A stretch of DNA of 64,000 bases, taken from Lactobacillus gasseri ATCC 33323 = JCM 1131 (GTDB taxonomy: Bacteria; Bacillota; Bacilli; Lactobacillales; Lactobacillaceae). The DNA lies in contig NC_008530.1 in the NCBI RefSeq assembly GCF_000014425.1, positions 930,001 to 994,000 of the forward strand. Reading direction: 5' to 3'. A program made the translations under genes and the position numbers. Under the pieces are notes generated by a model that did not search any database, was not told the origin of the DNA, and saw nothing but the letters and a program-made list of their open reading frames with translations. This document shows positions 1-64,000 of the stretch, in pieces (positions within the stretch are counted from its first letter, which is position 1; each line of letters starts with the position of its first letter).

Positions 1-361
1 TGACTCCAGAGTTTTTGGTTTCTTCAAAGTGGACAATATAGTGCCGATTGGCTATCGCTGATTTATTGATTTTCCAAAAGTTGGATGGAAGAAGATCAGT
101 CAGTTGATACAGTCGCTTTCTAATATGATATTGCTTGTCATTAGTACAGATGGCTAGAACCTTATTTTCAACAATTGTAATCATGACAATATCTGAAAAG
201 CTGACCATAGTTAAATCTTTATCATCGTAAGCTACAATTGTATTTGAATCGCCGTTTGATAAAACAAACTCTTTTAGTTGAGTTGAAAAATCACTTTTTT
301 GATGTACATAAGCTTCCACTATTTCTGCTTTACTTGGTTCAATGAATAATTTGAATTTCAT
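1..361 (-). CDS. LytTR-family DNA-binding regulator, cut by the window edge
   Basis: This reads leftward from an ATG at 361 preceded by a good AAGGAG ribosome site and runs off the window without a stop, so only about 120 residues are visible. The end of the visible part has the LytTR signature: a strand reading VLAICTNDKQYHIRK, then the motif FWKINKSAIANRHYI, which resembles the recognition region of LytTR domains. There is no receiver domain upstream, so it is the stand-alone type that often sits beside a DUF3021 membrane protein. A partner may lie to the left, outside the window. A second, damaged LytTR gene lies at 48806-49258. Confidence 0.75.
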   Translation of the reverse strand, partial: MKFKLFIEPSKAEIVEAYVHQKSDFSTQLKEFVLSNGDSNTIVAYDDKDLTMVSFSDIVMITIVENKVLAICTNDKQYHIRKRLYQLTDLLPSNFWKINKSAIANRHYIVHFEETKNSGV

Positions 362-502
362 TTTTAACTCCTTTCAATTTTTATTATAGAGATTAGAAAT
401 AAAAAGACTTTATTTTGCTTGTTATCGGTTAAAAAGATGCATTAATCGGTAAAAAAAATAATAAATTAACGAATAATTAAATAAGATTTTTTGAAAAAAT
501 AT

Positions 503-556
503 AAAAAAGAACAATGATTTTCTATTTTGAAAAACTCATTGCTCTTTTTTTTGCAT
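503..556. terminator. Bidirectional rho-independent terminator
   Basis: An imperfect hairpin pairs AACAATGATTTT with AAAACTCATTGCTCT. A run of eight T follows on the plus strand and a T-rich run follows on the minus strand. Lying downstream of the leftward gene at 629-1312, it most likely ends that transcript. Confidence 0.6.
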
Positions 557-628
557 TTTGTTTAAGAAACTAAAATATTATACAAGCTAGTTATAAATAC
601 ACATTTGATATAAAGGTTTGTAATTCAA

Positions 629-1312
629 TCAGACTATTTTATTACGTTTAACAGGAAATAGAAATGAAGTAACCGGAATAACTAAGTACAGAATCATAGC
701 TATTCTCGGAATAAATAATGACAGAACAATCAAGATTACATTTAAAAATAGAGTAACAGCAACCTTTCTAATAAATGATCTACTGATAATAATATTCATA
801 ATTTGTGAATATTTTGCTGTCTTTTTCGCACCAAAGTATTGAATTAAATATTCCAAAATTTTGGCAATTAAAAAAACAATCCCGAAGTTGGCAACTGCAA
901 AGGTTGAGCTTTCAGCCATGATCCACTTAGTCATCACAGGTAGAAGAGAAAGGTCAGCTAGGAAAAAGAAATCTAGTATCGCAATCGTTTTTGTTGGTTT
1001 AAAAATATAGTAAGAAAAAGCCAAGTGAAGATCATACCAAAAGTCAGCGACTACAAAGAAAGTAATCAAAAAGACGATAATATTAGCAATAAATTGTTCA
1101 TAATGAACTTCGTGAATTGCTGGCTGAATTTCTAAAACAATAATTGTGATAATAATCGCCATTACACCATCATTAAAGGCTTGTAAATGTTCCCAGAGTC
1201 TTTCGGGTTCTTTCTTTTGTGCCTGTGTTAATTCTTGTCGAACTGTTTTTAACTTTTCTTTTTCTTGATCTGAAAAATCGTTAAAATTGTGTTGGTGTTT
1301 ATTTCTTCTCAT
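629..1312 (-). CDS. TMEM175-family (DUF1211) integral membrane protein
   Basis: This 227-residue protein has a charged N-terminal 40 residues followed by about six hydrophobic segments. The first transmembrane helix carries the family motif FNDGVMAI (residues 46-53), equivalent to the F-S-D-G-V-x-A-I selectivity-filter helix of TMEM175 / DUF1211 proteins. Characterised bacterial members are potassium channels, but ion selectivity here is inferred from family only. The family's usual Arg before the motif is Leu/Gln here. It is monocistronic and reads away from the adhesin cluster. Confidence 0.75.
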   Translation of the reverse strand: MRRNKHQHNFNDFSDQEKEKLKTVRQELTQAQKKEPERLWEHLQAFNDGVMAIIITIIVLEIQPAIHEVHYEQFIANIIVFLITFFVVADFWYDLHLAFSYYIFKPTKTIAILDFFFLADLSLLPVMTKWIMAESSTFAVANFGIVFLIAKILEYLIQYFGAKKTAKYSQIMNIIISRSFIRKVAVTLFLNVILIVLSLFIPRIAMILYLVIPVTSFLFPVKRNKIV

Positions 1313-1506
1313 TTTTATATTCCTATTCTATTAATCGATTTCTTCCCACTTATCTTGAATTTGTTCAATTAGTGGAAGGAGTCACTTTTTATTTTTCTTT
1401 CACAACAATACAAACAAATTAATAACATAATATATGAAGATTATTCAATATATTCATGAAAAAAAGTTACAATAGGAGTGAAAAGAAATAGTTATTTTAG
1501 GAAAAT

Positions 1507-3354
1507 GTGATTGATTTGCTTAATATATTTTCAAAGAAAAGAAAAATAATTATCAATTTTGTAGATTCAGATACTAAAAATCAAATCATTACTAGCAAAA
1601 CTTTTTTTTGTAAAAAGGGCAAAAAAATCAATATTGATTTAATTTCAATTATTGATGAGCTTCAAAATCATGGTTATCAAATCCCAGCTAGTTTTGACAG
1701 AAAGATGGCATTAACTTTTGGCAAAAAAGATAATAGTGTCAATATTAGTGTGTCACACCAAAAGAAGATTATTGATGTTAACCATATCACTAAGAATTTC
1801 CCGCTTAACCAAGTAAAAAGGACAATAAAACAAATAGTCCACTATTCTGGAGCAGGAAGCAGGACACCGATTGATAATGTTAATTCGGCCGAATTTTATC
1901 GAACTTTAGAAGTCGATGCAGTGACAAAAGAAATAGTATCGAAAACAACCTGGATTTCAGATACCAATACTTTTCTAAAAATTGGAGTTCCAACTTTACC
2001 GGGTTATGTTCCTGATAAAACTACAGTGGGTGGTAAGAAAATAGTACCCGATGATGGAAATCAAGAATATTTTGTAAAATATAAGCTAAATGAGCATCCC
2101 TCAACAAATAAACAAGCAGCTATTATTCAATATGTAAATTTAACGGCAAATAATGCTATCGTTAAAACTACTAAATTAGAAGGAGAACCAAATTTTCCTA
2201 TTAATTACGATATTAATGATGATTTAAATGACTTAATAGCTAGGGGATTCAAGTTAGTTGACAATGGTTTTAATGGTAAAGGAATTCAATTCTTCGGCAA
2301 TAATGATAGCTATGTTCCAGTCTTTATTGTGACACTTAGACGTGATGAAATAATTGTAGACTCGGCACATCCTTATCAAAAGGTAAACCCTGAAGAATAC
2401 CAGAAAGATATAACTTTTACGATTAAGTTCGATGGTGCTGGCAAAAAGACACCAGAGAATATTATTAAAACCAAGCATTTGCAGCGAAAAGTATTATTTT
2501 CATTAGTCTTGAATAAAATAGTAGAAAACAATACCTATCCAACTGAATGGAAGACTATTCAGAAAGACTTTCCTAACAAGATTCAAGTTCCCGTCGTTAA
2601 AGGATATCATAGTAATCTTTCTCACATAGAAACTGAAAATATAAATAATAGCAAATCGGAGATCAAGGTATCTTATATTCGTAACAATAAAATAATTCCA
2701 GTTGATGAAAATGGAGAGTTGATACCTACAAAAGGAACTTTATATTTAGAAACAGATCCTAATGATCCAACTAAACTAAACACTAAACAGATAATTCCTC
2801 AAATTCCAGGCTACAGAAGTAATTACAAAATAATTACCCTATCTAATTCAAATAAAGATATTAAAGTTATCTACCAAAAAATTGCGAATAATTTTGAAAA
2901 AGATCAGTCTAATACTTACGTTCCTTCAAGTAACAACGATCAAATTGCAATTGTGAACTTTATTGACTTAGATAATGAAGGACAGCAGATAACTTCCTCA
3001 GGCCCCTTAATTGGCAAACCTAATGAAAATATCACAGATTTATATAGCACGTCGATTCCTTTAGCAGGGCTTGAAAAAGCAGGTTACCATGTTATTTTTA
3101 ATAATTTTGACGGAAATAATAAAATTCAAAAATTTGATGGAAATGATTTAACAACACAAGTCTTTACGGTTGGAGTAAGTAAAAATTCTGAGCAAAATAT
3201 GCAATTGCAACAATTGAAAAGCAGTGTTAATGAGCTTGTTAGTCAAAACAGTAATAATTTATCAAATCCAGTTGTTGCGAATTTAATGAATGTTCTTAAA
3301 TCATTGATCGATTTGATTTCAATTTTGAATAAGGATAACAAGAACAAAAATTAA
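1507..3354 (+). CDS. Mub-like repeat protein without visible signal peptide or anchor (paralogue 1)
   Basis: A 615-residue protein made of alternating beta-rich modules. Three copies of a short MucBP-like domain can be aligned: about residues 14-85 (starting INFVDSDTKNQIITS), 205-285 (YVNLTANN) and 480-560 (NFIDLDNEGQQITSS). Longer Mub_B2-like modules lie between them, each with a GYxP/GYHS-type turn. No YSIRK or other signal peptide and no LPxTG motif is visible. The protein ends in a hydrophobic stretch (VLKSLIDLISIL) and a Lys/Asn tail, a feature shared with the paralogue at 15886-17617. The start is uncertain. GTG at 1507 is the only in-frame start after a stop and has only a weak AGGA. 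The better ribosome site (GGAG at 1475) serves another frame that closes after ten codons, so the N-terminus may itself be disrupted. Role in host binding is inferred. Confidence 0.7.
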   Translation: MIDLLNIFSKKRKIIINFVDSDTKNQIITSKTFFCKKGKKINIDLISIIDELQNHGYQIPASFDRKMALTFGKKDNSVNISVSHQKKIIDVNHITKNFPLNQVKRTIKQIVHYSGAGSRTPIDNVNSAEFYRTLEVDAVTKEIVSKTTWISDTNTFLKIGVPTLPGYVPDKTTVGGKKIVPDDGNQEYFVKYKLNEHPSTNKQAAIIQYVNLTANNAIVKTTKLEGEPNFPINYDINDDLNDLIARGFKLVDNGFNGKGIQFFGNNDSYVPVFIVTLRRDEIIVDSAHPYQKVNPEEYQKDITFTIKFDGAGKKTPENIIKTKHLQRKVLFSLVLNKIVENNTYPTEWKTIQKDFPNKIQVPVVKGYHSNLSHIETENINNSKSEIKVSYIRNNKIIPVDENGELIPTKGTLYLETDPNDPTKLNTKQIIPQIPGYRSNYKIITLSNSNKDIKVIYQKIANNFEKDQSNTYVPSSNNDQIAIVNFIDLDNEGQQITSSGPLIGKPNENITDLYSTSIPLAGLEKAGYHVIFNNFDGNNKIQKFDGNDLTTQVFTVGVSKNSEQNMQLQQLKSSVNELVSQNSNNLSNPVVANLMNVLKSLIDLISILNKDNKNKN

Positions 3355-3373
3355 AAGAAAGCTGAATTTAAGA

Positions 3374-4219
3374 ATGAATAAAAAGTGTCCAAATTGTGGT
3401 AAAGAAGTAAATCTTGGGGAAGCTAAATGTCCATTTTGTGGCTATGATTTTGTAAATAATATTAATGCCAAAATTCCAGCCGATTTGGGGATGATGGGCA
3501 TAAGGCTAAATAATGTGCCAAAGAAGAAAAAGAAAGCTGAACCAGAAAATAAAAGGGTTGAAAAAAATACCACCCAAAAAGTAGCGGTAACAAAAGCAAA
3601 AGAATTAAAACATGCTAAAAAAAATAAAGTAGTTAAAAAGAAGAAAGGATGGCTATGGTTATTAGTTTGCTTAGCATTTTTGACTTTTGGCTATATTGGT
3701 TTTTATGTTGGAAGTAATTTTAATTCTACTCAGCATAGCATCTCTAGTGAAAGTAATCTTAATAGCAGTCATAATCATGTTAAAAAAAGTGCCACAAATG
3801 AAACTTCTTCTAAGCCACAAAATAAACAAAGTAAATCAGTTACGAAACAAGATCCTAATACAAAATTGTATACCCCTACGCAAGTCCAGCCTGTAATAAG
3901 CAATCAAGAAGAAATTAAAAACTTTTTAACGGGAGTATTTACTAAGCCGCAAGCAAATAAGTTTATTTCTGGTGAAAACAATTCTGATTTTCGTCAATTA
4001 CGTGATGTAACTTTAAGTTGGGAACCCAATGATGTGAATATCAAAATTAAATTATTTAATGTTTCTCAAAAGGGTAATGATTACAATCTAAATTACCTAG
4101 TTTATTATAACTTTATTACGGGTAGAAAACAGATTATGGTTTATAACAATGGCTTGTTAACATGTGCTAATGGCGCTTTCCACATTGCAAGATTAGGATC
4201 TGGATGCCTGATCAAATAA
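3374..4219 (+). CDS. Zinc-ribbon membrane protein with extracytoplasmic C-terminal domain
   Basis: The 281-residue protein begins with a four-cysteine zinc ribbon (Cys5, Cys8, Cys19, Cys22), followed by a very Lys-rich linker and one transmembrane helix at about 92-114. A Ser/Asn-rich spacer and a roughly 100-residue globular C-terminal domain with several Trp/Tyr/Phe strands follow. The predicted topology puts the ribbon in the cytoplasm and the C-terminal domain outside. It starts 19 bases after the Mub-like gene and is probably co-transcribed with it. Zinc-ribbon/TM proteins of this layout are common in lactobacilli but have no established function. A role in sensing or in export of the neighbouring surface protein is only a guess. 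Confidence 0.7.
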   Translation: MNKKCPNCGKEVNLGEAKCPFCGYDFVNNINAKIPADLGMMGIRLNNVPKKKKKAEPENKRVEKNTTQKVAVTKAKELKHAKKNKVVKKKKGWLWLLVCLAFLTFGYIGFYVGSNFNSTQHSISSESNLNSSHNHVKKSATNETSSKPQNKQSKSVTKQDPNTKLYTPTQVQPVISNQEEIKNFLTGVFTKPQANKFISGENNSDFRQLRDVTLSWEPNDVNIKIKLFNVSQKGNDYNLNYLVYYNFITGRKQIMVYNNGLLTCANGAFHIARLGSGCLIK

Positions 4220-4343
4220 ATAACATATAGCATACTTTTCTATTTGTGTTATGATGAAATTGTGAATATATTATATGTGCCTAATTTCTTTATAATTGAT
4301 GCTAAATTTAAATGAGATGGCTTTTATTTTTGGAGGAAAAGTT

Positions 4344-7300
4344 ATGAATTTTAGGGATATGAAAAGGAAAGATCGCTGGAGTATTAGAAAATTGACTGTT
4401 GGAGCAGCAAGTGTATTATTGGGAACATACTTTGTTGCATCTTCTCAAGGCGTTGCTAAAGCTGATACCGTTAAGGACAATAATGTAAATAACAATACTG
4501 TTAATGAACAAACTAGTGAAAAGAAAATATCACAGCCAATTACACCAAATACTCAAGCTGTAGTTATTGCAAAAAACAATCATCAAAATAGTGAGAATAA
4601 TACTGCCAATTTACAAAATAAGGCTGACCTAATTAGACAAAATAATCAAAAAATCATTAATAGGCTAACTGTACAAAAAAATACCATTCAAAAGGTTGAG
4701 AACAGCACTTTTTCTGAGATAAAAACTAGAGAAGCAGCTAATACTCAACCTTTTAATATTGCAAAAAATAGTTCAAAAGCAGTCACTACTAATTCTAATG
4801 ATGGGCTTGATGAATCAACTTTTGGCAAAGTTGACGTTAGTAGTTGGGATACAGAAACTGTTAATAATGGGTTAGATATTACTGGCTACCATGGCAGTGA
4901 TCAAGAACATCTAGTTATTCCAAACGCTGCTGATTTTACTAAGGCCGGAAAGTTAACTGATGAGAATGCAGTTATTACAGTAAATGCAGCTAAGTTTAAA
5001 AAGATTCTAAATACAATTAAACCAACTACTGTAGCTATCAGTAAAACAGATAATAAGAAAGTTCAAGTTTCAGATAAAACTGCTTTTGGTGGAAATTTAA
5101 CTACTGAAAATGGAGTTAGCACAAATGATCCTAATTTGAAACAGATGGATCTTACCAATTTAGATACCAGCAATTTGACTGATATGAGTGGCATGTTTTG
5201 CGGAGCATATAAGGTTAAGTCATTAGGTAATTTAAGTGGCTGGGATGTTTCTCATGTTACCAATATGCAACAGATGTTTGACGAGAATACTTATGATAGT
5301 CCAGCTCTAGAGTCATTAGATGGCATTAACAAGTGGAATGTAAGCAATGTCCAAAATATATTGTGTCTTTTTAGAAACGATACTAATTTAAAAGATATTG
5401 ATATTTCTGGCTGGGATTTAAGTAAAGCAACGGGAGGGTGGACGACTGGACAAGTGTTTGCCAGCTTTACTAATATTAGCAAGACAGTTATTAATCTTAA
5501 TAATGTAAAGTTGCCTTCTGATTTTAATTTGGAAACCAGTTTTGCAAACGGCCAGGTTGTAATTACAAATAATGGTGATCTTTTACAATTAGATACCACT
5601 TCGAAGACTCCATTTAAAGACAACTTAACTTTTAGGCAATATAATAGTTGGGGATATTATGCTAATCCAACTGTCAAAACCTATAGTCACAGCATATTTT
5701 ATGATTCAAAAGGTAGTTCTGATGCTAAAGCTATCGTTCAGGGCGTAATTGATACATTTTTACATAACAATTATGCAAATTATCAAAAAGTAACTATTCC
5801 TACCAATGCAGTATATCTTTCTACCAAGCCGAGTGATAGCGCAACTGCTATAGCAAATGAAACTTATGATATAGCTAAAACTGAAACTAGTGACACTACT
5901 TATCACGTATTCCGTGATGATGAAATTCCAATGCAATTAACGTATGTTGAGACGGATAATAATAAAAATCTCGGAACTGTTACTGTCGTCGGTAATGGAA
6001 TAACTATTGTGACTCCTTATAATACTGGTCTGAATCCATTGCCTGTTACTAATCTTGCTGACTGGCTAGGTAACGATGATTATACAAAGTCAGATATGAG
6101 TATTACTGGGCAAAAACACTTTGGCTTTGACGGAATTGCAGAGCCAGTTAATGTAGAAATAAATTTAACTAAGAAAGTGATTACAGAGCAACGGACAGTT
6201 ACTGTTCATTTGTATGAAAGAGACAGTAATGGCGATCCTGTTAAAGATAGTAATGGAAATTATGTATCTGTAGCTCCAGACCTTAAAGCAACTTTTAATT
6301 ATCGACAGGATGAGTTTGTAAATTCTAAGGGTAAAGTTGTTAAGAAGAGTAATATTTGGTTATGGGATGAAAAAGCTCCTAAAACATATGATGGTGCAAA
6401 TTCTCAAGAAGTAAATGTCGGATATATAGAGGGAGTTCAGTCAATTAGTAATGTGAAATGCTGGAAAGTTCCAATTAATAAAGAAGGGACAAGCTACATA
6501 TTAGTTCCAAATGATGGAAATTGGTCGACAGTCGAATTTTCAACTCCTGCTGTAGATGGTTACTATGCAAATCCATTTATAGATAATATTGTAAACGGCT
6601 ATCCATTGTTAGGTAGACCAGCTAATTTATTTGTAAATCCTAGGTTCAATAACTCTGTTCGTCCTGGCACGTCTGATACAAGTGATAGTAGTATTGCTTA
6701 TACAAATCAAGATGGTATTTATGAAAATAAAAATGAACATATAATCTGGTATTTTCCTAAGGAAAATACAGCAACAATTAAGAGAACTATTAATTTTGTA
6801 AAAAATGATGCAAGTCATACTCAATTACAAGAAACAAGTACTCAGGATGTAAATCTTAATGGCTCCTTGGTGGCAGCTAATCCAAATGGTACTGGCAAAG
6901 ATTACTTCACAATATATCCTGCAGAATATAATGATGCAAGTATTGTTACTGGCAGCCCAATTGCTGTGATAAATAATAGTAATAAACCTACATATAGTTG
7001 GAAAGCTAAAGATGGCCAAACAAGTGTAAATACTGATATAACCGGATATACAGTTTCAGCTGTTAAAATTGGGAACGCAGACTATTCAACGAATGAAAAT
7101 GACATTAAATATGCCAAAGAAATTGCCCAAAATACTGCAACATTGGATTCTCCAGCAGATTTGAATATTTCTTTTGTATATGCACCTGCTAGCCTTACTA
7201 GTAGTTATGAATTTGTTGATGATGATAATAAAGAACAGGTGATAGAACCTGCTACGTCATTTTCAGGTAAGACTGGCGAAACTGTTGAACTTAATATTAA

Positions 7301-10300
7301 ACTCCCAGCTAATTATGAATTAGCAAAAGGAAGCACATTACCAACTAGTTATACTTTTAAGCCTAGCGACAATGAACAGTTAAAAATTCATTTAATTCAT
7401 CAAAAGAAAGTTTTATCGGATGATACTAGAACAATTAGACGTAAAGTAACTATTACTGATCCCGATGGTAAAGTTGATCCTAAGTCAACAACACAAAGTG
7501 TTTCATTTAGTAGAAGCGATACCTTAGATAAAGTAACTAATAAACACATTTATGGTAAGTGGAATAAGAATCAACAAACTTTACTAGCAATTGCTTTGTC
7601 AGTATTTGCTGGATATACACCATCTGGCAAGGTGGATGCAATTAATGTAACGGCTGATAGTAATAATCCTGCTGATATTAATATTAGTTACACTGCTGAT
7701 AAGCAAAACAGTTTTTATCAGTTTGTAGACGATAATGAAGAGGGAGCTAAGGTTGGTACAAGTCATCCAATTTCTGGAACCACTGATGAAATGGTTGACT
7801 TAACTAAAGCAATAAAAGATTCAGTTCCAACTAATTATGATTTAGTTCCAGATCAAAGTATGAGTTATATCTTTAAAGCTAGTGATAATAAGCCACTTAT
7901 AATTCATTTGACTCATCAAAAGAAAGTTTTATCGGATGATACTAGAACAATTAGTCGTAAAGTAACTATTACTGATCCTGATGGTAAAGTTGATCCTGAG
8001 TCAACAACACAAAGTGTTTCATTTAGTAGAAGTAATACCTTAGATAAGGTAACCAATCAGCATATTTATGGCGAATGGAATACAAAACAGCAAACGTTGC
8101 CTGCAATTGTTTTGCCTGTATTTCCTGGATATACACCATCTGGTAAGGTAGATGCAATCAACGTAACGGCTGATAGTAATGACCCCGCTGATATTAATAT
8201 TAGTTACACTGCTGATAAGCAAAACAGTTCTTATCAGTTTGTAGACGATAATGAAAAGGGAGCTAAGATTGGTACGAGTCATCCGATTTCTGGAACCACT
8301 GATGAAATGGTTGACTTAACTAAAGCAATAAAAGATTCAGTTCCAACTAATTATGATTTAGTTCCAGATCAAAATATGAGTTATATCTTTAAAGCTAGTG
8401 ATAATAAGCCACTTATAATTCATTTGACTCATCAAAAGAAAGTTTTATCGGATGATACTAGAACAATTAGTCGTAAAGTAACCATTACTGATCCTGATGG
8501 TAAAGTTGATCCTAAGTCAACGACACAAAGTGTTACATTTAGTAGAAGCGATACTTTAGATAAGGTAACTAATAAACACATTTATGGTAAGTGGAATAAG
8601 AATCAACAAACTTTACCAGCAATTACTTTATCAGTATTTGCTGGATATACGCCATCTGGTAAGGTGGATGCAATTAACGTAACTGCTGATAGTAATAATC
8701 CTGCTGATATTAATATTAGTTACATTGCTGATAAACAAAACAGTTCTTATAAATTTGTTGATGATAATGAAAATGAGGCTACGGTAGGTACAAGTCATCC
8801 GATTTCTGGAACCACTGATGAAACGATTGATTTAACCAAAGCAATAAAGGATTCAGTTCCAACTAATTATGATTTAGTTCCAGATCAAAATATGAGTTAT
8901 ATCTTTAAAGCTAGTGATAATAAGCCACTTATAATTCATTTAACTCACCATATTAGTGCAGTAACTAATGATTCCAACTTAACAAAGACGGTAAGTCGTA
9001 CCATCAATGTTACAAAACCAGATGGAACAAAATTAGCACCAGTTGTTCAAAGGGTAAGCTTTATCCAAACAGCAACTAAAGACGATGTTACTGGAAAAGT
9101 TACATACAATAATGATTGGAAAGCAAATGGTAAAGATAGTTTTACAGAATATGATGCTCCAGTAGTTGATGGCTATACTGCTAATCCAGCTAAAATAGAA
9201 AAGTTTACTCCTAATGTTAATACTAAAGATTCAACTAAAAATATTGTTTATGAGGCTGGTTCTCAAAGTATAACTGTACGTTTTATTGATAAAGATAATA
9301 AAGATCAACAAGTGGGTGAAGCAATTTCTATTAATGGTGTTACAGGTAAGAGTGCTGATTTTTCTTCTGTTGTTGTTCCAGAAAACTATGTATTAGCAGA
9401 AGGGGAAAAATTACCAACTAATCATAAATTTACCGCCAATGATCAAACAGTTTATACGGTTGAACTAAGACATAAAACTGAAGATGCCAAGATTGATCCT
9501 AATGCTAAACTTAGTCAAAAAGTTAGTCGTACTATTTTAATTACCAAACTTGATGGTAGTGTCAATAAGATTATTCAAGAACATACCTTTACTCGTACTG
9601 GCGAGAAAGATATGGTCACTGGAAATATTAATTATGGACCGTGGTCAGAAAACGGAAGTTATACTTTCACAGCAATTATTGTAAAGAATATTGCAGGTTA
9701 CGCAATTAGTGGCTCGGCTCCAAAAATGGTGGTAACACCGGAAACTAAGGACTCGACAGTCAATATTAGCTATGTTGCTAATGGACAGACTAATTATTAC
9801 CAATTTATTGATGATGATTATCAAGCAGGAGATCCTGTAATTAATCAAAGACATGATTTTGCAGGAAAGACTGGTGAAGCGGTTAAGTTAAATATTTCAG
9901 TTCCTCAAAATTATGATCTGGCAAAAAGTAATGTTGTGCCGATTGCTTATACTTTCAAGACTAATAACAATCAACCAATTGTAATTCATTTAGTCCACCA
10001 TCTTAGTGCAATCACTAATGATCCTAAATTAATGAAGCAAGTTACTCGTACCATCAATGTTACAAAACCAGATGGAACAAAATTAGCACCAGTTGTTCAA
10101 AGGGTAAGTTTTATCCAAACAGCAACTAAAGACGATGTTACTGGAAAAATTACATATCATCATGATTGGAAAGTAAACGGTGGAAATAGCTTTACAGAAT
10201 ATGATGCCCCAATAGTTGATGGTTATACTGCTAATCCAGCAAAGATTGAAAAGCTTACTCCTGATGTTAATACCAAAGATTCAATTGTAAATATCGTTTA

Positions 10301-12797
10301 TAAAGCTGATTCTCAAAGTATAACCGTACGTTTTATTGATAAAGATAATAAAGACCAACAAGTAGGTAAAACGATTTCTATTAATGGTGTTACAGGTGAG
10401 AGCGCTGATTTCTCTTCTGTTGTTGTTCCAGAAAACTATGTATTAGCAGAAGGAGAAAAATTACCAACTAATCATAAATTTACTGCTGATGATCAAACAG
10501 TTTATACGGTTGAACTAAGACATAAAACTGAAAATGCAAAAATTGATCCTAATGCTAAGCTCAGTCAAAAAGTTAGTCGTACTATTTTGATTACCCAACT
10601 TGATGGTAGTGTCAATAAGATTATTCAAGAACATACTTTTACTCGTACTGGCGAGAAAGATATGGTCACTGGAAATATTAATTATGGACCGTGGTCAGAA
10701 AATGGTAAGTATACTTTCAATGATATTTCAGTGAAAGCAATTGCAGGTTATGCAATTAGTGGTTCAGCACCTGAAGTTGTAGTAACACCAGAAACTAAGG
10801 ACTCGACAGTCAAGATTAGCTATGTTGCTAATGGACAGACTAGTTATTATCAATTTATCGATGAAGATTATCAAGCAGGAGATCCTGTAATTAATCAAAA
10901 GCATCCTATTGCAGGTAAAACTGGAGATAGAATTAATTTAAATATTACGATTCCTAAGAATTATGACTTAGCAAAGGGGAGCATATTACCAACTAGTTAT
11001 ACCTTTAAAGTTAGTGATAATAAGCCTCTTGTGATTTATTTAGTTCATCAAAAAGAAGCTTTGTCGGATGATACTAAAGCTGTTAGACGTAAAGTAACTA
11101 TTACTGATCCTGATGGTAAAGTTGATCCTAAGTCAACAACACAAAGTGTTACATTCGGTAGAAGCGATACCTTAGATAAAGTAACTAATAAACACATTTA
11201 TGGTAAGTGGAATAAGAATCAACAAACTTTACCAGCAATTGCTTTGTCAGTATTTGCTGGATATACACCATCTGGCAAGGTGGATGCAATTAATGTAACG
11301 GCTGATAGTAATAATCCTGCTGATATTAATATTAGTTACACTGCTGATAAGCAAAACAGTTTTTATCAGTTTGTAGACGATAATGAAGAGGGAACTAAGG
11401 TTGGTACAAGTCATCCAATTTCTGGAACCACTGATGAAATGGTTGACTTAACTAAAGCAATAAAAGATTCAGTTCCAACTAATTATGATTTAGTTCCAGA
11501 TCAGAACATGAGCTATACTTTTAAAGCTACGGATAATGCACCAATTATGATTCATTTAACTCACCATATTAGTGATCTTGTTAATGATTCTAGCTTAACT
11601 AAGACAGTTAGTCGTACCATTTTAATTACCAATATTGCTGGTAAAATTGATAAAACTATTCAGAAGCATACCTTTACTCGTATTGGTAAGAAGGATATGG
11701 TTACCGGAAATATTAGTTATGGACCATGGTCTGATAATAGTAAGTATGCTTTTGCTGCAATGCAGGTGCAGGCAGTTAAGGGATACGCAATTAATGGTTC
11801 GGCTCCAGAAATGGTGGTAACACCAGAAACTAAGGACTCGACAGTCAATATTAGATATCTTGCTAATGGACAGACTAGTTATTATCAATTTATCGACGAT
11901 GATTATCAGGTAGGAGATCCGGTAATTAATCAAAAACACACTATTGCAGGTAAGACTGGTGAAGATATTAAGTTAAATATTTCAATTCCTCAAAATTATG
12001 ACTTAGTGCAAGGCGCTATTTTACCAACAAGCTATACATTTGGAGCAGATAATAATAAACCAGTTATTATTCATTTAGTTCATCAGCTTAGCAAAGTGGC
12101 TAATGATCCAAAATTGACTAAGGTAATTGCTAGAACGATTAATGTAACTAAAACTGATGGGACTACTAATTCTATTGTTCAAGCAGTTAAGTTTGTTCAG
12201 ACGGCTATAAAAGATGCTGTTACAAATAATATTTCATTTATGAATGATTGGAAGAATGTAGGTTCAGATAGTTTTGCCGAATACAATGTGCCTGAAATTA
12301 AAGGTTACACTCCAAGTCAAAGCAAGGTAGAAAAGCTAACGCCGAAATTTAATAATCAAAATGAAATTATCAATATTTCTTACATTAAAAATAAACAGCT
12401 AAATCCTACAAAACCTGTTAAGCCAATTGTGACGCCGATTTCGTCAGATAATAAGGAACAATCTACTAACAAGCAACATATTTCAACTAATATTGCTGAG
12501 TCAAAAGTAATCACAGAAAATATGGAGCAACATATTTCTAAACCTAATAGAACTAATAATTTGATTTCTGAAAAAGAAAATGAGCCAAGATACATGTCTC
12601 ATTCACAAGTAACTACTATGAAGAAAGTAGATGATGTAAAGAAACCAAAGCGTATCAATAAGATAAAGACTGAAAAAGCAACTTTACCGCAAACTGGTAA
12701 TAATAATGAAAAAACGGCGGCTATAGTTGCAACTGGTTTAGCAGTTGATTTAAGTTTGATCGGTTTGGCTGGTTTAAAAAAGAAAAGATTAAATTAA
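4344..12797 (+). CDS. Giant LPxTG-anchored mucus-binding adhesin (YSIRK signal, BspA-like repeats, Mub/MucBP repeats)
   Basis: I place the start at the ATG at 4344, behind a strong GGAGG, giving 2817 residues; an upstream in-frame ATG at 4296 lacks a ribosome site. The signal peptide is of YSIRK type (variant RWSIRK at residues 11-16, VGAASVLLG at 19-27) with likely cleavage after AKA at residue 40. Residues about 260-370 contain BspA/DUF285-type repeats (motifs LDTSNLTDMSGMF, GWDVSHVTNMQQMF). A first MucBP-like module ends near residue 1022. It is followed by ten large Mub_B2+MucBP units in the order A-A-A-B-C-B-C-A-C-B'. A Pro/Lys/Ser-rich wall-spanning stretch precedes LPQTG (2781-2785), a hydrophobic segment and a basic tail, a sortase A signal. 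The protein should be covalently wall-linked and bind mucin or other host glycans (known for Mub proteins; ligand here unknown). The near-identical repeats invite recombination. Confidence 0.93.
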   Translation: MNFRDMKRKDRWSIRKLTVGAASVLLGTYFVASSQGVAKADTVKDNNVNNNTVNEQTSEKKISQPITPNTQAVVIAKNNHQNSENNTANLQNKADLIRQNNQKIINRLTVQKNTIQKVENSTFSEIKTREAANTQPFNIAKNSSKAVTTNSNDGLDESTFGKVDVSSWDTETVNNGLDITGYHGSDQEHLVIPNAADFTKAGKLTDENAVITVNAAKFKKILNTIKPTTVAISKTDNKKVQVSDKTAFGGNLTTENGVSTNDPNLKQMDLTNLDTSNLTDMSGMFCGAYKVKSLGNLSGWDVSHVTNMQQMFDENTYDSPALESLDGINKWNVSNVQNILCLFRNDTNLKDIDISGWDLSKATGGWTTGQVFASFTNISKTVINLNNVKLPSDFNLETSFANGQVVITNNGDLLQLDTTSKTPFKDNLTFRQYNSWGYYANPTVKTYSHSIFYDSKGSSDAKAIVQGVIDTFLHNNYANYQKVTIPTNAVYLSTKPSDSATAIANETYDIAKTETSDTTYHVFRDDEIPMQLTYVETDNNKNLGTVTVVGNGITIVTPYNTGLNPLPVTNLADWLGNDDYTKSDMSITGQKHFGFDGIAEPVNVEINLTKKVITEQRTVTVHLYERDSNGDPVKDSNGNYVSVAPDLKATFNYRQDEFVNSKGKVVKKSNIWLWDEKAPKTYDGANSQEVNVGYIEGVQSISNVKCWKVPINKEGTSYILVPNDGNWSTVEFSTPAVDGYYANPFIDNIVNGYPLLGRPANLFVNPRFNNSVRPGTSDTSDSSIAYTNQDGIYENKNEHIIWYFPKENTATIKRTINFVKNDASHTQLQETSTQDVNLNGSLVAANPNGTGKDYFTIYPAEYNDASIVTGSPIAVINNSNKPTYSWKAKDGQTSVNTDITGYTVSAVKIGNADYSTNENDIKYAKEIAQNTATLDSPADLNISFVYAPASLTSSYEFVDDDNKEQVIEPATSFSGKTGETVELNIKLPANYELAKGSTLPTSYTFKPSDNEQLKIHLIHQKKVLSDDTRTIRRKVTITDPDGKVDPKSTTQSVSFSRSDTLDKVTNKHIYGKWNKNQQTLLAIALSVFAGYTPSGKVDAINVTADSNNPADINISYTADKQNSFYQFVDDNEEGAKVGTSHPISGTTDEMVDLTKAIKDSVPTNYDLVPDQSMSYIFKASDNKPLIIHLTHQKKVLSDDTRTISRKVTITDPDGKVDPESTTQSVSFSRSNTLDKVTNQHIYGEWNTKQQTLPAIVLPVFPGYTPSGKVDAINVTADSNDPADINISYTADKQNSSYQFVDDNEKGAKIGTSHPISGTTDEMVDLTKAIKDSVPTNYDLVPDQNMSYIFKASDNKPLIIHLTHQKKVLSDDTRTISRKVTITDPDGKVDPKSTTQSVTFSRSDTLDKVTNKHIYGKWNKNQQTLPAITLSVFAGYTPSGKVDAINVTADSNNPADINISYIADKQNSSYKFVDDNENEATVGTSHPISGTTDETIDLTKAIKDSVPTNYDLVPDQNMSYIFKASDNKPLIIHLTHHISAVTNDSNLTKTVSRTINVTKPDGTKLAPVVQRVSFIQTATKDDVTGKVTYNNDWKANGKDSFTEYDAPVVDGYTANPAKIEKFTPNVNTKDSTKNIVYEAGSQSITVRFIDKDNKDQQVGEAISINGVTGKSADFSSVVVPENYVLAEGEKLPTNHKFTANDQTVYTVELRHKTEDAKIDPNAKLSQKVSRTILITKLDGSVNKIIQEHTFTRTGEKDMVTGNINYGPWSENGSYTFTAIIVKNIAGYAISGSAPKMVVTPETKDSTVNISYVANGQTNYYQFIDDDYQAGDPVINQRHDFAGKTGEAVKLNISVPQNYDLAKSNVVPIAYTFKTNNNQPIVIHLVHHLSAITNDPKLMKQVTRTINVTKPDGTKLAPVVQRVSFIQTATKDDVTGKITYHHDWKVNGGNSFTEYDAPIVDGYTANPAKIEKLTPDVNTKDSIVNIVYKADSQSITVRFIDKDNKDQQVGKTISINGVTGESADFSSVVVPENYVLAEGEKLPTNHKFTADDQTVYTVELRHKTENAKIDPNAKLSQKVSRTILITQLDGSVNKIIQEHTFTRTGEKDMVTGNINYGPWSENGKYTFNDISVKAIAGYAISGSAPEVVVTPETKDSTVKISYVANGQTSYYQFIDEDYQAGDPVINQKHPIAGKTGDRINLNITIPKNYDLAKGSILPTSYTFKVSDNKPLVIYLVHQKEALSDDTKAVRRKVTITDPDGKVDPKSTTQSVTFGRSDTLDKVTNKHIYGKWNKNQQTLPAIALSVFAGYTPSGKVDAINVTADSNNPADINISYTADKQNSFYQFVDDNEEGTKVGTSHPISGTTDEMVDLTKAIKDSVPTNYDLVPDQNMSYTFKATDNAPIMIHLTHHISDLVNDSSLTKTVSRTILITNIAGKIDKTIQKHTFTRIGKKDMVTGNISYGPWSDNSKYAFAAMQVQAVKGYAINGSAPEMVVTPETKDSTVNIRYLANGQTSYYQFIDDDYQVGDPVINQKHTIAGKTGEDIKLNISIPQNYDLVQGAILPTSYTFGADNNKPVIIHLVHQLSKVANDPKLTKVIARTINVTKTDGTTNSIVQAVKFVQTAIKDAVTNNISFMNDWKNVGSDSFAEYNVPEIKGYTPSQSKVEKLTPKFNNQNEIINISYIKNKQLNPTKPVKPIVTPISSDNKEQSTNKQHISTNIAESKVITENMEQHISKPNRTNNLISEKENEPRYMSHSQVTTMKKVDDVKKPKRINKIKTEKATLPQTGNNNEKTAAIVATGLAVDLSLIGLAGLKKKRLN
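7410..8957 (+). repeat. Three tandem type-A adhesin repeats, 516 bp each
   Basis: Units start at 7410, 7926 and 8442, each at the sequence GTTTTATCGGATGATAC, an exact period of 516 bp (172 residues). Each encodes a Mub_B2-like half (motif RKVTITDPDGKVDP) and a MucBP half (YQFVDDNE, GTSHPISGTTDE). Copies are nearly identical at DNA level. The joint identity of long blocks and scattered differences suggests gene conversion. Confidence 0.9.
8958..11057 (+). repeat. Two tandem B-C superrepeats, 1050 bp each
   Basis: Units 8958-10007 and 10008-11057 repeat with an exact period of 1050 bp, and each divides into a 525-bp B half and a 525-bp C half. B carries TINVTKPDGTKLAP and FIDKDNKDQQVG; C carries FTRTGEKDMVTGNINYGPW and YQFIDDDYQAGDP or a close variant. 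This is a second-order duplication of a two-domain block. Confidence 0.9.
11058..11573 (+). repeat. Fourth type-A repeat, displaced from the tandem array
   Basis: A 516-bp copy of the A unit lies after the two B-C blocks. Its central part (about 11110-11500) is almost identical to the first A unit at 7410, including the KHIYGKWNKNQQTL and AGYTPSGKV stretches, while its first few codons diverge. This looks like copy-and-insert or conversion between distant repeats. Confidence 0.85.
11574..12398 (+). repeat. Third type-C repeat and terminal degenerate B' repeat
   Basis: 11574-12092 matches the C units (HTFTRIGKKDMVTGN, QFIDDDYQVGDP). 12093-12398 matches only the first half of B (ARTINVTKTDGTTNS, FMNDWKNVGSDSF) and is the most diverged unit. 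It ends where the low-complexity wall-spanning region begins. Confidence 0.8.
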
Positions 12798-12838
12798 TCA
12801 ATAGATATTTTAATTTCATAAAAAGAGGCAAGATAATA

Positions 12839-15778
12839 ATGTTATCAAGAAATAATAATCATTTTAATGAACTTAAAGAAATAAGTCCTCGTTATTCAAT
12901 TCGTAAGTTTACTGTCGGAGCAGCTTCTGTTCTTATAGGGATGTCAATTTTCGGGCTAAATTCTCAAACAGCTCAAGCAGATAGTGTTAATGAAAATGGT
13001 TCAAATAAACAAAATCCTGCTGTTGAACAGGAATCAAGCAAGGCACTTACAACTAGTCCATCAAGTAATATTAAAAACGTGGTTGTAACTACTAAGAATG
13101 TAGATGCACAAAATCAAGTATCTGCTGAAAAGTCAAAGGTTAATACAAGCAGTGAACAAAAAGCAACTAATACCAATAAAGAAAGCAATCAACGTGCCGA
13201 GCTACAGATAGAAAATACTAAAAAAGTTATTGCAGCAAATAAAGATCAAACTAAACAAGTTTCAACTGCTGATCAAGATCAAGCTAAACCAGTTGCCAAA
13301 GAAAATTATAGTGTTATCCAGCATGATGTGGTTGCAAATAACGGAAATACCCCACATGATAGTGGCTATGTTCAACTAAATTTAGGATTAAAAATAGAAA
13401 ATACTAAGAACATTAATCCTGGTGATTATATTGATATTGATTTAGGCTTGCCACTACAATCTGGCCAGCAAAAAACGTATAGTGATGGTTTAGCAGAGAA
13501 AGATACACCAGTAACCGTTAAAGATAATGCAGGAAAGACGGATACAATAGGAAATATTGCCACAGTAGGAAATATTCCGAATGAATTTTACCGATTAAGT
13601 TTTAACGATCATATTCAAAAATATGGTGCCATACTTCTTAATCTTGATTTAAAGCAATATTCTTTAATTCAGCGTGCTATTAGTACTGTCGGCTATTCTC
13701 ATGAAAAGAATGGCCCAACCAGTTATAGTGCTCAAAATGATCTAGTTATTGGGGATGGCGCTTATAAATTTACTTCTGGGTTAAGCGTTCCTGTTAAATA
13801 TATTCCACAAGAAAGTAGTGGAGCGATTACTCCGCGGATTGGAGAAAACACATGGATTCAAGGAAGAAGTACTGGCATAAATTCTAGAGTATGGACTATT
13901 TATCCTGACGGATCATTTACTGTAAACGATAAATCTCCGCTTGGGTTAGATGGAATCGTATATTTTGCTAAGAATTTTGGTAATACTGCTACAGTAACGG
14001 TTTATAGTCCAAGTAATAATCCTTACTTTGATTATAATTATGCAAGCGACAACGAGATTAAAGAACAAATTGAAAGTGCATTTGCTCAACTAAAAGGGAC
14101 TAACAATTTAGATCAAATTGCTCAAGATAATTCAAATGTCGGTTTTAGTTTAAATAAAATACCAGAAAATAATATTTCAATTGTTGTTACTCATAGTGAC
14201 AATCCTGAAAAAGCATATAGCACAGTCTTGAAAGCCGATGGGTCGAAATACAGTTCAGATCAATTAATGACTTCACGTACATATCACATTACTGTTAATG
14301 GAGCTAATTTAGGTCAAATATATTCTTTACCAATTTCTTTTATTTCTGAAATTACTAAAGCAGGTGTTGATGTTTCAAAGCCTGACGATATTACTAAACC
14401 AGAAGAAGATAAGGCTCAGATATATCAAGATCAAGATAAGTATGAAGTACTTAATAACAATTTGAATAATGCTTATCCAATTTTATATAAGGGAATTAGA
14501 ATCAATAATCCCGAATTAATGAATTATATGAAGAACAATCTTGCTACTTGGATTGATGTGAAAGATGATAATAATCCGAATAATGAATTAGTAGGTCCAG
14601 CAGCTTATACTCTTAATGTATCTGTTGTAAATCAGCCAACTAACTTAAAGCCACAAAATATTGCAAATGGTGATTCTTCAGGGCAACAATTAGATCAAAC
14701 TATTCTTGTTATTTTCCAGGACTTAGATGAAAATAACAAAAATATCTTAAGTAAAGATTTAACTGGATTAAGTGGAGCTGATGCTAGATATTCAACTTTA
14801 AGTGATATTAAGGCTTTAGAAAATCAACATTATGAATTAGTTAGCGATGATACTAAGGGTCAAAATCTTAAGTTTGGTAATCAAAAACAAGTATTTTATG
14901 TCAAATTTAGACATGTTCTAAAGAAAGAAAAACAAGAAAGTAAGAGTGTTTCTAGAAATATTACTTATGTTGACGATAAAGGAAATCCTGTTAAGGGATC
15001 ACCTGATGGCAAAGCTAGCTATGTACAAAGTGCAAGTTTTGTTCGTTTTCCAGTGAAAGATTTAGTGACTGGTGTGGTCGGCTATAGTATTAATAATGAT
15101 GGTGCAATTGATACTCAGGATGGTACTCATGCATGGAAAGCAACTAGCAGTAATTATTTCGAAAAAGTAATTTCAAAAGATCCTGCATCATTAGGCTTTG
15201 AGCATGTTAACTATGCTGTTATTCCAGAAGAAACAGTAGATGCAAATACTAAAGATCAAGAGATCCAAGTTATTTATAGTGGTACTACTAAGAAGCCAGA
15301 ACCAACTAAACCCGACAAGCCAAACAAGCCGGAGAAACCGGAAACCCCGAATAAACCTGACAAACCGAGTGAACCAAGTAAGCCAGAAATGCCAAGCAAA
15401 CCTGATAAATCAAGTGAAAGCAAGTCAACTGAACCTGAGAAATTGATTCATCAAGCAACATCAGACACTTCAAAAAATCACAGTGAATCAACTGAAAAAG
15501 AAGATTTATCAAGATCAAAAGTTGCTTTAGATAAGACAAGTTTTTCACCTTTGGCTAGAAGAAATACTTCGTTAGTCAATGAGAAGATTAACACTTCTGA
15601 ATCATCAAAAGATTCAACCAATCTGACTAAAAATAGAACAGCAAATTCAAATAAAGAATTGCCACAAACAAGTAGTAACGCTCAACAATCAATTGATGAT
15701 GAAGTGATTGGTTCTGTTGCTTTATCAATAGGATTAATTGGTTTAGCTGGTGTTAAAAAGAGAAAAAAGGCAAGATAA
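12839..15778 (+). CDS. YSIRK-type wall-anchored adhesin with Pro/Lys-rich spacer and LPQTS sorting motif
   Basis: A 979-residue surface protein starting 41 bases after the giant adhesin, with AGAGG before the ATG. The signal peptide carries RYSIRKFTVGAASVLIG (18-34) and likely cleaves after TAQA at residue 47. A Gln/Asn/Lys-rich linker follows, then a large beta-rich N-terminal region (about 160-600) that I do not recognise. A MucBP-like strand set lies near 625-700 (ILVIFQDLDENNKN) and one Mub_B2-like domain at about 700-815 (SRNITYVDDKGNPVKGS). Residues about 820-865 are a Pro-Lys-Pro-Glu wall-spanning repeat. The sorting signal is LPQTS (941-945), not canonical LPxTG, but the hydrophobic helix and KKRKKAR tail are intact. 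Anchoring is therefore probable but its efficiency is uncertain. Confidence 0.85.
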   Translation: MLSRNNNHFNELKEISPRYSIRKFTVGAASVLIGMSIFGLNSQTAQADSVNENGSNKQNPAVEQESSKALTTSPSSNIKNVVVTTKNVDAQNQVSAEKSKVNTSSEQKATNTNKESNQRAELQIENTKKVIAANKDQTKQVSTADQDQAKPVAKENYSVIQHDVVANNGNTPHDSGYVQLNLGLKIENTKNINPGDYIDIDLGLPLQSGQQKTYSDGLAEKDTPVTVKDNAGKTDTIGNIATVGNIPNEFYRLSFNDHIQKYGAILLNLDLKQYSLIQRAISTVGYSHEKNGPTSYSAQNDLVIGDGAYKFTSGLSVPVKYIPQESSGAITPRIGENTWIQGRSTGINSRVWTIYPDGSFTVNDKSPLGLDGIVYFAKNFGNTATVTVYSPSNNPYFDYNYASDNEIKEQIESAFAQLKGTNNLDQIAQDNSNVGFSLNKIPENNISIVVTHSDNPEKAYSTVLKADGSKYSSDQLMTSRTYHITVNGANLGQIYSLPISFISEITKAGVDVSKPDDITKPEEDKAQIYQDQDKYEVLNNNLNNAYPILYKGIRINNPELMNYMKNNLATWIDVKDDNNPNNELVGPAAYTLNVSVVNQPTNLKPQNIANGDSSGQQLDQTILVIFQDLDENNKNILSKDLTGLSGADARYSTLSDIKALENQHYELVSDDTKGQNLKFGNQKQVFYVKFRHVLKKEKQESKSVSRNITYVDDKGNPVKGSPDGKASYVQSASFVRFPVKDLVTGVVGYSINNDGAIDTQDGTHAWKATSSNYFEKVISKDPASLGFEHVNYAVIPEETVDANTKDQEIQVIYSGTTKKPEPTKPDKPNKPEKPETPNKPDKPSEPSKPEMPSKPDKSSESKSTEPEKLIHQATSDTSKNHSESTEKEDLSRSKVALDKTSFSPLARRNTSLVNEKINTSESSKDSTNLTKNRTANSNKELPQTSSNAQQSIDDEVIGSVALSIGLIGLAGVKKRKKAR

Positions 15779-15792
15779 GCTACACTAAAGAG

Positions 15793-15830
15793 AAAGGAGA
15801 CCGACTTTAAGTCAGTCCCTTTTTCTTTTG
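15793..15830 (+). terminator. Rho-independent terminator after the second adhesin
   Basis: An imperfect hairpin (GGAGACCGAC with GTCAGTCCC around TTTAA) is followed by TTTTTCTTTT, 15 bases after the stop codon. It probably ends the two-adhesin transcript. Confidence 0.65.
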
Positions 15831-15856
15831 TGAGTGCTAAAATTAAACTATAAGAT
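15828..15856 (+). promoter_or_regulatory. Candidate promoter for the second anchorless Mub-like gene
   Basis: TTGTGA (15828-15833) and TAAGAT (15851-15856) are 17 bases apart. They directly follow the preceding terminator and sit 30 bases before the ATG at 15886. Assigned by position and spacing only. Confidence 0.35.
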
Positions 15857-15885
15857 ACTTTTTATTTATATATAGAGGTTAAAAG

Positions 15886-17617
15886 ATGGATGATAAGTTT
15901 AATCAGAATGAAAATATAGATGAACATGTGGTGATCGATGCAAATCATCCTGGATATGGTTTTACTAAAGAAAAACTATTAAAAAACAATTACGCAAACT
16001 GTTCATTATGTAGGTGCTGCTAGCCGAAATCCTCAAGATAATGTGACGAGGGTAAGTTTTAGTCATGTTTATATCATTAATAAAAAAAGTGGGAAAGTAG
16101 TTGAAGATCATGGCTTTCAGCCAAAAGAAAAGAGTATGCAATTAATTGGTACTCCAACACTTCCAGGTTATATTCCCGATCGAGTAGTAGTTGGTGGAGA
16201 AAAGGTAACGGTTAATGACTTAAATAAAGAATATATAGTTTCTTTTAAGCTCAACATGAAACCAACTAATACAATACAAAAGGCAAAAATTAGATATGTA
16301 GATTTAACTAATAATAATCAATTGCTGACAGAAGATACTGTTTCTGGTTTAGCAAATACACCAATTAATTATGATCCTCAACTTAAAATCAAGCATTTTG
16401 AAGAACAAGGCTATAAATTAGTAGCTAATGATTTTAATCATAACGGAGATGTCCAATTTTTTGGCAGTTTGGATGACTACTGCCCGGTTTTTATTATTAC
16501 TTTTATATCTGCTATTGAAGCTGTAAACGTAAATAATCCTGTAGAATGGGTTGATCCATCTTTATATCATAGAAAGAGTAAGCTGATTGTTAATTTTGAG
16601 GGATGCTCAAATCCGCCCGAGAAAATTATTCAAACAACTAATTGGTTCCGAACGATTACGATTAATAAAGCTGCCAAAAAAGTAATTTCTCATGGTGTTT
16701 ATGATAAAGCTTGGCATGCGGATAAAGAAAGATATCAAGAAATTAAAGTTCCCGTTGTTCAGGGTTATCACGCTGATTTAGATTTGATTAAACCAAAATC
16801 TATGACTTTAGATGATCAAGCCATTACAGTTCAGTACCACCCTAATGGTCATTTGATTCCAGTTGATGAAGCGGGAGTTGCTATTCCAGATGCACCAACG
16901 CCTCAGTTTGTATCAGACTCTAGTGATGCAAGTAAAGTTAAAAACAATCAAAATGTGCCGAAAGTAAGTGGCTATCAAGCAACTCTCGCTACAGTAACTC
17001 CAGCCAATCCAGGGCAAGATTTAACTGTAGTTTATGAAAAAATAAATAATAATGATGATACTTTATATATTAATCTAAATCACGATCATGAATCAGATTC
17101 TCAAACTACAGTAGTTCGTAAAAATATTGACCAAAAAACCGATTCGAAAAATAATAAAGTTCAAACAGCAATTATTAATTTTATTGATATAGATGATCAT
17201 GGTCACTCTATTACTTCTTCTGGAAAACTTTCTGGACGAGTTGGAGAATCAATTAATGATTTATATAGTACTGAAATCCCATTAAAAGTATTGAAAGAAC
17301 AAGGATATAAAGTTATATTTGATGACTTTAACGAAAATAGTGAAAAACAATACTTTAAAGACGGTGTTCTTCCTCAGATATTTACTATTGGACTAAGTAA
17401 AAAGCAAAGCGATAACCAGAGTAGTCAAGAAAGTTCAGATCTAAATGAAGAATATGAAAAATTACGTCAAACAAGAGAGCAGTTTAAACAAATAAAACCA
17501 ACGATTATGGATAATTCTAACGAATTGAATTCTTCGCAAACTGTTAATAAACTCATTGATATTATTACAGGTTTATTAACTTTGATATTTATGCTTAATA
17601 GAGGGGATAAGAAATAA
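15886..17617 (+). pseudogene. Mub-like repeat protein without signal or anchor (paralogue 2), frameshifted near the N-terminus
   Basis: An ATG at 15886 with AGAGG upstream opens a frame (MDDKFNQNENIDEHV) that is lost after about 33 codons at a run of six A (15981-15986) and stops at 16021. Removing one A joins it to the 524-codon frame ending at 17617, restoring KTITQTVHYVGAASRNP, which aligns with the same position in the paralogue at 1507 (RTIKQIVHYSGAGSRTP). The repaired product would be about 576 residues. It has two short MucBP-like domains (YVDLTNNNQLLTED; FIDIDDHGHSITSSG), Mub_B2-like modules, no signal peptide, no LPxTG, and a hydrophobic end (IDIITGLLTLIFML) with a basic tail. The shift is in a homopolymer, so phase variation or a sequencing error are alternatives to true inactivation. 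Translation could also reinitiate downstream. Confidence 0.75.
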
Positions 17618-17716
17618 AAGATTATGGGTCTATATAATTAATTTTGCATTTTCTTGCAAGATTTCATTAAAAAGCGCATATTTTAATTATAGACTTTAAA
17701 GATAGAAGGTAAGTTA

Positions 17717-18316
17717 ATGCTTAAAAATATTATCTTTGATTTTGGAAATGTCATCATGAATTATAGTCCCGATGAAATTTTGAATCATTATGAATTAAGT
17801 CCAGCAGACCATGATTTATTAAGAAAGAGTATTTTTGAATCTAAAGAATGGAGCGAGATTGACGCTGGAAAGATTTCAGAAAAAGAAGCAACTGAAATCT
17901 TTATGGATCGTGTACCAGATCGTCTAAAGGGTAAGGTTAAGCAAGTTATGGCAACTTGGCCAGAAAATGTTGATTTCTATGAACCAGTCTTTAATTATAT
18001 GGAAAAATTGCGCCAAGATGGTTATAAGATCTATGGCTTATCTAATACAGGGATGCAATTTGCAAATTTTGTTAAAAACTCTGAAATGGGAAATTATTTC
18101 GATGGCTATGTTTTTTCTGCTCAAGAAAAACTAATGAAGCCAGATAGAAGAATTTATGAAAAATTAATTGCTCGTTATATGTTAAAGCCTGAAGAGAGTT
18201 TATTTATAGATGATTTGAAAGCAAATACTGATGCAGCAAAGAAGTTAGGCATGCAGGCTTTTACGTTTAAAATTGATAAGCTAGGCGAATTACAAGATTA
18301 TGTCGCTAGTCATTAA
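17717..18316 (+). CDS. HAD-superfamily hydrolase (subfamily IA)
   Basis: A 199-residue protein preceded by AAGG. HAD motif I is IFDFGNV with nucleophile Asp8; the usual second Asp is replaced, as in the YihX-like 'FDFGNV' branch. Motif II is the Ser in GLSNTG (about residue 112), motif III the Lys in KPDRRIYE, and motif IV is LFIDD. Length and helical cap fit a HAD-IA phosphatase acting on a small phosphorylated metabolite; the substrate cannot be read from sequence. It lies 30 bases before the NUDIX gene and may share its transcript. Confidence 0.85.
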   Translation: MLKNIIFDFGNVIMNYSPDEILNHYELSPADHDLLRKSIFESKEWSEIDAGKISEKEATEIFMDRVPDRLKGKVKQVMATWPENVDFYEPVFNYMEKLRQDGYKIYGLSNTGMQFANFVKNSEMGNYFDGYVFSAQEKLMKPDRRIYEKLIARYMLKPEESLFIDDLKANTDAAKKLGMQAFTFKIDKLGELQDYVASH

Positions 18317-18346
18317 TTTAACTATAAAATTTTAGGTGATTAAAGA

Positions 18347-18970
18347 ATGAAGACAAATGATCAAATTGCAAATTGGGCAATGGACTTACAAAGTTTAGCC
18401 CAAGCTGGATTAAGATATGGGCATGATGTTTTTGATCGTGAACGTTATGAAGAGATTCGTAGAATTGCTGGCGAAATGATGTCTGCTAGAACTGGAATTC
18501 CGGAAGAAAAACTTAAAACTCTTTTCTTAGGTGATGAGGGTTACCAAACACCCAAAATTGATACACGAGCTGCAATTTTTAAAGATAATAGAATATTGCT
18601 TGTTCGTGAAAAAAAGACACAGGAGTGGTCATTGCCTGGTGGCTGGAATGATTATGATCAAACCACTGCTCAAAATTGTGTTAAAGAAGCTCGTGAAGAA
18701 GCGGGAAGAATAGTAGAACCGATTAAGATTATTGCAGTGCAAGATCGGAATCATCATAATAAGCCTGTTATTGCGACTAATATTACGAAAATATTTTATT
18801 TATGTAAGGAAATTAGTGGAAAGTTTACGCCAAATGATGAAACGGATGCATGTGATTATTTTAATTTAGATAATTTACCTAAACTTTCACTTGGACGAAA
18901 TACTAAAGAACAAATTGCAATGTGTTTTGATGCAAATAATGATCCTGACTGGGATACTCAATTTGAATAA
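18347..18970 (+). CDS. NUDIX hydrolase with N-terminal helical domain
   Basis: A 207-residue protein. An N-terminal helical segment (about 1-65, NUDIX_N type) precedes the NUDIX fold starting at DTRAAIFKDN. The NUDIX box begins GGWNDYDQTTA and continues KEAREEAG. The catalytic REExxEExG core is kept as KEAREEAG, but the first Glu of the box is Gln and the Arg is Lys. Relatives are ADP-ribose or nucleoside-diphosphate pyrophosphatases, so a house-cleaning role is likely. The altered box residues make activity slightly less certain. Confidence 0.8.
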   Translation: MKTNDQIANWAMDLQSLAQAGLRYGHDVFDRERYEEIRRIAGEMMSARTGIPEEKLKTLFLGDEGYQTPKIDTRAAIFKDNRILLVREKKTQEWSLPGGWNDYDQTTAQNCVKEAREEAGRIVEPIKIIAVQDRNHHNKPVIATNITKIFYLCKEISGKFTPNDETDACDYFNLDNLPKLSLGRNTKEQIAMCFDANNDPDWDTQFE

Positions 18971-19096
18971 GATTAGTAAAATTAAGAGTCAAGATAAAAG
19001 ATGTACTTACTTTAACTAAAGAAAATGCTGGTATAGATGCAGTCTTAGAATATGTTGATATTGTCTCAGTAATTACTCCTGATAATGAGCAATCAT
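18971..19096 (+). pseudogene. Short orphan coding remnant after the NUDIX gene
   Basis: Immediately after the NUDIX stop an open stretch without a start codon encodes about 40 residues (LRVKIKDVLTLTKENAG, then LEYVDIVSVITPDNEQS) and ends at TGA 19094. It resembles protein-coding sequence in composition and may be the tail of a deleted gene. A faint likeness to zinc-type alcohol dehydrogenases (GIDAVLEYV) is not strong enough to name it. Confidence 0.25.
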
Positions 19097-19144
19097 GACT
19101 CAATTAAATTATTGACTATTATTAATTTTTAAATAGAATCGATA

Positions 19145-19172
19145 AAAAGACAGCTTAGGCTGCCTTTTTTTG
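19145..19172 (+). terminator. Rho-independent terminator
   Basis: GACAGC-TTAG-GCTGCC hairpin (one mismatch) followed by seven T. It ends the HAD/NUDIX transcript and its trailing remnant. Confidence 0.75.
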
Positions 19173-19288
19173 CATGTTAGGTATAATTTTTAACCACTTA
19201 GTTAAATTTCATTGAAAAGCATCTCTATGATAGTAAAATTAAATTTAAATAAAGCTAATGAGTAAATAATAAAAAAGAGGCACATAAA

Positions 19289-20035
19289 ATGTTTTTTAGT
19301 AAAAGTGATGAAAGTAAAGATAAAGTTATTAACGAGGTTTTGAGTAATGATAGTTTTAATAATTTAAATCTTGATTTAATTAATCTTGATCTTAAAGTTG
19401 AAACTGGTGATAAGTTTGAAGTTCACTTTTATGGCCCTGAAGATGAAAAGCCAAGCGTTGAGCTTAAAGATGATACTCTTCAAATTAAAGAACCAAAATT
19501 AGATCATCAGCACGGAAAGTTTTGGAGAAAAGGCTTTGTCGAAGTAAATATAGTTAGTCAAAGTGATAATGGTAACTTAATTGTTACAGTTCCTGAGGGT
19601 CATCATTTAAGTGCGATAAAAGTTTCTTCGGTAAGTGGCGATACCAATTTTAAGAGTTTAAGTCTTGATTCTTTAGCAATTTCTGTTGTAAGTGGAGATG
19701 TAAGTCTAAGAACAGTACAAACTGACGAAGTTAAATTAACTACAACTTCAGGAGATATTGGTCTCAAAGAAGTTACAGTAAAGCAAGGAAAAGCCCAACT
19801 AGTAAGTGGCGATTTTACACTGAAAAATAGTTTAGTCCTTGATAAATTTAAGGTTTCAACTACTTCGGGGGATAACTTAGTTGAAGATGTAAAAGCTGCT
19901 CAATATCAATTAAGTACTTTAAGTGGAGATAATTCATTATTCGGAAAAAATAAAACAGCTGCCGAAGGAGATAGTACAAATAATGCTGGCACTATTATTT
20001 TAAGTACCTTATCTGGTGATAATACAGTTAAGTAA
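19289..20035 (+). CDS. DUF4097 family beta-repeat protein (putative adhesin domain)
   Basis: A 248-residue protein with AGAGG upstream. After an N-terminal beta segment it shows at least six evenly spaced repeats ending in VSGD, TSGD or LSGD (for example SVSGDTNF, VVSGDVSL, TTSGDIGL, LVSGDFTL, TTSGDNLV, TLSGDNSL). That is the parallel beta-helix pattern of DUF4097. No signal peptide or transmembrane helix is visible, so it is probably cytoplasmic or membrane-peripheral. In many Firmicutes this family sits with PspC/DUF1700 envelope-stress genes, but neither is adjacent here. Function unknown. Confidence 0.8.
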   Translation: MFFSKSDESKDKVINEVLSNDSFNNLNLDLINLDLKVETGDKFEVHFYGPEDEKPSVELKDDTLQIKEPKLDHQHGKFWRKGFVEVNIVSQSDNGNLIVTVPEGHHLSAIKVSSVSGDTNFKSLSLDSLAISVVSGDVSLRTVQTDEVKLTTTSGDIGLKEVTVKQGKAQLVSGDFTLKNSLVLDKFKVSTTSGDNLVEDVKAAQYQLSTLSGDNSLFGKNKTAAEGDSTNNAGTIILSTLSGDNTVK

Positions 20036-20134
20036 CTTGATTAAAAAAGTTGGTTGATTATTGAAGATTTAAAAAATCGCGTATTTTTAAATTATGAATA
20101 TTGAATAGCCAAGAAATAAATTTATAAAAAATTG

Positions 20135-20162
20135 TTGACATTTATGATGTTTATATTAAAAT
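20135..20162 (+). promoter_or_regulatory. Promoter of the T-box leader and brnQ
   Basis: Consensus TTGACA (20135-20140), a 16-base spacer, and TAAAAT (20157-20162), just before the T-box leader. Strength and position make this one of the clearest promoters in the window. Confidence 0.7.
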
Positions 20163-20179
20163 GATTATTAACAAATTTA

Positions 20180-20465
20180 ATTAATCTGAAAACAAAGAGA
20201 AAGAAGAGTAGCATAATCTTAATTTTCAGCGAGTCTCGTGAGGTGTGAGGAGATAAATACTAAGATTAAGTGAAAATCACTTTCGAGTTCTGATTCTTAA
20301 TTTCTAAGTAATAAGAAGAAGTGGGAGCACCCATTACAGTGCCTGCGTATCGTCAAGCAATTGACTGCACGTGAAAGGTATTACTAGTGATAGCAATACA
20401 AACAAAGGGTGGTACCACGCTGAAGCGTCCCTCAACTAAGTAATTTAGTTGAGGGACTTTTTTGT
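20180..20465 (+). promoter_or_regulatory. T-box leader controlling brnQ, probable isoleucine (AUC) specifier
   Basis: The conserved T-box GGGTGGTACCACG lies at 20407-20419, followed by a strong terminator. Upstream, TAATCTTA and TAAGATTA pair to make the middle of Stem I. Below that helix the 3' strand reads GTGAAAATCAC. The triplet ATC there, in the usual place of the specifier loop, matches a branched-chain amino acid transporter. The T-box class and its mechanism (uncharged tRNA stabilises an antiterminator) are established; the exact specifier is my inference. Confidence 0.9.
20427..20465 (+). terminator. T-box intrinsic terminator
   Basis: CCCTCAACTAA-GTAA-TTAGTTGAGGG is followed by ACTTTTTTT. 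The stem overlaps the region needed for antitermination and lies 30 bases before the brnQ start. Confidence 0.9.
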
Positions 20466-20496
20466 ATTCAGAGATATTTTTTTGGAGGGAAAGAAT

Positions 20497-21876
20497 ATGA
20501 TGACAGATCATACATCACGGAAATTAACATGGAAGGATTATTTAGTAGTCGCTTCTTTGCTATTTGGTTTATTCTTTGGGGCTGGTAACTTGATTTTCCC
20601 ATTGCACTTGGGACAACTTGCTGGAGCAAATTGGGGTACAGCTGCAGTTGGATTTTTAATCACGGGTGTATTACTGCCTTTATTATCCGTTTTAGCTGTT
20701 GCAATTACTCATGCTGATGGCGTTTATGATATCGGAAAACCGCTAGGTGCTGGTTTCGCAGTTGTATTTATGGTTTTGATCCATGCTACAATTGGTCCTT
20801 TATTTGGTACACCGAGAACTGCAACTGTTTCATTTACAGTTGGGATTGCACCATTTGTTCCTAAAAATATGCAAGGAACAGCCTTATTAATCTTTTCTGC
20901 TTTATTTTTCTTAGCAGCTTTTGGTTTCTCATATCATCAAAACAACATCTTATCTAATGTTGGTAAAGTATTAAACCCACTATTTTTATCTCTATTATTC
21001 TTAGTATTCCTTGTAGCTTTTGCTCGTCCATTAGGTAACCCGCAAACTGCAGCTGTAACTACTGCCTACAAGCACGGTGCTTTAGTTAATGGATTCTTAG
21101 AAGGATACAACACAATGGATGCTTTAGCAGGATTAGCCTTCGGTGTTACTGTTGTTACGGCAGTGCGCGGAATGGGACAAAAGAATGCTAAAAGTGTTTC
21201 AAAAGTTGTTGCTAAGTCTGGTTTGCTAGCTGTGCTAGCTATCGGTTTTATTTACTTATTATTGATCTTAATGGGTGCAATGTCCTTAGGTCGTTTTAAA
21301 GTTTCAGACAATGGTGGTGTTGCATTTAACCAAATTGTTAATGTTTATGGCGGTGTCTTCGGTCAAGCTTTACTTGCATTCTTATTAACTGTTACGTGCT
21401 TGACCACTGCTGTTGGTTTAGTTGCTGCTTTTGCGCAAGACTTCCATAAACACTTCCCACAAGTTAGCTACCATGCTTGGTTAGCACTTAGCTGTTTAGC
21501 TTCATTCTTAGCTGCTAACTTTGGTTTAGACACAATCATTGCATGGTCAACTCCAATGTTGATGTTCCTATACCCATTATCAATGGTATTAATTTTATTA
21601 TCTGTCTGCTCGCCATTGTTTAAGACTGACGGAGTTGTTTACTTCTTTGTAATTGTCTTTACAGTTGTTCCAGCTTTGGGCGACATGGTTGTAGCCTTTC
21701 CAAGTGTTGTAAGTCAAAGTTCATTTGGTTTAGCAGTGGCTTCAGTAAGAAACCATTTACCATTAGCTAACATGGGGCTTTCATGGCTTGTTCCAGCTTT
21801 AGTTGGTTTGGCAATTGGATTAGTGGTTCATTTTGTTAAAAATAAAAGAGTAGCTTCTGCATTAGAAGAAGATTAA
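20497..21876 (+). CDS. brnQ: Branched-chain amino acid:cation symporter BrnQ
   Basis: The start is the ATG at 20497 behind GGAGGG; an earlier in-frame ATG lies in the T-box terminator. The 459-residue product has about twelve transmembrane helices and the LIVCS-family signature FGLFFGAGNLIFPLHLG near the N-terminus. It imports leucine, isoleucine and valine with Na+ or H+ (family knowledge). Expression is controlled by the upstream T-box, which fits a response to isoleucine shortage. Its own downstream terminator appears to have been pushed 1.4 kb away by an insertion sequence (see 21886-23313). Confidence 0.95.
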   Translation: MMTDHTSRKLTWKDYLVVASLLFGLFFGAGNLIFPLHLGQLAGANWGTAAVGFLITGVLLPLLSVLAVAITHADGVYDIGKPLGAGFAVVFMVLIHATIGPLFGTPRTATVSFTVGIAPFVPKNMQGTALLIFSALFFLAAFGFSYHQNNILSNVGKVLNPLFLSLLFLVFLVAFARPLGNPQTAAVTTAYKHGALVNGFLEGYNTMDALAGLAFGVTVVTAVRGMGQKNAKSVSKVVAKSGLLAVLAIGFIYLLLILMGAMSLGRFKVSDNGGVAFNQIVNVYGGVFGQALLAFLLTVTCLTTAVGLVAAFAQDFHKHFPQVSYHAWLALSCLASFLAANFGLDTIIAWSTPMLMFLYPLSMVLILLSVCSPLFKTDGVVYFFVIVFTVVPALGDMVVAFPSVVSQSSFGLAVASVRNHLPLANMGLSWLVPALVGLAIGLVVHFVKNKRVASALEED

Positions 21877-21885
21877 AGGAAAACT

Positions 21886-23313
21886 GGCTGTTTTGCAAAT
21901 CCTGTTGATGAATAGTTTTGAATGAGAATCAAGCAACTTGAAAAAAGCTGTTTGGTTCTTTTTCTTTTATGATATTTTCTTCAAGTCTGATTCTAATTAA
22001 TAAATGCTTAAAGTTACTGTATCCGTAAGCAGTTCGTTCGATTTGCTTAATCTTACGATTAACACCTTCAAGACAGCCGTTGGAGTAACTCGAGGAGAAC
22101 ACCGGTATAATTATGCTTAAAGGTTAATAATGTTTGATGCATTTGTTTACCGACAGCTTGTTTTGAGTGAAGCAAGTGAACAATCTGCTTTTCATCTTTG
22201 TTTTGAATAGCAGCCATAAAGTCCTGCATAACCCAATATGTGTTTTCAAGCTCTTCATTGCAGTCTAAGCCATCTAAAACAACGTGCTCTTGAGTCAGAT
22301 AGTCTTTGAAATATCAGTCATAGTACGGCGTTTTCTTATTGAGCTTGTCATACTTCATGAGATAAAGCTTCCAGGTAGATTTTAATAGCTTATATTCACG
22401 GCTTTGCTTCTTAAAAAGCTTCATGTCTGAACTCGTAAGCTATTGAAAGATCTGGTAAGCATTTGAACCATGTGAAAGCGATCGATAACAATCTGAGCAT
22501 TAGGAAAAAGCTCTTTGGCCACGATTGGATAATAGCAGTTAAGATCCATACTTACAGTCTTGACCATAGCTCTAGCCTTAGGGGAGAACTTATAGAAGTA
22601 GTCAGGCTTAAAACGCGTTCTAAGGATCTGGACGACTTGGTGAGAATCACCGTCTAAGCAAATAAAGTGCAGCTTCTTGCCAACGCCTTTAAATTCATCA
22701 AAAGCTAAATGCTCAGGAAATCATCGTAGAACTTAGAAGAACAAGATTCTAAGACTCTTTGAACCGTATTAACTGATAGGTTATGCTCACGAGCAATACT
22801 GGTCATAGAGCGATCTTCTGTAAGAGCAGCTAAGACCTTACGTTTAGATGCGTTGGAGATGTGACAATATTTATTAACAAGGTTAGATTGAGCCATAGAT
22901 CTTTTAAGGCAGTCATTGCATAAAACACGCTGTTTATTAAGTCTGATAATAACTGGATGGCTAGCATCAGCAGTAATAAAACGCACGTTAGAAGTACAGT
23001 GGCTATTATGTTTAAGATTATTAGAATGGAAAAAAGGGACAAGAAAGCTGAATAAGCTGACCTAAATAAACGGTATGATATTTTCCGTCAATATATTTTT
23101 TTAAATAATCGAAAAAAAACAATATTTTGATCTTCAATATCAAGATGAAATTTAATACAATCATTGTTAGAGGACATAAGCAATCACCTTTATTCTTTAG
23201 AGTGGAATCGGAAGATTTAATGCAGTGAGGCTTATGGCCTCTTTATTTATGCAGTAAAAAATCCTGTCGATAGAATATCATAGATATCTATCAACAGGAT
23301 TTATTATAGAGCC
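21886..23313 (-). mobile_element. Degenerate ISL3-family insertion sequence
   Basis: About 1428 bp. The left end is GGCTGTTTTGCAAATCCTGT and the right end read inward is GGCTCTATAATAAATCCTGT, imperfect inverted repeats typical of ISL3 elements in lactobacilli. The single transposase reads leftward and is broken. No 8-bp target duplication is visible (flanks GGAAAACT and ATTAAAAT), so either the ends have drifted or a flank was rearranged. The right end also holds an internal palindrome (23260-23305). Confidence 0.8.
21929..23177 (-). pseudogene. ISL3-family transposase, multiply disrupted
   Basis: The ATG at 23177 opens MSSNNDCIKFHLDIEDQN. One extra T in a run of eight near 23110 shifts the frame; the repaired frame continues FFDYLKKYIDGKYHT and then the zinc-finger/HTH part (SIAREHNLSVNTVQRVLES, 22760-22980). 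A second shift follows DDF near 22720. The DDE core fragments are visible (LDGDSHQVVQILRTRF; SMDLNCYYPIV; IVIDRFHMVQML), interrupted by stops near 22440 and 22315 and a shift near 22090. The tail ends at 21929. It cannot make active transposase. Confidence 0.85.
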
Positions 23314-23322
23314 ATTAAAATT

Positions 23323-23351
23323 TAGACACTCTATTTAGGAGCGTCTTTTTT
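23323..23351 (+). terminator. Rho-independent terminator stranded beyond the IS
   Basis: AGACACTC-TATTTA-GGAGCGTCT followed by six T, ten bases outside the right IS end. It was probably the original brnQ terminator before the insertion. Confidence 0.6.
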
Positions 23352-23425
23352 GATGTAAATAATTTTCAAAATTAGAATTCATAATAATAAAATTGATTGA
23401 GATAGTTTTTTAATGTGAGAAAGAC

Positions 23426-23665
23426 ATGCTTCAAACACGTTATGACACTAGTTTGACATCCAGCTACAGGAATAGATATGAAAAAGCTAAGGTCTCGTAT
23501 TTTGAAAAGGAAAATAAGTTATTATTAACTTATAATTATGGCGATAGCTGGGAGTTTGAAGTAGATCCTGAAATGATTGATTCGTTAATGGGTGGAGAGG
23601 CAATTGATTTAGATAAGTTTGATAAAGCAGAGTTTAATCAACGAATGGAACAATATAAAGAATAA
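23426..23665 (+). CDS. Small hypothetical protein
   Basis: A 79-residue acidic protein with a plausible but weak ribosome site (AGAAAG). The central stretch KLLLTYNYGDSWEFEVDPE faintly resembles the 'YxYGDSWEHE' motif of pRiA4b ORF-3-like proteins. The whole is much shorter than that family, so I do not assign it. It could be a fragment or a genuine small protein. Confidence 0.5.
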   Translation: MLQTRYDTSLTSSYRNRYEKAKVSYFEKENKLLLTYNYGDSWEFEVDPEMIDSLMGGEAIDLDKFDKAEFNQRMEQYKE

Positions 23666-23719
23666 ATCTGCATTGTTTAAGATACCCAGTTGAAGTGTTT
23701 GAATTTTAAGTAGAAAATT

Positions 23720-24100
23720 CTATTTAAACAAGTCTTTATGCACATCCTCAAAATGAATCCCTTTATACATATCAGGGGTGCTATTTTTAATGGCCCAATT
23801 TGAAATTGTATTTAAAACTGGTAGCAGCGTTTTTCCCTTATTTGTTAATGAATATTCCACGCGAATTGGCATTTCATTATATTGCTTTCTTTCAATAATA
23901 TTTTGTTGTTGCAATTCCTTGAGCGAATCTGCAAGTGCTGCATCAGAGATGTTTTCCATCTGATCTTTTATTTCTCTATATCTCATAGATTTTTTGTGAC
24001 CTAAGATACATAAGAGTCTTGGTTTCCATTTTCCGCCAAAGATATCTAATGCATAATCAACTGTACAATAATATTCTTTTGGTAATTTTCTTTGATACAT
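23720..24100 (-). CDS. HxlR-family winged-helix transcriptional regulator
   Basis: The ATG at 24100 (GAGG seven bases upstream) gives 126 residues; a GTG four codons earlier is possible. HxlR hallmarks are the N-terminal Cys before the first helix (YYCTVDYALDIFGGKWK), the winged helix with MRYREIKDQMENISDAALADSLKEL, and the wing RVEYSLTNKGKTLLP. Such regulators often sense thiol-reactive or aldehyde stress through that Cys. It diverges from the small monooxygenase-like gene at 24218 across a 117-bp gap, a typical regulator/target pair. Confidence 0.85.
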   Translation of the reverse strand: MYQRKLPKEYYCTVDYALDIFGGKWKPRLLCILGHKKSMRYREIKDQMENISDAALADSLKELQQQNIIERKQYNEMPIRVEYSLTNKGKTLLPVLNTISNWAIKNSTPDMYKGIHFEDVHKDLFK

Positions 24101-24217
24101 AATTAGCCTCACTCAATAATTTTTTAGTAGCTAAAACTCTTTTTAAAACATATAATTCTTTTCAGCTTTATCTTACTATAAAAATGTAAGTTGATTAAAG
24201 CAGAAAGGAAAATTGAT

Positions 24218-24511
24218 ATGGCAGTAAAAGCTTATTTAGAAGTTACGATGCAGATCCCAGCAGAAAATAGAAAGGCAGCTGCAAAGGTTTATAGTGATTA
24301 CCGTAAATCATTTTTAGAAACAATTCCAGGCGCTGAAAGTAAGGCATTACTTGTTCGCGATGAAGATGTGCAGGTATTACACGGCTTTGATTCAGTAGAA
24401 CATGCAGAAGACTATCTAAAGAGTGAAATGTTTACCAAGCATGTTTTTCCAGGTTTGAAACCTACTTGGACTGCTGATCCAGAAGTTAGAATCTTTTCAG
24501 TTGTAGGATAG
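24218..24511 (+). CDS. ABM-like dimeric alpha-beta barrel protein
   Basis: The ATG at 24218 follows AGAAAGGAAAA; an upstream in-frame ATG lacks a site. The 97-residue product (start MAVKAYLEVTMQIPAE) has the beta-alpha-beta pattern and length of antibiotic-biosynthesis-monooxygenase-like proteins, with SVEHAEDYLKSEMF in the second helix. In bacteria these often act in quinone or electrophile stress. The divergent HxlR regulator supports an inducible stress role (inference). Confidence 0.6.
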   Translation: MAVKAYLEVTMQIPAENRKAAAKVYSDYRKSFLETIPGAESKALLVRDEDVQVLHGFDSVEHAEDYLKSEMFTKHVFPGLKPTWTADPEVRIFSVVG

Positions 24512-24519
24512 AATATTAA

Positions 24520-24552
24520 AAATATCAAACGGTTTAGTTTGATATTTTTTTA
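24520..24552 (+). terminator. Rho-independent terminator
   Basis: AATATCAAAC-GGTTTA-GTTTGATATT followed by a T run, directly after the small monooxygenase-like gene. Confidence 0.85.
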
Positions 24553-24575
24553 TTTATGTTAAGTAAAGAGAAAAA

Positions 24576-25748
24576 ATGAAGATAACTAAAATTGATCTAT
24601 TATATAGTGATCCAGTAGAAGATAATTGGCGACCGTCTTTTTGCCGTATTTATACTGATAATGGTATTTATGGCGATGGTGAAGTTGCTCTATCTTATGG
24701 CGGAGCAAAAGAAGCAGCTTTTGCTGAAATGAAAGAATTAGCTCACTTGTTAATCGGGATGAACCCATTAGAACATGAGATCGTTTGGCAGAAATTGTAT
24801 AGAAATAGCTTTTTTGGTAAAAATGCAGGTCCTGTAATTTTTGGTGCTATTTCGGCTTTTGATGTTGCCTTATGGGATATTAAAGGGAAGTATTATCATG
24901 CTCCATTATGGGAATTACTTGGTGGCAAACAACGAGATCATTTAAAAGCTTATGCTAGTCAGCTCCAAATGGGATGGGGAGAGTCAAGAAGGCCAGCAGC
25001 GACGCCTCAAGACTATGCAAATAATACAAAAATTGCCTTAGAAAAGGGATTTAAGACTGTTAAAATTAACTTTTTAACATTTGATGAGCAGGGAAAACAA
25101 ATTCCGTGGCAAAGACAGACAGCCTTTTTATCACCTAATTACTTAAACTTAGCCGAAGAGAGAATTAAGGCAGTTCGTAATGTTTTAGAAGAAAATGGTG
25201 AATTGATCTTAGAAAATCATGCTTTAACTGATAAATTATCAGCTGTTCAATATGGCAAGATGTTTTCAAAATACAATATCTTATATTTTGAAGAGCCAGT
25301 AAAGCCAGATCCCGATTTGTTAAGTTATGTTCATCAAGAAACAGGTTTAAATATTGCTTCTGGTGAGCGAATGTATTCTCGTTGGGATTTCAAACGTACT
25401 TTTTATCAAAATAGCATCCAAGTTGCTCAGCCAGATATCTGTACTGCAGGAGGTGTAACAGAAGTTAAAAAGATCTGCGATATGGCAGACACAAATGAGA
25501 TTGGTGTGCAGATCCATGTAGCTGGAAGTAATTTAGCAACTTCCGTTTCATTAAACTTAGAAGCTGCAATTCCTAATTTTGTCATCCACGAATATAATAT
25601 CAACACTGAAATGTCCAAAATGCTTAGCTTGACTAAGTATGATTATGAGCCTGAGAATGGTGTATTTACTGTCCCTGATCGACCGGGGATTGGCAATGAA
25701 ATATCTGATTATGCTTTTAAACATAGCAGAGTAGTTACAATTAAGTGA
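24576..25748 (+). CDS. Enolase-superfamily sugar-acid dehydratase (RspA / D-galactonate or mannonate dehydratase-like)
   Basis: A 390-residue protein covering both enolase-superfamily domains. The N-terminal capping domain contains SFFGKNAGPVIFGAISAFDV. The barrel shows KTVKINF, metal ligands in LILENHALTD (Glu-Asn-His), YFEEPV and IASGERM, and a C-terminal IHVAGSN. The RspA-like group dehydrates acid sugars, but many members have lost strong activity and the substrate cannot be inferred. It sits 64 bases after a terminator, with little Shine-Dalgarno signal (AGAGAAAA). Confidence 0.8.
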   Translation: MKITKIDLLYSDPVEDNWRPSFCRIYTDNGIYGDGEVALSYGGAKEAAFAEMKELAHLLIGMNPLEHEIVWQKLYRNSFFGKNAGPVIFGAISAFDVALWDIKGKYYHAPLWELLGGKQRDHLKAYASQLQMGWGESRRPAATPQDYANNTKIALEKGFKTVKINFLTFDEQGKQIPWQRQTAFLSPNYLNLAEERIKAVRNVLEENGELILENHALTDKLSAVQYGKMFSKYNILYFEEPVKPDPDLLSYVHQETGLNIASGERMYSRWDFKRTFYQNSIQVAQPDICTAGGVTEVKKICDMADTNEIGVQIHVAGSNLATSVSLNLEAAIPNFVIHEYNINTEMSKMLSLTKYDYEPENGVFTVPDRPGIGNEISDYAFKHSRVVTIK

Positions 25749-25770
25749 AATTAAGGATACCTCTGATAAT

Positions 25771-25816
25771 TTGCTAGCAAAGAACAACTTTTTGGTCTAT
25801 AATTATTGCTAACAAA
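25771..25816 (+). promoter_or_regulatory. Direct-repeat element flanking a -10 box
   Basis: TTGCTAGCAAA at 25771 and TTGCTAACAAA at 25806 lie 35 bp apart on either side of TATAAT (25798-25803), upstream of the broken SDR gene. They could bind a regulator; no regulator can be named. Confidence 0.3.
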
Positions 25817-25844
25817 AAGTAAGTCAAAATACTGGAGGTAAATT

Positions 25845-26638
25845 ATGGATCTTGGATTATGAGGAAAAGTAAGTTTAATAACCGGTTCAACTAACGGAAT
25901 CGGAAAAGCAATTGCAATTGAAATGGCACGTGAAGGTGCTGATGTCATTATTAATGGTCGTAAAAAAAACACTGCTGATCAAGTCGTTAGTGAAATTAAA
26001 GAGAAATTTCCCGGTACTAATCCTCAAGGTGCAGCTTTTGATATTTCGATTGCTGAGGAGCGAGAAAAACTATTTAAATAGATTCCTCAAGTTGATGTAT
26101 TAGTCAATAACATGGGAATTTTCAAGCCAATGAATTACTTTGATATATCAGAAGAAACTTGGCAACATTTATTGATGTCAATTTCTATTCTGGTAATGCT
26201 TTAGCAAAGTTTTATCTACCTAAGATGCTTAAGCAAGATTTTGGTCGGATTATTTTTATTGCTAGTGAAGAGGCTGTAATGCCATCTGGAGAAATGCCAC
26301 AGTATAGCTTAACTAAGACAATGAACTTGTCTTTAGCTAAAAGTTTATCTAAGTTGACAGTGGGCACGCATATAACTGTAAATACAATTATGCCTGGATC
26401 GACTTTAACTGAAGGCGTAGAACAGATGCTTATCGATATGTACAAAGATTCTGATTTACCAAAGGACCAATGGGAAAGTGACTTTATGAAAAATCACCGT
26501 CCCTTATCTCGGATTCAACGTTTGATTAGACCAGCAGAAGTAGGAAGGTCTACTGCTTTTGTTGCGAGCCCATATTCATCTTCATTTTCTGGTGAAGCCT
26601 TAAGACTTGATGGTGGGTTGGTCCCAACTTTGTATTAA
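25845..26638 (+). pseudogene. Short-chain dehydrogenase/reductase, inactivated
   Basis: GGAGG precedes ATG 25845, which reads MDLGL then TGA (25860) and continues GKVSLITGSTNGIGKAI, the TGxxxGIG cofactor motif. A TAG at 26079 interrupts it again before VDVLVNNMGIF. A one-base shift near 26168 moves the frame to VNFYSGNALAKFYL, the catalytic Ser and YSLTK motif (about 26300) and the end at 26638. With two nonsense codons and a frameshift it cannot make a full enzyme, although 26159-26638 remains open. Confidence 0.88.
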
Positions 26639-26655
26639 AAAGTATTTATCTAAAA

Positions 26656-26703
26656 CTTAAAAGCAGAATTTAGTTCGAAAGTAATCTAAATTCTGCTTTT
26701 TTA
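26656..26703 (+). terminator. Rho-independent terminator
   Basis: AAAGCAGAATTTAG and CTAAATTCTGCTTT pair perfectly around a 12-base loop, followed by six T. Confidence 0.88.
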
Positions 26704-26818
26704 ATAGATTTAAATAGTTTGTCGTATTTCTAATATTTTTTAGAATATTGAAGTTGTAAGTGTGAAGTTATAAAATTTAATTAAAACATAATTAAATTTT
26801 ACTTACTTGGAGATAGAA

Positions 26819-28414
26819 ATGAGCATAAAAAAACTATTTAAATCAAATAAAAAATTATTTATTCTGATTTTCTTTATGGTTTTTATAGGAATGGCAATTG
26901 ACTCATTATCACAATATTTAATGACGCCAGCATATAATTATTTAAGAAATATGAATTTATTAGGCTTTATTCTGTTTATGTGTTTAGCTTTAGGCTGTGA
27001 CGCTGTCAGACTTGGGCTAATATCGGGATCAGATTATTTATATAGTAAAGAAACACAGAATTATTTACATCAAATACGTAAAAAAATTAGTCGCTATTTC
27101 TTTAAAAACGAGATTAGCCAGACTGCAAAAGTACAAAATAGTATGGTTGCCAATCTTGATCAACTGACTACTAAGTACTTAGTTCCGATTAAAAATAGTT
27201 TTATGTATTTTTTAGCGGTAGTTTTCTCAATTGGAATCCTATTTTCTTTTAATTGGATTTTAGTTGTTGTGACCATAATTTTAACTATTATTTCATTATT
27301 ATTACCTAAAGTCTTTGAAAAAATGACTTCTTCGGCAACAGTTACTGTTACGAAGAAAAATGAAAAATTTCTCAATATCTTAGATAAGTGGATAAAAGGC
27401 CTAGATGAACTAAGAAGATATGCTAGTTTCGATATTTTTACCAATTCAATTAATAATGGCGCAAAAGAGTACAAGAAAGCTGCAATTCATCAGGGAGCGA
27501 CCATTGCAATTGCTGATTTGGCTACAGCGCTTGTAAATATCGGCGGTCAAATGCTGCTTCTAGGTTTATGTGCTTACCTATATTTACAGGGGGAAATTGC
27601 TTTTGGTGCTGTAATTACTACTGGACAATTTAGTTCAACAATTATGGATGGTGTAGCAGCATTTGTTGCTCAATGGAATTTAATTAAGTCAGCTAAAGGA
27701 TTAAATAAAGAAATTCTTGAACTAGAACAGCCAGTTGAAATAGCCCAGGACCAACATGATGCTCAAAAAGTTGCGAAGGTAGAGATAAAAGATTTAGCCT
27801 TACAATTTAAGAATGGCGAAAAGATTTCATATCCTGATTTAACTTTCAATAAAGGTGAAAAAGTTCTAATAACTGGCGATAGCGGAAGCGGAAAGTCTAC
27901 CTTATTTAAATTGATCTTAAATAAACTCACTCCAAGTAAAGGTACAATTCGTTTTATTGATCAGGATGGTAAGGAAATACATTTAAATCCGGATGAAATT
28001 GGATATTTGGCACAAGACAGCACACTCTTTCCAGACACGCTTGAAAATAATATCACTATGTTTAATTCTGAGCTTAATAATCAAGTAAAACAAGCAACTG
28101 AAAAAGTTGATTTTGATAAGGATATTAAAAAATTCCCTGAGGGACTCGCTACACAAGTTGATTTAGATAAGAACAATCTATCTGGTGGTCAAAAGCAAAA
28201 ATTAGTCTTAGCTAGAGCCTTAGTCCATAATTCTCCCTGGCTTTTTATTGACGAGGGCACTAGTGCAATTGATAGCAAATCTACGAAGCATATCTTGCAA
28301 CATCTTTTAACTACAGATGGTTCTGTAATTATGATTGCACATAACTTTTCTAACGAATTAGTTTCAATGTTTGATCGGGTAGTAAAACTAGATGATGGGG
28401 GCACTAATCAATGA
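26819..28414 (+). CDS. ABC exporter half-transporter, subunit 1 (TM + ATPase)
   Basis: The ATG at 26819 follows GGAG. The 531-residue product has a six-helix transmembrane domain (residues about 1-310) fused to an ATPase with Walker A GDSGSGKST, Q-loop LAQDS, signature LSGGQKQK, Walker B WLFIDEG and switch His in IMIAHNF. The TM helices are short and the linker is Lys-rich. The four-base overlap ATGA with the next gene, and their similarity, indicate a heterodimeric exporter. Substrate unknown; peptide or drug export is the family norm. Confidence 0.88.
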   Translation: MSIKKLFKSNKKLFILIFFMVFIGMAIDSLSQYLMTPAYNYLRNMNLLGFILFMCLALGCDAVRLGLISGSDYLYSKETQNYLHQIRKKISRYFFKNEISQTAKVQNSMVANLDQLTTKYLVPIKNSFMYFLAVVFSIGILFSFNWILVVVTIILTIISLLLPKVFEKMTSSATVTVTKKNEKFLNILDKWIKGLDELRRYASFDIFTNSINNGAKEYKKAAIHQGATIAIADLATALVNIGGQMLLLGLCAYLYLQGEIAFGAVITTGQFSSTIMDGVAAFVAQWNLIKSAKGLNKEILELEQPVEIAQDQHDAQKVAKVEIKDLALQFKNGEKISYPDLTFNKGEKVLITGDSGSGKSTLFKLILNKLTPSKGTIRFIDQDGKEIHLNPDEIGYLAQDSTLFPDTLENNITMFNSELNNQVKQATEKVDFDKDIKKFPEGLATQVDLDKNNLSGGQKQKLVLARALVHNSPWLFIDEGTSAIDSKSTKHILQHLLTTDGSVIMIAHNFSNELVSMFDRVVKLDDGGTNQ

Positions 28415-29994
28415 ACTTTAAAGATTTTATAAAGACGAATTACTTCAGATTTATTTACATGAATATCTTGTCAGTAATTTCTGGTGCTGCTGTCATTGGC
28501 GCGGGATATGTACAAATGTACTTTTTAACCGATGTTAAAAACAAAGATTGGCGTGGAATATTGGTTACTGTCCTTTTGATGGGGCTTTTGTATATTGGCA
28601 CTCAGGGGATGATCTACTACATTCAATTTGAAATTCGAATTCAAGAAGAAGAATATAATCAACAGATCCGCAATAAACTTGCCAGGCATTATTTCCTAGA
28701 TCAAAGAAATCACAAAGTTGCTGATGTGCAAAATAGAATGACTAATGATCTTGAAATGGTTAGAACAAATTTCTTTGATTGGTATATTATAATTCCATTT
28801 TATGGGGCAATCTTTGTATCAGCTTTAATAGCACTATTGTCCATTAATTGGATGATTTTTCTAGTAAGTATTGTAGTTGATGTTATTTCTTATTTTATTC
28901 CAAAACTAATTCAAAAAAAGATGGAGCAAGCCACAACCAATGTTTCCAAGCAAAACAAATATTATCTTGATGTTTTGGCAAAATGGTTTTCTGGCCTTGA
29001 AGAATTAAGAAGATACTTTGCTGGTGCAAAACTATTTAAAATTGGTGAGCAGGCTTCAAATAAAGTAGAGAACGCACATATTAAACAAACAGCTGCTCAG
29101 CAAGAATTAATTGTTTTAAGTGGTTTTTGTAACTTAGTTGGACAAATGTTATTACTTTCATTAACTGCATTTTTTATTACAAAAAATGCTATTATCTTTG
29201 GTGCTATCATGTCCGTTCAGAACTTTGCAGCTAATGTTTCAATTGGTTTGCAGCAAGTAATTGAAGGTTTAAGTTTTATGAAATCTTCTAAAGAGTTGAT
29301 GGGAGAAATTAGTCGTTACTCTTCTGTCATTAATAAGAATGAAGCAGATGGGGAAGAACCCCCTCTTGCCTTTACTACTAAAAATTTGTCATTAAATTTT
29401 CCAAATGGAGAAAAGCTAACATTTCCAGATATTAATGTTAAGCCTGGAGAAAAGATCTTATTAAGTGGAGATTCTGGTGCTGGAAAATCAACCTTGTTTA
29501 AGCTGATTTTAGGTGAATTAAAAGCAAGTACGGGTAAAGTTGAATTTCAAAACGCAACCGGAGACACAATAATCCCCGATATGTCGAGAATCGGTTATAT
29601 CCCACAAGACCCGAATCTATTTCCTGGTACAATTAAAGAAAATATTACTATGTTTAATGATCAATTAGATAGTCGAGTGGAGAAAACTGTCAATGAAGTT
29701 AATTTCAATAAAGATATTAAAAAATTTAAAAATGGAATTAATGAAGAACTTGATTTAGATAAAATTAATATTTCGGGTGGTCAAAGACAAAAGATCGTTT
29801 TGGCGAGAGCAAAAATTCATGATAGTGATATCATCTTGATTGACGAAGGAACTAGCGCAATTGATCAAAAAGCAACAATGAATATCTTGGAAAAATTGCT
29901 TAATAGTAAAGCAACACTTGTATTTATTGCTCATAATTTTAACGAACATATGCGGCAGATGTTTGATCGAGAAATTTATTTAAGTAAAGAGTAA
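28411..29994 (+). CDS. ABC exporter half-transporter, subunit 2 (TM + ATPase)
   Basis: A 527-residue partner of the upstream gene, translationally coupled by an ATGA overlap. Walker A is GDSGAGKST, signature ISGGQRQK, Walker B IILIDEG and the switch region FIAHNFNE. Both subunits keep the catalytic Glu after Walker B, though here the motif reads DEG-TS rather than the common DEA/DEP. A third, nearly lost member of this family survives as a fragment at 46356-46470, matching the last 35 residues of this protein. Confidence 0.88.
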   Translation: MNFKDFIKTNYFRFIYMNILSVISGAAVIGAGYVQMYFLTDVKNKDWRGILVTVLLMGLLYIGTQGMIYYIQFEIRIQEEEYNQQIRNKLARHYFLDQRNHKVADVQNRMTNDLEMVRTNFFDWYIIIPFYGAIFVSALIALLSINWMIFLVSIVVDVISYFIPKLIQKKMEQATTNVSKQNKYYLDVLAKWFSGLEELRRYFAGAKLFKIGEQASNKVENAHIKQTAAQQELIVLSGFCNLVGQMLLLSLTAFFITKNAIIFGAIMSVQNFAANVSIGLQQVIEGLSFMKSSKELMGEISRYSSVINKNEADGEEPPLAFTTKNLSLNFPNGEKLTFPDINVKPGEKILLSGDSGAGKSTLFKLILGELKASTGKVEFQNATGDTIIPDMSRIGYIPQDPNLFPGTIKENITMFNDQLDSRVEKTVNEVNFNKDIKKFKNGINEELDLDKINISGGQRQKIVLARAKIHDSDIILIDEGTSAIDQKATMNILEKLLNSKATLVFIAHNFNEHMRQMFDREIYLSKE

Positions 29995-30017
29995 ATTCTT
30001 TTAGACTACCTACTTGA

Positions 30018-30110
30018 CGCAGATTCCTTTCTAATGGAATTCAAGGAATTGAACTTTCGTCTAATTCTGATTTACCCAAGCCAACTATTGATCCCAAAGA
30101 TTATGAATAA
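30018..30110 (+). pseudogene. Possible C-terminal gene remnant
   Basis: After a TGA an open stretch of 30 codons ends LSSNSDLPKPTIDPKDYE and then TAA. It has no start and no ribosome site. The composition looks like a protein tail, but I cannot identify the parent. The rest of the gap 29995-30158 shows nothing else. Confidence 0.2.
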
Positions 30111-30158
30111 TTATCATCCATACCTTAAATGTATAATATAATATTACAAATAAATATT

Positions 30159-30186
30159 TTGCATGACGTTATTTCTATTCTAAAAT
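30159..30186 (+). promoter_or_regulatory. Promoter of the cupin gene
   Basis: TTGCAT (30159-30164), a 16-base spacer and TAAAAT (30181-30186), ending 17 bases before a GGGGG ribosome site. Confidence 0.6.
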
Positions 30187-30216
30187 AAAAGCAAAGTTAG
30201 AAATGGGGGTAATAAC

Positions 30217-30630
30217 ATAGCAAAAAATGAAGAAGAAGTAAAAAATAGTGTTTTTGGCTTTGGTGATTCAAATGAGGCCTTTGCTAAGTTTTTTAAGGGA
30301 ACTAGTTATCTTAAGCCATTAGCAGAAAGTAAAGAAGCTAAGACTGCGGTTCATAATGTGAGCTTTGAACCAGGATGCCGCAACAATTGGCACATGCACT
30401 CAGTTCCACAAATTTTAATTGCAGTTGCTGGTGAAGGGTGGTATCAAGAAGAAGGTAAGCCTGCACAAAAGTTGGTTCCAGGTGATGTTGTAATTGTAAA
30501 CCCTAATACTAAGCATTGGCATGGAGCTACTAAAGATTCGTGGTTTGCACACTTAGCAATCATGGTAGGAGATAGTAAGAATACATGGCTTAAACCGGTT
30601 TCTGATGAAGAATATGACAAACTAAATTAA
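30217..30630 (+). CDS. Small cupin-domain protein with an apparent ATA start codon
   Basis: The reading frame is open from the stop at 30181 to 30630. The only ATG/GTG/TTG in frame is GTG at 30358, which would cut off 47 residues of coherent sequence (FGFGDSNEAFAKFFKGTSYL). A GGGGG ribosome site at 30205 sits eight bases before ATA at 30217, exactly where an ATG would be expected, giving 137 residues. The cupin is complete: NNWHMHSVPQILIAVAGEG (metal-binding His pair), a second motif near PNTKHWHGA. These small cupins often act on aromatic or quinone-like compounds. ATA is either a rare start or a recent ATG-to-ATA lesion. Confidence 0.75.
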   Translation: MAKNEEEVKNSVFGFGDSNEAFAKFFKGTSYLKPLAESKEAKTAVHNVSFEPGCRNNWHMHSVPQILIAVAGEGWYQEEGKPAQKLVPGDVVIVNPNTKHWHGATKDSWFAHLAIMVGDSKNTWLKPVSDEEYDKLN

Positions 30631-30631
30631 G

Positions 30632-30660
30632 GGCTTGATGTGAAAATCAGCCTTTTTTTC
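30632..30660 (+). terminator. Rho-independent terminator
   Basis: GGCTTGA and TCAGCC pair (one bulge) around TGTGAAAA, then seven T. Confidence 0.65.
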
Positions 30661-30681
30661 ATGTAATCGAAATATTATATT

Positions 30682-30709
30682 TTGATATTCTTTGGGATTA
30701 GAATATGAA
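30682..30709 (+). promoter_or_regulatory. Candidate promoter of bsh
   Basis: TTGATA (30682-30687), a 16-base spacer and TATGAA (30704-30709), 37 bases before the bsh start. No operator is evident. Confidence 0.4.
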
Positions 30710-30745
30710 GTGAAATGATTACTTTAATCAGAGGAGAAATCTAAT

Positions 30746-31723
30746 ATGTGTACATCAATTTTATATAGTCCCAAAGACCACTATTTTGGTAGAAACTTAG
30801 ATTATGAAATTGCTTATGGTCAAAAAGTGGTTATTACACCAAGAAATTATGAATTTAAGTTTGCCAATTTACCAGCTGAAAAATCACATTATGCAATGAT
30901 TGGCATAGCTGCTGTAGCAAATAATACCCCACTATATTGCGATGCGATTAATGAAAAGGGTTTGGGAGTAGCTGGTTTAAGTTTTGCTGGACAAGGAAAG
31001 TATTTTCCAGTAGTAGAAGATAAGAAAAACATTGCTTCATTTGAATTTATTTCTTATATATTAGCTACTTATGAAACTGTTGATCAGGTTAAAGAAAATT
31101 TGACTGATGTTAATATTTCTGATGTGAGTTTTTCTAAAAATACACCAGCTTCAGAACTTCATTGGCTAGTAGGAGATAAGACCGGTAAGAGTATCGTTGT
31201 TGAGTCAGATGAAAAAGGTTTACATGTTTATGATAATCCAGTTAATGCTTTGACGAACGCACCGTTATTCCCGCAGCAGTTAACTAATTTGGCAAATTAT
31301 GCTGCAGTTGTTCCCGGCCAACCTAATAATGATTTTTTACCTGGAGTTGATCTTAAGATGTATAGCCGCAGCTTAGGAACTCATCATTTACCTGGTGGAA
31401 TGGATTCAGAATCACGTTTTGTTAAAGTATGTTTTGCTTTGAATCATGCACCAAAAGATAGTGATGAGGTAGAAAGTGTTACTAATTTTTTCCATATTTT
31501 GCAGTCTGTTGAACAGGTAAAAGGGATGGATGAAGTTGGTCCTAATATTTTTGAATACACCATGTATACTAGTTGTATGAATCTTGAAAAGGGTATTTTG
31601 TACTTCAATTGTTATGATGACAGTAGAATTAGTGCTGTAGACATGAACAAGGAAGATTTGAGTTCATCAGACTTGATCGTGTTTGACTTGTTCAAGAAAC
31701 AGGATATTAGTTTTATAAATTAA
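30746..31723 (+). CDS. bsh: Bile salt hydrolase (choloylglycine hydrolase)
   Basis: A 325-residue Ntn-hydrolase beginning MCTSILYS, so removal of Met exposes the catalytic Cys. The active-site Arg16 and Asp19 lie in GRNLDYE, a conserved Asn lies in NALTNAP, and a conserved Arg in MDSESRFVKV. The ribosome site AGAGGAG is strong and the gene appears monocistronic. It cleaves glycine or taurine from conjugated bile acids in the cytoplasm, a gut adaptation of intestinal lactobacilli. The conjugate preference cannot be read with confidence. Confidence 0.95.
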   Translation: MCTSILYSPKDHYFGRNLDYEIAYGQKVVITPRNYEFKFANLPAEKSHYAMIGIAAVANNTPLYCDAINEKGLGVAGLSFAGQGKYFPVVEDKKNIASFEFISYILATYETVDQVKENLTDVNISDVSFSKNTPASELHWLVGDKTGKSIVVESDEKGLHVYDNPVNALTNAPLFPQQLTNLANYAAVVPGQPNNDFLPGVDLKMYSRSLGTHHLPGGMDSESRFVKVCFALNHAPKDSDEVESVTNFFHILQSVEQVKGMDEVGPNIFEYTMYTSCMNLEKGILYFNCYDDSRISAVDMNKEDLSSSDLIVFDLFKKQDISFIN

Positions 31724-31771
31724 AATTAGCTAGAAATTTGTATCAAAATTAAAAAATTGCGTTCATAATTA

Positions 31772-31811
31772 AATAATCGATATCAAATGTGCTAAAATGA
31801 TATCGATTATT
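31772..31811. repeat. Long inverted repeat, 14-bp perfect arms
   Basis: AATAATCGATATCA (31772-31785) and TGATATCGATTATT (31798-31811) flank a 12-base loop, followed by TTTGATT. It lies between converging bsh and the beta-glucuronidase remnant. It may be a terminator for bsh or an operator left from a lost gene; the weak T run leaves this open. Confidence 0.6.
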
Positions 31812-31846
31812 TTGATTGAACACGATTATTTGTAACAACTAAAATA

Positions 31847-32116
31847 TTAATTTAGTTGTTGCCATCTCTTTTTCAAGGTAAAGGCAATATCTTTAAGTTC
31901 ACGATCGCGAGTAAAAATTCCTTTATCGTTGCCACCAACACGCATAATTCCTTTACTCGTCTTAAAGTCAGCAAAGTTCCAAACTAATTCGCCACAAATA
32001 AATGGATATTTCTTAAATATATCAAAATACATTTGATAATATTCATTTTGATATTCTTGGCTCCACATTTCATCTGGAAGGCGATGAGAAGAAGATAATG
32101 TATCAGCGCCAAACTT
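31847..32116 (-). pseudogene. Beta-glucuronidase (GH2), C-terminal fragment
   Basis: The leftward frame encodes KFGADTL, then MWSQEYQNEYYQMYFDIFKK, and continues through GELVWNFADFKTSKGIMRVGG and NDKGIFTRDRELKDIAF, the diagnostic C-terminal barrel end of bacterial GusA-type beta-glucuronidases. About 500 N-terminal residues are missing. The break near 32116 adjoins a truncated MerR gene reading the other way, so a deletion removed both 5' ends. The fragment cannot be active. Confidence 0.85.
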
Positions 32117-32751
32117 GCTGGTACTACCAGACGAACTTTAATTTTTTATGATCAAAAAGATATTTTTAAACCAATGAAGACTAAGAAAAATGGCTATCGT
32201 TATTATAGTTATAAGTAGTTATATCAAATTAGTTTTATCTTAGGACTGCGTGATTTAGGACTTTTATTAGTAGAAGAAATCAAAGATTACTTGAGCGATT
32301 CGAGCAGGGTTGCCTTGAATAGAAAATTAATCCCTTTAAAAAATAAAATTGAATTGCGCATTCAAAGTTTGAAGCAGATTTATCCATTTTACGTCAAAAA
32401 GAAAATGATAACTTTCAATTAACCAATGTCGATTTTTATATGGTAAAGAAATGTTTTTTACCTGATCATGATTTTGGGTGTTCGGATTTTAAAGTCGATT
32501 GTTCTGAAACTGAAATTGCTTCGACATATAGTCAGTTTTATCAAGAATTAGGTGTGCGTATAATGGCAAATAAAAATTTATCAAGTTTTCTTACAGATTT
32601 ACCGCAGGCAAAAGCTGATACCTATGCAAATTTAGGTTTTAGAATTATTAAGAAAAAATCATACAATCCAAAAGTTAATATCCCGATAATTACTCAAACT
32701 GATGGCAATTATTTGATGTATGGATTTAGAGTAAAAGTAAAGAATTTATAA
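32117..32751 (+). pseudogene. MerR-family regulator, 5'-truncated and disrupted
   Basis: The frame begins inside the MerR helix-turn-helix (AGTTRRTLIFYDQKDIFKP, then GYRYYSYK), is interrupted by TAG near 32216, continues LYQISFILGLRDLGL and LVEEIKDYL, and shifts frame near 32370 before a ligand-binding-like C-terminal part (32440-32751). It lacks its start and first ten or so residues. Head-to-head with the beta-glucuronidase remnant, it was probably that gene's divergent regulator (inference). Confidence 0.8.
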
Positions 32752-32809
32752 AAATGCTTGAATAATAAAGAATAATTGTTTAATCTATTAACCGTTAGTT
32801 GAATAAAGA

Positions 32810-33022
32810 AGCAAATGAACTGTTAGGTGAGACTCCTACGTAAATATACGCTGATGCCCAGCAACATCTAGAGATGCCAACGGGTTAAACAGGAATTGTC
32901 AACTTAAGGCTTTTCCCAGTCAGCTAGTTAAAAAACTTCACGTTACGTAGTGTTAAAACTGAACGACGAGTATAAATCGCTAAGTTAAGACCAATGCAGT
33001 TTTTGCGTTGGTCTTTTTGTTT
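32810..33022 (+). promoter_or_regulatory. M-box (ykoK-type) magnesium riboswitch controlling mgtA
   Basis: The leader shows the M-box core in order: GTTAGGTGAGACTCCTACG, ACGCTGATGCCCAGCAACAT, GAGATGCCAACGGGTTAAAC and AGGAATTGTCAACTTAAGG. It then has a variable region and the terminator at 32987. M-boxes bind Mg2+ and terminate transcription when Mg2+ is plentiful. The downstream gene is a Mg2+ P-type ATPase, which supports the assignment. Confidence 0.92.
32987..33019 (+). terminator. M-box expression-platform terminator
   Basis: AAGACCAATGCA and TGCGTTGGTCTT form the stem, followed by TTTTTG, 35 bases before the mgtA start. Confidence 0.85.
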
Positions 33023-33053
33023 GTTTGCCGATTTTTTAGAGGGAGAGATTACT

Positions 33054-35732
33054 ATGTTAAAATTCAACTCTAAAGATCGCGTAGTAACTAATGCGACTTT
33101 GGCTAAGCAAATTGCTAGACAAGAAAAAAATGAAGTCTTAAAGCAATTGCATACAACAATTAATGGATTAAATCCAGTTCAAGCAAAGCAACGTTTAGGG
33201 CAAGATGGCTTAAATGAGGTCTCGAATAAAGAACATCATCCAAAATTACATTTTCTAATCGATGCTTTTATGACACCTTTTACAGGCGTGTTGTTATTTT
33301 TAGCAGGTTTATCTTTTTTAACTAACTATGTCTTTGTGCCAGCTGATCAAAAAGATCTGAGTACCGTAATTATCATGATTATGATGGTTCTGATTTCAGG
33401 AATTACTAGTTTTATTCAAAATGTAAAAACAAGTGATGCGGTTGATTCATTGCTAAATATGGTTTCTGTAACTACAAATGTTAAACGAGCTGGCGAAGAT
33501 AAAGAATTACCAACTAAAGATGTAGTAGTTGGCGATATTATTAATTTAGCTGCTGGAGATTTAGTGCCAGCAGATATGTATTTGTTAAAGAGTAAAGACT
33601 TATTTTGTTCAGCGAGCTCATTAAATGGTGAGTCAAGTCCAGTTGAAAAGATGGCAGATCAGAAGCCAAAAGAAAGTGATAATTACTTAGATTATCCAAA
33701 TATCCTTTATGAAGGAACAAATATTGTTTCTGGTTCTGGAATGGGCGTCGTTTTTGCTACAGGTGATAAAACCGTTTTTGGAAATCTGGCCCGTACTCTT
33801 GCTCAGAATAAAAACAAAGAGACAACTTTTGACATTGGAATTAAAAATGTTTCTAAAATATTACTAATCATGACAGCTGTAATTGCACCACTAGTGTTTT
33901 TGATTAATGGTTTAACTAAAGGCGATTGGCTAAATGCATTAATTTTTGCTATCGCAACGGCTGTTGGTCTGACGCCGGAAATGTTGCCAGTTATCGTGAC
34001 TAGCAATTTAGTTAAGGGGTCTATTGAAATGGCTAAGCATGAAACCATTGTTAAAAGAATGAATTCAATCCAAAACTTTGGCTCAGCTGATATTCTTTGC
34101 ACTGATAAGACTGGTACCTTAACACAAGATAAAGTGGTTTTGGAACGACACTATAATTTAAACTTAGAAGAAAAGTCAAAAGTATTAGAGCTTTCATACT
34201 TGAATAGTTATTATCAAACAGGGATGAAAGATTTAATTGATAAAGCAGTTATTGACGCTGCTCAAGGAGAACTAGATACAAAGAAAATTAATCAAAACTA
34301 CCAAAAGATTGATGAAATACCTTTTGATTTTAAGAGAAGACGCATGAGCGTTGTCGTTATGAACCAGCAACACGAACATATTTTGGTAACTAAAGGTGCT
34401 GCTGAAGAAATGCTTGCTTGTTCTAATAGAGTAGAAATAGATGGTTCAATAAGTCCACTTGATGAAGATCAACGTCAGAAAATTTTAACTGAAATTGATG
34501 AGATGAATCAGGATGGTTTACGTGTTGTTCTTTTAGGATATAAAGAAAATCCAGCTCCTGTTGGTGAATTTAGCATTGATGATGAGAATGAATTAATCTT
34601 AGTTGGATTTTTAGCATTTTTAGATCCACCAAAAGACAGTGCTAAAGCAGCATTGACTGCCTTAAAAGAAGATGGCATTGCAGTCAAAATTTTAACTGGA
34701 GATAATGAAGCAGTTACGCGAAATGTAGGAAAGCAAGTAGGTTTAAATATTGATCGAGTTTATCAGGGAAAAGACCTTGAAAATAAGACTGACGCTGAAT
34801 TAAAACAAATGGTGCAAGCATGCAATGTTTTTGTGAAATTATCCCCACAACAAAAAGCTCAAATTATTGACTTACTTAGACAAGATGGTCATACCGTAGC
34901 TTATATGGGAGATGGAATCAATGATGCTCCTGCAATGAAAGCGGCAGATGTTGCTATCTCAGTTGATACAGCGGTGGACATTGCTAAAAAGTCAGCAGAT
35001 ATAATTTTGCTCCACAAAGATTTAATGATTTTAGAAAAGGGAGTACAAATTGGCCGTCAAGTATTTGGCAATACGATGAAATATATTAAAATTACGCTTT
35101 CTTCTAATTTTGGTAATATTTTATCAATTTTAGTAGCTTCTTCATTTTTGCCATTCCTACCAATGCTTCCAATTCAACTTTTAATTTTAGACTTGATGTA
35201 TGGAACTAGTTGCCTATCTATTCCATTTGATACTATGAATAAGCATTATTTATCAGAGCCTAGAAAGTGGAGTACAAAGAAGCTACCGAAGTTTATGTTC
35301 TACTTTGGTCCAACGTCCTCTATTTTTGATATCATAACTTTTGCTTTGCTTTTCTTTGTGGTTTGTCCGCAAGTAATTGGAACTAGTTATGTAGCAGCTG
35401 GCGCAACGCAAAAATTAATTTTCTCAGCCATCTTTTGTACAGGGTGGTTTATTGAATCACTTTGGACCCAAGAAATGGTTATTCATGCACTTAGAGATCC
35501 CAAATTACCATTTATTAAGCAACATGCTACAGCAATTGTTACTTGGGCAACAATCGGTATGGCAGTGGTGGGAACTGTCTTACCATTTATTACACCAATA
35601 GCTAAAGCAATAAAATTTGGCCCAATTCCAATGTACTTTTTAGCAATTGTATTTCTTTTGTTAATCTTATATATTGCTTTAACTACTTTAGTAAAGAAGT
35701 GGTATTTGAATTCAGAAAAATATTTGATTTAA
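33054..35732 (+). CDS. mgtA: Magnesium-translocating P-type ATPase (P3B, MgtA/MgtB)
   Basis: The ATG at 33054 behind GAGGGAG gives 892 residues; the frame also extends upstream into the riboswitch terminator. The N-terminal cytoplasmic part begins FNSKDRVVTNATL. The phosphorylation motif is CTDKTGTLT, the hinge GDGINDAPAMKAADVAISVD, and the actuator loop SLNGESSPVEK replaces the usual TGES with NGES, as in MgtA. Ten transmembrane helices are expected. It imports Mg2+ into the cytoplasm. The M-box leader makes expression rise when cytoplasmic Mg2+ is low. Confidence 0.95.
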   Translation: MLKFNSKDRVVTNATLAKQIARQEKNEVLKQLHTTINGLNPVQAKQRLGQDGLNEVSNKEHHPKLHFLIDAFMTPFTGVLLFLAGLSFLTNYVFVPADQKDLSTVIIMIMMVLISGITSFIQNVKTSDAVDSLLNMVSVTTNVKRAGEDKELPTKDVVVGDIINLAAGDLVPADMYLLKSKDLFCSASSLNGESSPVEKMADQKPKESDNYLDYPNILYEGTNIVSGSGMGVVFATGDKTVFGNLARTLAQNKNKETTFDIGIKNVSKILLIMTAVIAPLVFLINGLTKGDWLNALIFAIATAVGLTPEMLPVIVTSNLVKGSIEMAKHETIVKRMNSIQNFGSADILCTDKTGTLTQDKVVLERHYNLNLEEKSKVLELSYLNSYYQTGMKDLIDKAVIDAAQGELDTKKINQNYQKIDEIPFDFKRRRMSVVVMNQQHEHILVTKGAAEEMLACSNRVEIDGSISPLDEDQRQKILTEIDEMNQDGLRVVLLGYKENPAPVGEFSIDDENELILVGFLAFLDPPKDSAKAALTALKEDGIAVKILTGDNEAVTRNVGKQVGLNIDRVYQGKDLENKTDAELKQMVQACNVFVKLSPQQKAQIIDLLRQDGHTVAYMGDGINDAPAMKAADVAISVDTAVDIAKKSADIILLHKDLMILEKGVQIGRQVFGNTMKYIKITLSSNFGNILSILVASSFLPFLPMLPIQLLILDLMYGTSCLSIPFDTMNKHYLSEPRKWSTKKLPKFMFYFGPTSSIFDIITFALLFFVVCPQVIGTSYVAAGATQKLIFSAIFCTGWFIESLWTQEMVIHALRDPKLPFIKQHATAIVTWATIGMAVVGTVLPFITPIAKAIKFGPIPMYFLAIVFLLLILYIALTTLVKKWYLNSEKYLI

Positions 35733-35777
35733 TTAACAAGAAATATTTTCTTTTGAGAATCATGGGTTAATTCCTTG

Positions 35778-36765
35778 ATGCAACCAATTTCTAACATGTT
35801 AATGATGATTTTGGTAATCGGGATTTTAACCTATGGTGCAATTCGGGTAATGCAAGGCAGTGGGTGCCCTCATTTCATTTTTAATGTACTTGTTCCAATT
35901 AATGGGACCAGTAATTATGGTTAGCTAATTCTTTAACGAATTAGCCAAGACATCAGGCTCAACTGAACGTATTCGTGAAATGCTCAATGAACCCATTGAA
36001 GAATCTGCTGCTGATCAAAAAGTTGATGTTGCTTGTAAAGAATTGCAATTGCAAAATGTCAGCTTCTCTTATGAAAAAGATAAGCAAATTTTGCATGACA
36101 TTAATGAAGTGGCTAAACCAAATACGGTTGTCGCTTTTGCTGGACCATCTGGTGGTGGTAAATCAACAATTTTCTCATTGATTGAACGTTTCTATAAACC
36201 AACTTCAGGTAAGATTACGATTGGTAATGAAAATATTGACAATATCGATTTAACTAATTGGCGTCATCAAATTGGTTTAGTCGGTCAGAATTCTGCAGTA
36301 ATGCCAGGAACAATTCGTGAAAACTTAGTTTATGGATTAGATCATGAAGTAAATGATGACGAACTATGGCGTGTACTAAAGATGGCATATGCTGATAAAT
36401 TCGTAAAAGAATCAGAAGATGACTTGGGTACTCAAATTGGTGAACGAGGGGTAAAACTTTCTGGTGGTCAAAGACAGAGAATTGCGATTGCTCGCGCATT
36501 CTTACGTGATCCAAATATCTTAATGCTTGATGAAGCAACTGCTAGTCTTGACTCAGAATCTGAAGCAATGGTGCAAAAAGCTTTAACCAGCTTAATGAAG
36601 AATAGAATGACTTTAGTCATTGCACACCGTTTAAGTACGATTGTTGATGCAGATAGAATCTACTTCATTGATCATGGTACAGTTTCCGGTTCTGGTACGC
36701 ACGAAGAATTAGTTAAGTCAACACCGCTTTATGCTGAGTACGTTCATAATCAATTTAAGAAATAA
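35778..36765 (+). pseudogene. Multidrug-type ABC exporter (LmrA/BmrA-like), 5'-truncated
   Basis: Only the last transmembrane helices and the ATPase remain. A frame MQPISNMLMMILVIGILTYG shifts near 35865 to GALISFLMYLFQLMGPVI, meets a TAA at 35925 in VS-FFNELAKTS, then runs open through the complete ATPase. The ATPase has Walker A GPSGGGKST, signature LSGGQRQR, Walker B ILMLDEATAS and the H-loop VIAHRLS. About half of the protein is missing. The free ATPase frame (35980-36765) has no ribosome site and is unlikely to serve a transporter. Confidence 0.85.
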
Positions 36766-36870
36766 TATATAGAAAGAAGCTGATTTTATATCTAGGATTT
36801 CCAATTGTTAGTTTTATTGTTTCAATGGGACCTAAGCCTGGTCCTAGACCGGAGAATAAAAAATAAATTT

Positions 36871-36902
36871 AAGGAGTTGCTTGAGAAAGCAGCTCTTTTT
36901 TG
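36871..36902 (+). terminator. Rho-independent terminator
   Basis: GAGTTGCT-TGAGAA-AGCAGCTC (one G-U pair) then six T. Between the ABC remnant and this hairpin a short startless tail (FPIVSFIVSMGPKPGPRPE) suggests another lost gene end. Confidence 0.75.
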
Positions 36903-36934
36903 TGTATAAGTTAAAAAATGGATGAAATTGGGTA

Positions 36935-36958
36935 AAAGTTTAACTATAGTTAAACTTT
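36935..36958. promoter_or_regulatory. Perfect 24-bp palindrome, candidate operator 1
   Basis: Every base from 36935 to 36958 is symmetric; the half-site is AAAGTTTAACTA. It lies 135 bp before the aldo-keto reductase gene, and a related site follows at 36978. The size and symmetry suit a TetR/MarR-type dimer. A partial half-site (TAGTTAAATTATAG) lies before the TetR gene at 38555-39142, which makes that regulator a candidate. Confidence 0.65.
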
Positions 36959-36977
36959 CGAGATAAATGGGACATAA

Positions 36978-36994
36978 TTTAACTTATAGTTAAA
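36978..36994. promoter_or_regulatory. Second related palindrome, candidate operator 2
   Basis: TTTAACT-TAT-AGTTAAA shares its half-site TTTAACT/AGTTAAA with the 24-bp palindrome; the centres are about 40 bp apart. Paired operators at nearly four helical turns suggest cooperative binding. Confidence 0.55.
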
Positions 36995-37092
36995 CTTTTG
37001 ATATTCGAATGCTTAATAGAAATAAATAATCATTTTTAGTATATGATTGATTATAGAAATAAACTGAAAAAATATATTGAGGTAACTTTGAT

Positions 37093-37914
37093 ATGAAGCA
37101 ATTAACATTAAATAATGACGTTAAAATTCCAATTTTTGGTTTTGGAACTTATGAAATTAGTCCTGATCAAACAAAGCAAGCAGTATTATCAGCTTTTGAA
37201 GAAGGTTATCGCTTAATTGATACGGCGCAATATTATCAAAATGAACAACAAGTTGGCGAAGCGGTGAAAGCAAGCGGTCTAAATCGTGATGAGGTGTTTA
37301 TCACAACTAAAACGATGACTGATGGTTATGAAGATACTAAGATTGGTTTAGATGAATCATTGAGAAGAATTGGACTAGATTATTTTGACCTGGTTTTAAT
37401 TCACTGGCCGATGGGACATGATATTGATACTTGGCATGCACTGGAAGCAGCATATAAAGCAGGAAAGACGCGCGCAATTGGAATTAGTAATTTTAATAGT
37501 CGCCAAACTTTAGATCTAATTCACCAAAGTAGTGTCCGTCCAATGGTTGATCAAATTGAAACTCATTTATTTTTGCAGCAATGGAAGATGCACGAATTTT
37601 TAGAAAAAGAAAATATTGTGCACGAAAGTTATAGTCCGCTTGGTAATGGTCAGCAAAATCTAATAAGTAATCCAGTTTTAAAAGAAATTAGCGAAAAATA
37701 TGGGAAATCACCAATTCAAGTAATTTTGCGTTACTTGGTTCAAAACGATGTTGTAACTATTCCGCGTTCAACTAATCCAGCTCATATTAAGTCAAATATT
37801 GATATCTTTGATTTTGAATTAGATAATGATGATCTTAAGAGATTACGCGTTTTAGACGAACGTAAGCCAATTGATGGTTGGCCTGCAGAAATGCGTGAAG
37901 ATGAAGATTATTAA
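37093..37914 (+). CDS. Aldo-keto reductase (AKR5-like)
   Basis: A 273-residue TIM-barrel NADPH reductase. The catalytic tetrad is visible: Asp43 and Tyr48 in DTAQYYQNE, Lys73 in ITTKTM and His104 in LIHWP. The cofactor end reads IPRSTNPAHIKSN. Length and motifs match 2,5-diketo-gluconate reductase-like enzymes that reduce diverse aldehydes and ketones; substrate unknown. It lies downstream of two palindromic operator candidates and is monocistronic, ended by a strong hairpin. Confidence 0.9.
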   Translation: MKQLTLNNDVKIPIFGFGTYEISPDQTKQAVLSAFEEGYRLIDTAQYYQNEQQVGEAVKASGLNRDEVFITTKTMTDGYEDTKIGLDESLRRIGLDYFDLVLIHWPMGHDIDTWHALEAAYKAGKTRAIGISNFNSRQTLDLIHQSSVRPMVDQIETHLFLQQWKMHEFLEKENIVHESYSPLGNGQQNLISNPVLKEISEKYGKSPIQVILRYLVQNDVVTIPRSTNPAHIKSNIDIFDFELDNDDLKRLRVLDERKPIDGWPAEMREDEDY

Positions 37915-37947
37915 GTCAAAATTGAACTAAAAGTTCAAAATAAAAGC

Positions 37948-37995
37948 CGCATTTTGGTAAAGTGGTGAACATTTTTACCAAAATGTGATTTTTAT
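37948..37995 (+). terminator. Rho-independent terminator
   Basis: CGCATTTTGGTAAA and TTTACCAAAATGTG pair around a short loop, followed by ATTTTTATT. Confidence 0.85.
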
Positions 37996-38013
37996 TCAGT
38001 TCAAGTATAATAA

Positions 38014-38319
38014 TTTAACCCTGATTTAAATGATGGGGTTAATAAATACTCAAATGTTGGGAGCTGTACGAGCGTATTAGCTTTTCAACTAGTTATTGTT
38101 GATGAGGAAGATCCATTATATGAAATTGAGCTAGAAAATAAGTTTAACCTCCCTTTATTTACTGGAGAAAGAGAAATTAGCATGCTAGCCTCTGGTTTAA
38201 AATTAAAGGCGAAAAATAATGTTTTGAGTTTAGTTAGTGATGAAGGCGTGATTGATGATACAATTAGCATTAACGATATAACTAAAGATAAACAATCATT
38301 CGTTTTAAATAAAATTTAG
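38014..38319 (+). pseudogene. Unrecognised open frame of about 100 codons with no start codon
   Basis: Open from a stop at 38011 to TAG 38317. The translation looks protein-like (LAFQLVIVDEEDPLYEIELE, FTGEREISMLASGLKLKA, LVSDEGVIDDTISIND) but no ATG, GTG or TTG lies in its first half and there is no ribosome site. It is followed by a clean terminator, as for a real gene. I read it as the C-terminal remnant of an unidentified gene. Confidence 0.4.
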
Positions 38320-38344
38320 TTTAGTAGTTAAATACCCACTCACT

Positions 38345-38378
38345 AGAATTGAAAGTTTTGCTTTCAATTCTTTTTTTG
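38345..38378 (+). terminator. Rho-independent terminator
   Basis: AGAATTGAAAG-TTTTG-CTTTCAATTCT followed by seven T, closing the orphan frame upstream. Confidence 0.88.
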
Positions 38379-38515
38379 TAGAAGTGCACTATAAATCATA
38401 TTCATACTACCAATAATTATTTTAATTTTTAATATATTTTCTGCAGTAATATATTAATCAATGAGAAATGTCATTAAGTTAAGACATGACTACTTAGCTT
38501 TGTATTTTAAGACAT

Positions 38516-38533
38516 TGATTCAATATTGAATCA
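38516..38533. repeat. 18-bp perfect palindrome downstream of the TetR gene
   Basis: TGATTCAAT-ATTGAATCA followed by GCGTTTTTT. With 7-bp arms and a tiny loop it may serve as a weak bidirectional terminator or a binding site. Another inverted repeat (TTAATATATT / AATATATTAA) lies at 38429-38457. The rest of 38379-38554 holds nothing recognisable. Confidence 0.45.
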
Positions 38534-38554
38534 GCGTTTTTTCCATGTTTTTGA

Positions 38555-39142
38555 TTAACTTAGTTTTGTTAATTCTCCGTTTCGCATTTTAAAGAAAAAA
38601 GTAGCCATTTCTTTGGCTGAATAGTTGGGGTGGATAGTCCAAAAACGAATAATTCCAATTAATGCAGAAATGCTGTAATAAGAAAATAGTTCTTGTAAGT
38701 CATTATTTGCTTGTAAATGCATCAATGAATGTGACAATCCTTCCATTTCTAACAAATGGTCCATTAACTTGGTTGAGAAACTTAGGTCACCATGACTGGA
38801 AATCAGAATACGAATTGTTACTAAGTTGTCTTTGAAGACCTGTAAAAAATTAGTTAGATATTCAATACCATTATCAGATTTTAATGCTAGTTGATCGAGC
38901 ATTTTCTGATGTGGTTTTTTTAATGCCGTAAAAAGCCTAGCTTCAATCTGCTCAATAATTGCCCATTTATCGTTGAAATGGCGATAAATAGTAACACGAT
39001 TAATATTTGCCATGTCAGCTAATTCATTCATCGTAATTTTATTTAAATCACTTGAATCCATTAATTTTAATAGTGCAGATTCTATTATTTGATCAGTTTT
39101 TTTGCTTTTCTTATGATATTTATTCAAAATGCAACACTCCAT
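38555..39142 (-). CDS. TetR/AcrR-family transcriptional regulator
   Basis: 195 residues from ATG 39142; a TTG five codons in (39127) has the better ribosome site (GGAGTG) and may be the real start. The HTH reads MNELADMANINRVTIYRHFNDKWAI, a classic TetR domain. The C-terminal ligand domain (about residues 80-195) is helical and ends FFKMRNGELTKLS. It diverges from the alpha/beta hydrolase at 39217, so that gene and the linked reductase are likely targets. Confidence 0.88.
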   Translation of the reverse strand: MECCILNKYHKKSKKTDQIIESALLKLMDSSDLNKITMNELADMANINRVTIYRHFNDKWAIIEQIEARLFTALKKPHQKMLDQLALKSDNGIEYLTNFLQVFKDNLVTIRILISSHGDLSFSTKLMDHLLEMEGLSHSLMHLQANNDLQELFSYYSISALIGIIRFWTIHPNYSAKEMATFFFKMRNGELTKLS

Positions 39143-39216
39143 CTCATTTTGTAGTTAAATTATAGTCCTTTTTTCTCTAAGATTGAATCAACAATTAAGA
39201 AGAGAGGTAATAACCC

Positions 39217-40383
39217 ATGACAGAAATCTTTAAGAAACATTGGTCAGAATATAAATATAGTAAAAACATGTTGCAAGATGCATTAATCAAGCATGTGATG
39301 GATTTAATGCCATATCGCATGAGCGATGAAGGTGAAGTCTTAGAAATCATTATGAATATTAAAGAAAGTGATGAACAAAGCTGGATTAATGCCTGGAGTA
39401 ATATGGCAGCAAACTTACAGAACCGTGCGCATAAGTTTGAAAAAGCCGGCAAATTAATTAGTGCTGGTAGTAGTTATCTGCGGGCTTCTACTTATTGGCG
39501 TGTATCCCTAATGTATTTTGGTGATTGGCAGGACCCTAGAATGCAAGAATTTTCTCAAAGAAGTAAAGACTGTTATGACCGTGCTTTAGAGTTAAATGGT
39601 TATCCTGGTGAAGCAATAAGAATTCCTTATGAAAATACTTATTTACCAGGTCATTTTTACCGCTCGCCGTTTGCTAAAAATAAAAAGGCACCATTATTAA
39701 TCGTAATTCCAGGACGGGATACTTGGGCAGATGATACAATTTGGGTTACTGACGCGGCAATTAAGCGCGGAATTCATGCCCTAACTTTTGATGGACCTGG
39801 ACAAGGGATGGCATTAAGACTGCAAGACTTAAAGTTTAGACCAGACTTTGGAAATGTTTTAGGACCAGTTATTGATTTCGCTCAAAAACAAGAGGAAGTT
39901 GATTCAGAACAAATCGGAGCAATGGGTATGAGCTTTGGCGGCTTTTTAGTAGCGCGTGGTGCAGCTTTTGATAATCGATTAAAGTTTATTATTTCAGATC
40001 CTGGTAATATGAATTGGGGTGGCATGATTGCTAAACGGTTAGAAAAAGCACTTAAAATACCAGCGATGATTCGACCTAATATGATTGACTTTGTTTTAAA
40101 AGACTATGAATGGAAGCATGGAGCAAATAATAAAACTATAATTAACGAATTAAAGAAATTTGATAATACAAAAATTGTACAAAATATTAAAACTAAAACT
40201 TTAGTTTTAGATGGTTCCGCAGAGGTTACTCATGGAGCAGCGAAAAAGTTTTATGATGCTTTAACCTGTCCTAAGGACTACTTACTGTTTGATGAAAATT
40301 CAACTGCTCAGCAACATACGCAAATGGGTGGCTATGCAACTGGAACTGAATATATTATGAATTGGATTGAAGACAATTTTTAG
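39217..40383 (+). CDS. Alpha/beta hydrolase with N-terminal helical domain
   Basis: A 388-residue protein with AGAGGT before the ATG. Residues 1-130 are a helical lid-like domain. The hydrolase fold begins near LLIVIPGRDTWADD, has the nucleophile elbow GMSFGG, an acid in LVLDGSAEVTHG and a C-terminal His in STAQQHTQMGG. The layout is like FrsA / 2,6-dihydropseudooxynicotine-hydrolase-type C-C bond hydrolases and esterases. The substrate is unknown. It is 20 bases from the next gene and shares its operon, with the divergent TetR as probable repressor. Confidence 0.8.
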   Translation: MTEIFKKHWSEYKYSKNMLQDALIKHVMDLMPYRMSDEGEVLEIIMNIKESDEQSWINAWSNMAANLQNRAHKFEKAGKLISAGSSYLRASTYWRVSLMYFGDWQDPRMQEFSQRSKDCYDRALELNGYPGEAIRIPYENTYLPGHFYRSPFAKNKKAPLLIVIPGRDTWADDTIWVTDAAIKRGIHALTFDGPGQGMALRLQDLKFRPDFGNVLGPVIDFAQKQEEVDSEQIGAMGMSFGGFLVARGAAFDNRLKFIISDPGNMNWGGMIAKRLEKALKIPAMIRPNMIDFVLKDYEWKHGANNKTIINELKKFDNTKIVQNIKTKTLVLDGSAEVTHGAAKKFYDALTCPKDYLLFDENSTAQQHTQMGGYATGTEYIMNWIEDNF

Positions 40384-40403
40384 TTAATAGGAAGGAGAAG
40401 CTA

Positions 40404-41051
40404 ATGAAACTCTTTTTAATTGGTGCTACAGGTAGAACAGGATCTGAAATAGTTAAACAAGCTTTAACACGTAATGATGAATTAGTTGCTTACGTTCGAA
40501 ATCCGTCAAAGTTAAATATAAATGATCCTGAGCTAACAGTAATTAAAGGACAACTTGATGATGTTGCAAAAATGGCTTCTGAAATGAAGGGATGTAACGC
40601 TGTATTAGTAACGTTAGGTAATCCAATTTCTAACAGTAGTGGTAAATTATTTAGTTTTGCAATACCTGATATTATTAAGGCAATGGATCAAGCAAAAATC
40701 AAACGATTAATTAGTCTTTCTGCATTAGGTGTTGGTACAACTTTAGCCAATACCAGTTATCCTTACCGTATGGGAGCCAAAGGATTTTTGAAAGGTAATT
40801 TTTCTGACCATGAAGCGGGTGAAAGTCAACTTAAGAATTCTGATTTAAACTGGACTACCGTTCATCCTGGTCCGTTGTTTAATGGCAAAAAGACTGAAAA
40901 TCCTTTAGTTAGGGATGCTGATTCGGGATACAAGATGCCAGGTGCACCTCGAACTTATCGTAGTGATGTAGCGCAGGTGATGTTAAGAATTATCAAGGAT
41001 CGTAAAACCTTTGGTAAACAGTTAATCATGTGTTCAAAGCAAGATAAATAG
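40404..41051 (+). CDS. NAD(P)-binding Rossmann protein (NmrA/SDR-like)
   Basis: A 215-residue protein with AAGGAG before the ATG. The N-terminus LFLIGATGRTGSEIV is the atypical SDR glycine motif GxTGxxG. LISLSALGVG and TTVHPGPLFNG follow in the places expected for NAD(P)H-binding NmrA-like or flavin-reductase-like proteins. The YxxxK motif is not clear. Probably an NADPH-dependent reductase or redox sensor, co-transcribed with the hydrolase. Confidence 0.8.
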   Translation: MKLFLIGATGRTGSEIVKQALTRNDELVAYVRNPSKLNINDPELTVIKGQLDDVAKMASEMKGCNAVLVTLGNPISNSSGKLFSFAIPDIIKAMDQAKIKRLISLSALGVGTTLANTSYPYRMGAKGFLKGNFSDHEAGESQLKNSDLNWTTVHPGPLFNGKKTENPLVRDADSGYKMPGAPRTYRSDVAQVMLRIIKDRKTFGKQLIMCSKQDK

Positions 41052-41099
41052 CCCTCTTTAATATTAATACCTATTGGTACATTTTTAATTTTAGAGGGC
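41051..41099 (+). terminator. Possible terminator hairpin with large loop
   Basis: GCCCTCT (41051-41057) and AGAGGGC (41093-41099) pair across 35 bases that contain an inner ACC-TATT-GGT hairpin. No T run follows, so its terminating ability is doubtful. Confidence 0.35.
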
Positions 41100-41228
41100 G
41101 AAAAATCTACTTTTGATTAAATGAAAATAAGGCTTTGCGTTAAAAACTTATTGTATATTTTTTGTTTTATGATACTATGCTTAATAACATAGCGAAAAAA
41201 ATAGTGATTAAGTTTACTACGCGTATAC

Positions 41229-41283
41229 CTTGGAAAACTCCAAGCAGTTATGTTCTCAAATTTAACTGTAAGGAGTTTTTTTC
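41229..41283 (+). promoter_or_regulatory. Attenuator-like leader hairpin hiding the ribosome site of the MFS gene
   Basis: AAAACTCC (41234-41241) pairs with GGAGTTTT (41272-41279), reinforced inside by GCAGTTA (41244-41250) with TAACTGT (41263-41269); seven T follow. The 3' arm contains the AAGGAG ribosome site of the ATG at 41284. A competing hairpin CTTGG-AAAACT-CCAAG (41229-41244) would free that site. Upstream, an ATG at 41177 opens a frame running through the hairpin. This is the architecture of ribosome- or ligand-controlled attenuators before resistance pumps; no known riboswitch class is recognised. Confidence 0.6.
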
Positions 41284-42516
41284 ATGCACAAAAATATATA
41301 TTATTCATGGGCTAGTAACTTTTATCGATTATTTATTGGCCAAGGGCTAGCTACTATTATTTCAGAAACTGTCAATTATAGTTTGCTTTTTTATCTTACC
41401 TCAATTTCGAAATCAGCCACTATTTTATCTATTTCTGAAATAATTTCTTTATTACCAATCGCATTATTTGCTCTCTTCGCTGGCGTAATGGCAGATAGAG
41501 TTAGTAAGAAAAAGATACTTATTTTTTCTGATACAATCAGCCTTATTGTTACTCTTTTACTATTTTTGCAGGCAATCAATAGCCACAATAATCTAACGAT
41601 TGATCTAATTCTGATTTCAAATTTACTTAGATCAACTACTATTAGTATTCAGAATCCGACTATTCAATCTGCTGTACCTGAACTTGTACCTGATGATAAG
41701 CTTTTAAAAATAAATGGACAATATAGTTCGCTTCAAGCACTTAATCAATTCTTTCCGCCGATTTTAGGTGGAATATTATATGGATTGCTGCCAGTAGACT
41801 ATATTCTTTTACTATCAGGACTTGCAAACGTAATAGGTATTTGTGCCGTAATAATTACATGCTTTCCGAGGAATGAAGTTAATAATGCAAATCAACGAGG
41901 CTTTCACCTTCTGTTCGAATTAAAACAAGGTCTTCATAGTATTATTCAAGTTACTGGCCTGAATAGGGTGATTATTTACAAGGCTTTTTCCGTAGCTATT
42001 ATTGTGCCATCAACTGCTTTATATCCACTTATGATTAGTGAACATTTTCATGGATCTTTAAAATTTGATGCGCCGTTAGTGGAAGTTTCAATTGCATTAG
42101 GTATGACATTAAGTGGTCTGTGTATGGGAAATTTAAATAATTTATCATATCGACTTATACCTGCAGGTATTGGAGTGCTAGGAATCGGATTAAGTTTGTT
42201 TATTTCTGGTATACTTCCCGGCAATCATTATGGTTTTATAATCTTTATTATTATTAATTTTATTGCTGGGTTATGTATTCCTTTGATTGATGCACCTGTT
42301 CAAACATTGCTTCAAGATAAGGTTGAACATAAAAACTTAGGAAAGGTAATTAGTTTTTATTTAATGATGATCGGATTGGCCAGACCTGCGGGTCTAAGTT
42401 TAAGTAGTGTGATAAGTAAATTTATGTCTACTGCTGAGATTTTTATTGGATCAGGAATACTACTTATTTTGATGCTTTTAGTTGCTTTATTTGATAGGAA
42501 GCTTAGAAGTATTTAA
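41284..42516 (+). CDS. MFS transporter of the macrolide-efflux (MefA-like) type
   Basis: A 410-residue protein with about twelve transmembrane helices. The loop after helix 2 reads GVMADRVSKKKILIFSD, the MFS motif A (GxxxDRxxRKK). Overall organisation (ATIISETVNYSLLFYLT, IQNPTIQSAVPELVPDDKL) matches the DHA3 family that includes MefA. It probably exports hydrophobic compounds; actual drugs cannot be inferred. Its ribosome site is buried in an upstream hairpin, suggesting induction. Confidence 0.85.
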   Translation: MHKNIYYSWASNFYRLFIGQGLATIISETVNYSLLFYLTSISKSATILSISEIISLLPIALFALFAGVMADRVSKKKILIFSDTISLIVTLLLFLQAINSHNNLTIDLILISNLLRSTTISIQNPTIQSAVPELVPDDKLLKINGQYSSLQALNQFFPPILGGILYGLLPVDYILLLSGLANVIGICAVIITCFPRNEVNNANQRGFHLLFELKQGLHSIIQVTGLNRVIIYKAFSVAIIVPSTALYPLMISEHFHGSLKFDAPLVEVSIALGMTLSGLCMGNLNNLSYRLIPAGIGVLGIGLSLFISGILPGNHYGFIIFIIINFIAGLCIPLIDAPVQTLLQDKVEHKNLGKVISFYLMMIGLARPAGLSLSSVISKFMSTAEIFIGSGILLILMLLVALFDRKLRSI

Positions 42517-42642
42517 GCTAGTTGAATATATGAATTTAACTAACTACATAATTTATTTCTCTTCTAGATATGGAAACTTACTTACATTCATTGTCTTTTT
42601 ACTTTTATTCAGAGATTAGGAGTAACCAAATAATCAAATTAG

Positions 42643-42690
42643 AAAAAGCGAGCAATGCATTTTAAAATTGAAAATCATTGCTCGCTTTTA
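42643..42690 (+). terminator. Rho-independent terminator
   Basis: AAAAGCGAGCAATG and CATTGCTCGCTTTT are perfect arms, which also work on the minus strand. It ends the MFS transcript. The stretch 42517-42642 shows nothing recognisable. Confidence 0.88.
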
Positions 42691-42726
42691 TAAACTAGAA
42701 ACTTTTTTAGATACTTTTAGGTATAG

Positions 42727-42840
42727 CTATTTCTTGAAATTTTGATATCCGGCTTCGGTAAATTTATTTAATAATTTTACATCATGAGACCATTTCTGAT
42801 CTTTAACAAAATGATGGGCACGGTTAACTGCAAATGAACC
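42727..42840 (-). pseudogene. C-terminal fragment of an unidentified protein
   Basis: The leftward frame encodes GSFAVNRAHHFVKDQKWSHD and continues about 17 residues to LNKFTEAGYQNFKK and a stop at 42727. It has no start and breaks exactly where a truncated TauE gene begins in the other direction. I do not recognise the parent protein. Confidence 0.5.
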
Positions 42841-43233
42841 ATGAATAATATAAAGGAAAATATTGTTTTAGCTTTCTTTGTAGGTTTATTTTTAGGAGCC
42901 ATTTCGATCTTTCTGGCTATTGGTGGTGGACCACTTAATGTGTCTCTATTCGTAATAATTTTTCACTTCACAATGAAGCAATCTTCGGTTTATTCAATTG
43001 CAACGGTCTTTTTCTCACAAATTACCAAAATCATTTCGATTGTTGCTAGTGCACAATATCATATGTTTGATATGAAAATGATTCCTATGTTGATCATTGC
43101 TTCAATTATTGGCGGTTATATTGGTACAGTTTGGAACCAGAAAATTTCATCAGCAAAATTGGAAAATCTTTATACAGTTTTCATGATTGCTATTACAGCA
43201 ATTACTTGCTTTAATGTAATTCATTTTATATAA
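42841..43233 (+). pseudogene. TauE/SafE family permease, C-terminal half
   Basis: 130 residues with four hydrophobic segments. FLGAISIFLAIGGGPLNVSL is the repeat motif of TauE/SafE sulfite/anion exporters, which are normally about 250 residues with two such repeats; the first is missing. There is no ribosome site before the ATG at 42841 and the upstream bases belong to another broken gene. Probably non-functional. Confidence 0.75.
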
Positions 43234-43256
43234 AAAAAGCAGGTAATAAACCTGCT
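43232..43256 (-). terminator. Terminator for leftward transcription
   Basis: AGCAGGT-AATAA-ACCTGCT with seven A on its plus-strand left, i.e. a T run when read leftward. It ends the MFS remnant at 43306-43696. Confidence 0.75.
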
Positions 43257-43305
43257 TCAATTAACTATCTATTTTTGTAGCTCTTTACAAAACGCGTAAC
43301 AGTAA

Positions 43306-43696
43306 TTATTCAGCTGTTGCAGCGAATATCAGAGCAAAGATGAAGGCAATATGTAAACCGGACATAAATAATTGATTTTGTCCTACTGGATAAGTGGTGA
43401 TATTTTTACCAGCTTTAAAACTCATTGAGCTATAAAAGGATAATGGTTGATAGACTTACTCCAAGTTCCATCCCGAAATTACGAGCTAAGGAATTAACAC
43501 TACCAGCAATCCCTAAGAATTGCTGGTCAACGGAAGACATAATAACTGAATTGTTTGGCGATTGAAAGAGTCCCATTCTGACTCCGTAAAATAGGGAAGT
43601 AACTACGAAGAGCCAAAGTGGTGAATTTAAGTTAAAGGAAGTCATAAAGGTAAAAATCGCAATTGCAATTAAAGCAGCAATTCGTTTGTTTTTCAT
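43306..43696 (-). pseudogene. MFS drug transporter (DHA2/EmrB-like), C-terminal fragment with frameshift
   Basis: The ATG at 43696 reads MKNKRIAALIAIAIFTFMTS, with SPNNSVIMSSVDQQFLGIAG and the family end ARNFGMELGVSLSTI. A one-base shift near 43432 is needed to continue YSSMSFKAGKNITTYP to the stop at 43306. A full DHA2 pump has about 480 residues, so some 350 N-terminal residues are missing. Confidence 0.82.
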
Positions 43697-43874
43697 GGAA
43701 TTATCTCTTTCCCTACTTTTTACAAGTTACAGATGAATGGTAATGCTTGCGTTTACAGATGTCAACATTCATTTGATTTTTGTCCATTAGTTTTGAGCAA
43801 AATACGATGGATATTAAATAATAAGTGTTACCATTAAAACTGTAAAGAAGAAACTATTGTGTTAGGAGGATTTT

Positions 43875-45239
43875 ATGGATAAATGTAAAATTGTAATTGT
43901 TGGTGCTTCACATGGTGGTCATGAATCAGCAATTGAGCTGTTAGATAAATATAATGATGTAGATGTAACTGTTTATGAAGCTGGCGACTTTATTTCATTT
44001 ATGTCCTGTGGGATGCAGCTGTATTTAGAAAATAAAGTTACAGCAGAAGATGACGTTAGAAACTTTGCCCCAGAAGATGTTGAAAAGAAGGGCGGTCATG
44101 TTTATGCCAACCATGAAGTAACTGCTATTCATCCTGAAAATAAGACTGTTACAGTTAAGGACTTAACTAATAATTCTGAAGAAGAAGTCCAATATGATAG
44201 GTTGATTCTTTCTTCAGGCGTAACTCCTAAAGTTTTACCTGTGCCAGGTAATGATCTCAAGAATATCTATTTGATGCGTGGACGTGACTGGGCTTCTAAG
44301 TTGATGAGTGCTGTTAACGATCCAGCAATTAAAAATGTTGCTATTGTTGGTGCTGGTTATATCGGTACTGAAGCTAGCGAAGTATTTGCTAAAGCTGGCA
44401 AGCATGTAACCTTAATGGATATGATTGATCGCCCATTAGGAACCTATCTTAATTCTGAATTACTCGATGTTTTGGAACCTACCTTTAAGAAAAATATGGA
44501 CTTGAAGATGGGTGTCAAAATTGAAGGCTTTAATGGTAATGGAAAAGTTGAAAGTGTTAAAACTGATCAAGGTGATGTCCCAGCTGATCTAGTTGTTGTT
44601 TCAGCAGGTGTAATGCCTAACACTGACTGGCTAAAGGGCGTAGTTGATTTAGATCAAAGAGGTTGGATTAAGACTGATCCATACTTGAGAACTAATGTGA
44701 AGGACGTTTACGCCATTGGAGATGCAATTCTGCCGCTTTCGATTCCAGCTGGTAAGCCAATGCCAATTGCCTTAGCCACTACTACTAGAAGAGAAGCTCA
44801 ATATGTGGTCGATCATATCTTCGAGGATAAGCCAGACCGTGCCTTCAAAGGTGTTATTGGTGCCTCAGCATTAAGTGTATTTGACTATCATTTTGCTACA
44901 GCTGGATTAAATCAATTCTCAGCTGCTAAGAACAAGCTTGATTACCAAACTAGTTTCTATGAAGATAACATGCGCCCAGCTTATGTTCCAGAAGCAGATA
45001 ATCCTAAGGTATATGTCAGCTTAACCTTTAATCCATACACTCACCAAATTCTAGGTGGTGCAGTACTTTCTAAGTATGATATTACTGCTCAAGGCAATGT
45101 TTTGGCTTTAGCAATTAGTCATAAGATGCGTTTGGAAGACTTAGCTGAACAAGACTTCTTCTTCCAACCAGGATTTGATCGTCAATGGAGTTTGCTTAAC
45201 TTAGCTGCACAACATGCCTTAGGTATGGCAAGATTCTAA
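43875..45239 (+). CDS. nox: NADH oxidase (Nox, water-forming type)
   Basis: A 454-residue flavoprotein preceded by AGGAGG. The FAD Rossmann motif is IVIVGASHGGHESA, the redox-active cysteine is Cys45 in SFMSCGMQLY, the NADH site is VAIVGAGYIGTEASEVF, and the second FAD site is DVYAIGDAILP. It belongs to the Nox/CoA-disulfide reductase group. It reduces O2 with NADH, regenerating NAD+ and removing oxygen, important in a respiration-deficient lactobacillus. H2O rather than H2O2 formation is inferred from the single active Cys. Confidence 0.92.
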   Translation: MDKCKIVIVGASHGGHESAIELLDKYNDVDVTVYEAGDFISFMSCGMQLYLENKVTAEDDVRNFAPEDVEKKGGHVYANHEVTAIHPENKTVTVKDLTNNSEEEVQYDRLILSSGVTPKVLPVPGNDLKNIYLMRGRDWASKLMSAVNDPAIKNVAIVGAGYIGTEASEVFAKAGKHVTLMDMIDRPLGTYLNSELLDVLEPTFKKNMDLKMGVKIEGFNGNGKVESVKTDQGDVPADLVVVSAGVMPNTDWLKGVVDLDQRGWIKTDPYLRTNVKDVYAIGDAILPLSIPAGKPMPIALATTTRREAQYVVDHIFEDKPDRAFKGVIGASALSVFDYHFATAGLNQFSAAKNKLDYQTSFYEDNMRPAYVPEADNPKVYVSLTFNPYTHQILGGAVLSKYDITAQGNVLALAISHKMRLEDLAEQDFFFQPGFDRQWSLLNLAAQHALGMARF

Positions 45240-45269
45240 TTTAGTCATTAATAAAGATAAGTTATCAAG

Positions 45270-45308
45270 AAAAACTAGTCATGTTTTTACAACATGGCTA
45301 GTTTTTTT
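45270..45308 (+). terminator. Rho-independent terminator of nox
   Basis: AAAACTAGTCATG and CATGGCTAGTTTT (one G-U) around TTTTTACAA, then seven T in total. Confidence 0.88.
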
Positions 45309-45345
45309 GTTGGATTTAGTTGTGTTTGGATAAAATAGTTAGTAA

Positions 45346-45807
45346 TTACAATTGCTCATTGAGGGAGATCATTTCAAGTAAACTTTGGGCAGTAGAAGAG
45401 CCTTCGTTGCCTGCTTTTAAGCACGCCCTTTACAAAGCTTGTTCAATATTTTCTGTAGTTAAAATACCAAAAGTGACTGGAATTTTAGCTTGTAAATTCA
45501 TCTGCATGATCGCATTAGTTACGTTTTGAATAATCATGGCATAATGATCAGTTTCACCCTTGATTACTGCACCGAGAGTCATGATTCCAGCATATTTATC
45601 AGATTTAATTAGTTTTTGAGCAGTGAAGCCTATTTCAAATGCTCCTGGTACCCAGATGACATCAATTTCATCGTCTTGGATTCCGAATTGATGAAGTGTT
45701 TCTTTAGCACCGCGAACCAAATTTTTAGTAACAATTTCATTAAATTTAGCTACGACAATCGCGATTTTTCCATAAGTATTAGTGAAGTTTCCAGTATATT
45801 CAGTCAT
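45346..45807 (-). pseudogene. ribH: Lumazine synthase (RibH) with a premature stop
   Basis: Reads leftward from ATG 45807. KFNEIVTKNLVRGAKETL, VPGAFEIGFTAQKL, LGAVIKGETDHYAMI and FGILTTENIEQAL are RibH motifs with the catalytic His. A TAA at 45430-45432 replaces what was probably a Glu codon. In the same frame RACLKAGNEGSSTAQSLLEM continues to a natural stop at 45346, giving the family's normal 153 residues if read through. Without the last 28 residues the pentamer is unlikely to assemble. The start overlaps the stop of the preceding remnant. Confidence 0.9.
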
Positions 45808-46085
45808 TATTCAGCCTCCTTGAGTTCTAATAAATGATGAAATCTCTTTTTCTTAGTTTGTAGGTAAAAACGATCAACATCATTAGGTGCAATTTCTAAT
45901 GGAATACGTTTATTAATCTTAATACCGTAATCGTTTAATTGGTCAATTTTATCAGGATTATTAGTTAGCAAATTGATTTCTTTGATCTTCAATTCTTTGA
46001 AAATCACAGCACCAACCAAAGTTTGGAAGCGTCCTTTTTTAGCTTCTTGTAAAGCTAAATTCATATAATATTGGTCTTTTTCCAT
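45807..46085 (-). pseudogene. ribD'-'ribBA deletion fusion
   Basis: The 92-codon frame starts like RibD (MEKDQYYMNLALQEAKKGRF, LVGAVIFK). It then jumps to the C-terminus of the GTP cyclohydrolase II part of RibBA (KIKEINLLTNNPDKI, NKRIPLEIAPNDVDRFYL). The rest of ribD, all of ribE and most of ribBA (roughly 3 kb in a standard operon) are gone. Four residues of RibD are also missing before LVGAVI. None of the catalytic zinc sites of either enzyme remain. Confidence 0.85.
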
Positions 46086-46107
46086 TTAAATCACTTCCTA
46101 ACAGAAC

Positions 46108-46141
46108 AAAAAAAGAACCTCGAAGCTAAACTTCGAGGTTC
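46108..46141 (-). terminator. FMN-riboswitch terminator
   Basis: GAACCTCGAAG and CTTCGAGGTTC are 11-bp perfect arms followed, reading leftward, by seven T. It lies between the FMN aptamer and the rib remnant, the position of an expression-platform terminator. Confidence 0.88.
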
Positions 46142-46201
46142 AGAAATAGTATGCAAGTTAAAAAATAATTCAAGTACGCAAATAAGCGTAGATTAAAATT
46201 A

Positions 46202-46310
46202 TCCTTCTTCCATCTAGACTATAACTATCGGTACCATTAAGGGTTCAACCGCTTGCGCGGGTTGCGGACTTTACCGCCGGTCGGGAATTTCACCCTGTCT
46301 CGAAGAACAT
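46202..46310 (-). promoter_or_regulatory. FMN riboswitch (RFN element)
   Basis: Read leftward it has ACAGGGTGAAATTCCCGACC, then GGCGGTAAAGTCCGC, a GCGCAAGC stem, and the distal block TAGTCTAGATGGAAGAAGGA, all diagnostic RFN blocks. The segment normally reading GGTGAGATTCCGGAGCC in the fourth stem is shortened to AATGGTACCGATAGT, so one helix may be reduced. It would switch off the downstream rib genes when FMN is abundant; those genes are now pseudogenes. Confidence 0.9.
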
Positions 46311-46355
46311 TTAAGCATAAAGCTGCTTTTCTTTTTTGTCAAATGATATTTATAG

Positions 46356-46470
46356 GGCTCTTTTAAAGAATTTTCTGAAAAGTAAAGCAACGATTGTTTT
46401 TATTGCACATAACTTCAATGAAGGGATGCGTAAATTATTCGACCGTGAAATTCGTCTGGTAAAAGAATAA
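46356..46470 (+). pseudogene. C-terminal fragment of a third ABC exporter subunit
   Basis: A startless frame LLKNFLKSKATIVFIAHNF followed by NEGMRKLFDREIRLVKE and TAA is nearly identical to the end of the exporter subunit at 28411-29994 (NSKATLVFIAHNF, NEHMRQMFDREIYLSKE). It abuts the FMN riboswitch region, so a large deletion joined the two. Confidence 0.8.
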
Positions 46471-46473
46471 ACA

Positions 46474-46523
46474 AAACATCACAAATTTCGGTGGATTGAT
46501 ACTGGAATTTATGATGTTTCTTT
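46474..46523 (+). terminator. Rho-independent terminator of the lost ABC gene
   Basis: AAACATCA and TGATGTTT with inner AAATT/AATTT pairs, four bases after the fragment's stop codon, followed by CTTTATG. The T run is poor. Confidence 0.55.
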
Positions 46524-46547
46524 ATGTTTAAAATGGTGAACTAACTG

Positions 46548-46725
46548 CTAAAACTCAAACTTTCTCATAAAGATTGGGTGAGTTCGGTGGTCTAGGTAAC
46601 TAGCGGTTTTAGGCGTGATTTCTAAAACACCTAAATCTTTTTTTGCTGCCTCAACATCGTCAACGTAAATTTCATTTAAATGAAAATTTTTGATTGCTGG
46701 TTTGTTTAGTTAAAATATCTACCAT
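46548..46725 (-). pseudogene. Small VOC/glyoxalase-like protein, frameshifted remnant
   Basis: AAGGAAGG precedes the leftward ATG at 46725 (MVDILTK). The frame shifts after a few codons; the other frame reads IKNFHLNEIYVDDVEAAKKD, then LGVLEITPKTASYLDHRTHP and the end at 46548. The 'YVDDVEAAKK' pattern resembles VOC-superfamily proteins but much of the usual 120 residues is missing. It diverges from the WYL regulator, which may once have controlled it. Confidence 0.5.
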
Positions 46726-46811
46726 AGTATGACCTTCCTTGTCCTGAACGCCTATCAGCATTATTATAGAATAAAAGACTGACATTTTTTGACAGGAAAG
46801 CTTGCACAACT

Positions 46812-47744
46812 ATGAAAAAATCTGAACGACTTAATCAAGAACTACTATACTTAACCGATAAAAAGATTTTTCATTTAAAAGAACTAGAAGAAAAATTTGC
46901 AATTTCTGAGCGAACAGCTTTGCGAGATATTACCGATCTAGAGCAGTTAGGCTTAGCTTTTTATAGTGAAACTGGGCGTAGTGGTGGTTATCACATTACT
47001 AATAGTAAGTTACTATTGCCCATCCGTTTTAATACGCAAGAGATCAACGCTATCTTTTTCGCTTTACAGGCAATAAAAAATCTTAGTGAAACGCCATACA
47101 GTAATGAATATCAAAAGATTCAGACTAAATTACTAAAGAATCTACCTCAAAAATTACAAAACCAAATTAGTCTTCAAAAAGAATTTGTTCACTATATTAG
47201 TCAGCCAAGCTTGAATGAAGTACCTTTTTTTACTTTGCTACTTAAAGCTTGTCTGGATAATAGCGTAATTTTAGCGCGAAATTTTCAGTTTATTAAAGAA
47301 GAACAGAAATTGCAGTTGCTTGATATATTCTACCAAGCAGGGAATTGGTTTTGTCATGCTTATAATTTGGATTTAAAACGTTGGTTTGTCTTGCGGCTTG
47401 ATAAATTTGAAACAGTAAAGCTACTAAATACTAAACAATCGGTGATGAATAAAGAGCAATTACTTGATAGCTTCCGGCAATATGAACAGGAGCATTATTG
47501 CATCCCTTATCAATGTCAGTTAACCAAAATCGGTGAACAAAAAGTTGAGTATAATTCATACCCAATCATGCAAATTGACCATAAGCATGGAAAAATATAT
47601 CTGAATGGTAAATATAACAAGGAAGAACTACATTATTTAGTCGACTATTTGATATCTCTGGGTTCTGAAGTAAAAGTATTAAAGCCAAAAGAATTAAAGG
47701 ATAGCTATTTGGAAAAGTTAAATGAAATAATTCAGCAATATTAA
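46812..47744 (+). CDS. YafY-type HTH and WYL-domain transcriptional regulator
   Basis: A 310-residue protein. The N-terminal HTH_11 domain is ELEEKFAISERTALRDITDLEQLG, with wing GRSGGYHI. The WYL domain (about 140-230) contains WFCHAYNLDLKRWFVLRLDK, which substitutes Phe-Cys for the Trp-Tyr of the signature. The C-terminal WCX extension ends near residue 300. Such regulators sense small molecules or nucleic acids. The divergent VOC remnant and the downstream flavin-oxidase-like gene are likely targets. Confidence 0.85.
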   Translation: MKKSERLNQELLYLTDKKIFHLKELEEKFAISERTALRDITDLEQLGLAFYSETGRSGGYHITNSKLLLPIRFNTQEINAIFFALQAIKNLSETPYSNEYQKIQTKLLKNLPQKLQNQISLQKEFVHYISQPSLNEVPFFTLLLKACLDNSVILARNFQFIKEEQKLQLLDIFYQAGNWFCHAYNLDLKRWFVLRLDKFETVKLLNTKQSVMNKEQLLDSFRQYEQEHYCIPYQCQLTKIGEQKVEYNSYPIMQIDHKHGKIYLNGKYNKEELHYLVDYLISLGSEVKVLKPKELKDSYLEKLNEIIQQY

Positions 47745-47817
47745 TTTGCTAATTCTGACATAGGTTGTCAGGATTAAGGAATAAAGTAAAACTGAAAGGT
47801 TTTAGGAGGTAGAATTT

Positions 47818-48204
47818 ATGACAAAGGTAATGGACGAAGATTTTTTAGACGTTTTAGAAGATAAAGGACCAGCAACGATTATTTCCATCAATGGCAATCC
47901 AGCTAGTGTGGTTAATACTTGGTCACAATATATTAATGTGGTTGCGGATGATACTATTTTGATTCCGGCTGCTGGGATGCATTCAATTGAACAGGATTTC
48001 AAGAAAGATCCTAAGCATGAATTAACGATTACGATTGGTTCTTATAATTATCAAGGAACCGCTGGTATGGGTCGCGGGTATCATATTCACGGTAGTGGTC
48101 AATTTATTAATGAAGGCGCATATTTTGATCAAATGAAAGCACAATTTGATTGGATTCGAGCAGTATTAGTGGTTAAAATTCATGATGTTGAACAGAAAAT
48201 ATAG
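47818..48204 (+). CDS. Pyridoxamine 5'-phosphate oxidase-family protein (FMN-binding split barrel)
   Basis: A 128-residue protein with a strong TAGGAGG site. The split-barrel pattern is visible: ATIISINGNPASVVNTWSQY, DDTILIPAAGMHSIEQDF and YNYQGTAGMGRGYHIHGSG. Members bind FMN, F420 or heme and reduce small molecules. It follows the WYL regulator after 73 bases and is probably regulated by it. An FMN-dependent role is interesting because this genome region has lost riboflavin synthesis. Confidence 0.8.
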   Translation: MTKVMDEDFLDVLEDKGPATIISINGNPASVVNTWSQYINVVADDTILIPAAGMHSIEQDFKKDPKHELTITIGSYNYQGTAGMGRGYHIHGSGQFINEGAYFDQMKAQFDWIRAVLVVKIHDVEQKI

Positions 48205-48205
48205 T

Positions 48206-48240
48206 AAAAAGTTTGGAGATTAGCTCCAAACTTTTATTTT
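48206..48240 (+). terminator. Rho-independent terminator
   Basis: AAAAGTTTGGAG-ATTA-GCTCCAAACTTTT followed by ATTTTTT. Confidence 0.9.
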
Positions 48241-48313
48241 TTACGCTTTTTCACTTAAATCTTGATTATGCAAAAGTACTATAATTGAAAGAAAAGATTT
48301 AAAGGAATAATCA

Positions 48314-48802
48314 ATGACAATAATTGAACTGAAAAACGTTAATTATCAAGTGGGAAAATGAACTATTTTAAATAATCTATCTTTTGGGATAAAAATAGGT
48401 GCAATTGGCGCAACTTTATTAAATCTAATCGTTGTTTTATTCATTAATTCTTCGACTACTTTCAGTCTTTTATCCGCGGTAATCGGTGCGGCTGCCGGTT
48501 TTATGGTTGCTACTTATATGCCTTACGGAACTTTATCAAAAACTGCGCAAAGTATAGTAAAATTATTTCCAAGTAGTTATGAAGCAGCAAGCTTTAGAAG
48601 TTTGTTGTTGAATAAAATGAGTCAGCAAGATGTGCCGCTAAAGATGCGCCAGCAATTAATTGAGTATTTAGGTATTCATTTCAAATTTGGAAATCTACAG
48701 TTAAATAATTTGGATAATGTGTTAGTAATTATCGGGATGATTGTAGTTTTAGCAATCATTGTAATAATCTTGGCATCATTGCTGAATAGAAAGAAGAAAT
48801 AA
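48314..48802 (+). pseudogene. ABC-2 transporter relic: ATPase N-terminus fused to permease C-terminus
   Basis: The ATG at 48314 reads MTIIELKNVNYQVGK, the first strands of an ABC ATPase. It then meets TGA (48359), continues TILNNLSFGIK in the same frame and jumps directly into a hydrophobic permease end (GAIGATLLNLIVVLFINSS, then SYEAASFRSLLLNKM). The last transmembrane helix is IIGMIVVLAIIVIILASLLN. The frame stays open to 48802, so an in-frame deletion removed the Walker motifs and most of the permease. Part of the decayed LytTR-linked transporter operon that follows. Confidence 0.8.
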
Positions 48803-48805
48803 TCA

Positions 48806-49258
48806 GTTAAGGTCAAATTCCAATCGGATTCTAATTTTGAAGATAATCAAATAACCGTAAAGATAATTTCGCTTAGTGAAACTCAGAAAGTAAGTAACTT
48901 AATTTCTTATATTAAAAAGTTCGATAAAAAGGTGACTTCAATTTTACCTGTTAAAACTGAAGATCGGATTTTGACTATTAAAGTAGAGGAAATTATCAAA
49001 GTTGAAGTTGAAAAAACAGAGTTAACCTTTTATACAACTAGTGCCATTGTTAAAACTAATGGTCGCTTATATCAAGTTTTAGAGAAACTAAATAGCGATT
49101 TCGTTCAAGTTTCTAAGCATGGAATTATTAATTTAAATTATCTTGAATCACTTAAGCCTGGATTTACAGGCAATATGATTGCAAAACTAGCACTTAAACA
49201 GAAAACGGATGTCTCAAGAAGATATTTGCCAGAATTAGAGAAAAGGCTGGGATTATAG
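48806..49258 (+). CDS. LytTR-family regulator with degenerate start
   Basis: A coherent frame of 150 codons from 48806, directly after the transporter relic. Its N-terminal helical part begins KVKFQSDSNFEDNQ and LISYIKKFDKKV. The LytTR domain contains EDRILTIKVEEIIKVEVEKT, TNGRLYQVLEKL and SKHGIINLNYLESLKPGF. The expected start codon reads GTT; the first usable start is GTG at 48932, which keeps the DNA-binding domain only (108 residues). Genes of this kind usually pair with a DUF3021 protein and an ABC-2 transporter, exactly the neighbours here. Confidence 0.7.
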   Translation, partial: VKVKFQSDSNFEDNQITVKIISLSETQKVSNLISYIKKFDKKVTSILPVKTEDRILTIKVEEIIKVEVEKTELTFYTTSAIVKTNGRLYQVLEKLNSDFVQVSKHGIINLNYLESLKPGFTGNMIAKLALKQKTDVSRRYLPELEKRLGL

Positions 49259-49259
49259 A

Positions 49260-49673
49260 ATGAAAATTTGGTAGAAAGCGTTACATTATTTTGTAACTGG
49301 TATGAGGTTCGGTGCAATTATTTATTTACTGATATTAGGAATGACTTCCAACGAAGTAGGGGATATTGCTGTTCCGATAAATAGTGTTTTTATCGTCTTC
49401 ATTTGCAGTGGTTTGATTGGCGAATTAAGTTTTCTATTTAAAACGGACTTATCGTATTTTCTAGCATTTATTTTTCATCTTATTGGAACCCTTGCATTAT
49501 TTTCAATAATGATGTTTTCAAATAATTGGTTGATTAATTGGCAAACTTTATTCATTTTTATCCTTGCTTACGCGATGATTTGGTTAGTCATTAGATTGAC
49601 GCAGGAACGCGATATTAGGCGGATAAATCGACAAATCAAGAAGCGTAATAAACAAAAAGTTAAATTCAAATAA
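49260..49673 (+). pseudogene. DUF3021 membrane protein with an early stop
   Basis: The ATG at 49260 immediately follows the LytTR stop. The fifth codon is TAG (MKIW, stop, then KALHYFVTGMRFGAIIYLL). The remaining frame encodes four transmembrane helices typical of DUF3021 and ends in a Lys/Arg-rich tail (RQIKKRNKQKVKFK). Reinitiation at ATG 49302 would give 123 residues, nearly the whole protein, so partial function cannot be excluded. Confidence 0.75.
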
Positions 49674-49689
49674 TCTTACTAAAAGTACG

Positions 49690-49721
49690 AGCACTTAATT
49701 TTCAATATTAAGTGCTTTTTC
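49690..49721 (+). terminator. Rho-independent terminator
   Basis: GCACTTAAT-TTTCAAT-ATTAAGTGC followed by TTTTTC. Confidence 0.88.
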
Positions 49722-49763
49722 TTGATGGTCATCAATTTTTGTAAAACTCATTTCTCCTAAACT
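49722..49763 (+). promoter_or_regulatory. FNR/FLP-type operator and promoter of the metal ATPase operon
   Basis: TTGAT-GGTC-ATCAA (49722-49735) is a perfect match to the FNR-family consensus TTGAT-N4-ATCAA. If TAAACT (49758-49763) is the -10 element, transcription would begin near 49770 and the operator would be centred near -41.5, the class II activator position. A direct repeat TGTAAAAC occurs at 49740 and 49770. The last gene of the operon encodes a FLP-type Crp/Fnr protein, suggesting autoregulation. Confidence 0.7.
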
Positions 49764-49791
49764 AAAGCATGTAAAACAAAGGAGAATGTAA

Positions 49792-51693
49792 ATGGTAAAG
49801 ATTCAACAATTTTTTGTTAAACATCAAAAGATAATTTTGGCACTTAATACTGTGCTGATTTTATTTGCGGAAACAGCTAAGTGGTTATTCCATATCAATG
49901 CTGCTTATCAAGTTTTGATGCTAATAGTAGGAATTATTGGCTTAATTCCAATTTTGTTAACAGCTATTTCATCATTAAAAGTAAAATTAGTTTCTATTGA
50001 TGTCTTAGTATCGTTAGCAGTAATTGGTGCTATTGTTATTGGCGAATTTAATGAAGCGGCGATTGTTACCTGGCTTTTTGCATTAGGTGATGTTCTAGAA
50101 GAACTTACCCTTAAAAAGACTCGTAAAGCTGTGTCTGATTTAACTAAAATGGCGCCAAAAACTGCGTTGGTTTTGCAAGATGACGGAGCAACGAAAGAAG
50201 AGGACGTAGATTTTATTGATCTTGGTGAAAAGATTTTGATTAAAACCGGCGATCAAGTCCCAGTTGATGGAAAAATTGTCGCAGGTTCAGGCTATTTAAA
50301 TGAAGCCAATGTTAATGGTGAGTCAAAACCAGCTGATAAAAAACAAGGTGATCAAGTCTATGCCGGAACAATTCTAGAAGATGGTACCTTGACGGTAGAA
50401 ACTACAGCAGCTGGAGATGATACTACCTTTGGTAAAATTATCGAAATGGTAGAAGAAGCTCAAGATTCTAAGTCTCATACTGAAAAATTAATCAATCGTT
50501 TTTCTAAATACTATACTCCAGCGGTATTAGTGATTGCGATTATCGTAGGCTTAATTACTAGAGACTTCAAATTAACGATTACAGTAATGGTTCTGGGCTG
50601 TCCCGGTGCTTTGGTTATTGGCGTTCCCGTTTCAACTGTCGCTGGTATTGGTAATGGGGCTAAGAACGGCGTGATGTTTAAAGGCTCACAAGTAATGGAT
50701 GCGGCTCGTAAAGTTGATGAGATTGCCTTTGATAAAACTGGTACGTTAACAGTTGGCCATCCTGAGGTAAATAAAATTGAAGTTTTGAGTGGTAATAAGG
50801 ATGAAATTATTAATCTTGCTGCCAATATTGAATCTCAAAGTAATCACCCGTTAGCCAAAGCAATGGCTAAACTAAGTGAGCAGAAGATTGATCAAATCGA
50901 GACTAAGACAGTTAAGGGCAACGGTATGATAGCTGACTTGGATCGAGAAAAATATTATTTAGGGAATTTAGCTTTAATTGAGGAAAATACCTTTGCTAAT
51001 TCTAAATTAACTCAAGTGGTTAATAAATTAAGTAATTTGGGAAACTCTGTTGTAGTCTTAGCTAATAGTAATCAAAGTAAATTGGCTGTTTTCGGCATTA
51101 AAGATCGTCTTCGCCCAGAAGCAGAAGCTGCATTAAGGCAATTGAAGCAACTAGGTATCAAGAAGTTGATTATGCTTTCAGGTGATAATCAAGAAACTGC
51201 TCAACAAATTGCGGCTGATTTGCCAATTGATGAAATTCATGGGCAAATGTTGCCAGCAGATAAGGCACAATTTGTTAAGAAGGAACAAGAAAATGGTCAT
51301 CATGTTGCCTTTATCGGTGACGGCATCAATGATAGTCCGGCGTTAGCTAATGCCGATATTGCTATTGCGATCGGTAGCGGTACGGACGTTGCAGTCGATG
51401 TTTCAGATATTGTTTTAGTTAAAAATGATTTGCGTAAAATTGCCGATGCTTTATCAATTTCTAAACGAACGGTTTTAAATATGAATGAAAATATTGGGAT
51501 TGCATTGTTAACTGTGTTGTTATTGTTTATTGGATTATTTACAGGTTATGTCGAGATGGCTAATGGCATGTTTATTCATGAATTCAGCATCTTGGTCGTA
51601 ATCTTAAACGGGATGCGTTTAATTAAAAATCATCGAAAAGTTGACGGCCATCAATTTTCTGATAAAGAAAAAGATTTAGCATTAAACATGTAA
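49792..51693 (+). CDS. P1B-type heavy-metal-translocating ATPase with CPG motif
   Basis: A 633-residue ATPase behind AAAGGAG. It lacks N-terminal metal-binding domains. The membrane metal site reads GCPGALVIG with Cys270-Pro271-Gly272 instead of CPC. The phosphorylated Asp is Asp314 in FDKTGTLT, the family His-Pro is SNHPLAKAM, and the hinge is GDGINDSPALANADIAIAIG. About eight transmembrane helices. The P1B class exports or imports Zn/Cd/Co/Cu/Fe; the CPG variant prevents a firm metal assignment. An HMA protein, a Dps-like protein and a FLP regulator follow in one operon, pointing to iron or redox-linked metal handling. Confidence 0.85.
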   Translation: MVKIQQFFVKHQKIILALNTVLILFAETAKWLFHINAAYQVLMLIVGIIGLIPILLTAISSLKVKLVSIDVLVSLAVIGAIVIGEFNEAAIVTWLFALGDVLEELTLKKTRKAVSDLTKMAPKTALVLQDDGATKEEDVDFIDLGEKILIKTGDQVPVDGKIVAGSGYLNEANVNGESKPADKKQGDQVYAGTILEDGTLTVETTAAGDDTTFGKIIEMVEEAQDSKSHTEKLINRFSKYYTPAVLVIAIIVGLITRDFKLTITVMVLGCPGALVIGVPVSTVAGIGNGAKNGVMFKGSQVMDAARKVDEIAFDKTGTLTVGHPEVNKIEVLSGNKDEIINLAANIESQSNHPLAKAMAKLSEQKIDQIETKTVKGNGMIADLDREKYYLGNLALIEENTFANSKLTQVVNKLSNLGNSVVVLANSNQSKLAVFGIKDRLRPEAEAALRQLKQLGIKKLIMLSGDNQETAQQIAADLPIDEIHGQMLPADKAQFVKKEQENGHHVAFIGDGINDSPALANADIAIAIGSGTDVAVDVSDIVLVKNDLRKIADALSISKRTVLNMNENIGIALLTVLLLFIGLFTGYVEMANGMFIHEFSILVVILNGMRLIKNHRKVDGHQFSDKEKDLALNM

Positions 51694-51715
51694 GGAATAA
51701 GAAAGGAAGATTTTT

Positions 51716-51946
51716 ATGCAAAAAGTAATGATGAAGTTAGGTGGCATGACTTGCCCATCTTGTTTAACCAAGATTGAAAAGGCGGTTGAAGATGTCGATG
51801 GTACAGATCAAATCAAGGTATTATTTAATGCCGGTAAGTTAAAGTTCATGATGAATGCTGATAAGGCTAATGTTGACGATGTTAAAACAGCAATCGAAAA
51901 GATGGGCTATGAAGTCAAGGGTGTAAAGGCAAAGGAGCTAGACTAA
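51716..51946 (+). CDS. HMA-domain metallochaperone (CopZ-like)
   Basis: A 76-residue ferredoxin-like HMA domain with GGMTCPSC (Cys13, Cys16) as metal site and the terminal MGYEVKGV. It lies 22 bases after the ATPase, behind AGAAAGGAAG, and its last base overlaps the next start (TAATG). It probably delivers metal to, or accepts it from, the ATPase, which lacks its own HMA domain. Confidence 0.88.
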   Translation: MQKVMMKLGGMTCPSCLTKIEKAVEDVDGTDQIKVLFNAGKLKFMMNADKANVDDVKTAIEKMGYEVKGVKAKELD

Positions 51947-52497
51947 TGAAGGCTGAGGAAGCATACAAGGCAGAATTAAAGCAAAGTGATATTGATCATC
52001 ATACGCCTACAGCTGGTGCAATGGTGGATCACATTATTGCTAATTTATTAATCCATACTTTGAAAATAGATCAAGCTAAGTTCTTCGCCAAGGGTTCGGC
52101 TAGTTTATTTTTAGAACAGCATGCTGATGAGTGGATCAGATATGAACAGAATGAGTTTAACCAGTTAAATCAAATTTTAGTTAATAACGGCGAAAGTATT
52201 CCTACCACTACTGATCAATTTAAAGAATATACTATGCTTGAGGAGAATGGAGCAAGTAAGTACGAAAATGGGCAAGATCAACTTTTTGCTTTAGTAAAAG
52301 ACTTTGATACACAAATTTTATTTATTACTAAAGCAATTGCCTTAACTCAAAAAGAAACTTGGCCAGAATTGAGTGCTAATTTGATTGAACTGCTAGCCTG
52401 GATTAAGGAACAAATCCGTCAATCGCAAAACTTTTTAGGTCATGAATTGCGTGAAAGATTGTATACTGAAGAAGATGATGACGACGATGATTTTTAA
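51946..52497 (+). CDS. Ferritin-like / Dps-family protein
   Basis: A 183-residue helical protein, translationally coupled to the HMA gene. FAKGSASLFLEQHADEWIRY and NEFNQLNQILVNNGESIPTT match Dps helix patterns, including the acidic residues of the ferroxidase region and the 'G-x-x-x-P-T-T' turn. An acidic tail (EEDDDDDDF) ends it. Dps proteins oxidise and store Fe2+ using H2O2. In this operon it may buffer the metal moved by the ATPase (inference). Confidence 0.75.
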   Translation: MKAEEAYKAELKQSDIDHHTPTAGAMVDHIIANLLIHTLKIDQAKFFAKGSASLFLEQHADEWIRYEQNEFNQLNQILVNNGESIPTTTDQFKEYTMLEENGASKYENGQDQLFALVKDFDTQILFITKAIALTQKETWPELSANLIELLAWIKEQIRQSQNFLGHELRERLYTEEDDDDDDF

Positions 52498-52514
52498 CTA
52501 AAGGAAGTTTTTAG

Positions 52515-53144
52515 ATGGCAGAGTTATGTGTACATTTAGTTCCATTATTTAATGCATTACCAACAAATGATCAAATGCAAATAGAAGAACTAGTTCACCA
52601 TCAAAATTATCAAAATGGTGAATTAGTAATGGATCCTACTTCAAGTAATAATTTAGTAATTGTTGCTCATGGTGGTGCCCGCCTTTATACTTTAGACGAA
52701 AATGGCCGTGAAAATATTACCCAGATTTTAAAGACGGGTGATTATGCGGGTGAAAACTGGTTATTTGGTGAAGCAAATACGAATACTTATGTGGAAGCTA
52801 CAGAAAATAGTGATATTTGTTTACTCAACCGAAATGATTTTTTAGCTTTAATGAAAAAGAAACCAGAATTAAGTATTCAACTCTTAGAACAAAATATTAT
52901 TAAAGTACGTGCTATGCATAAGCAAATTCAATTATTAAGTTTGCCTAAGGTAGAAGATCGACTATTGAGTTATTTACAGGCTTATGCAAAACAAGTGAAT
53001 AAAAATTCATTTACTTTGCCCCTAAAAATGAAAGATTTAGCCTTGTATTTAGGCACTACTCCCGAAACTTTATCGCGTAAATTTGTACTGTTAGAGAAGC
53101 AGGGGAGCCTAAAACGAAAACTACGTCATATTGATTTATTATAG
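52515..53144 (+). CDS. flp: FLP-type Crp/Fnr-family regulator with redox cysteines
   Basis: A 209-residue Crp/Fnr protein. The cyclic-nucleotide-like beta roll spans about 20-110, and the HTH is MKDLALYLGTTPETLSRKF. Cys5 (ELCVHLVPLF) and Cys102 (DICLLNR) are at the positions of the disulfide-forming pair described for the Lactobacillus casei FLP protein; there is no iron-sulfur cysteine cluster. Thiol oxidation should control DNA binding. It ends the metal operon, whose promoter has a perfect FNR-like site. RBS AAGGAAG. Confidence 0.88.
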   Translation: MAELCVHLVPLFNALPTNDQMQIEELVHHQNYQNGELVMDPTSSNNLVIVAHGGARLYTLDENGRENITQILKTGDYAGENWLFGEANTNTYVEATENSDICLLNRNDFLALMKKKPELSIQLLEQNIIKVRAMHKQIQLLSLPKVEDRLLSYLQAYAKQVNKNSFTLPLKMKDLALYLGTTPETLSRKFVLLEKQGSLKRKLRHIDLL

Positions 53145-53151
53145 TTATTAA

Positions 53152-53184
53152 AGATCTACGAACTAACTGGTTCGTGGATTTTTT
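53152..53184 (+). terminator. Rho-independent terminator of the metal operon
   Basis: ATCTACGAAC-TAACTG-GTTCGTGGAT (G-U tolerated) followed by six T. Confidence 0.85.
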
Positions 53185-53270
53185 GATTATCGGAAATTAA
53201 TAAAGAGTAGTTTTTAAATTCAAAAAGGAATTGCTCCTTTGATAAAATTTTATTAAAGGAGGGAGACAAT

Positions 53271-53789
53271 ATGTCACTAATTTATATTCGTCAAGCAGCC
53301 AAAAATGACCTTGAACAAATCATGCCGATTATTGATGAGGCAAAAAAGTTTTTAAAAGAAGAAGGAAATCCGCAATGGCAAAGTGGTTATCCCAATGTTG
53401 AGACTATTACAGCCGATATTAAAGACGGGGCCGCTTGGGTCTTAATCGTTGATCAGAAAATTGCTGGTTATACTGCAATTACGGATGGACCTGATCCTAA
53501 TTACAAGCAGATTGATGGAAAATGGAAGAATGATCTTGATCCTTATGTGGCCATTCATCGCGTTGCAATTTCTGATGAGTATCGCGGGATGCACCTTGCT
53601 AGCTATTTAATGAGCAGTTTGATTTCAATGCACTATGCGGAAGGCATAAGGAATTATCGCGTTGATACTTTTCGAACTAACGACGTAGTTCGGCATATTG
53701 TTGAAGACGCTGGCTTTGTAAAACGTGGTAATATTAAGAATATGGATCCAATTGATCCATACCGCGTTGCTTTTGAATTAAATTTATAG
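53271..53789 (+). CDS. GNAT-family N-acetyltransferase
   Basis: A 172-residue protein behind AAGGAGGG. The GNAT core shows AWVLIVDQKIAGYTAI, VAIHRVAISDEYRGMHLASY (the acetyl-CoA loop R/Q-x-x-G-x-A), and a late VEDAGFVKRG. The acetyl acceptor is unknown. Monocistronic. Confidence 0.85.
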   Translation: MSLIYIRQAAKNDLEQIMPIIDEAKKFLKEEGNPQWQSGYPNVETITADIKDGAAWVLIVDQKIAGYTAITDGPDPNYKQIDGKWKNDLDPYVAIHRVAISDEYRGMHLASYLMSSLISMHYAEGIRNYRVDTFRTNDVVRHIVEDAGFVKRGNIKNMDPIDPYRVAFELNL

Positions 53790-53801
53790 TTTTAGAATAA
53801 A

Positions 53802-53832
53802 TAGAGGGGGCTTAATTGCATCCCTCTTTTTT
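53802..53832 (+). terminator. Rho-independent terminator
   Basis: AGAGGG-GGCTTAATTGCAT-CCCTCT followed by six T in all. Confidence 0.8.
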
Positions 53833-53878
53833 AGTAGCATCTAATTAAATAGATTGTTAATTAAAGGAAACAAAAATT

Positions 53879-54746
53879 ATGAAAATTGGATTTATCGGTA
53901 TCGGTGTAATGGGTACAGGAATTATTAATAACTTACGGAAAAATAATTATGATGTAACTGTCTATAATAGAACAAAAGCTCATGCGCAAACAGTTTTGGA
54001 TAATGGGGCTAAATGGGCAAACAATCCAGCTGAACTAACTAAAAAAGTTGATATTTTATTCACTATGGTTGGCTTTCCAAAAGATGTTGAAGATATTTAT
54101 TTTGGTCAGGATGGTATCTTGATTGTCGCCAAAGCTGGTCAATATATTGTTGATATGACCACGAGTAAACCTAGTCTGGCACAAAAGATTGGTCAAATTG
54201 GTGAAGAAAAAGGCTTACATATCTTAGACGCTCCGGTTTCTGGTGGGGATATTGGCGCCAAAAATGGAACTTTAACGGTCATGATCGGTGGCCATAAAGA
54301 AGACCTTAATCATTTGCATGATTTATTCATAACCTTTGCTAGCAAATTAAATTATTTTGGCAGTTATGGTAGTGGACAACATGCTAAGATGGCTAATCAA
54401 ATTATGATTGCTGGAACCAACCATGACTGGCATGACCGAAATGCTGGTATATGTTAAAGCGGCACATTTAAATTTAGAACAAATTTGTCAAACCTTGCAG
54501 TCTGGTGTAGCAGAGAATTTTAGTCTAGATTCATATGGTCCAAAAATATTGCAGGGTGATTATACACCTGGTTTTTTTGCTAAACATTTTTTAAAAGATT
54601 TGCGTATTGCCTTAGAAGAAGCTGATAAGATGCAGTTAGATCTGCCTGCGACTGAAGAAGCAAGGCATTTATATGAAATCTTGGTTGACCAAAAGAAATT
54701 GGGCAATGATGGAACACAAGCTTTGATTAAGTTGTGGTGGAAGTAA
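53879..54746 (+). pseudogene. 3-hydroxyisobutyrate dehydrogenase-family oxidoreductase, frameshifted
   Basis: The first frame (ATG 53879) has the NAD(P) motif GFIGIGVMGTGI, the catalytic-region motif DAPVSGGDIGAKNGTLTVM and the active Lys in HAKMANQIMIAG. At 54415-54422 the sequence is AACCAACC. Deleting one AACC restores AGTMTGMTEMLVYVKAA and joins the second frame, which runs to the normal end at 54746. A 4-bp tandem duplication is thus the only lesion. The two halves might persist as separate peptides, but the dimer-forming C-terminal domain would be lost. Confidence 0.88.
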
Positions 54747-54855
54747 TGAGTTTCAGAACATCATTAGCTGATAAAATGCGGCAGCCGCTGTAGTTTTGCT
54801 AATTTGTTTTGTACTCAATTTTACCTTAAAAAATAGAACTAAACCGGAATTATAG
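54746..54855 (+). pseudogene. Relic of a small or deleted membrane-protein gene
   Basis: An ATG overlapping the preceding TAA begins MSFRTSLADKMRQPL and stops at TAG. One base out of frame the sequence continues VVLLICFVLNFTLKNRTKPE and stops at 54853. It looks like the N-terminus and last helix of a transporter joined by deletion; the parent is not identified. Confidence 0.35.
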
Positions 54856-54863
54856 TGAGATCA

Positions 54864-55310
54864 ATGAAAATATATAATTATATCAATAAAGTTAAAAAAT
54901 TAGATATTCTTTTGTCAAGGGAGATTGCTCAAATATTATTGCGACAGGGCGTTCCTTTTCCTAAATCACAAATTGAAGTAGTTATATATTTATATCATCA
55001 TCAAGATCAAGTTGTGTATCAGCGTGACTTGCCGGATGTTTTGGGAATTACGCGACCAATGGCTAATGGGTTAGTAAAACATCTGATTCAGAAAAATGCT
55101 GTAAAATTAATCGAAGATTCAGATGATTCAAGATTAAAGCGTATTAAATTAATGCCAGTAGTAATAGCGGATATTGATTCTCGAACTGCTGCTTTTGCTA
55201 AAGAATTTAACCAAATGGAAGGTAAGATGACCAAAGGCTTTACTCAGAAGCAGCGTGATGAGTTCGATCAATTGTTGGTAAGAGCTATTAAAAATTTAGA
55301 AGAAAAGTAG
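54864..55310 (+). CDS. MarR-family transcriptional regulator
   Basis: 148 residues from ATG 54864 (GTG 54855 also possible; ribosome site weak). The winged helix is VVYQRDLPDVLGITRPMANG, with the wing containing EDSDDSRLKRIKL in place of the MarR DxRxK. Helices at both ends form the dimer domain. It follows the dehydrogenase and transporter relics and may have regulated them. Confidence 0.82.
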   Translation: MKIYNYINKVKKLDILLSREIAQILLRQGVPFPKSQIEVVIYLYHHQDQVVYQRDLPDVLGITRPMANGLVKHLIQKNAVKLIEDSDDSRLKRIKLMPVVIADIDSRTAAFAKEFNQMEGKMTKGFTQKQRDEFDQLLVRAIKNLEEK

Positions 55311-55312
55311 GA

Positions 55313-55351
55313 AAATGAGCTTCACTTTTGGGTGTAAAACTCATTTTTTAT
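55313..55351 (+). terminator. Rho-independent terminator
   Basis: AAAATGAG and CTCATTTT around a 20-base loop, then TTTAT. Confidence 0.65.
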
Positions 55352-55425
55352 GATAATTTTTGATATTAAAATGATATTTTAATTATCTAAATCACGTATC
55401 ATTATTAATGGAAAGAGGTGATAAA

Positions 55426-55863
55426 ATGCAAAAAATTACTTACTATAATTCTCCCGTTGGTCAAATTCTACTAGCTAGTGATGAACAAGGCTTAACTGGT
55501 TTGTGGCTTCATAGCGATCGCTTTTATGCTGATAATTTAGCTAAAGATCATCAACTTGGTAAAAATAAATATTTAGATGATGCTATCAGATGGCTTGATA
55601 TTTATTTTGCAAGAAAGGATCCTAATTTTCTCCCTAAATTACATTTAATTGGGACAACTTTCCAAAAACAAGGAGTTGGGAGTAAATTAATAGAGTTTTC
55701 ACTAAGTAAAATGAAACGACCAGTTTATTTAGAAGTATTAACGGGTAATCCAGCAAAAGAATTATATTTGCACAAGGGATTTAAATTCTGTAAACATTAA
55801 TCAGGAAAGATGCCAGGAAACGAAGATTTCAAAGTTGAAGTGGATTTATTAGTTTACAGGTAG
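55426..55863 (+). pseudogene. Chimera of an O6-alkylguanine-DNA methyltransferase N-terminus and a GNAT C-terminus
   Basis: The ATG at 55426 (AGAGGTG) starts MQKITYYNSPVGQILLASDE and runs through an Ogt-like N-terminal domain to LHLIGTTFQ. There it switches, in frame, to a GNAT end (QGVGSKLIEFSLSKMK, VYLEVLTGNPAKELYLHKGF). The Ogt active site (PCHR) is absent. After FKFCKH a TAA at 55798 breaks the GNAT, but the frame goes on SGKMPGNEDFKVEVDLLVYR to TAG 55861. An internal deletion fused two adjacent genes and the product then gained a stop. Confidence 0.78.
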
Positions 55864-55894
55864 AAAAAAGAGTTAAAGATATTTAGTAGATATA

Positions 55895-55936
55895 ATGAGC
55901 TGCAAGAGTTACTAACTTTTGTTGCTTTTTTATATT
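55895..55936 (+). terminator. Possible rho-independent terminator
   Basis: AGCTGCAAGAGTT and AACTTTTGTTGCT form an imperfect stem followed by six T. Confidence 0.5.
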
Positions 55937-55993
55937 GAAGATAAAACAAGATGATGATATTTTTTAATTAAAAGATAGGAAGAAGTGAATACC

Positions 55994-56485
55994 ATGATTA
56001 TTCGTAGAGTAACGATGGATGATTTAGAAGAAGTAGTAAATCTAGAATCTGCTGCATTTAAGATGACTAAAGAGCAAACCAGAGACGATATGGTTGGAAG
56101 AATTGAAAATTATCCTGATACTTTTTTGGTAGTACAAGAAGATGGTAAAGTAATTGGTCATATTTTTGGTCCTGCTTTTAATAAACGCTACATTGAAGAT
56201 GAACTATACTTTAATAATCATCCCAATCAAAAAGATGATCGGTATCAAATGATATTAAGCTTGGCTGTTTTGCCTGCATATCGTAAACAGGGAATTGCAA
56301 CAAAATTAATTGAAGCATTGGTGCAAGTTGCTAAAAAGCAAAAGCGCCGAGCCATTTCTTTAACTTGTTTACCAAAATTGATTAAATTTTATAAAAAACG
56401 TGGTTTCCATAATGAAGGAAAAACTAGTGATGATATTCCAGATCCAACTGGTGTTACTAGTGTAAATATGGTAAGGACTTTATAA
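55994..56485 (+). CDS. GNAT-family N-acetyltransferase (AANAT-like)
   Basis: 163 residues from ATG 55994 (AGGAAG upstream; a GTG three codons earlier is possible). It has LSLAVLPAYRKQGIATKLIE, the R/Q-x-x-G-x-A pyrophosphate loop, and ISLTCLPKLIKFYKKRGFHN. The form resembles arylalkylamine/serotonin acetyltransferase-like GNATs. It ends one base before the next gene starts. Confidence 0.85.
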   Translation: MIIRRVTMDDLEEVVNLESAAFKMTKEQTRDDMVGRIENYPDTFLVVQEDGKVIGHIFGPAFNKRYIEDELYFNNHPNQKDDRYQMILSLAVLPAYRKQGIATKLIEALVQVAKKQKRRAISLTCLPKLIKFYKKRGFHNEGKTSDDIPDPTGVTSVNMVRTL

Positions 56486-56486
56486 A

Positions 56487-57143
56487 ATGACTAAATTAAC
56501 TGAAGAAATGTATGCAATTTTTGATCGTGACGAATTTGCTTTTAAAAAGCTGAAAGAGAAACATTCTGAAGAGGAGATAGCGCAAATAAAAGCAAGTTTT
56601 AAAAAAGTTTGGCAGACCTGGAAAGAGGTAAACTTAAATGTTTATCAAAAATTGCCACAAGATAAATTTGCTAAAGTTCATGTCGAAAGTTGGACAAATG
56701 GTTGGAACTTACGCGATCACTATTGGGCAGCTTATCGTTTAAATACTTTGGCTGATAAAAGCCCCTGCATCGGTGTAATGCTTGATAAAAAACAATTGCA
56801 AGTTTATTTAATGTTTCAACATTATAAGAGTGAAAAACGCGGTGACAGTCCTGAACAATATAATAAATTACTCGCTGATATTCCAACTTGGGCAAAGAAT
56901 CGCAAAATTAGTAACTGGTACTTATGGGACAAAAATGAGATGGAATTTGCTGATCATTTGTCCTTGAATGAATATTTAAAAGACACACAAAAGCAAACTA
57001 CGTTTAATGAAGAAGCCATCAAAACAAGTTTCTTACTGGGCAAGTTTGCTTTTAGAAATCAAGATCAAATTGAAGATATGGAAGAATTTATTTTGGATGG
57101 GATTAAGCAGTTATTGCCGTTATATGAAAAAATAGAACGTTAG
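56487..57143 (+). CDS. HI_0552-like conserved protein
   Basis: A 218-residue soluble protein, tightly linked to the acetyltransferase. It is Lys/Glu-rich at the N-terminus and contains aromatic-rich strands (HVESWTNGWNLRDHYWAAY, ISNWYLWDKNEMEFADHL). I recognise the pattern as the conserved HI_0552-like family of unknown function; no catalytic motif is evident. Probably co-transcribed with the GNAT gene. Confidence 0.55.
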   Translation: MTKLTEEMYAIFDRDEFAFKKLKEKHSEEEIAQIKASFKKVWQTWKEVNLNVYQKLPQDKFAKVHVESWTNGWNLRDHYWAAYRLNTLADKSPCIGVMLDKKQLQVYLMFQHYKSEKRGDSPEQYNKLLADIPTWAKNRKISNWYLWDKNEMEFADHLSLNEYLKDTQKQTTFNEEAIKTSFLLGKFAFRNQDQIEDMEEFILDGIKQLLPLYEKIER

Positions 57144-57221
57144 ATAAATTTGTCTAAAACCAGCAACTGTGCTAATAATTAGGGTGAGATTTAATTTACT
57201 ATAAGTAAGCGAGTGAATTCT

Positions 57222-58502
57222 ATGCCAATAAAAAAGCCATTAGCAGACTTAATCAGGCCTAAAGATTTATCACAGTTTGTAGGTCAAAAAGATTTAATTG
57301 AAGAGGGACGTCCCCTTTATCAAATTATTAAAAAACATGTACCAATTTCACTGCTTCTCTGGGGACCACCAGGAACAGGAAAAACTAGTTTAGCTCAAAT
57401 TATTGCTCGTGAATTTGACTATCCATTGGCAACTTTTAACGCTTCAATTGATAATAAGGCTAAGCTTACCCAGATCATTAATACATATCCTTATCAATCC
57501 TTTGTTTTATTAATTGATGAGATTCACCGGATGACCACTACGCTGCAAGATTTTCTGCTGCCTTATTTAGAAAATGGACGTATTCTTTTAATTGGGGCAA
57601 CTACGGAAAATCCTATTATGTCGATTGTGCCAGCAGTGCGATCACGGTGTCAGATTTTTGAATTCAAAGCGTTAAGTGATGAAGATATTGAACAAGTTTT
57701 AATCCGTGCTTTAAAAGAAGTCTTTCATTTTAAAGATGAAAATATTGACCGAAAAGCGGTTAAGATTATTGCCATTTCCGCCGATGGAGATTTACGAGTA
57801 GCATTAAATCTTTTAGAAACGATTCATGCAGTTAATGAGGATCTTTCAGTTGAAGAAGTAAAGCAATTTGTAAAGGGACAACATTTTGCTTATGATCGAA
57901 AAGCAACTAAGCACTATGATTACTTAGCTGCTTATTCCGATTCAATAGCCGGTTCTGACACAGACGCCGCTTTATATTATTTAGCAGTTTTACTTAAAAA
58001 TGGAGATCTTGCTTCAGTAGTAAGGCGTCTGCGTGAGATTCCATATACTTACATTGGCTTAGCTAATCCTGAGCAAGCTACGCAGATTGTGATTGCAGCT
58101 AATCAAGCAGAAAAAATTGGCATGCCTAAGGCAAAATATCCCTTGATGTTTGCAACAATGCTGATGTGTTTATCGCCAAAATCAGGTGTTTTTGATGAAA
58201 TCTGGCAAAAATTAGACGAAGATACTGATCATCCAAGTAAGCATCCCATGCCACGAGGACTTCGTGATATGCACTATAAACATTCTGAAGAAATAACTGG
58301 TGGCGGACTAATTGATAATCCATTTGCGCAGCCCTTTCAGATCGCAAAGCAAAATTACATGCCTAAAGGGCTTGAAGGAAAAAGATATTATTTTGCCAAA
58401 GATAACGCAAGTGAGAAAAAGTTTGAACAGCAGTATTTGAAGCTGCATCGATATATTTATGGTAAGGATTATGATAAAGAAGGTAATAACTATGAAAATT
58501 GA
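57222..58502 (+). CDS. rarA: Replication-associated recombination protein RarA (MgsA, AAA+ ATPase)
   Basis: 426 residues from ATG 57222; a GTG three codons before is possible and the ribosome site is weak. The N-terminus reads PLADLIRPKDLSQFVGQKDL, as in RarA/RuvB-like clamp-loader ATPases. Walker A is WGPPGTGKTS, Walker B LLIDEIHRM, sensor 1 LIGATTENP and the Arg finger region PAVRSRCQIFEF. The C-terminal tetramerisation and MgsA domain includes YDYLAAYSDSIAGSDTDAAL. It acts at stalled replication forks. The start of the amidohydrolase gene overlaps its last 11 bases. Confidence 0.93.
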   Translation: MPIKKPLADLIRPKDLSQFVGQKDLIEEGRPLYQIIKKHVPISLLLWGPPGTGKTSLAQIIAREFDYPLATFNASIDNKAKLTQIINTYPYQSFVLLIDEIHRMTTTLQDFLLPYLENGRILLIGATTENPIMSIVPAVRSRCQIFEFKALSDEDIEQVLIRALKEVFHFKDENIDRKAVKIIAISADGDLRVALNLLETIHAVNEDLSVEEVKQFVKGQHFAYDRKATKHYDYLAAYSDSIAGSDTDAALYYLAVLLKNGDLASVVRRLREIPYTYIGLANPEQATQIVIAANQAEKIGMPKAKYPLMFATMLMCLSPKSGVFDEIWQKLDEDTDHPSKHPMPRGLRDMHYKHSEEITGGGLIDNPFAQPFQIAKQNYMPKGLEGKRYYFAKDNASEKKFEQQYLKLHRYIYGKDYDKEGNNYEN

Positions 58503-59397
58503 TGCGTTTGCACATATTTTAACGCCGGAATTTTATCAAACAATGCTTGATATTGATGCGTCGATTCCGCAAAAATATCCCTTTATTAAGATAGAAACTT
58601 TAGTTAATTTAGATGAAAGAATAGCTAAGTGGCCTGATAAAAATACTAAGCAAGTTATTTCCTTTGCAAATATTAATCCAGAAGACTTTGTTGATGGAGA
58701 AGAGGCCAGTAAGCTTGCATAGTCTGCTAATCAAGAGTTAGCTGGTATTGTTGCAAATCATCCAAAGTATTTTGAAGCTGGAGTAGGGATGCTGGCTATG
58801 AACAACATTCCTGCCTCGCTTAAGATTCTAGAGAATATAGAAAAAAATCCTTATTTAGTCGGAGCGCAAATTTTCACACGTCATTTAGAAAAAAGTATTG
58901 CTGATCCGGAATTTGAACCTATTTTATTAAAAGCTGCAGAACTAAATCTTCCATTATGGCTTCATCCTGTATTTGATAATCGAAAGCCTGACAATAATTT
59001 AGTATTTTCTTGGGAATATAAATTATCGCAAGCAATGCTGCAGCTAGTTCAAAGTGATATTTTCAAAAAGGCACCCGACTTAAAGATTCTTGTTCATCAC
59101 GCTGGTGCAATGGTGCCGTTCTTTAGTGGTAGAATTGATCATATTTTAAATCAAGAACATGCAGAGATGTTTAAGAACTTTTATGTAGACACAGCTATTT
59201 TAGGGAATACGCCTGCTTTGCAACTTGCATTAAATTATTTTGGTATTAATCATGTTTTGTTTGGAACTGATGCTCCGTTTGCAATTATGCCATCAGGAGC
59301 TGATAAGATAGTATCTGATGCAATTGAAAACCTAGATATTTCCGATTTATATGATAAGAAGATCTTTGAGACAAATTACCAACATATGATTAAGTAA
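58492..59397 (+). pseudogene. Amidohydrolase-family (COG2159, ACMSD-like) enzyme with a nonsense codon
   Basis: The ATG at 58492 behind AAGG reads MKIDAFAHILTPEFYQTML. An in-frame TAG at 58720 interrupts SKLA-SANQELAG, after which the same frame runs cleanly to 59397. The barrel motifs LPLWLHPV, KILVHHAGAMVPFFSGR and HVLFGTDAPF are intact, as in ACMSD-like decarboxylases/hydrolases. The first metal motif is DAFAH rather than D-x-H-x-H, so the ancestor may already have lost one ligand. Only one stop separates it from a 301-residue product. Confidence 0.85.
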
Positions 59398-59411
59398 CTT
59401 ATTCGTTTATG

Positions 59412-59450
59412 TAAGACTGAGTGGTTAAAGAACTGCTCAGTCTTTTTATT
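59412..59450 (+). terminator. Rho-independent terminator
   Basis: AAGACTGAGTGGTT and AACTGCTCAGTCTT pair with one mismatch, then TTTTATT. Confidence 0.88.
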
Positions 59451-59536
59451 ACAAAAATTTTATAATACATTTCTTTTTTCTTTGTTCTGACTAAGTGCTA
59501 CATTAAAGATGAATAGTGGAGATTGGAGGAGATATT

Positions 59537-60250
59537 ATGTATAACTTTGATCAGAATCCAGAACGTCGACACTTAGTTGATGAATCTGGAGTAAATATAT
59601 TTTTAAGTAGACTTTATGGATTAATGGCATTAGCCGTTTTAGTTTCGGCATTAAGTTCTTATTTAACAATGACTGTTTTTGCTAGACAAATGGTAAATCT
59701 GATGAATTATCATCCTTGGGCAATGTGGTTTTTACTACTTTTGCCAATCGCATTGACATTAATCATCAATTTCAATGCTACAAGAAGTCCAGGAATGAGT
59801 TTTGTCTTGCTAATGCTCACAGCAATTGTCTATGGCGTAACTTTTGCCTTTATTGCAGGTGCTTATACTGGCGAAGATATTGCTTCAGCCTTTATAGCTT
59901 CAGCAAGTGTCTTTATTGTAATGGCTATTCTAGGAACAGTAACAAAACGTGACTTAAGTAGAATTGGTTCCTATGCTTCGGCTGCCTTAATTGGCTTAAT
60001 AGTAGCGATGCTCATCAACTTGTTCTTAAAGAATCCAACAATAGATTATATTTTTTCATTTATTGCAGTTATTATCTTTACCATTTTAACTGCTTGGGAT
60101 GCACAAAGAATCAAGAATATTTATTTACAATTTGGCGGAGAACTTTCAACAAACGGCTTAGCAGTATTAGGAGCACTTCAATTGTATTTAGACTTTGTTA
60201 ACTTGTTCTTGCAGTTCTTAGATATTTTTGGTTCTAATGATAATAATTAG
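59537..60250 (+). CDS. Bax inhibitor-1 / YetJ-YccA family membrane protein
   Basis: 237 residues from ATG 59537 (GGAGGAG; an earlier in-frame start lacks a site). Seven transmembrane helices follow a short polar N-terminus (NPERRHLVDESG). The end carries the family's Asp/Arg helix TILTAWDAQRIKNIY and GALQLYLDFVNLFLQFL. BI-1 relatives such as YetJ are pH-sensitive calcium leak channels and YccA interacts with FtsH. The role here is inferred. Confidence 0.9.
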   Translation: MYNFDQNPERRHLVDESGVNIFLSRLYGLMALAVLVSALSSYLTMTVFARQMVNLMNYHPWAMWFLLLLPIALTLIINFNATRSPGMSFVLLMLTAIVYGVTFAFIAGAYTGEDIASAFIASASVFIVMAILGTVTKRDLSRIGSYASAALIGLIVAMLINLFLKNPTIDYIFSFIAVIIFTILTAWDAQRIKNIYLQFGGELSTNGLAVLGALQLYLDFVNLFLQFLDIFGSNDNN

Positions 60251-60307
60251 TTTTTATATTTATTGACGTTCAGGTTTAATACTTGAAACAAATTTTATTA
60301 GTTTATT

Positions 60308-60346
60308 TATAGCCTCCTTTAAATATATACTTGGGGCTATTTTTAT
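60308..60346 (+). terminator. Rho-independent terminator
   Basis: ATAGCC-TCC and GG-GGCTAT enclose an AT-rich loop, followed by TTTTTAT. Confidence 0.65.
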
Positions 60347-60463
60347 ACATTTAATTTTTAAGAACTATGCCTAAAAGTAATAGGAAAGCATTTACAATAG
60401 ATATTTCACACTTATATTTTATCCTATCTATAATTAAGAAAAAGACAAGAAGGATGAATTATA

Positions 60464-61512
60464 ATGCAATATCAAAAACTAGGTAAATCAGATTTAAATG
60501 TTTCTCAATTTGCATTGGGATGCATGGGCTTTGGTAAGGGAAGTGGCAGTAACGTCAATGACCGTTCATGGACAGTAGGACAAGAACAGGCAAATGAAGT
60601 AATTAAATGAGCACTTGATTTAGGCGTTAACTTTTTTTGATACTGCTCCAGCTTATCAAGATGGTACTAGTGAAAGAATTTTAGGTGCAGCAATAAATAA
60701 ACTCACTAGCAGAGATAAAGTCACAATTGCAACTAAGTTTGCCACTAGAACACCATAAGAAATTAAAGATAAGGTCTCTGGAAAAGATCATGTTCTAAAC
60801 TCTTTGAATCCAAGTCTTAAAAATCTAGAAACAGACTATGTAGATTTATATATCTATCATATTTGGAATTGGCTAACTCCCATGGAAGAAATTGCAGAAG
60901 GCTTAGCTGAAAGCAGTAAAAAGTGGTAAAGTTCGCTATCTTGGAATTTCTAATGCTTACGCCTGGCAAATTGCTCAAATGAATGATTATATGAAAGAAC
61001 ATAATTATCCGCAATTTGTTTCAATTCAGGATCATTACAATCTTATTTATCGCGAAGATGAACGTGAATTATTTACCTTCGCACATGAAAATAACTTAGG
61101 ACTAACGCCTTATAGTCCCTTAGCTAGTGGTCGTTTAGCCCATCCGTTTGGAACACAAATTACTAGAAGAAAGCAAGATCTTTTTTCAGAAAAAGATAAG
61201 TATGGTAAAACTGTCGATATTGATCGTCCAATTATCGATGAAGTAGAAAAAATAGCTCAAAATCATAATATTTCAATGGCTGCAGTTGCTCTTGCATGGC
61301 TTAAAACTAAAGTAAATGCTCTGATTGTTGGGGCTACAAAAGTGCATCACTTAGATGCTTTAGAAGAAGCTATCAAGTTTAATTTAAGTAAAGATGAAGT
61401 TCAGGCTCTAGAAGATCCATACAGAGCACATGATCTAGAAGGCGTGATGGCTGACAATCGTGACCGTGAACATAACTGGACGCAGTATTTAGCTAAGAGT
61501 GCTGAGAAATAG
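60464..61512 (+). pseudogene. Aldo-keto reductase (YhdN/Tas-like), multiply inactivated
   Basis: AAGGATG precedes ATG 60464 (MQYQKLGKSDLNVSQFALG). Lesions in order: TGA near 60608 (probably a Trp codon), an extra T in a run of seven near 60635 before DTAPAYQDGTSERIL, TAA near 60757 (in TRTP-EIKDK), and an extra A near 60908 before AVKSGKVRYLGISNAYAW. From there the frame is open to 61512 (NLGLTPYSPLASGRLAHPFG). Four independent lesions establish it as dead. An intact, only distantly similar AKR follows. Confidence 0.9.
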
Positions 61513-61583
61513 TCCCATATATTTTATTTATTACTTTACTAGCACTAGAATGAAACTGATAGATAAAAAGGGAGGACTATACT

Positions 61584-62459
61584 ATGACAGAAGTTCCAAC
61601 AATTACATTAAATGACGGTAATAAGATGCCACAAGTAGGGTTAGGCGTTTTTAGAATTCCAGATCATGATAAGGCAAGACAAACAGTAGAAATGGCTTTG
61701 GCAAACGGGTATCGAATGATCGATACTGCTGAAGCATACGATAACCAAATTGCAGTTGGAGAAGCTATTGCAGAGAGTGCTGTTAATCGGGATGATATCT
61801 TTTTAACTACTAAGATTTGGGTTTCAAATATGTCATTTGAAAAAGCTACCAAGGCGATTGATCATGACTTAAAAGAATTAGGTACAGATTACATCGATTT
61901 AGTATTACTTCACCAACCATACGGTGACACTTTCGGTGCTTGGAATGCTTTAGAAGCTGCTAAGAGTGCAGGTAAAATCCGTTCAATTGGCCTATCAAAC
62001 TTTTATCCTGACCAATATATGAACTTAGAATTAGCTCATGAAGACAAGCCTGCAATTAACCAAATTGAGATTAGTCCTTGGTTCCAGCAAGCTAATGATG
62101 TTAAATTCTTCCAAGGAAGAAATGTTGCTGTTGAAGCTTGGGCACAATTTGCAAACGGCAAACATGATATTTTTAATAATAAAGTTTTGACAGAAATTGC
62201 TGAAACCCACCATAAAACTGTTGGACAAGTTATCTTACGTTGGTTAACTCAAAAGAGTATTATTGTTATTCCAAAGGCTGTTCATGATGAACATCAAAAA
62301 GAAAACATTAATATCTTTGACTTTGAATTAACACAAGATGAAATGGCGAAGATTGGGGAACTAGACAAGGGTGAAAGTCAATTCTTCGATCACCGTGATC
62401 CTGCTGCTATTGACGATATTTTTGGCGAGAGTTTAAAACAACTTCGTGATTCAGAATAA
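61584..62459 (+). CDS. Aldo-keto reductase (AKR5-like)
   Basis: A 291-residue enzyme with GGGAGG before the ATG. The tetrad is Asp47 and Tyr52 (DTAEAYDNQ), Lys77 (LTTKIWV) and His110 (LLHQPYG). The NADPH-binding end reads IVIPKAVHDEHQKEN. It reduces aldehydes or ketones with NADPH; the substrate is unknown. It resembles the AKR at 37093 in length and motifs and probably compensates for the lost AKR next door. Confidence 0.9.
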   Translation: MTEVPTITLNDGNKMPQVGLGVFRIPDHDKARQTVEMALANGYRMIDTAEAYDNQIAVGEAIAESAVNRDDIFLTTKIWVSNMSFEKATKAIDHDLKELGTDYIDLVLLHQPYGDTFGAWNALEAAKSAGKIRSIGLSNFYPDQYMNLELAHEDKPAINQIEISPWFQQANDVKFFQGRNVAVEAWAQFANGKHDIFNNKVLTEIAETHHKTVGQVILRWLTQKSIIVIPKAVHDEHQKENINIFDFELTQDEMAKIGELDKGESQFFDHRDPAAIDDIFGESLKQLRDSE

Positions 62460-62475
62460 TTAAGCTTTAACAAAG

Positions 62476-62512
62476 ACAAAAGAGACTAGTATTATCTAGC
62501 CTCTTTTATTTT
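62476..62512. terminator. Terminator between convergent genes
   Basis: AAAAGAG-ACTAG and CTAGC-CTCTTTT form the stem, with T-rich sequence on the plus strand. The leftward glycosylase gene ends inside it. Confidence 0.7.
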
Positions 62513-63156
62513 GTAATTATTAATTGATAATTATTTAAAAAAGTTGTTTTAAATTCTTTGGGAAGTTTGTATTTTTGATTAAACATCACAATCATTGCAT
62601 GAAAATTTTGATAGTTACGCAAAGTAAAATGATCGACATTAGCTTCTACTAACTCTTTGGCCTTTTGATAAGAGGAAGGTAAGGGACAGGCTAAGCAATC
62701 AAATAAACGCCTGGCATAAGTATCAACGACGAACTCGCCTTTTTGAATGCCATACATTAAGATCACATCTGCTGTTTCTGGACCAATTCCTTTAATGCTA
62801 AGCAGTTCAGGACGTAACTGTTCCTTAGATAATTGACGACATCTATCTAGGTCAAACTCATACTTCTGAAAGTAAGTAGCCAATCTTTTCAGTGTGGCAG
62901 CTTTTCTAGTGAAGAAGCCAGCAGAAGCAATAGCTTTTTCTAATTTATTATCGGACAGATTTAAAATATTTTCTGGCCAGAAATTCGTAGCTTGATACAG
63001 AGTTGCTAAAGCCTTATCAACATTTTTCCAATTAGTATTTTGGATCAAAATTGTTGACCAAATAACGTGCCAGTCGCTTCTTCCAGGCCACCAACCATTA
63101 GGATCTAAGTGCTCGTACATTAAGTCATAGAGTTCATTCAAATTGATCTTTTTCAT
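62506..63156 (-). CDS. HhH-GPD DNA glycosylase, endonuclease III-like without Lys or Fe-S cluster
   Basis: 216 residues from ATG 63156 (GGAGG in the leader). The helix-hairpin-helix is LLSIKGIGPETADVILMYG and the catalytic Asp is in FVVDTYARRLF. Endonuclease III has Lys where this has Glu (GPETA in place of GRKTA), so AP-lyase activity is unlikely. No C-terminal four-cysteine Fe-S motif is present. This matches the MagIII / 3-methyladenine glycosylase-like branch, which removes alkylated bases. Confidence 0.82.
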   Translation of the reverse strand: MKKINLNELYDLMYEHLDPNGWWPGRSDWHVIWSTILIQNTNWKNVDKALATLYQATNFWPENILNLSDNKLEKAIASAGFFTRKAATLKRLATYFQKYEFDLDRCRQLSKEQLRPELLSIKGIGPETADVILMYGIQKGEFVVDTYARRLFDCLACPLPSSYQKAKELVEANVDHFTLRNYQNFHAMIVMFNQKYKLPKEFKTTFLNNYQLIITK

Positions 63157-63278
63157 TATTATTCCTCCACTAACTAATTAATTATCATAATCTTAAGCAT
63201 TCAATTTAACAAAAATATGATATTTTAGGTACTAATAGATAAAATAAAAGGATAAATATAAGAAACTAGGTTTTGATA

Positions 63279-63893
63279 ATGGAAGAAAATACTAAAAAAA
63301 TGCTCGCCGGTTTACCATATCGTCCAGATACTAAAGAGTTAAGTAGAATTTCAATGAAGGCCCATCGCTTAAGCAGGGATTATAATCAAACTGCCGATGA
63401 AGATAAAGAAGTCAGAAAAGCAATTATTGATGAACTTTTTCCAGACCATGAAACAGGAGTATATTTACAAGGACCAATTGAGGTTGACTATGGAAAATTT
63501 ACTAAACTAGGTAAAAATTTCTATGCCAATTTCAACTTAACTATTTTAGATACTTGCCCTGTAACGATAGGTGATAATGTAATGTGCGGTCCAAATACCT
63601 CATTAGTAACTCCGCTTCATCCCTTATTACCTGAGCAGCGTAATGCACGTCTTCAAAAAGATGGAAAAATTGCTGATATCGAATATGGTGCTCCCATTAC
63701 AATTGGCGATAACTGCTGGTTAGCAAGTAATGTAACTGTTTGTCCCGGTGTAACTATTGGTAAGAATTGTGTTATCGGGGCAGGGAGCGTAGTAACTAAA
63801 GATATCCCAGATAATTCACTTGTCTTAGGAGTTCCAGGTCGGGTAGTAAGAAAAATCACTGAAAAGGATCGCTTAGATAATTATCCCTACTAA
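63279..63893 (+). CDS. Sugar O-acetyltransferase (maltose/galactoside acetyltransferase family)
   Basis: 204 residues from ATG 63279 (an in-frame TTG lies two codons earlier; weak ribosome site). The N-terminal Mac domain begins MLAGLPYRPDTKEL. The left-handed beta helix shows hexapeptide repeats (ITIGDNCWLASNVTV, GVTIGKNCVIGAGSVV), and the catalytic His is in TPLHPLLPEQR. It acetylates sugars such as maltose or galactosides using acetyl-CoA, probably in detoxification. Confidence 0.9.
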   Translation: MEENTKKMLAGLPYRPDTKELSRISMKAHRLSRDYNQTADEDKEVRKAIIDELFPDHETGVYLQGPIEVDYGKFTKLGKNFYANFNLTILDTCPVTIGDNVMCGPNTSLVTPLHPLLPEQRNARLQKDGKIADIEYGAPITIGDNCWLASNVTVCPGVTIGKNCVIGAGSVVTKDIPDNSLVLGVPGRVVRKITEKDRLDNYPY

Positions 63894-63912
63894 AATTTGA
63901 TATAGAATAGTC

Positions 63913-63942
63913 TTGCGAACATTTGTTTGAATGAAGTATAAT
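63913..63942 (+). promoter_or_regulatory. Promoter reading straight into a terminator
   Basis: TTGCGA (63913-63918), an 18-base spacer and a perfect TATAAT (63937-63942). Transcription would begin around 63949, at the foot of the hairpin at 63951-63989. Confidence 0.55.
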
Positions 63943-63950
63943 AGCTATGA

Positions 63951-63989
63951 AAAAAGACTGTTAAAGCATTAACTTTAGCAGTCTTTTGT
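63951..63989 (+). terminator. Rho-independent terminator at the right edge
   Basis: AAAAGACTGTTAAAG and CTTTAGCAGTCTTTT pair (one G-U) around a six-base loop. It ends transcription of the sugar acetyltransferase or acts as an attenuator for a gene beyond the window. Confidence 0.75.
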
Positions 63990-64000
63990 TCTTACTATTT

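Follow-up and report, generated by a model that had tools for sequence, protein, structure and literature searches.

In gut lactobacilli, Mub domains are the textbook modules for adhesion to mucus, and finding them in a protein is commonly taken to mean surface adhesion. The locus considered here, part of the window (the whole stretch of 64,000 nucleotides that was analysed), raises the question of what such modules do in proteins that carry no signal for export. The original prediction saw two paralogous anchorless Mub-like proteins bracketing two sortase-anchored adhesins, an observation that was confirmed in part, and took them for a possible surface system, an interpretation that was likewise supported in part.

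The locus and its two anchorless proteins

Protein 1 (positions 1507 to 3354, forward strand, as are all genes of the locus) is a single open frame of 615 aa starting at a GTG, with an upstream in-frame stop just two codons away and an AGGA that begins 8 nt upstream of the GTG. Its Pfam content is limited to Muc_B2 (two stretches, with domains at 1807 to 2091 and 2386 to 2685) and MucBP_2 (three stretches), the last MucBP_2-type module (2941 to 3174) being well conserved across the family alignments. The Pfam scan found no YSIRK signal and no Gram-positive anchor in protein 1, and the same scan detected the YSIRK signal in both adjoining adhesins, so that frame and scan agree on a protein without signal peptide, YSIRK or LPxTG, as had been proposed. 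A short basic segment without a hydrophobic signal core, MIDLLNIFSKKRK (1507 to 1545), lies immediately 5' of the first module, and an amphipathic helix (3271 to 3327, moment 0.44) precedes the Lys/Asn-rich C-terminal end.

The second anchorless protein, paralogue 2 (15886 to 17617), was also said to lack a signal, and this holds for its intact orthologue in genome G033, of a sister species, one frame of 577 aa (L045:2419-4152) without signal peptide, but the copy in the window is not one frame. It is broken near 15980 into an N-terminal piece (15886 to 16023), where the frame of the ATG at 15886 ends, and a main piece in a different frame (15983 to 17617); a full-length protein is probably not made from it in the source genome. 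The supposed common domain order does not hold throughout, since in the alignment the orthologue of paralogue 2 sets in where the first module of protein 1 is almost complete. In style the two C-termini resemble each other, but that of protein 1 is amphipathic, whereas paralogue 2 has a more hydrophobic segment (17543 to 17596) followed by NRGDKK. Upstream of this copy, between it and the second adhesin, there is a hairpin (15797 to 15819) that the scan called terminator-like on the reverse strand and that, by eye, also has a T-run 3' on the forward strand.

Both bracketed genes encode proteins with YSIRK-type signals. The giant sortase adhesin (4296 to 12797) has 10 Muc_B2 stretches and LPQTG, and the second (12839 to 15778) has one MucBP_2, one Muc_B2 and a hydrophobic and basic tail, but it ends in LPQTS, not LPxTG, and so does its orthologue in G033. 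The zinc-ribbon, Lys-rich protein with one transmembrane segment and a C-terminal domain beyond it (3374 to 4219), thought to be coupled to protein 1, does start after a 19-bp gap, but it is lineage-specific, with full-length relatives only in G000 and G033 (2 of 75 genomes), and was rejected as a conserved partner or operon member of the anchorless family.

The arrangement as such recurs in sister species and elsewhere in the same genome, at a second locus where the full bracket consists of proteins of 873 and 985 aa on either side of a giant of 3692 aa. A Mub gene with a signal or sortase motif lies within two ORFs of 22 of 30 family members, every listed neighbour being on the same strand. 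The other eight have no anchored-type Mub ORF within that distance, which counts against the reading that we favour below; a ninth, G004b, has as neighbour only a Mub ORF with a degenerate signal and no LPxTG, and G022, G023 and G071 have kept an intact anchorless gene with no giant adjacent.

A signal-less family in Lactobacillus

Searching 75 Lactobacillus species genomes, we found that the 28 top-scoring places all lie in anchorless-type genes, some of them broken, and rank before any place in a sortase giant. We extracted 29 intact members from 18 genomes, protein 1 included, and one from Limosilactobacillus frumenti, 30 in all, with lengths of 467 to 1020 aa. No YSIRK or Sec signal peptide occurs in any of the 30, with signal-bearing adhesins as positive control; because the choice of the 29 from the ORF tables asked for intact Mub-like ORFs that have neither signal nor LPxTG, this zero count is partly a matter of choice, from which the search ranking, the G033 orthologues and the tree are independent. 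The 79 Mub-like ORFs in the loci used comprise 28 unique anchorless (the G058 and G069 members are identical proteins) and 30 anchored-type ORFs that were compared, two of the latter (743 and 809 aa) having degenerate signals and no LPxTG, and 21 fragments, broken or doubtful ORFs that were left out, among them ORFs of 281 and 306 aa (L058, L057) and of 366 and 861 aa (L047). Muc_B2 and MucBP_2 were found in all 20 members scanned and in the L. frumenti member, and the five families listed for the 20 include neither a signal nor an anchor family. A scan of genome contigs with protein 1 alone confirmed no relative, and in the plasmid search 62 records matched at below 60% identity, the 20 of them listed being 22–27% identical.

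In-frame codons before the start number 0 to 12 in the 29 Lactobacillus members, no YSIRK-like motif lies within 300 nt upstream of them, and their N-terminal hydrophobicity (15-residue mean over the first 70 residues) is at most 1.13, against 1.74–2.03 in six signal-bearing adhesins; LPxTG is absent from their last 32 residues and, in the L. frumenti member, from the last 45; this member is likewise without signal. The original prediction had allowed that the true N-termini are disrupted, the genes being 5'-damaged or decaying sortase adhesins. Many mucus-binding genes of lactic acid bacteria have been called pseudogenes in print (PMC3017865), and besides paralogue 2 broken copies occur in G005, G026 (twice), G070 (B), G073 and G036, all of them left out of the comparison. 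A search for intact orthologues that start with a YSIRK or Sec signal of the usual kind nevertheless found none: the proposed check of homologous N-termini gave no signal in the G033 orthologues of both proteins or in the 30 intact members from two genera. With the tree grouping, dN/dS of 0.07–0.22 and the conserved extreme C-termini described below, damage is a very improbable origin for the family, for which we rejected it; it applies to individual broken copies alone, that at 15886 to 17617 being one.

Module history and selection

On the tree of 113 modules (at most two per anchorless protein and three per anchored protein; 25 of the 30 anchored proteins gave a module), the two kinds, anchorless and anchored, fall largely into different clades. 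Placing its 55 anchorless modules takes 3 label changes, whereas shuffled labels took 38.1 on average and none of 500 shuffles came out as low. A clade with support of 100/99 unites the first modules from 22 of the anchorless proteins and contains no anchored one. Such separation argues against the anchorless genes being silent cassettes, signal-less copies kept as module donors for recombination into the expressed giants. That the same modules lie side by side would suit such donors, as would the A::B hybrid genes in G022 and G023, which suggest that anchorless copies can recombine with each other; but no shared DNA tract above 85% and 100 bp was found between the different Mub genes compared in the source genome, and the anchorless genes have start codons of their own, conserved ends and, in 21 of the 29, a Shine-Dalgarno-like motif. 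We regard this explanation as quite improbable.

Across 12 comparisons of anchorless members dN/dS was 0.071–0.220, which shows purifying selection; the values of the adhesins (0.125, 0.207 and 0.314) overlap this range. The idea that anchorless members are more constrained than adhesins was dropped because the giant of the second locus gave 0.125, against 0.314 for that of the window. Protein 1 and its G033 orthologue are 91% identical (dN/dS 0.136), with 0.07 in the last 60 codons; the first 40 codons gave 0.66 on few changes, which counts against the favoured reading.

Cysteine, composition and location

On these grounds, and on the cysteine data that follow, the reading that we favour, at somewhat less than an even chance, is that the anchorless genes form an old, selected family of Mub-module proteins not exported by Sec, which would be cytoplasmic-side and probably membrane-associated companions of the giant adhesins. 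Within it, cytoplasmic residence and membrane association are what we infer, and the role as partner of the giants is a guess. The Muc_B2 domains of anchorless proteins contain 15 Cys in 7446 aa (81 domains, 28 proteins), against none in 12,972 aa of anchored ones (141 domains, 27 proteins; p = 2.7e-7), counts that are not independent, the sites being common to related members. The contrast in MucBP_2 is not significant (3 in 4951 aa against 0 in 4967 aa, p = 0.12), and whole proteins have 38 Cys in 21,288 aa against 13 in 52,154 aa. Counting against the favoured reading, the whole-protein rate of anchorless members, 1.79 per 1000, is the same as in signal-like non-LPxTG ORFs (1.75) and one third of the 5.63 found in ORFs without transmembrane segments. 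That gut lactobacilli keep so old a signal-less family, often next to the giants, suggests that Mub-type modules may also have a job inside the cell. The premise of the original prediction that they are useful only outside is not supported, because the cysteine in the Muc_B2 domains speaks for a long stay inside.

The proteins might instead be anchorless adhesins working outside, synthesized inside the cell, set free through lysis, vesicles or another route, and kept at the surface by their basic or hydrophobic end, with mucus bound by the modules; this we consider possible but rather unlikely. Anchorless adhesins exist as a precedent class, the modules are of the kind that makes up known mucus-binding proteins, with weak matches to the solved 3i57, 3lyy and 4mt5, and a composition classifier (164 ORFs without transmembrane segments against 31 ORFs that are signal-like but non-LPxTG; balanced accuracy of 0.70–0.90 in cross-validation) put 22 of 29 members on the export-like side of 0.5, with a score of 0.93 for protein 1. 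That result is confounded by the Mub fold's own composition, all 28 anchored Mub proteins scoring at least 0.82, yet it gives the cytoplasm no support. Against work outside stand the entry of Cys into anchorless Muc_B2 modules and its absence from anchored homologues, and an FSWLK/FPWMK end that is, to our knowledge, no known wall-binding signal. The lack of any SecA2 match above the curated cut-off in the source genome also counts against it; the result was the same for G000 and for ten of the 18 genomes that carry intact members, G070 among these ten being 71% complete. An accessory SecA2 export route was rejected as not needed in the source genome.

The C-terminal ends

Conservation is concentrated at the extreme C-terminus: the last 8 residues are 80% identical in lineage A and 92% in lineage B, against 58% and 48% in the preceding ~100 residues (six proteins each). 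The segment itself varies across the family, being TM-like in G042, G019 and G003a and amphipathic, short or absent elsewhere, with no membrane-like end at four C-termini (G025_a, G017a, G004a and G003b). With the sorting-signal-tail model, the three TM-like tails scored 24.5–25.5 bits without LPxTG, and the type of paralogue 2, measured on its G033 orthologue, was weakly sorting-signal-like at 7.2 bits (0 of 100 shuffles as high in each case). These would suit tail-anchored surface proteins, with the hydrophobic tail and basic end in the membrane like a sorting signal and the body outside. Protein 1, however, bears no likeness to them, at −4 bits with 71 of 100 shuffles scoring as high, lineages A and B reach at most 1.4 bits, and no way across the membrane is known for a body of ~600 aa without a signal peptide; a tail anchor of this kind is improbable.

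For the favoured cytoplasmic-side companions, we propose that the anchorless proteins would not be taken by the Sec route and would most likely remain intracellular, with many of them attached to the inner face of the membrane via short amphipathic or hydrophobic ends; candidates are N-terminal segments such as MSLFGKKKK, the C-terminal hydrophobic helix, or the C-terminal FSWLK/FPWMK motif. Made beside the giant sortase adhesins, they could use the shared modules to bind, hold or register the adhesins or their export machinery. The fullest form of this proposal, a membrane-attached cytoplasmic Mub class older than its host species and dedicated to making or exporting the adjoining giants, is put forward as a tentative and doubtful one. 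A conserved branch without export would put domain-based adhesin counts off, and it gives a testable idea of how adhesins of 2000–4000 residues are handled before export.

Comparison with known systems

Some of these proteins have been listed before. A 2011 review (PMC3257693, section 3.1 and Table 3) gives as MucBP-containing LGAS_0044, LGAS_0046, LGAS_0939 and LGAS_0944 of L. gasseri ATCC 33323, LJ_0046 and LJ_0048 of L. johnsonii NCC 533, and LBA0909 and LBA1609 of L. acidophilus NCFM. Their listed lengths (873, 985, 615 and 524; 870 and 983; 508 and 643 aa) equal those of ORFs found here, LGAS_0939 corresponding to protein 1, an identification by length only. That section ascribes a secretion signal and LPXTG to most such proteins, and makes no remark on missing signals or on a family. 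Screens that require YSIRK and LPxTG miss such proteins (for example, PMC12403894). With MUB/Mub-type adhesins (Muc_B2, PF17966; MucBP_2, PF17965) the family has its modules in common, the solved repeats 3i57 and 4mt5 matching weakly, but its members differ in lacking signal peptide and LPxTG, in their length, in the Cys of their Muc_B2 domains and in grouping apart. MinD, FtsA and MreB are cytoplasmic proteins with amphipathic membrane-targeting ends, and the anchorless members may be likened to them in having a short basic amphipathic end, more conserved than the variable linker before it, although no nucleotide-binding or cytoskeletal domain was found in these members. Moonlighting surface adhesins likewise do without signal peptide and anchor; most of them, however, are housekeeping enzymes or binding proteins of unrelated kinds, whereas the anchorless Mub members are built wholly of adhesin modules.

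Results

Protein 1 (1507–3354), the first of the two Mub-like proteins predicted to lack an anchor, has an intact frame, 615 aa long, whose start is fixed by an in-frame stop two codons upstream and by an AGGA that begins 8 nt before the GTG. It opens with MIDLLNIFSKKRK, which passes at once into the first module, and Pfam found in it Muc_B2 and MucBP_2 and nothing else, in a scan that did place a YSIRK signal in each of the two intervening adhesins (4296–12797 and 12839–15778). The second paralogue (15886–17617) is split here, one frame running from the ATG at 15886 to a stop at 16023 and the body starting at 15983 in another; the break lies at or near an A-run at 15976–15990. In the sister species (G033), where the protein 1 orthologue is 91% identical, the orthologue of the second paralogue is a single 577-aa frame starting MDDKFNQNENIDEHVV, without signal. 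The original prediction of two anchorless proteins bracketing two sortase-anchored adhesins thus stands for protein 1 and, for the broken paralogue, only through its intact orthologue. Calling both adhesins LPxTG-anchored is inexact for 12839–15778, whose motif is LPQTS, kept in the sister-species orthologue (L045:4259–7768). The zinc-ribbon gene (3374–4219), also assigned to the unit, does not belong to it as a rule, being full-length only in this genome and G033.

The window comprises bases 930001–994000 of a single-contig genome of 1,894,360 bp. A search of the literature for locus tags and accessions, eighteen in all, turned up PMC3257693 (a 2011 review) only, in Table 3 of which L. gasseri ATCC 33323 has twelve MucBP-containing proteins. 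As given in that table, 11 of the 12 lengths equal ORFs found here (873, 3692, 985, 2823, 2457, 615, 2833, 524, 1425, 2552, and 1993 aa), and for the last, 2449, there is a fitting open frame of 2450. Matched by length and not by sequence, the window most likely derives from that strain or a very close one, in which case protein 1 would be LGAS_0939, with LGAS_0942 as the window giant and LGAS_0944 as the second paralogue; by length also, LGAS_0044 and LGAS_0046, flanking LGAS_0045, are most likely two further relatives.

With protein 1 as query, matches were found in 35 of 75 Lactobacillus species genomes (E ≤ 1e-10). The best 28 places by score, protein 1 included, are anchorless-class genes, intact or broken, by our own classification, which for one broken copy (G073) is putative as regards the N-terminus; a sortase giant first appears at the 29th. 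The fetched loci yielded 29 intact members, protein 1 included (467–1020 aa, 18 Lactobacillus genomes), and a further one of 545 aa came from Limosilactobacillus frumenti DSM 13145; G036 has a broken copy, and G026 one broken and one intact. A five-member profile (E ≤ 1e-40) matched 20 of 301 sampled Lactobacillaceae genomes, in 4 of 40 genera. Eleven of these lie outside Lactobacillus; two were opened, one (G264, apparently the L. frumenti genome) holding the anchorless gene and the other (G303) a frame with an LPQMG-type anchor at its end, and the remaining nine matches fall in large frames (1305–5131 aa) counted with no class assigned.

Intact orthologues with an ordinary YSIRK or Sec signal had been named beforehand as the counter-evidence to look for, and the opposite emerged, the G033 orthologues and all 30 intact members being signal-less. 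In the 29 Lactobacillus members, the frame extends 0–12 codons before the start, the mean Kyte–Doolittle hydrophobicity over 15 residues never exceeds 1.13 in the first 70 residues, or 0.92 in the extension together with the first 40, and the 300 nt upstream contain no YSIRK-like motif in any frame (29/29); the L. frumenti member gave 5 codons, 0.44, and no such motif. Six signal-bearing adhesins reached 1.74–2.03 by the same measure. Muc_B2 and MucBP_2 were found by Pfam in 20/20 members scanned, with the YSIRK signal and Gram-positive anchor families absent among the five families listed. Because members were selected as anchorless, the search ranking, orthologues, and tree outweigh this plain count.

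The rival explanation, that adhesins have repeatedly decayed at their 5' ends, would be expected to leave genes truncated beside their parents clustering with their neighbours. When 55 anchorless and 58 anchored modules (113 in all) were placed on one tree, which carries a long-branch warning, the anchorless label could be accounted for by 3 changes (shuffled mean 38.1; 0/500 shuffles as low), and a single clade (support 100/99), free of anchored modules, gathered the first modules from 22 anchorless proteins of Lactobacillus and Limosilactobacillus. Anchorless rows overall form a single clade in 0% of bootstrap trees, each protein having modules of different positions. On these sequence grounds, we regard the anchorless genes as one old family and not the product of repeated decay. 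Twelve pairs of anchorless genes gave dN/dS of 0.071–0.220 (protein 1: 0.136 overall, 0.07 in the last 60 codons, and 0.66, on few changes, in the first 40), against 0.125, 0.207, and 0.314 for adhesins and 0.03 and 0.013 for two ordinary neighbour genes; the ranges overlap, so that constraint on the anchorless genes is about that on the adhesins and no stronger.

A truly 5'-split sortase adhesin, as a contrast case, is apparently found elsewhere in the same genome (L068:3657–12099, within C1:1642000–1655000), where a 270-aa frame with a YSIRK-like signal overlaps a 2552-aa LPQTG frame in a different frame. At L067:2622–7714, a signal-bearing Mub frame of 1425 aa followed by an LPQTG frame of 194 aa look like one split adhesin. 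Mub ORFs of 743 and 809 aa with degenerate YSIRK-like signals and no LPxTG (L057:7738–10920, L058:4914–8218) are possible intermediates in anchor loss; they are followed by Mub-like ORFs of 306 and 281 aa with LIGLSGIK near their ends.

Of the 30 intact members, 22 have, no more than two ORFs away, a Mub gene bearing a signal or sorting motif, every listed neighbour of that kind being on the same strand, although for one (G004b) the sole such neighbour lacks LPxTG and its signal is degenerate; the other eight have none. A second bracket locus, beside a D-2-hydroxyacid dehydrogenase gene, is complete in four genomes (anchorless A/giant/anchorless B: 873/3692/985 aa in G000, the window's own genome; 873/4067/984 in G033; 876/3421/989 in G020; 870/2964/983 in G059); in one genome, Pfam confirmed the dehydrogenase family and, next after it, the amino acid permease. 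G022 and G023 lack the giant and keep an open A::B hybrid gene, as if A–B recombination had taken the giant out, and in G071 A alone is left; all three have other large Muc_B2 frames elsewhere, of unassigned class. The hybrids, L039:2203–4866 and L040:5105–7759, lie between the dehydrogenase and permease genes.

Discussion

Which side of the membrane these proteins occupy is addressed by their cysteine content. In the genome studied, cysteines per 1000 residues number 0.16 in LPxTG proteins, 1.75 in signal-like non-LPxTG ORFs, and 5.63 in ORFs without TM segments. Matched Muc_B2 domains contain none in 12,972 aa of anchored proteins (141 domains, 27 proteins) versus 15 in 7446 aa of anchorless ones (81 domains, 28 proteins; Fisher p = 2.7e-7), counts that are not all independent, some sites being common to related members while differing between lineages. 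MucBP_2 modules gave 0/4967 versus 3/4951 (p = 0.12), and whole proteins 13/52,154 versus 38/21,288, a difference equalled in 0/20,000 protein-level permutations. Export would be favoured by a simple composition classifier, which called 22/29 members export-like (protein 1 among them, at 0.93), and the anchorless rate of 1.79 is no higher than that of signal-like ORFs; we gave the matched-domain result more weight because the classifier mostly reads the Mub fold's own make-up. A SecA2 route is not needed, since no match over the curated cut-off was found in this genome nor in 10 of the 18 carrier genomes.

Our literature search for MucBP or mucus-binding proteins without signal peptide in L. 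gasseri or Lactobacillus returned no paper, nor did a broader one, within the titles, abstract openings and passages it covered, return any on such an anchorless family, although an earlier remark may stand in the L. gasseri and L. johnsonii genome papers or in the 2006 Mub survey by Boekhorst and others.

The likeliest reading is that the anchorless proteins would be a cytoplasmic-side family, often membrane-associated, acting together with the sortase-anchored giants, which they perhaps hold or register during export. Proximity, common modules, selection, and membrane-like ends fit this model. Solitary genes require of it a partner able to sit elsewhere in the genome. Strict one-to-one pairing with an adjoining giant is unsupported.

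Three kinds of C-terminus were distinguished: a TM-like, sorting-signal-like tail without LPxTG (G042, G019, and G003a; 24.5–25.5 bits, 0/100 shuffles as high); a helix of amphipathic or hydrophobic type that ends in basic residues (protein 1 and the type of the second paralogue); and a variable charged linker followed by FSWLK or FPWMK in six proteins of lineage A and six of lineage B (hybrids counted under B), whose last 8 residues are 80% (A) and 92% (B) identical versus 58% and 48% over about 100 preceding residues. G025_a, G017a, G004a, and G003b have none of these, and several members begin with segments like MSLFGKKKK, MSIFGKK, or MAWFKK. With no signal peptide, the body of these proteins should be cytoplasmic, and their ends resemble the membrane-targeting segments of cytoplasmic proteins.
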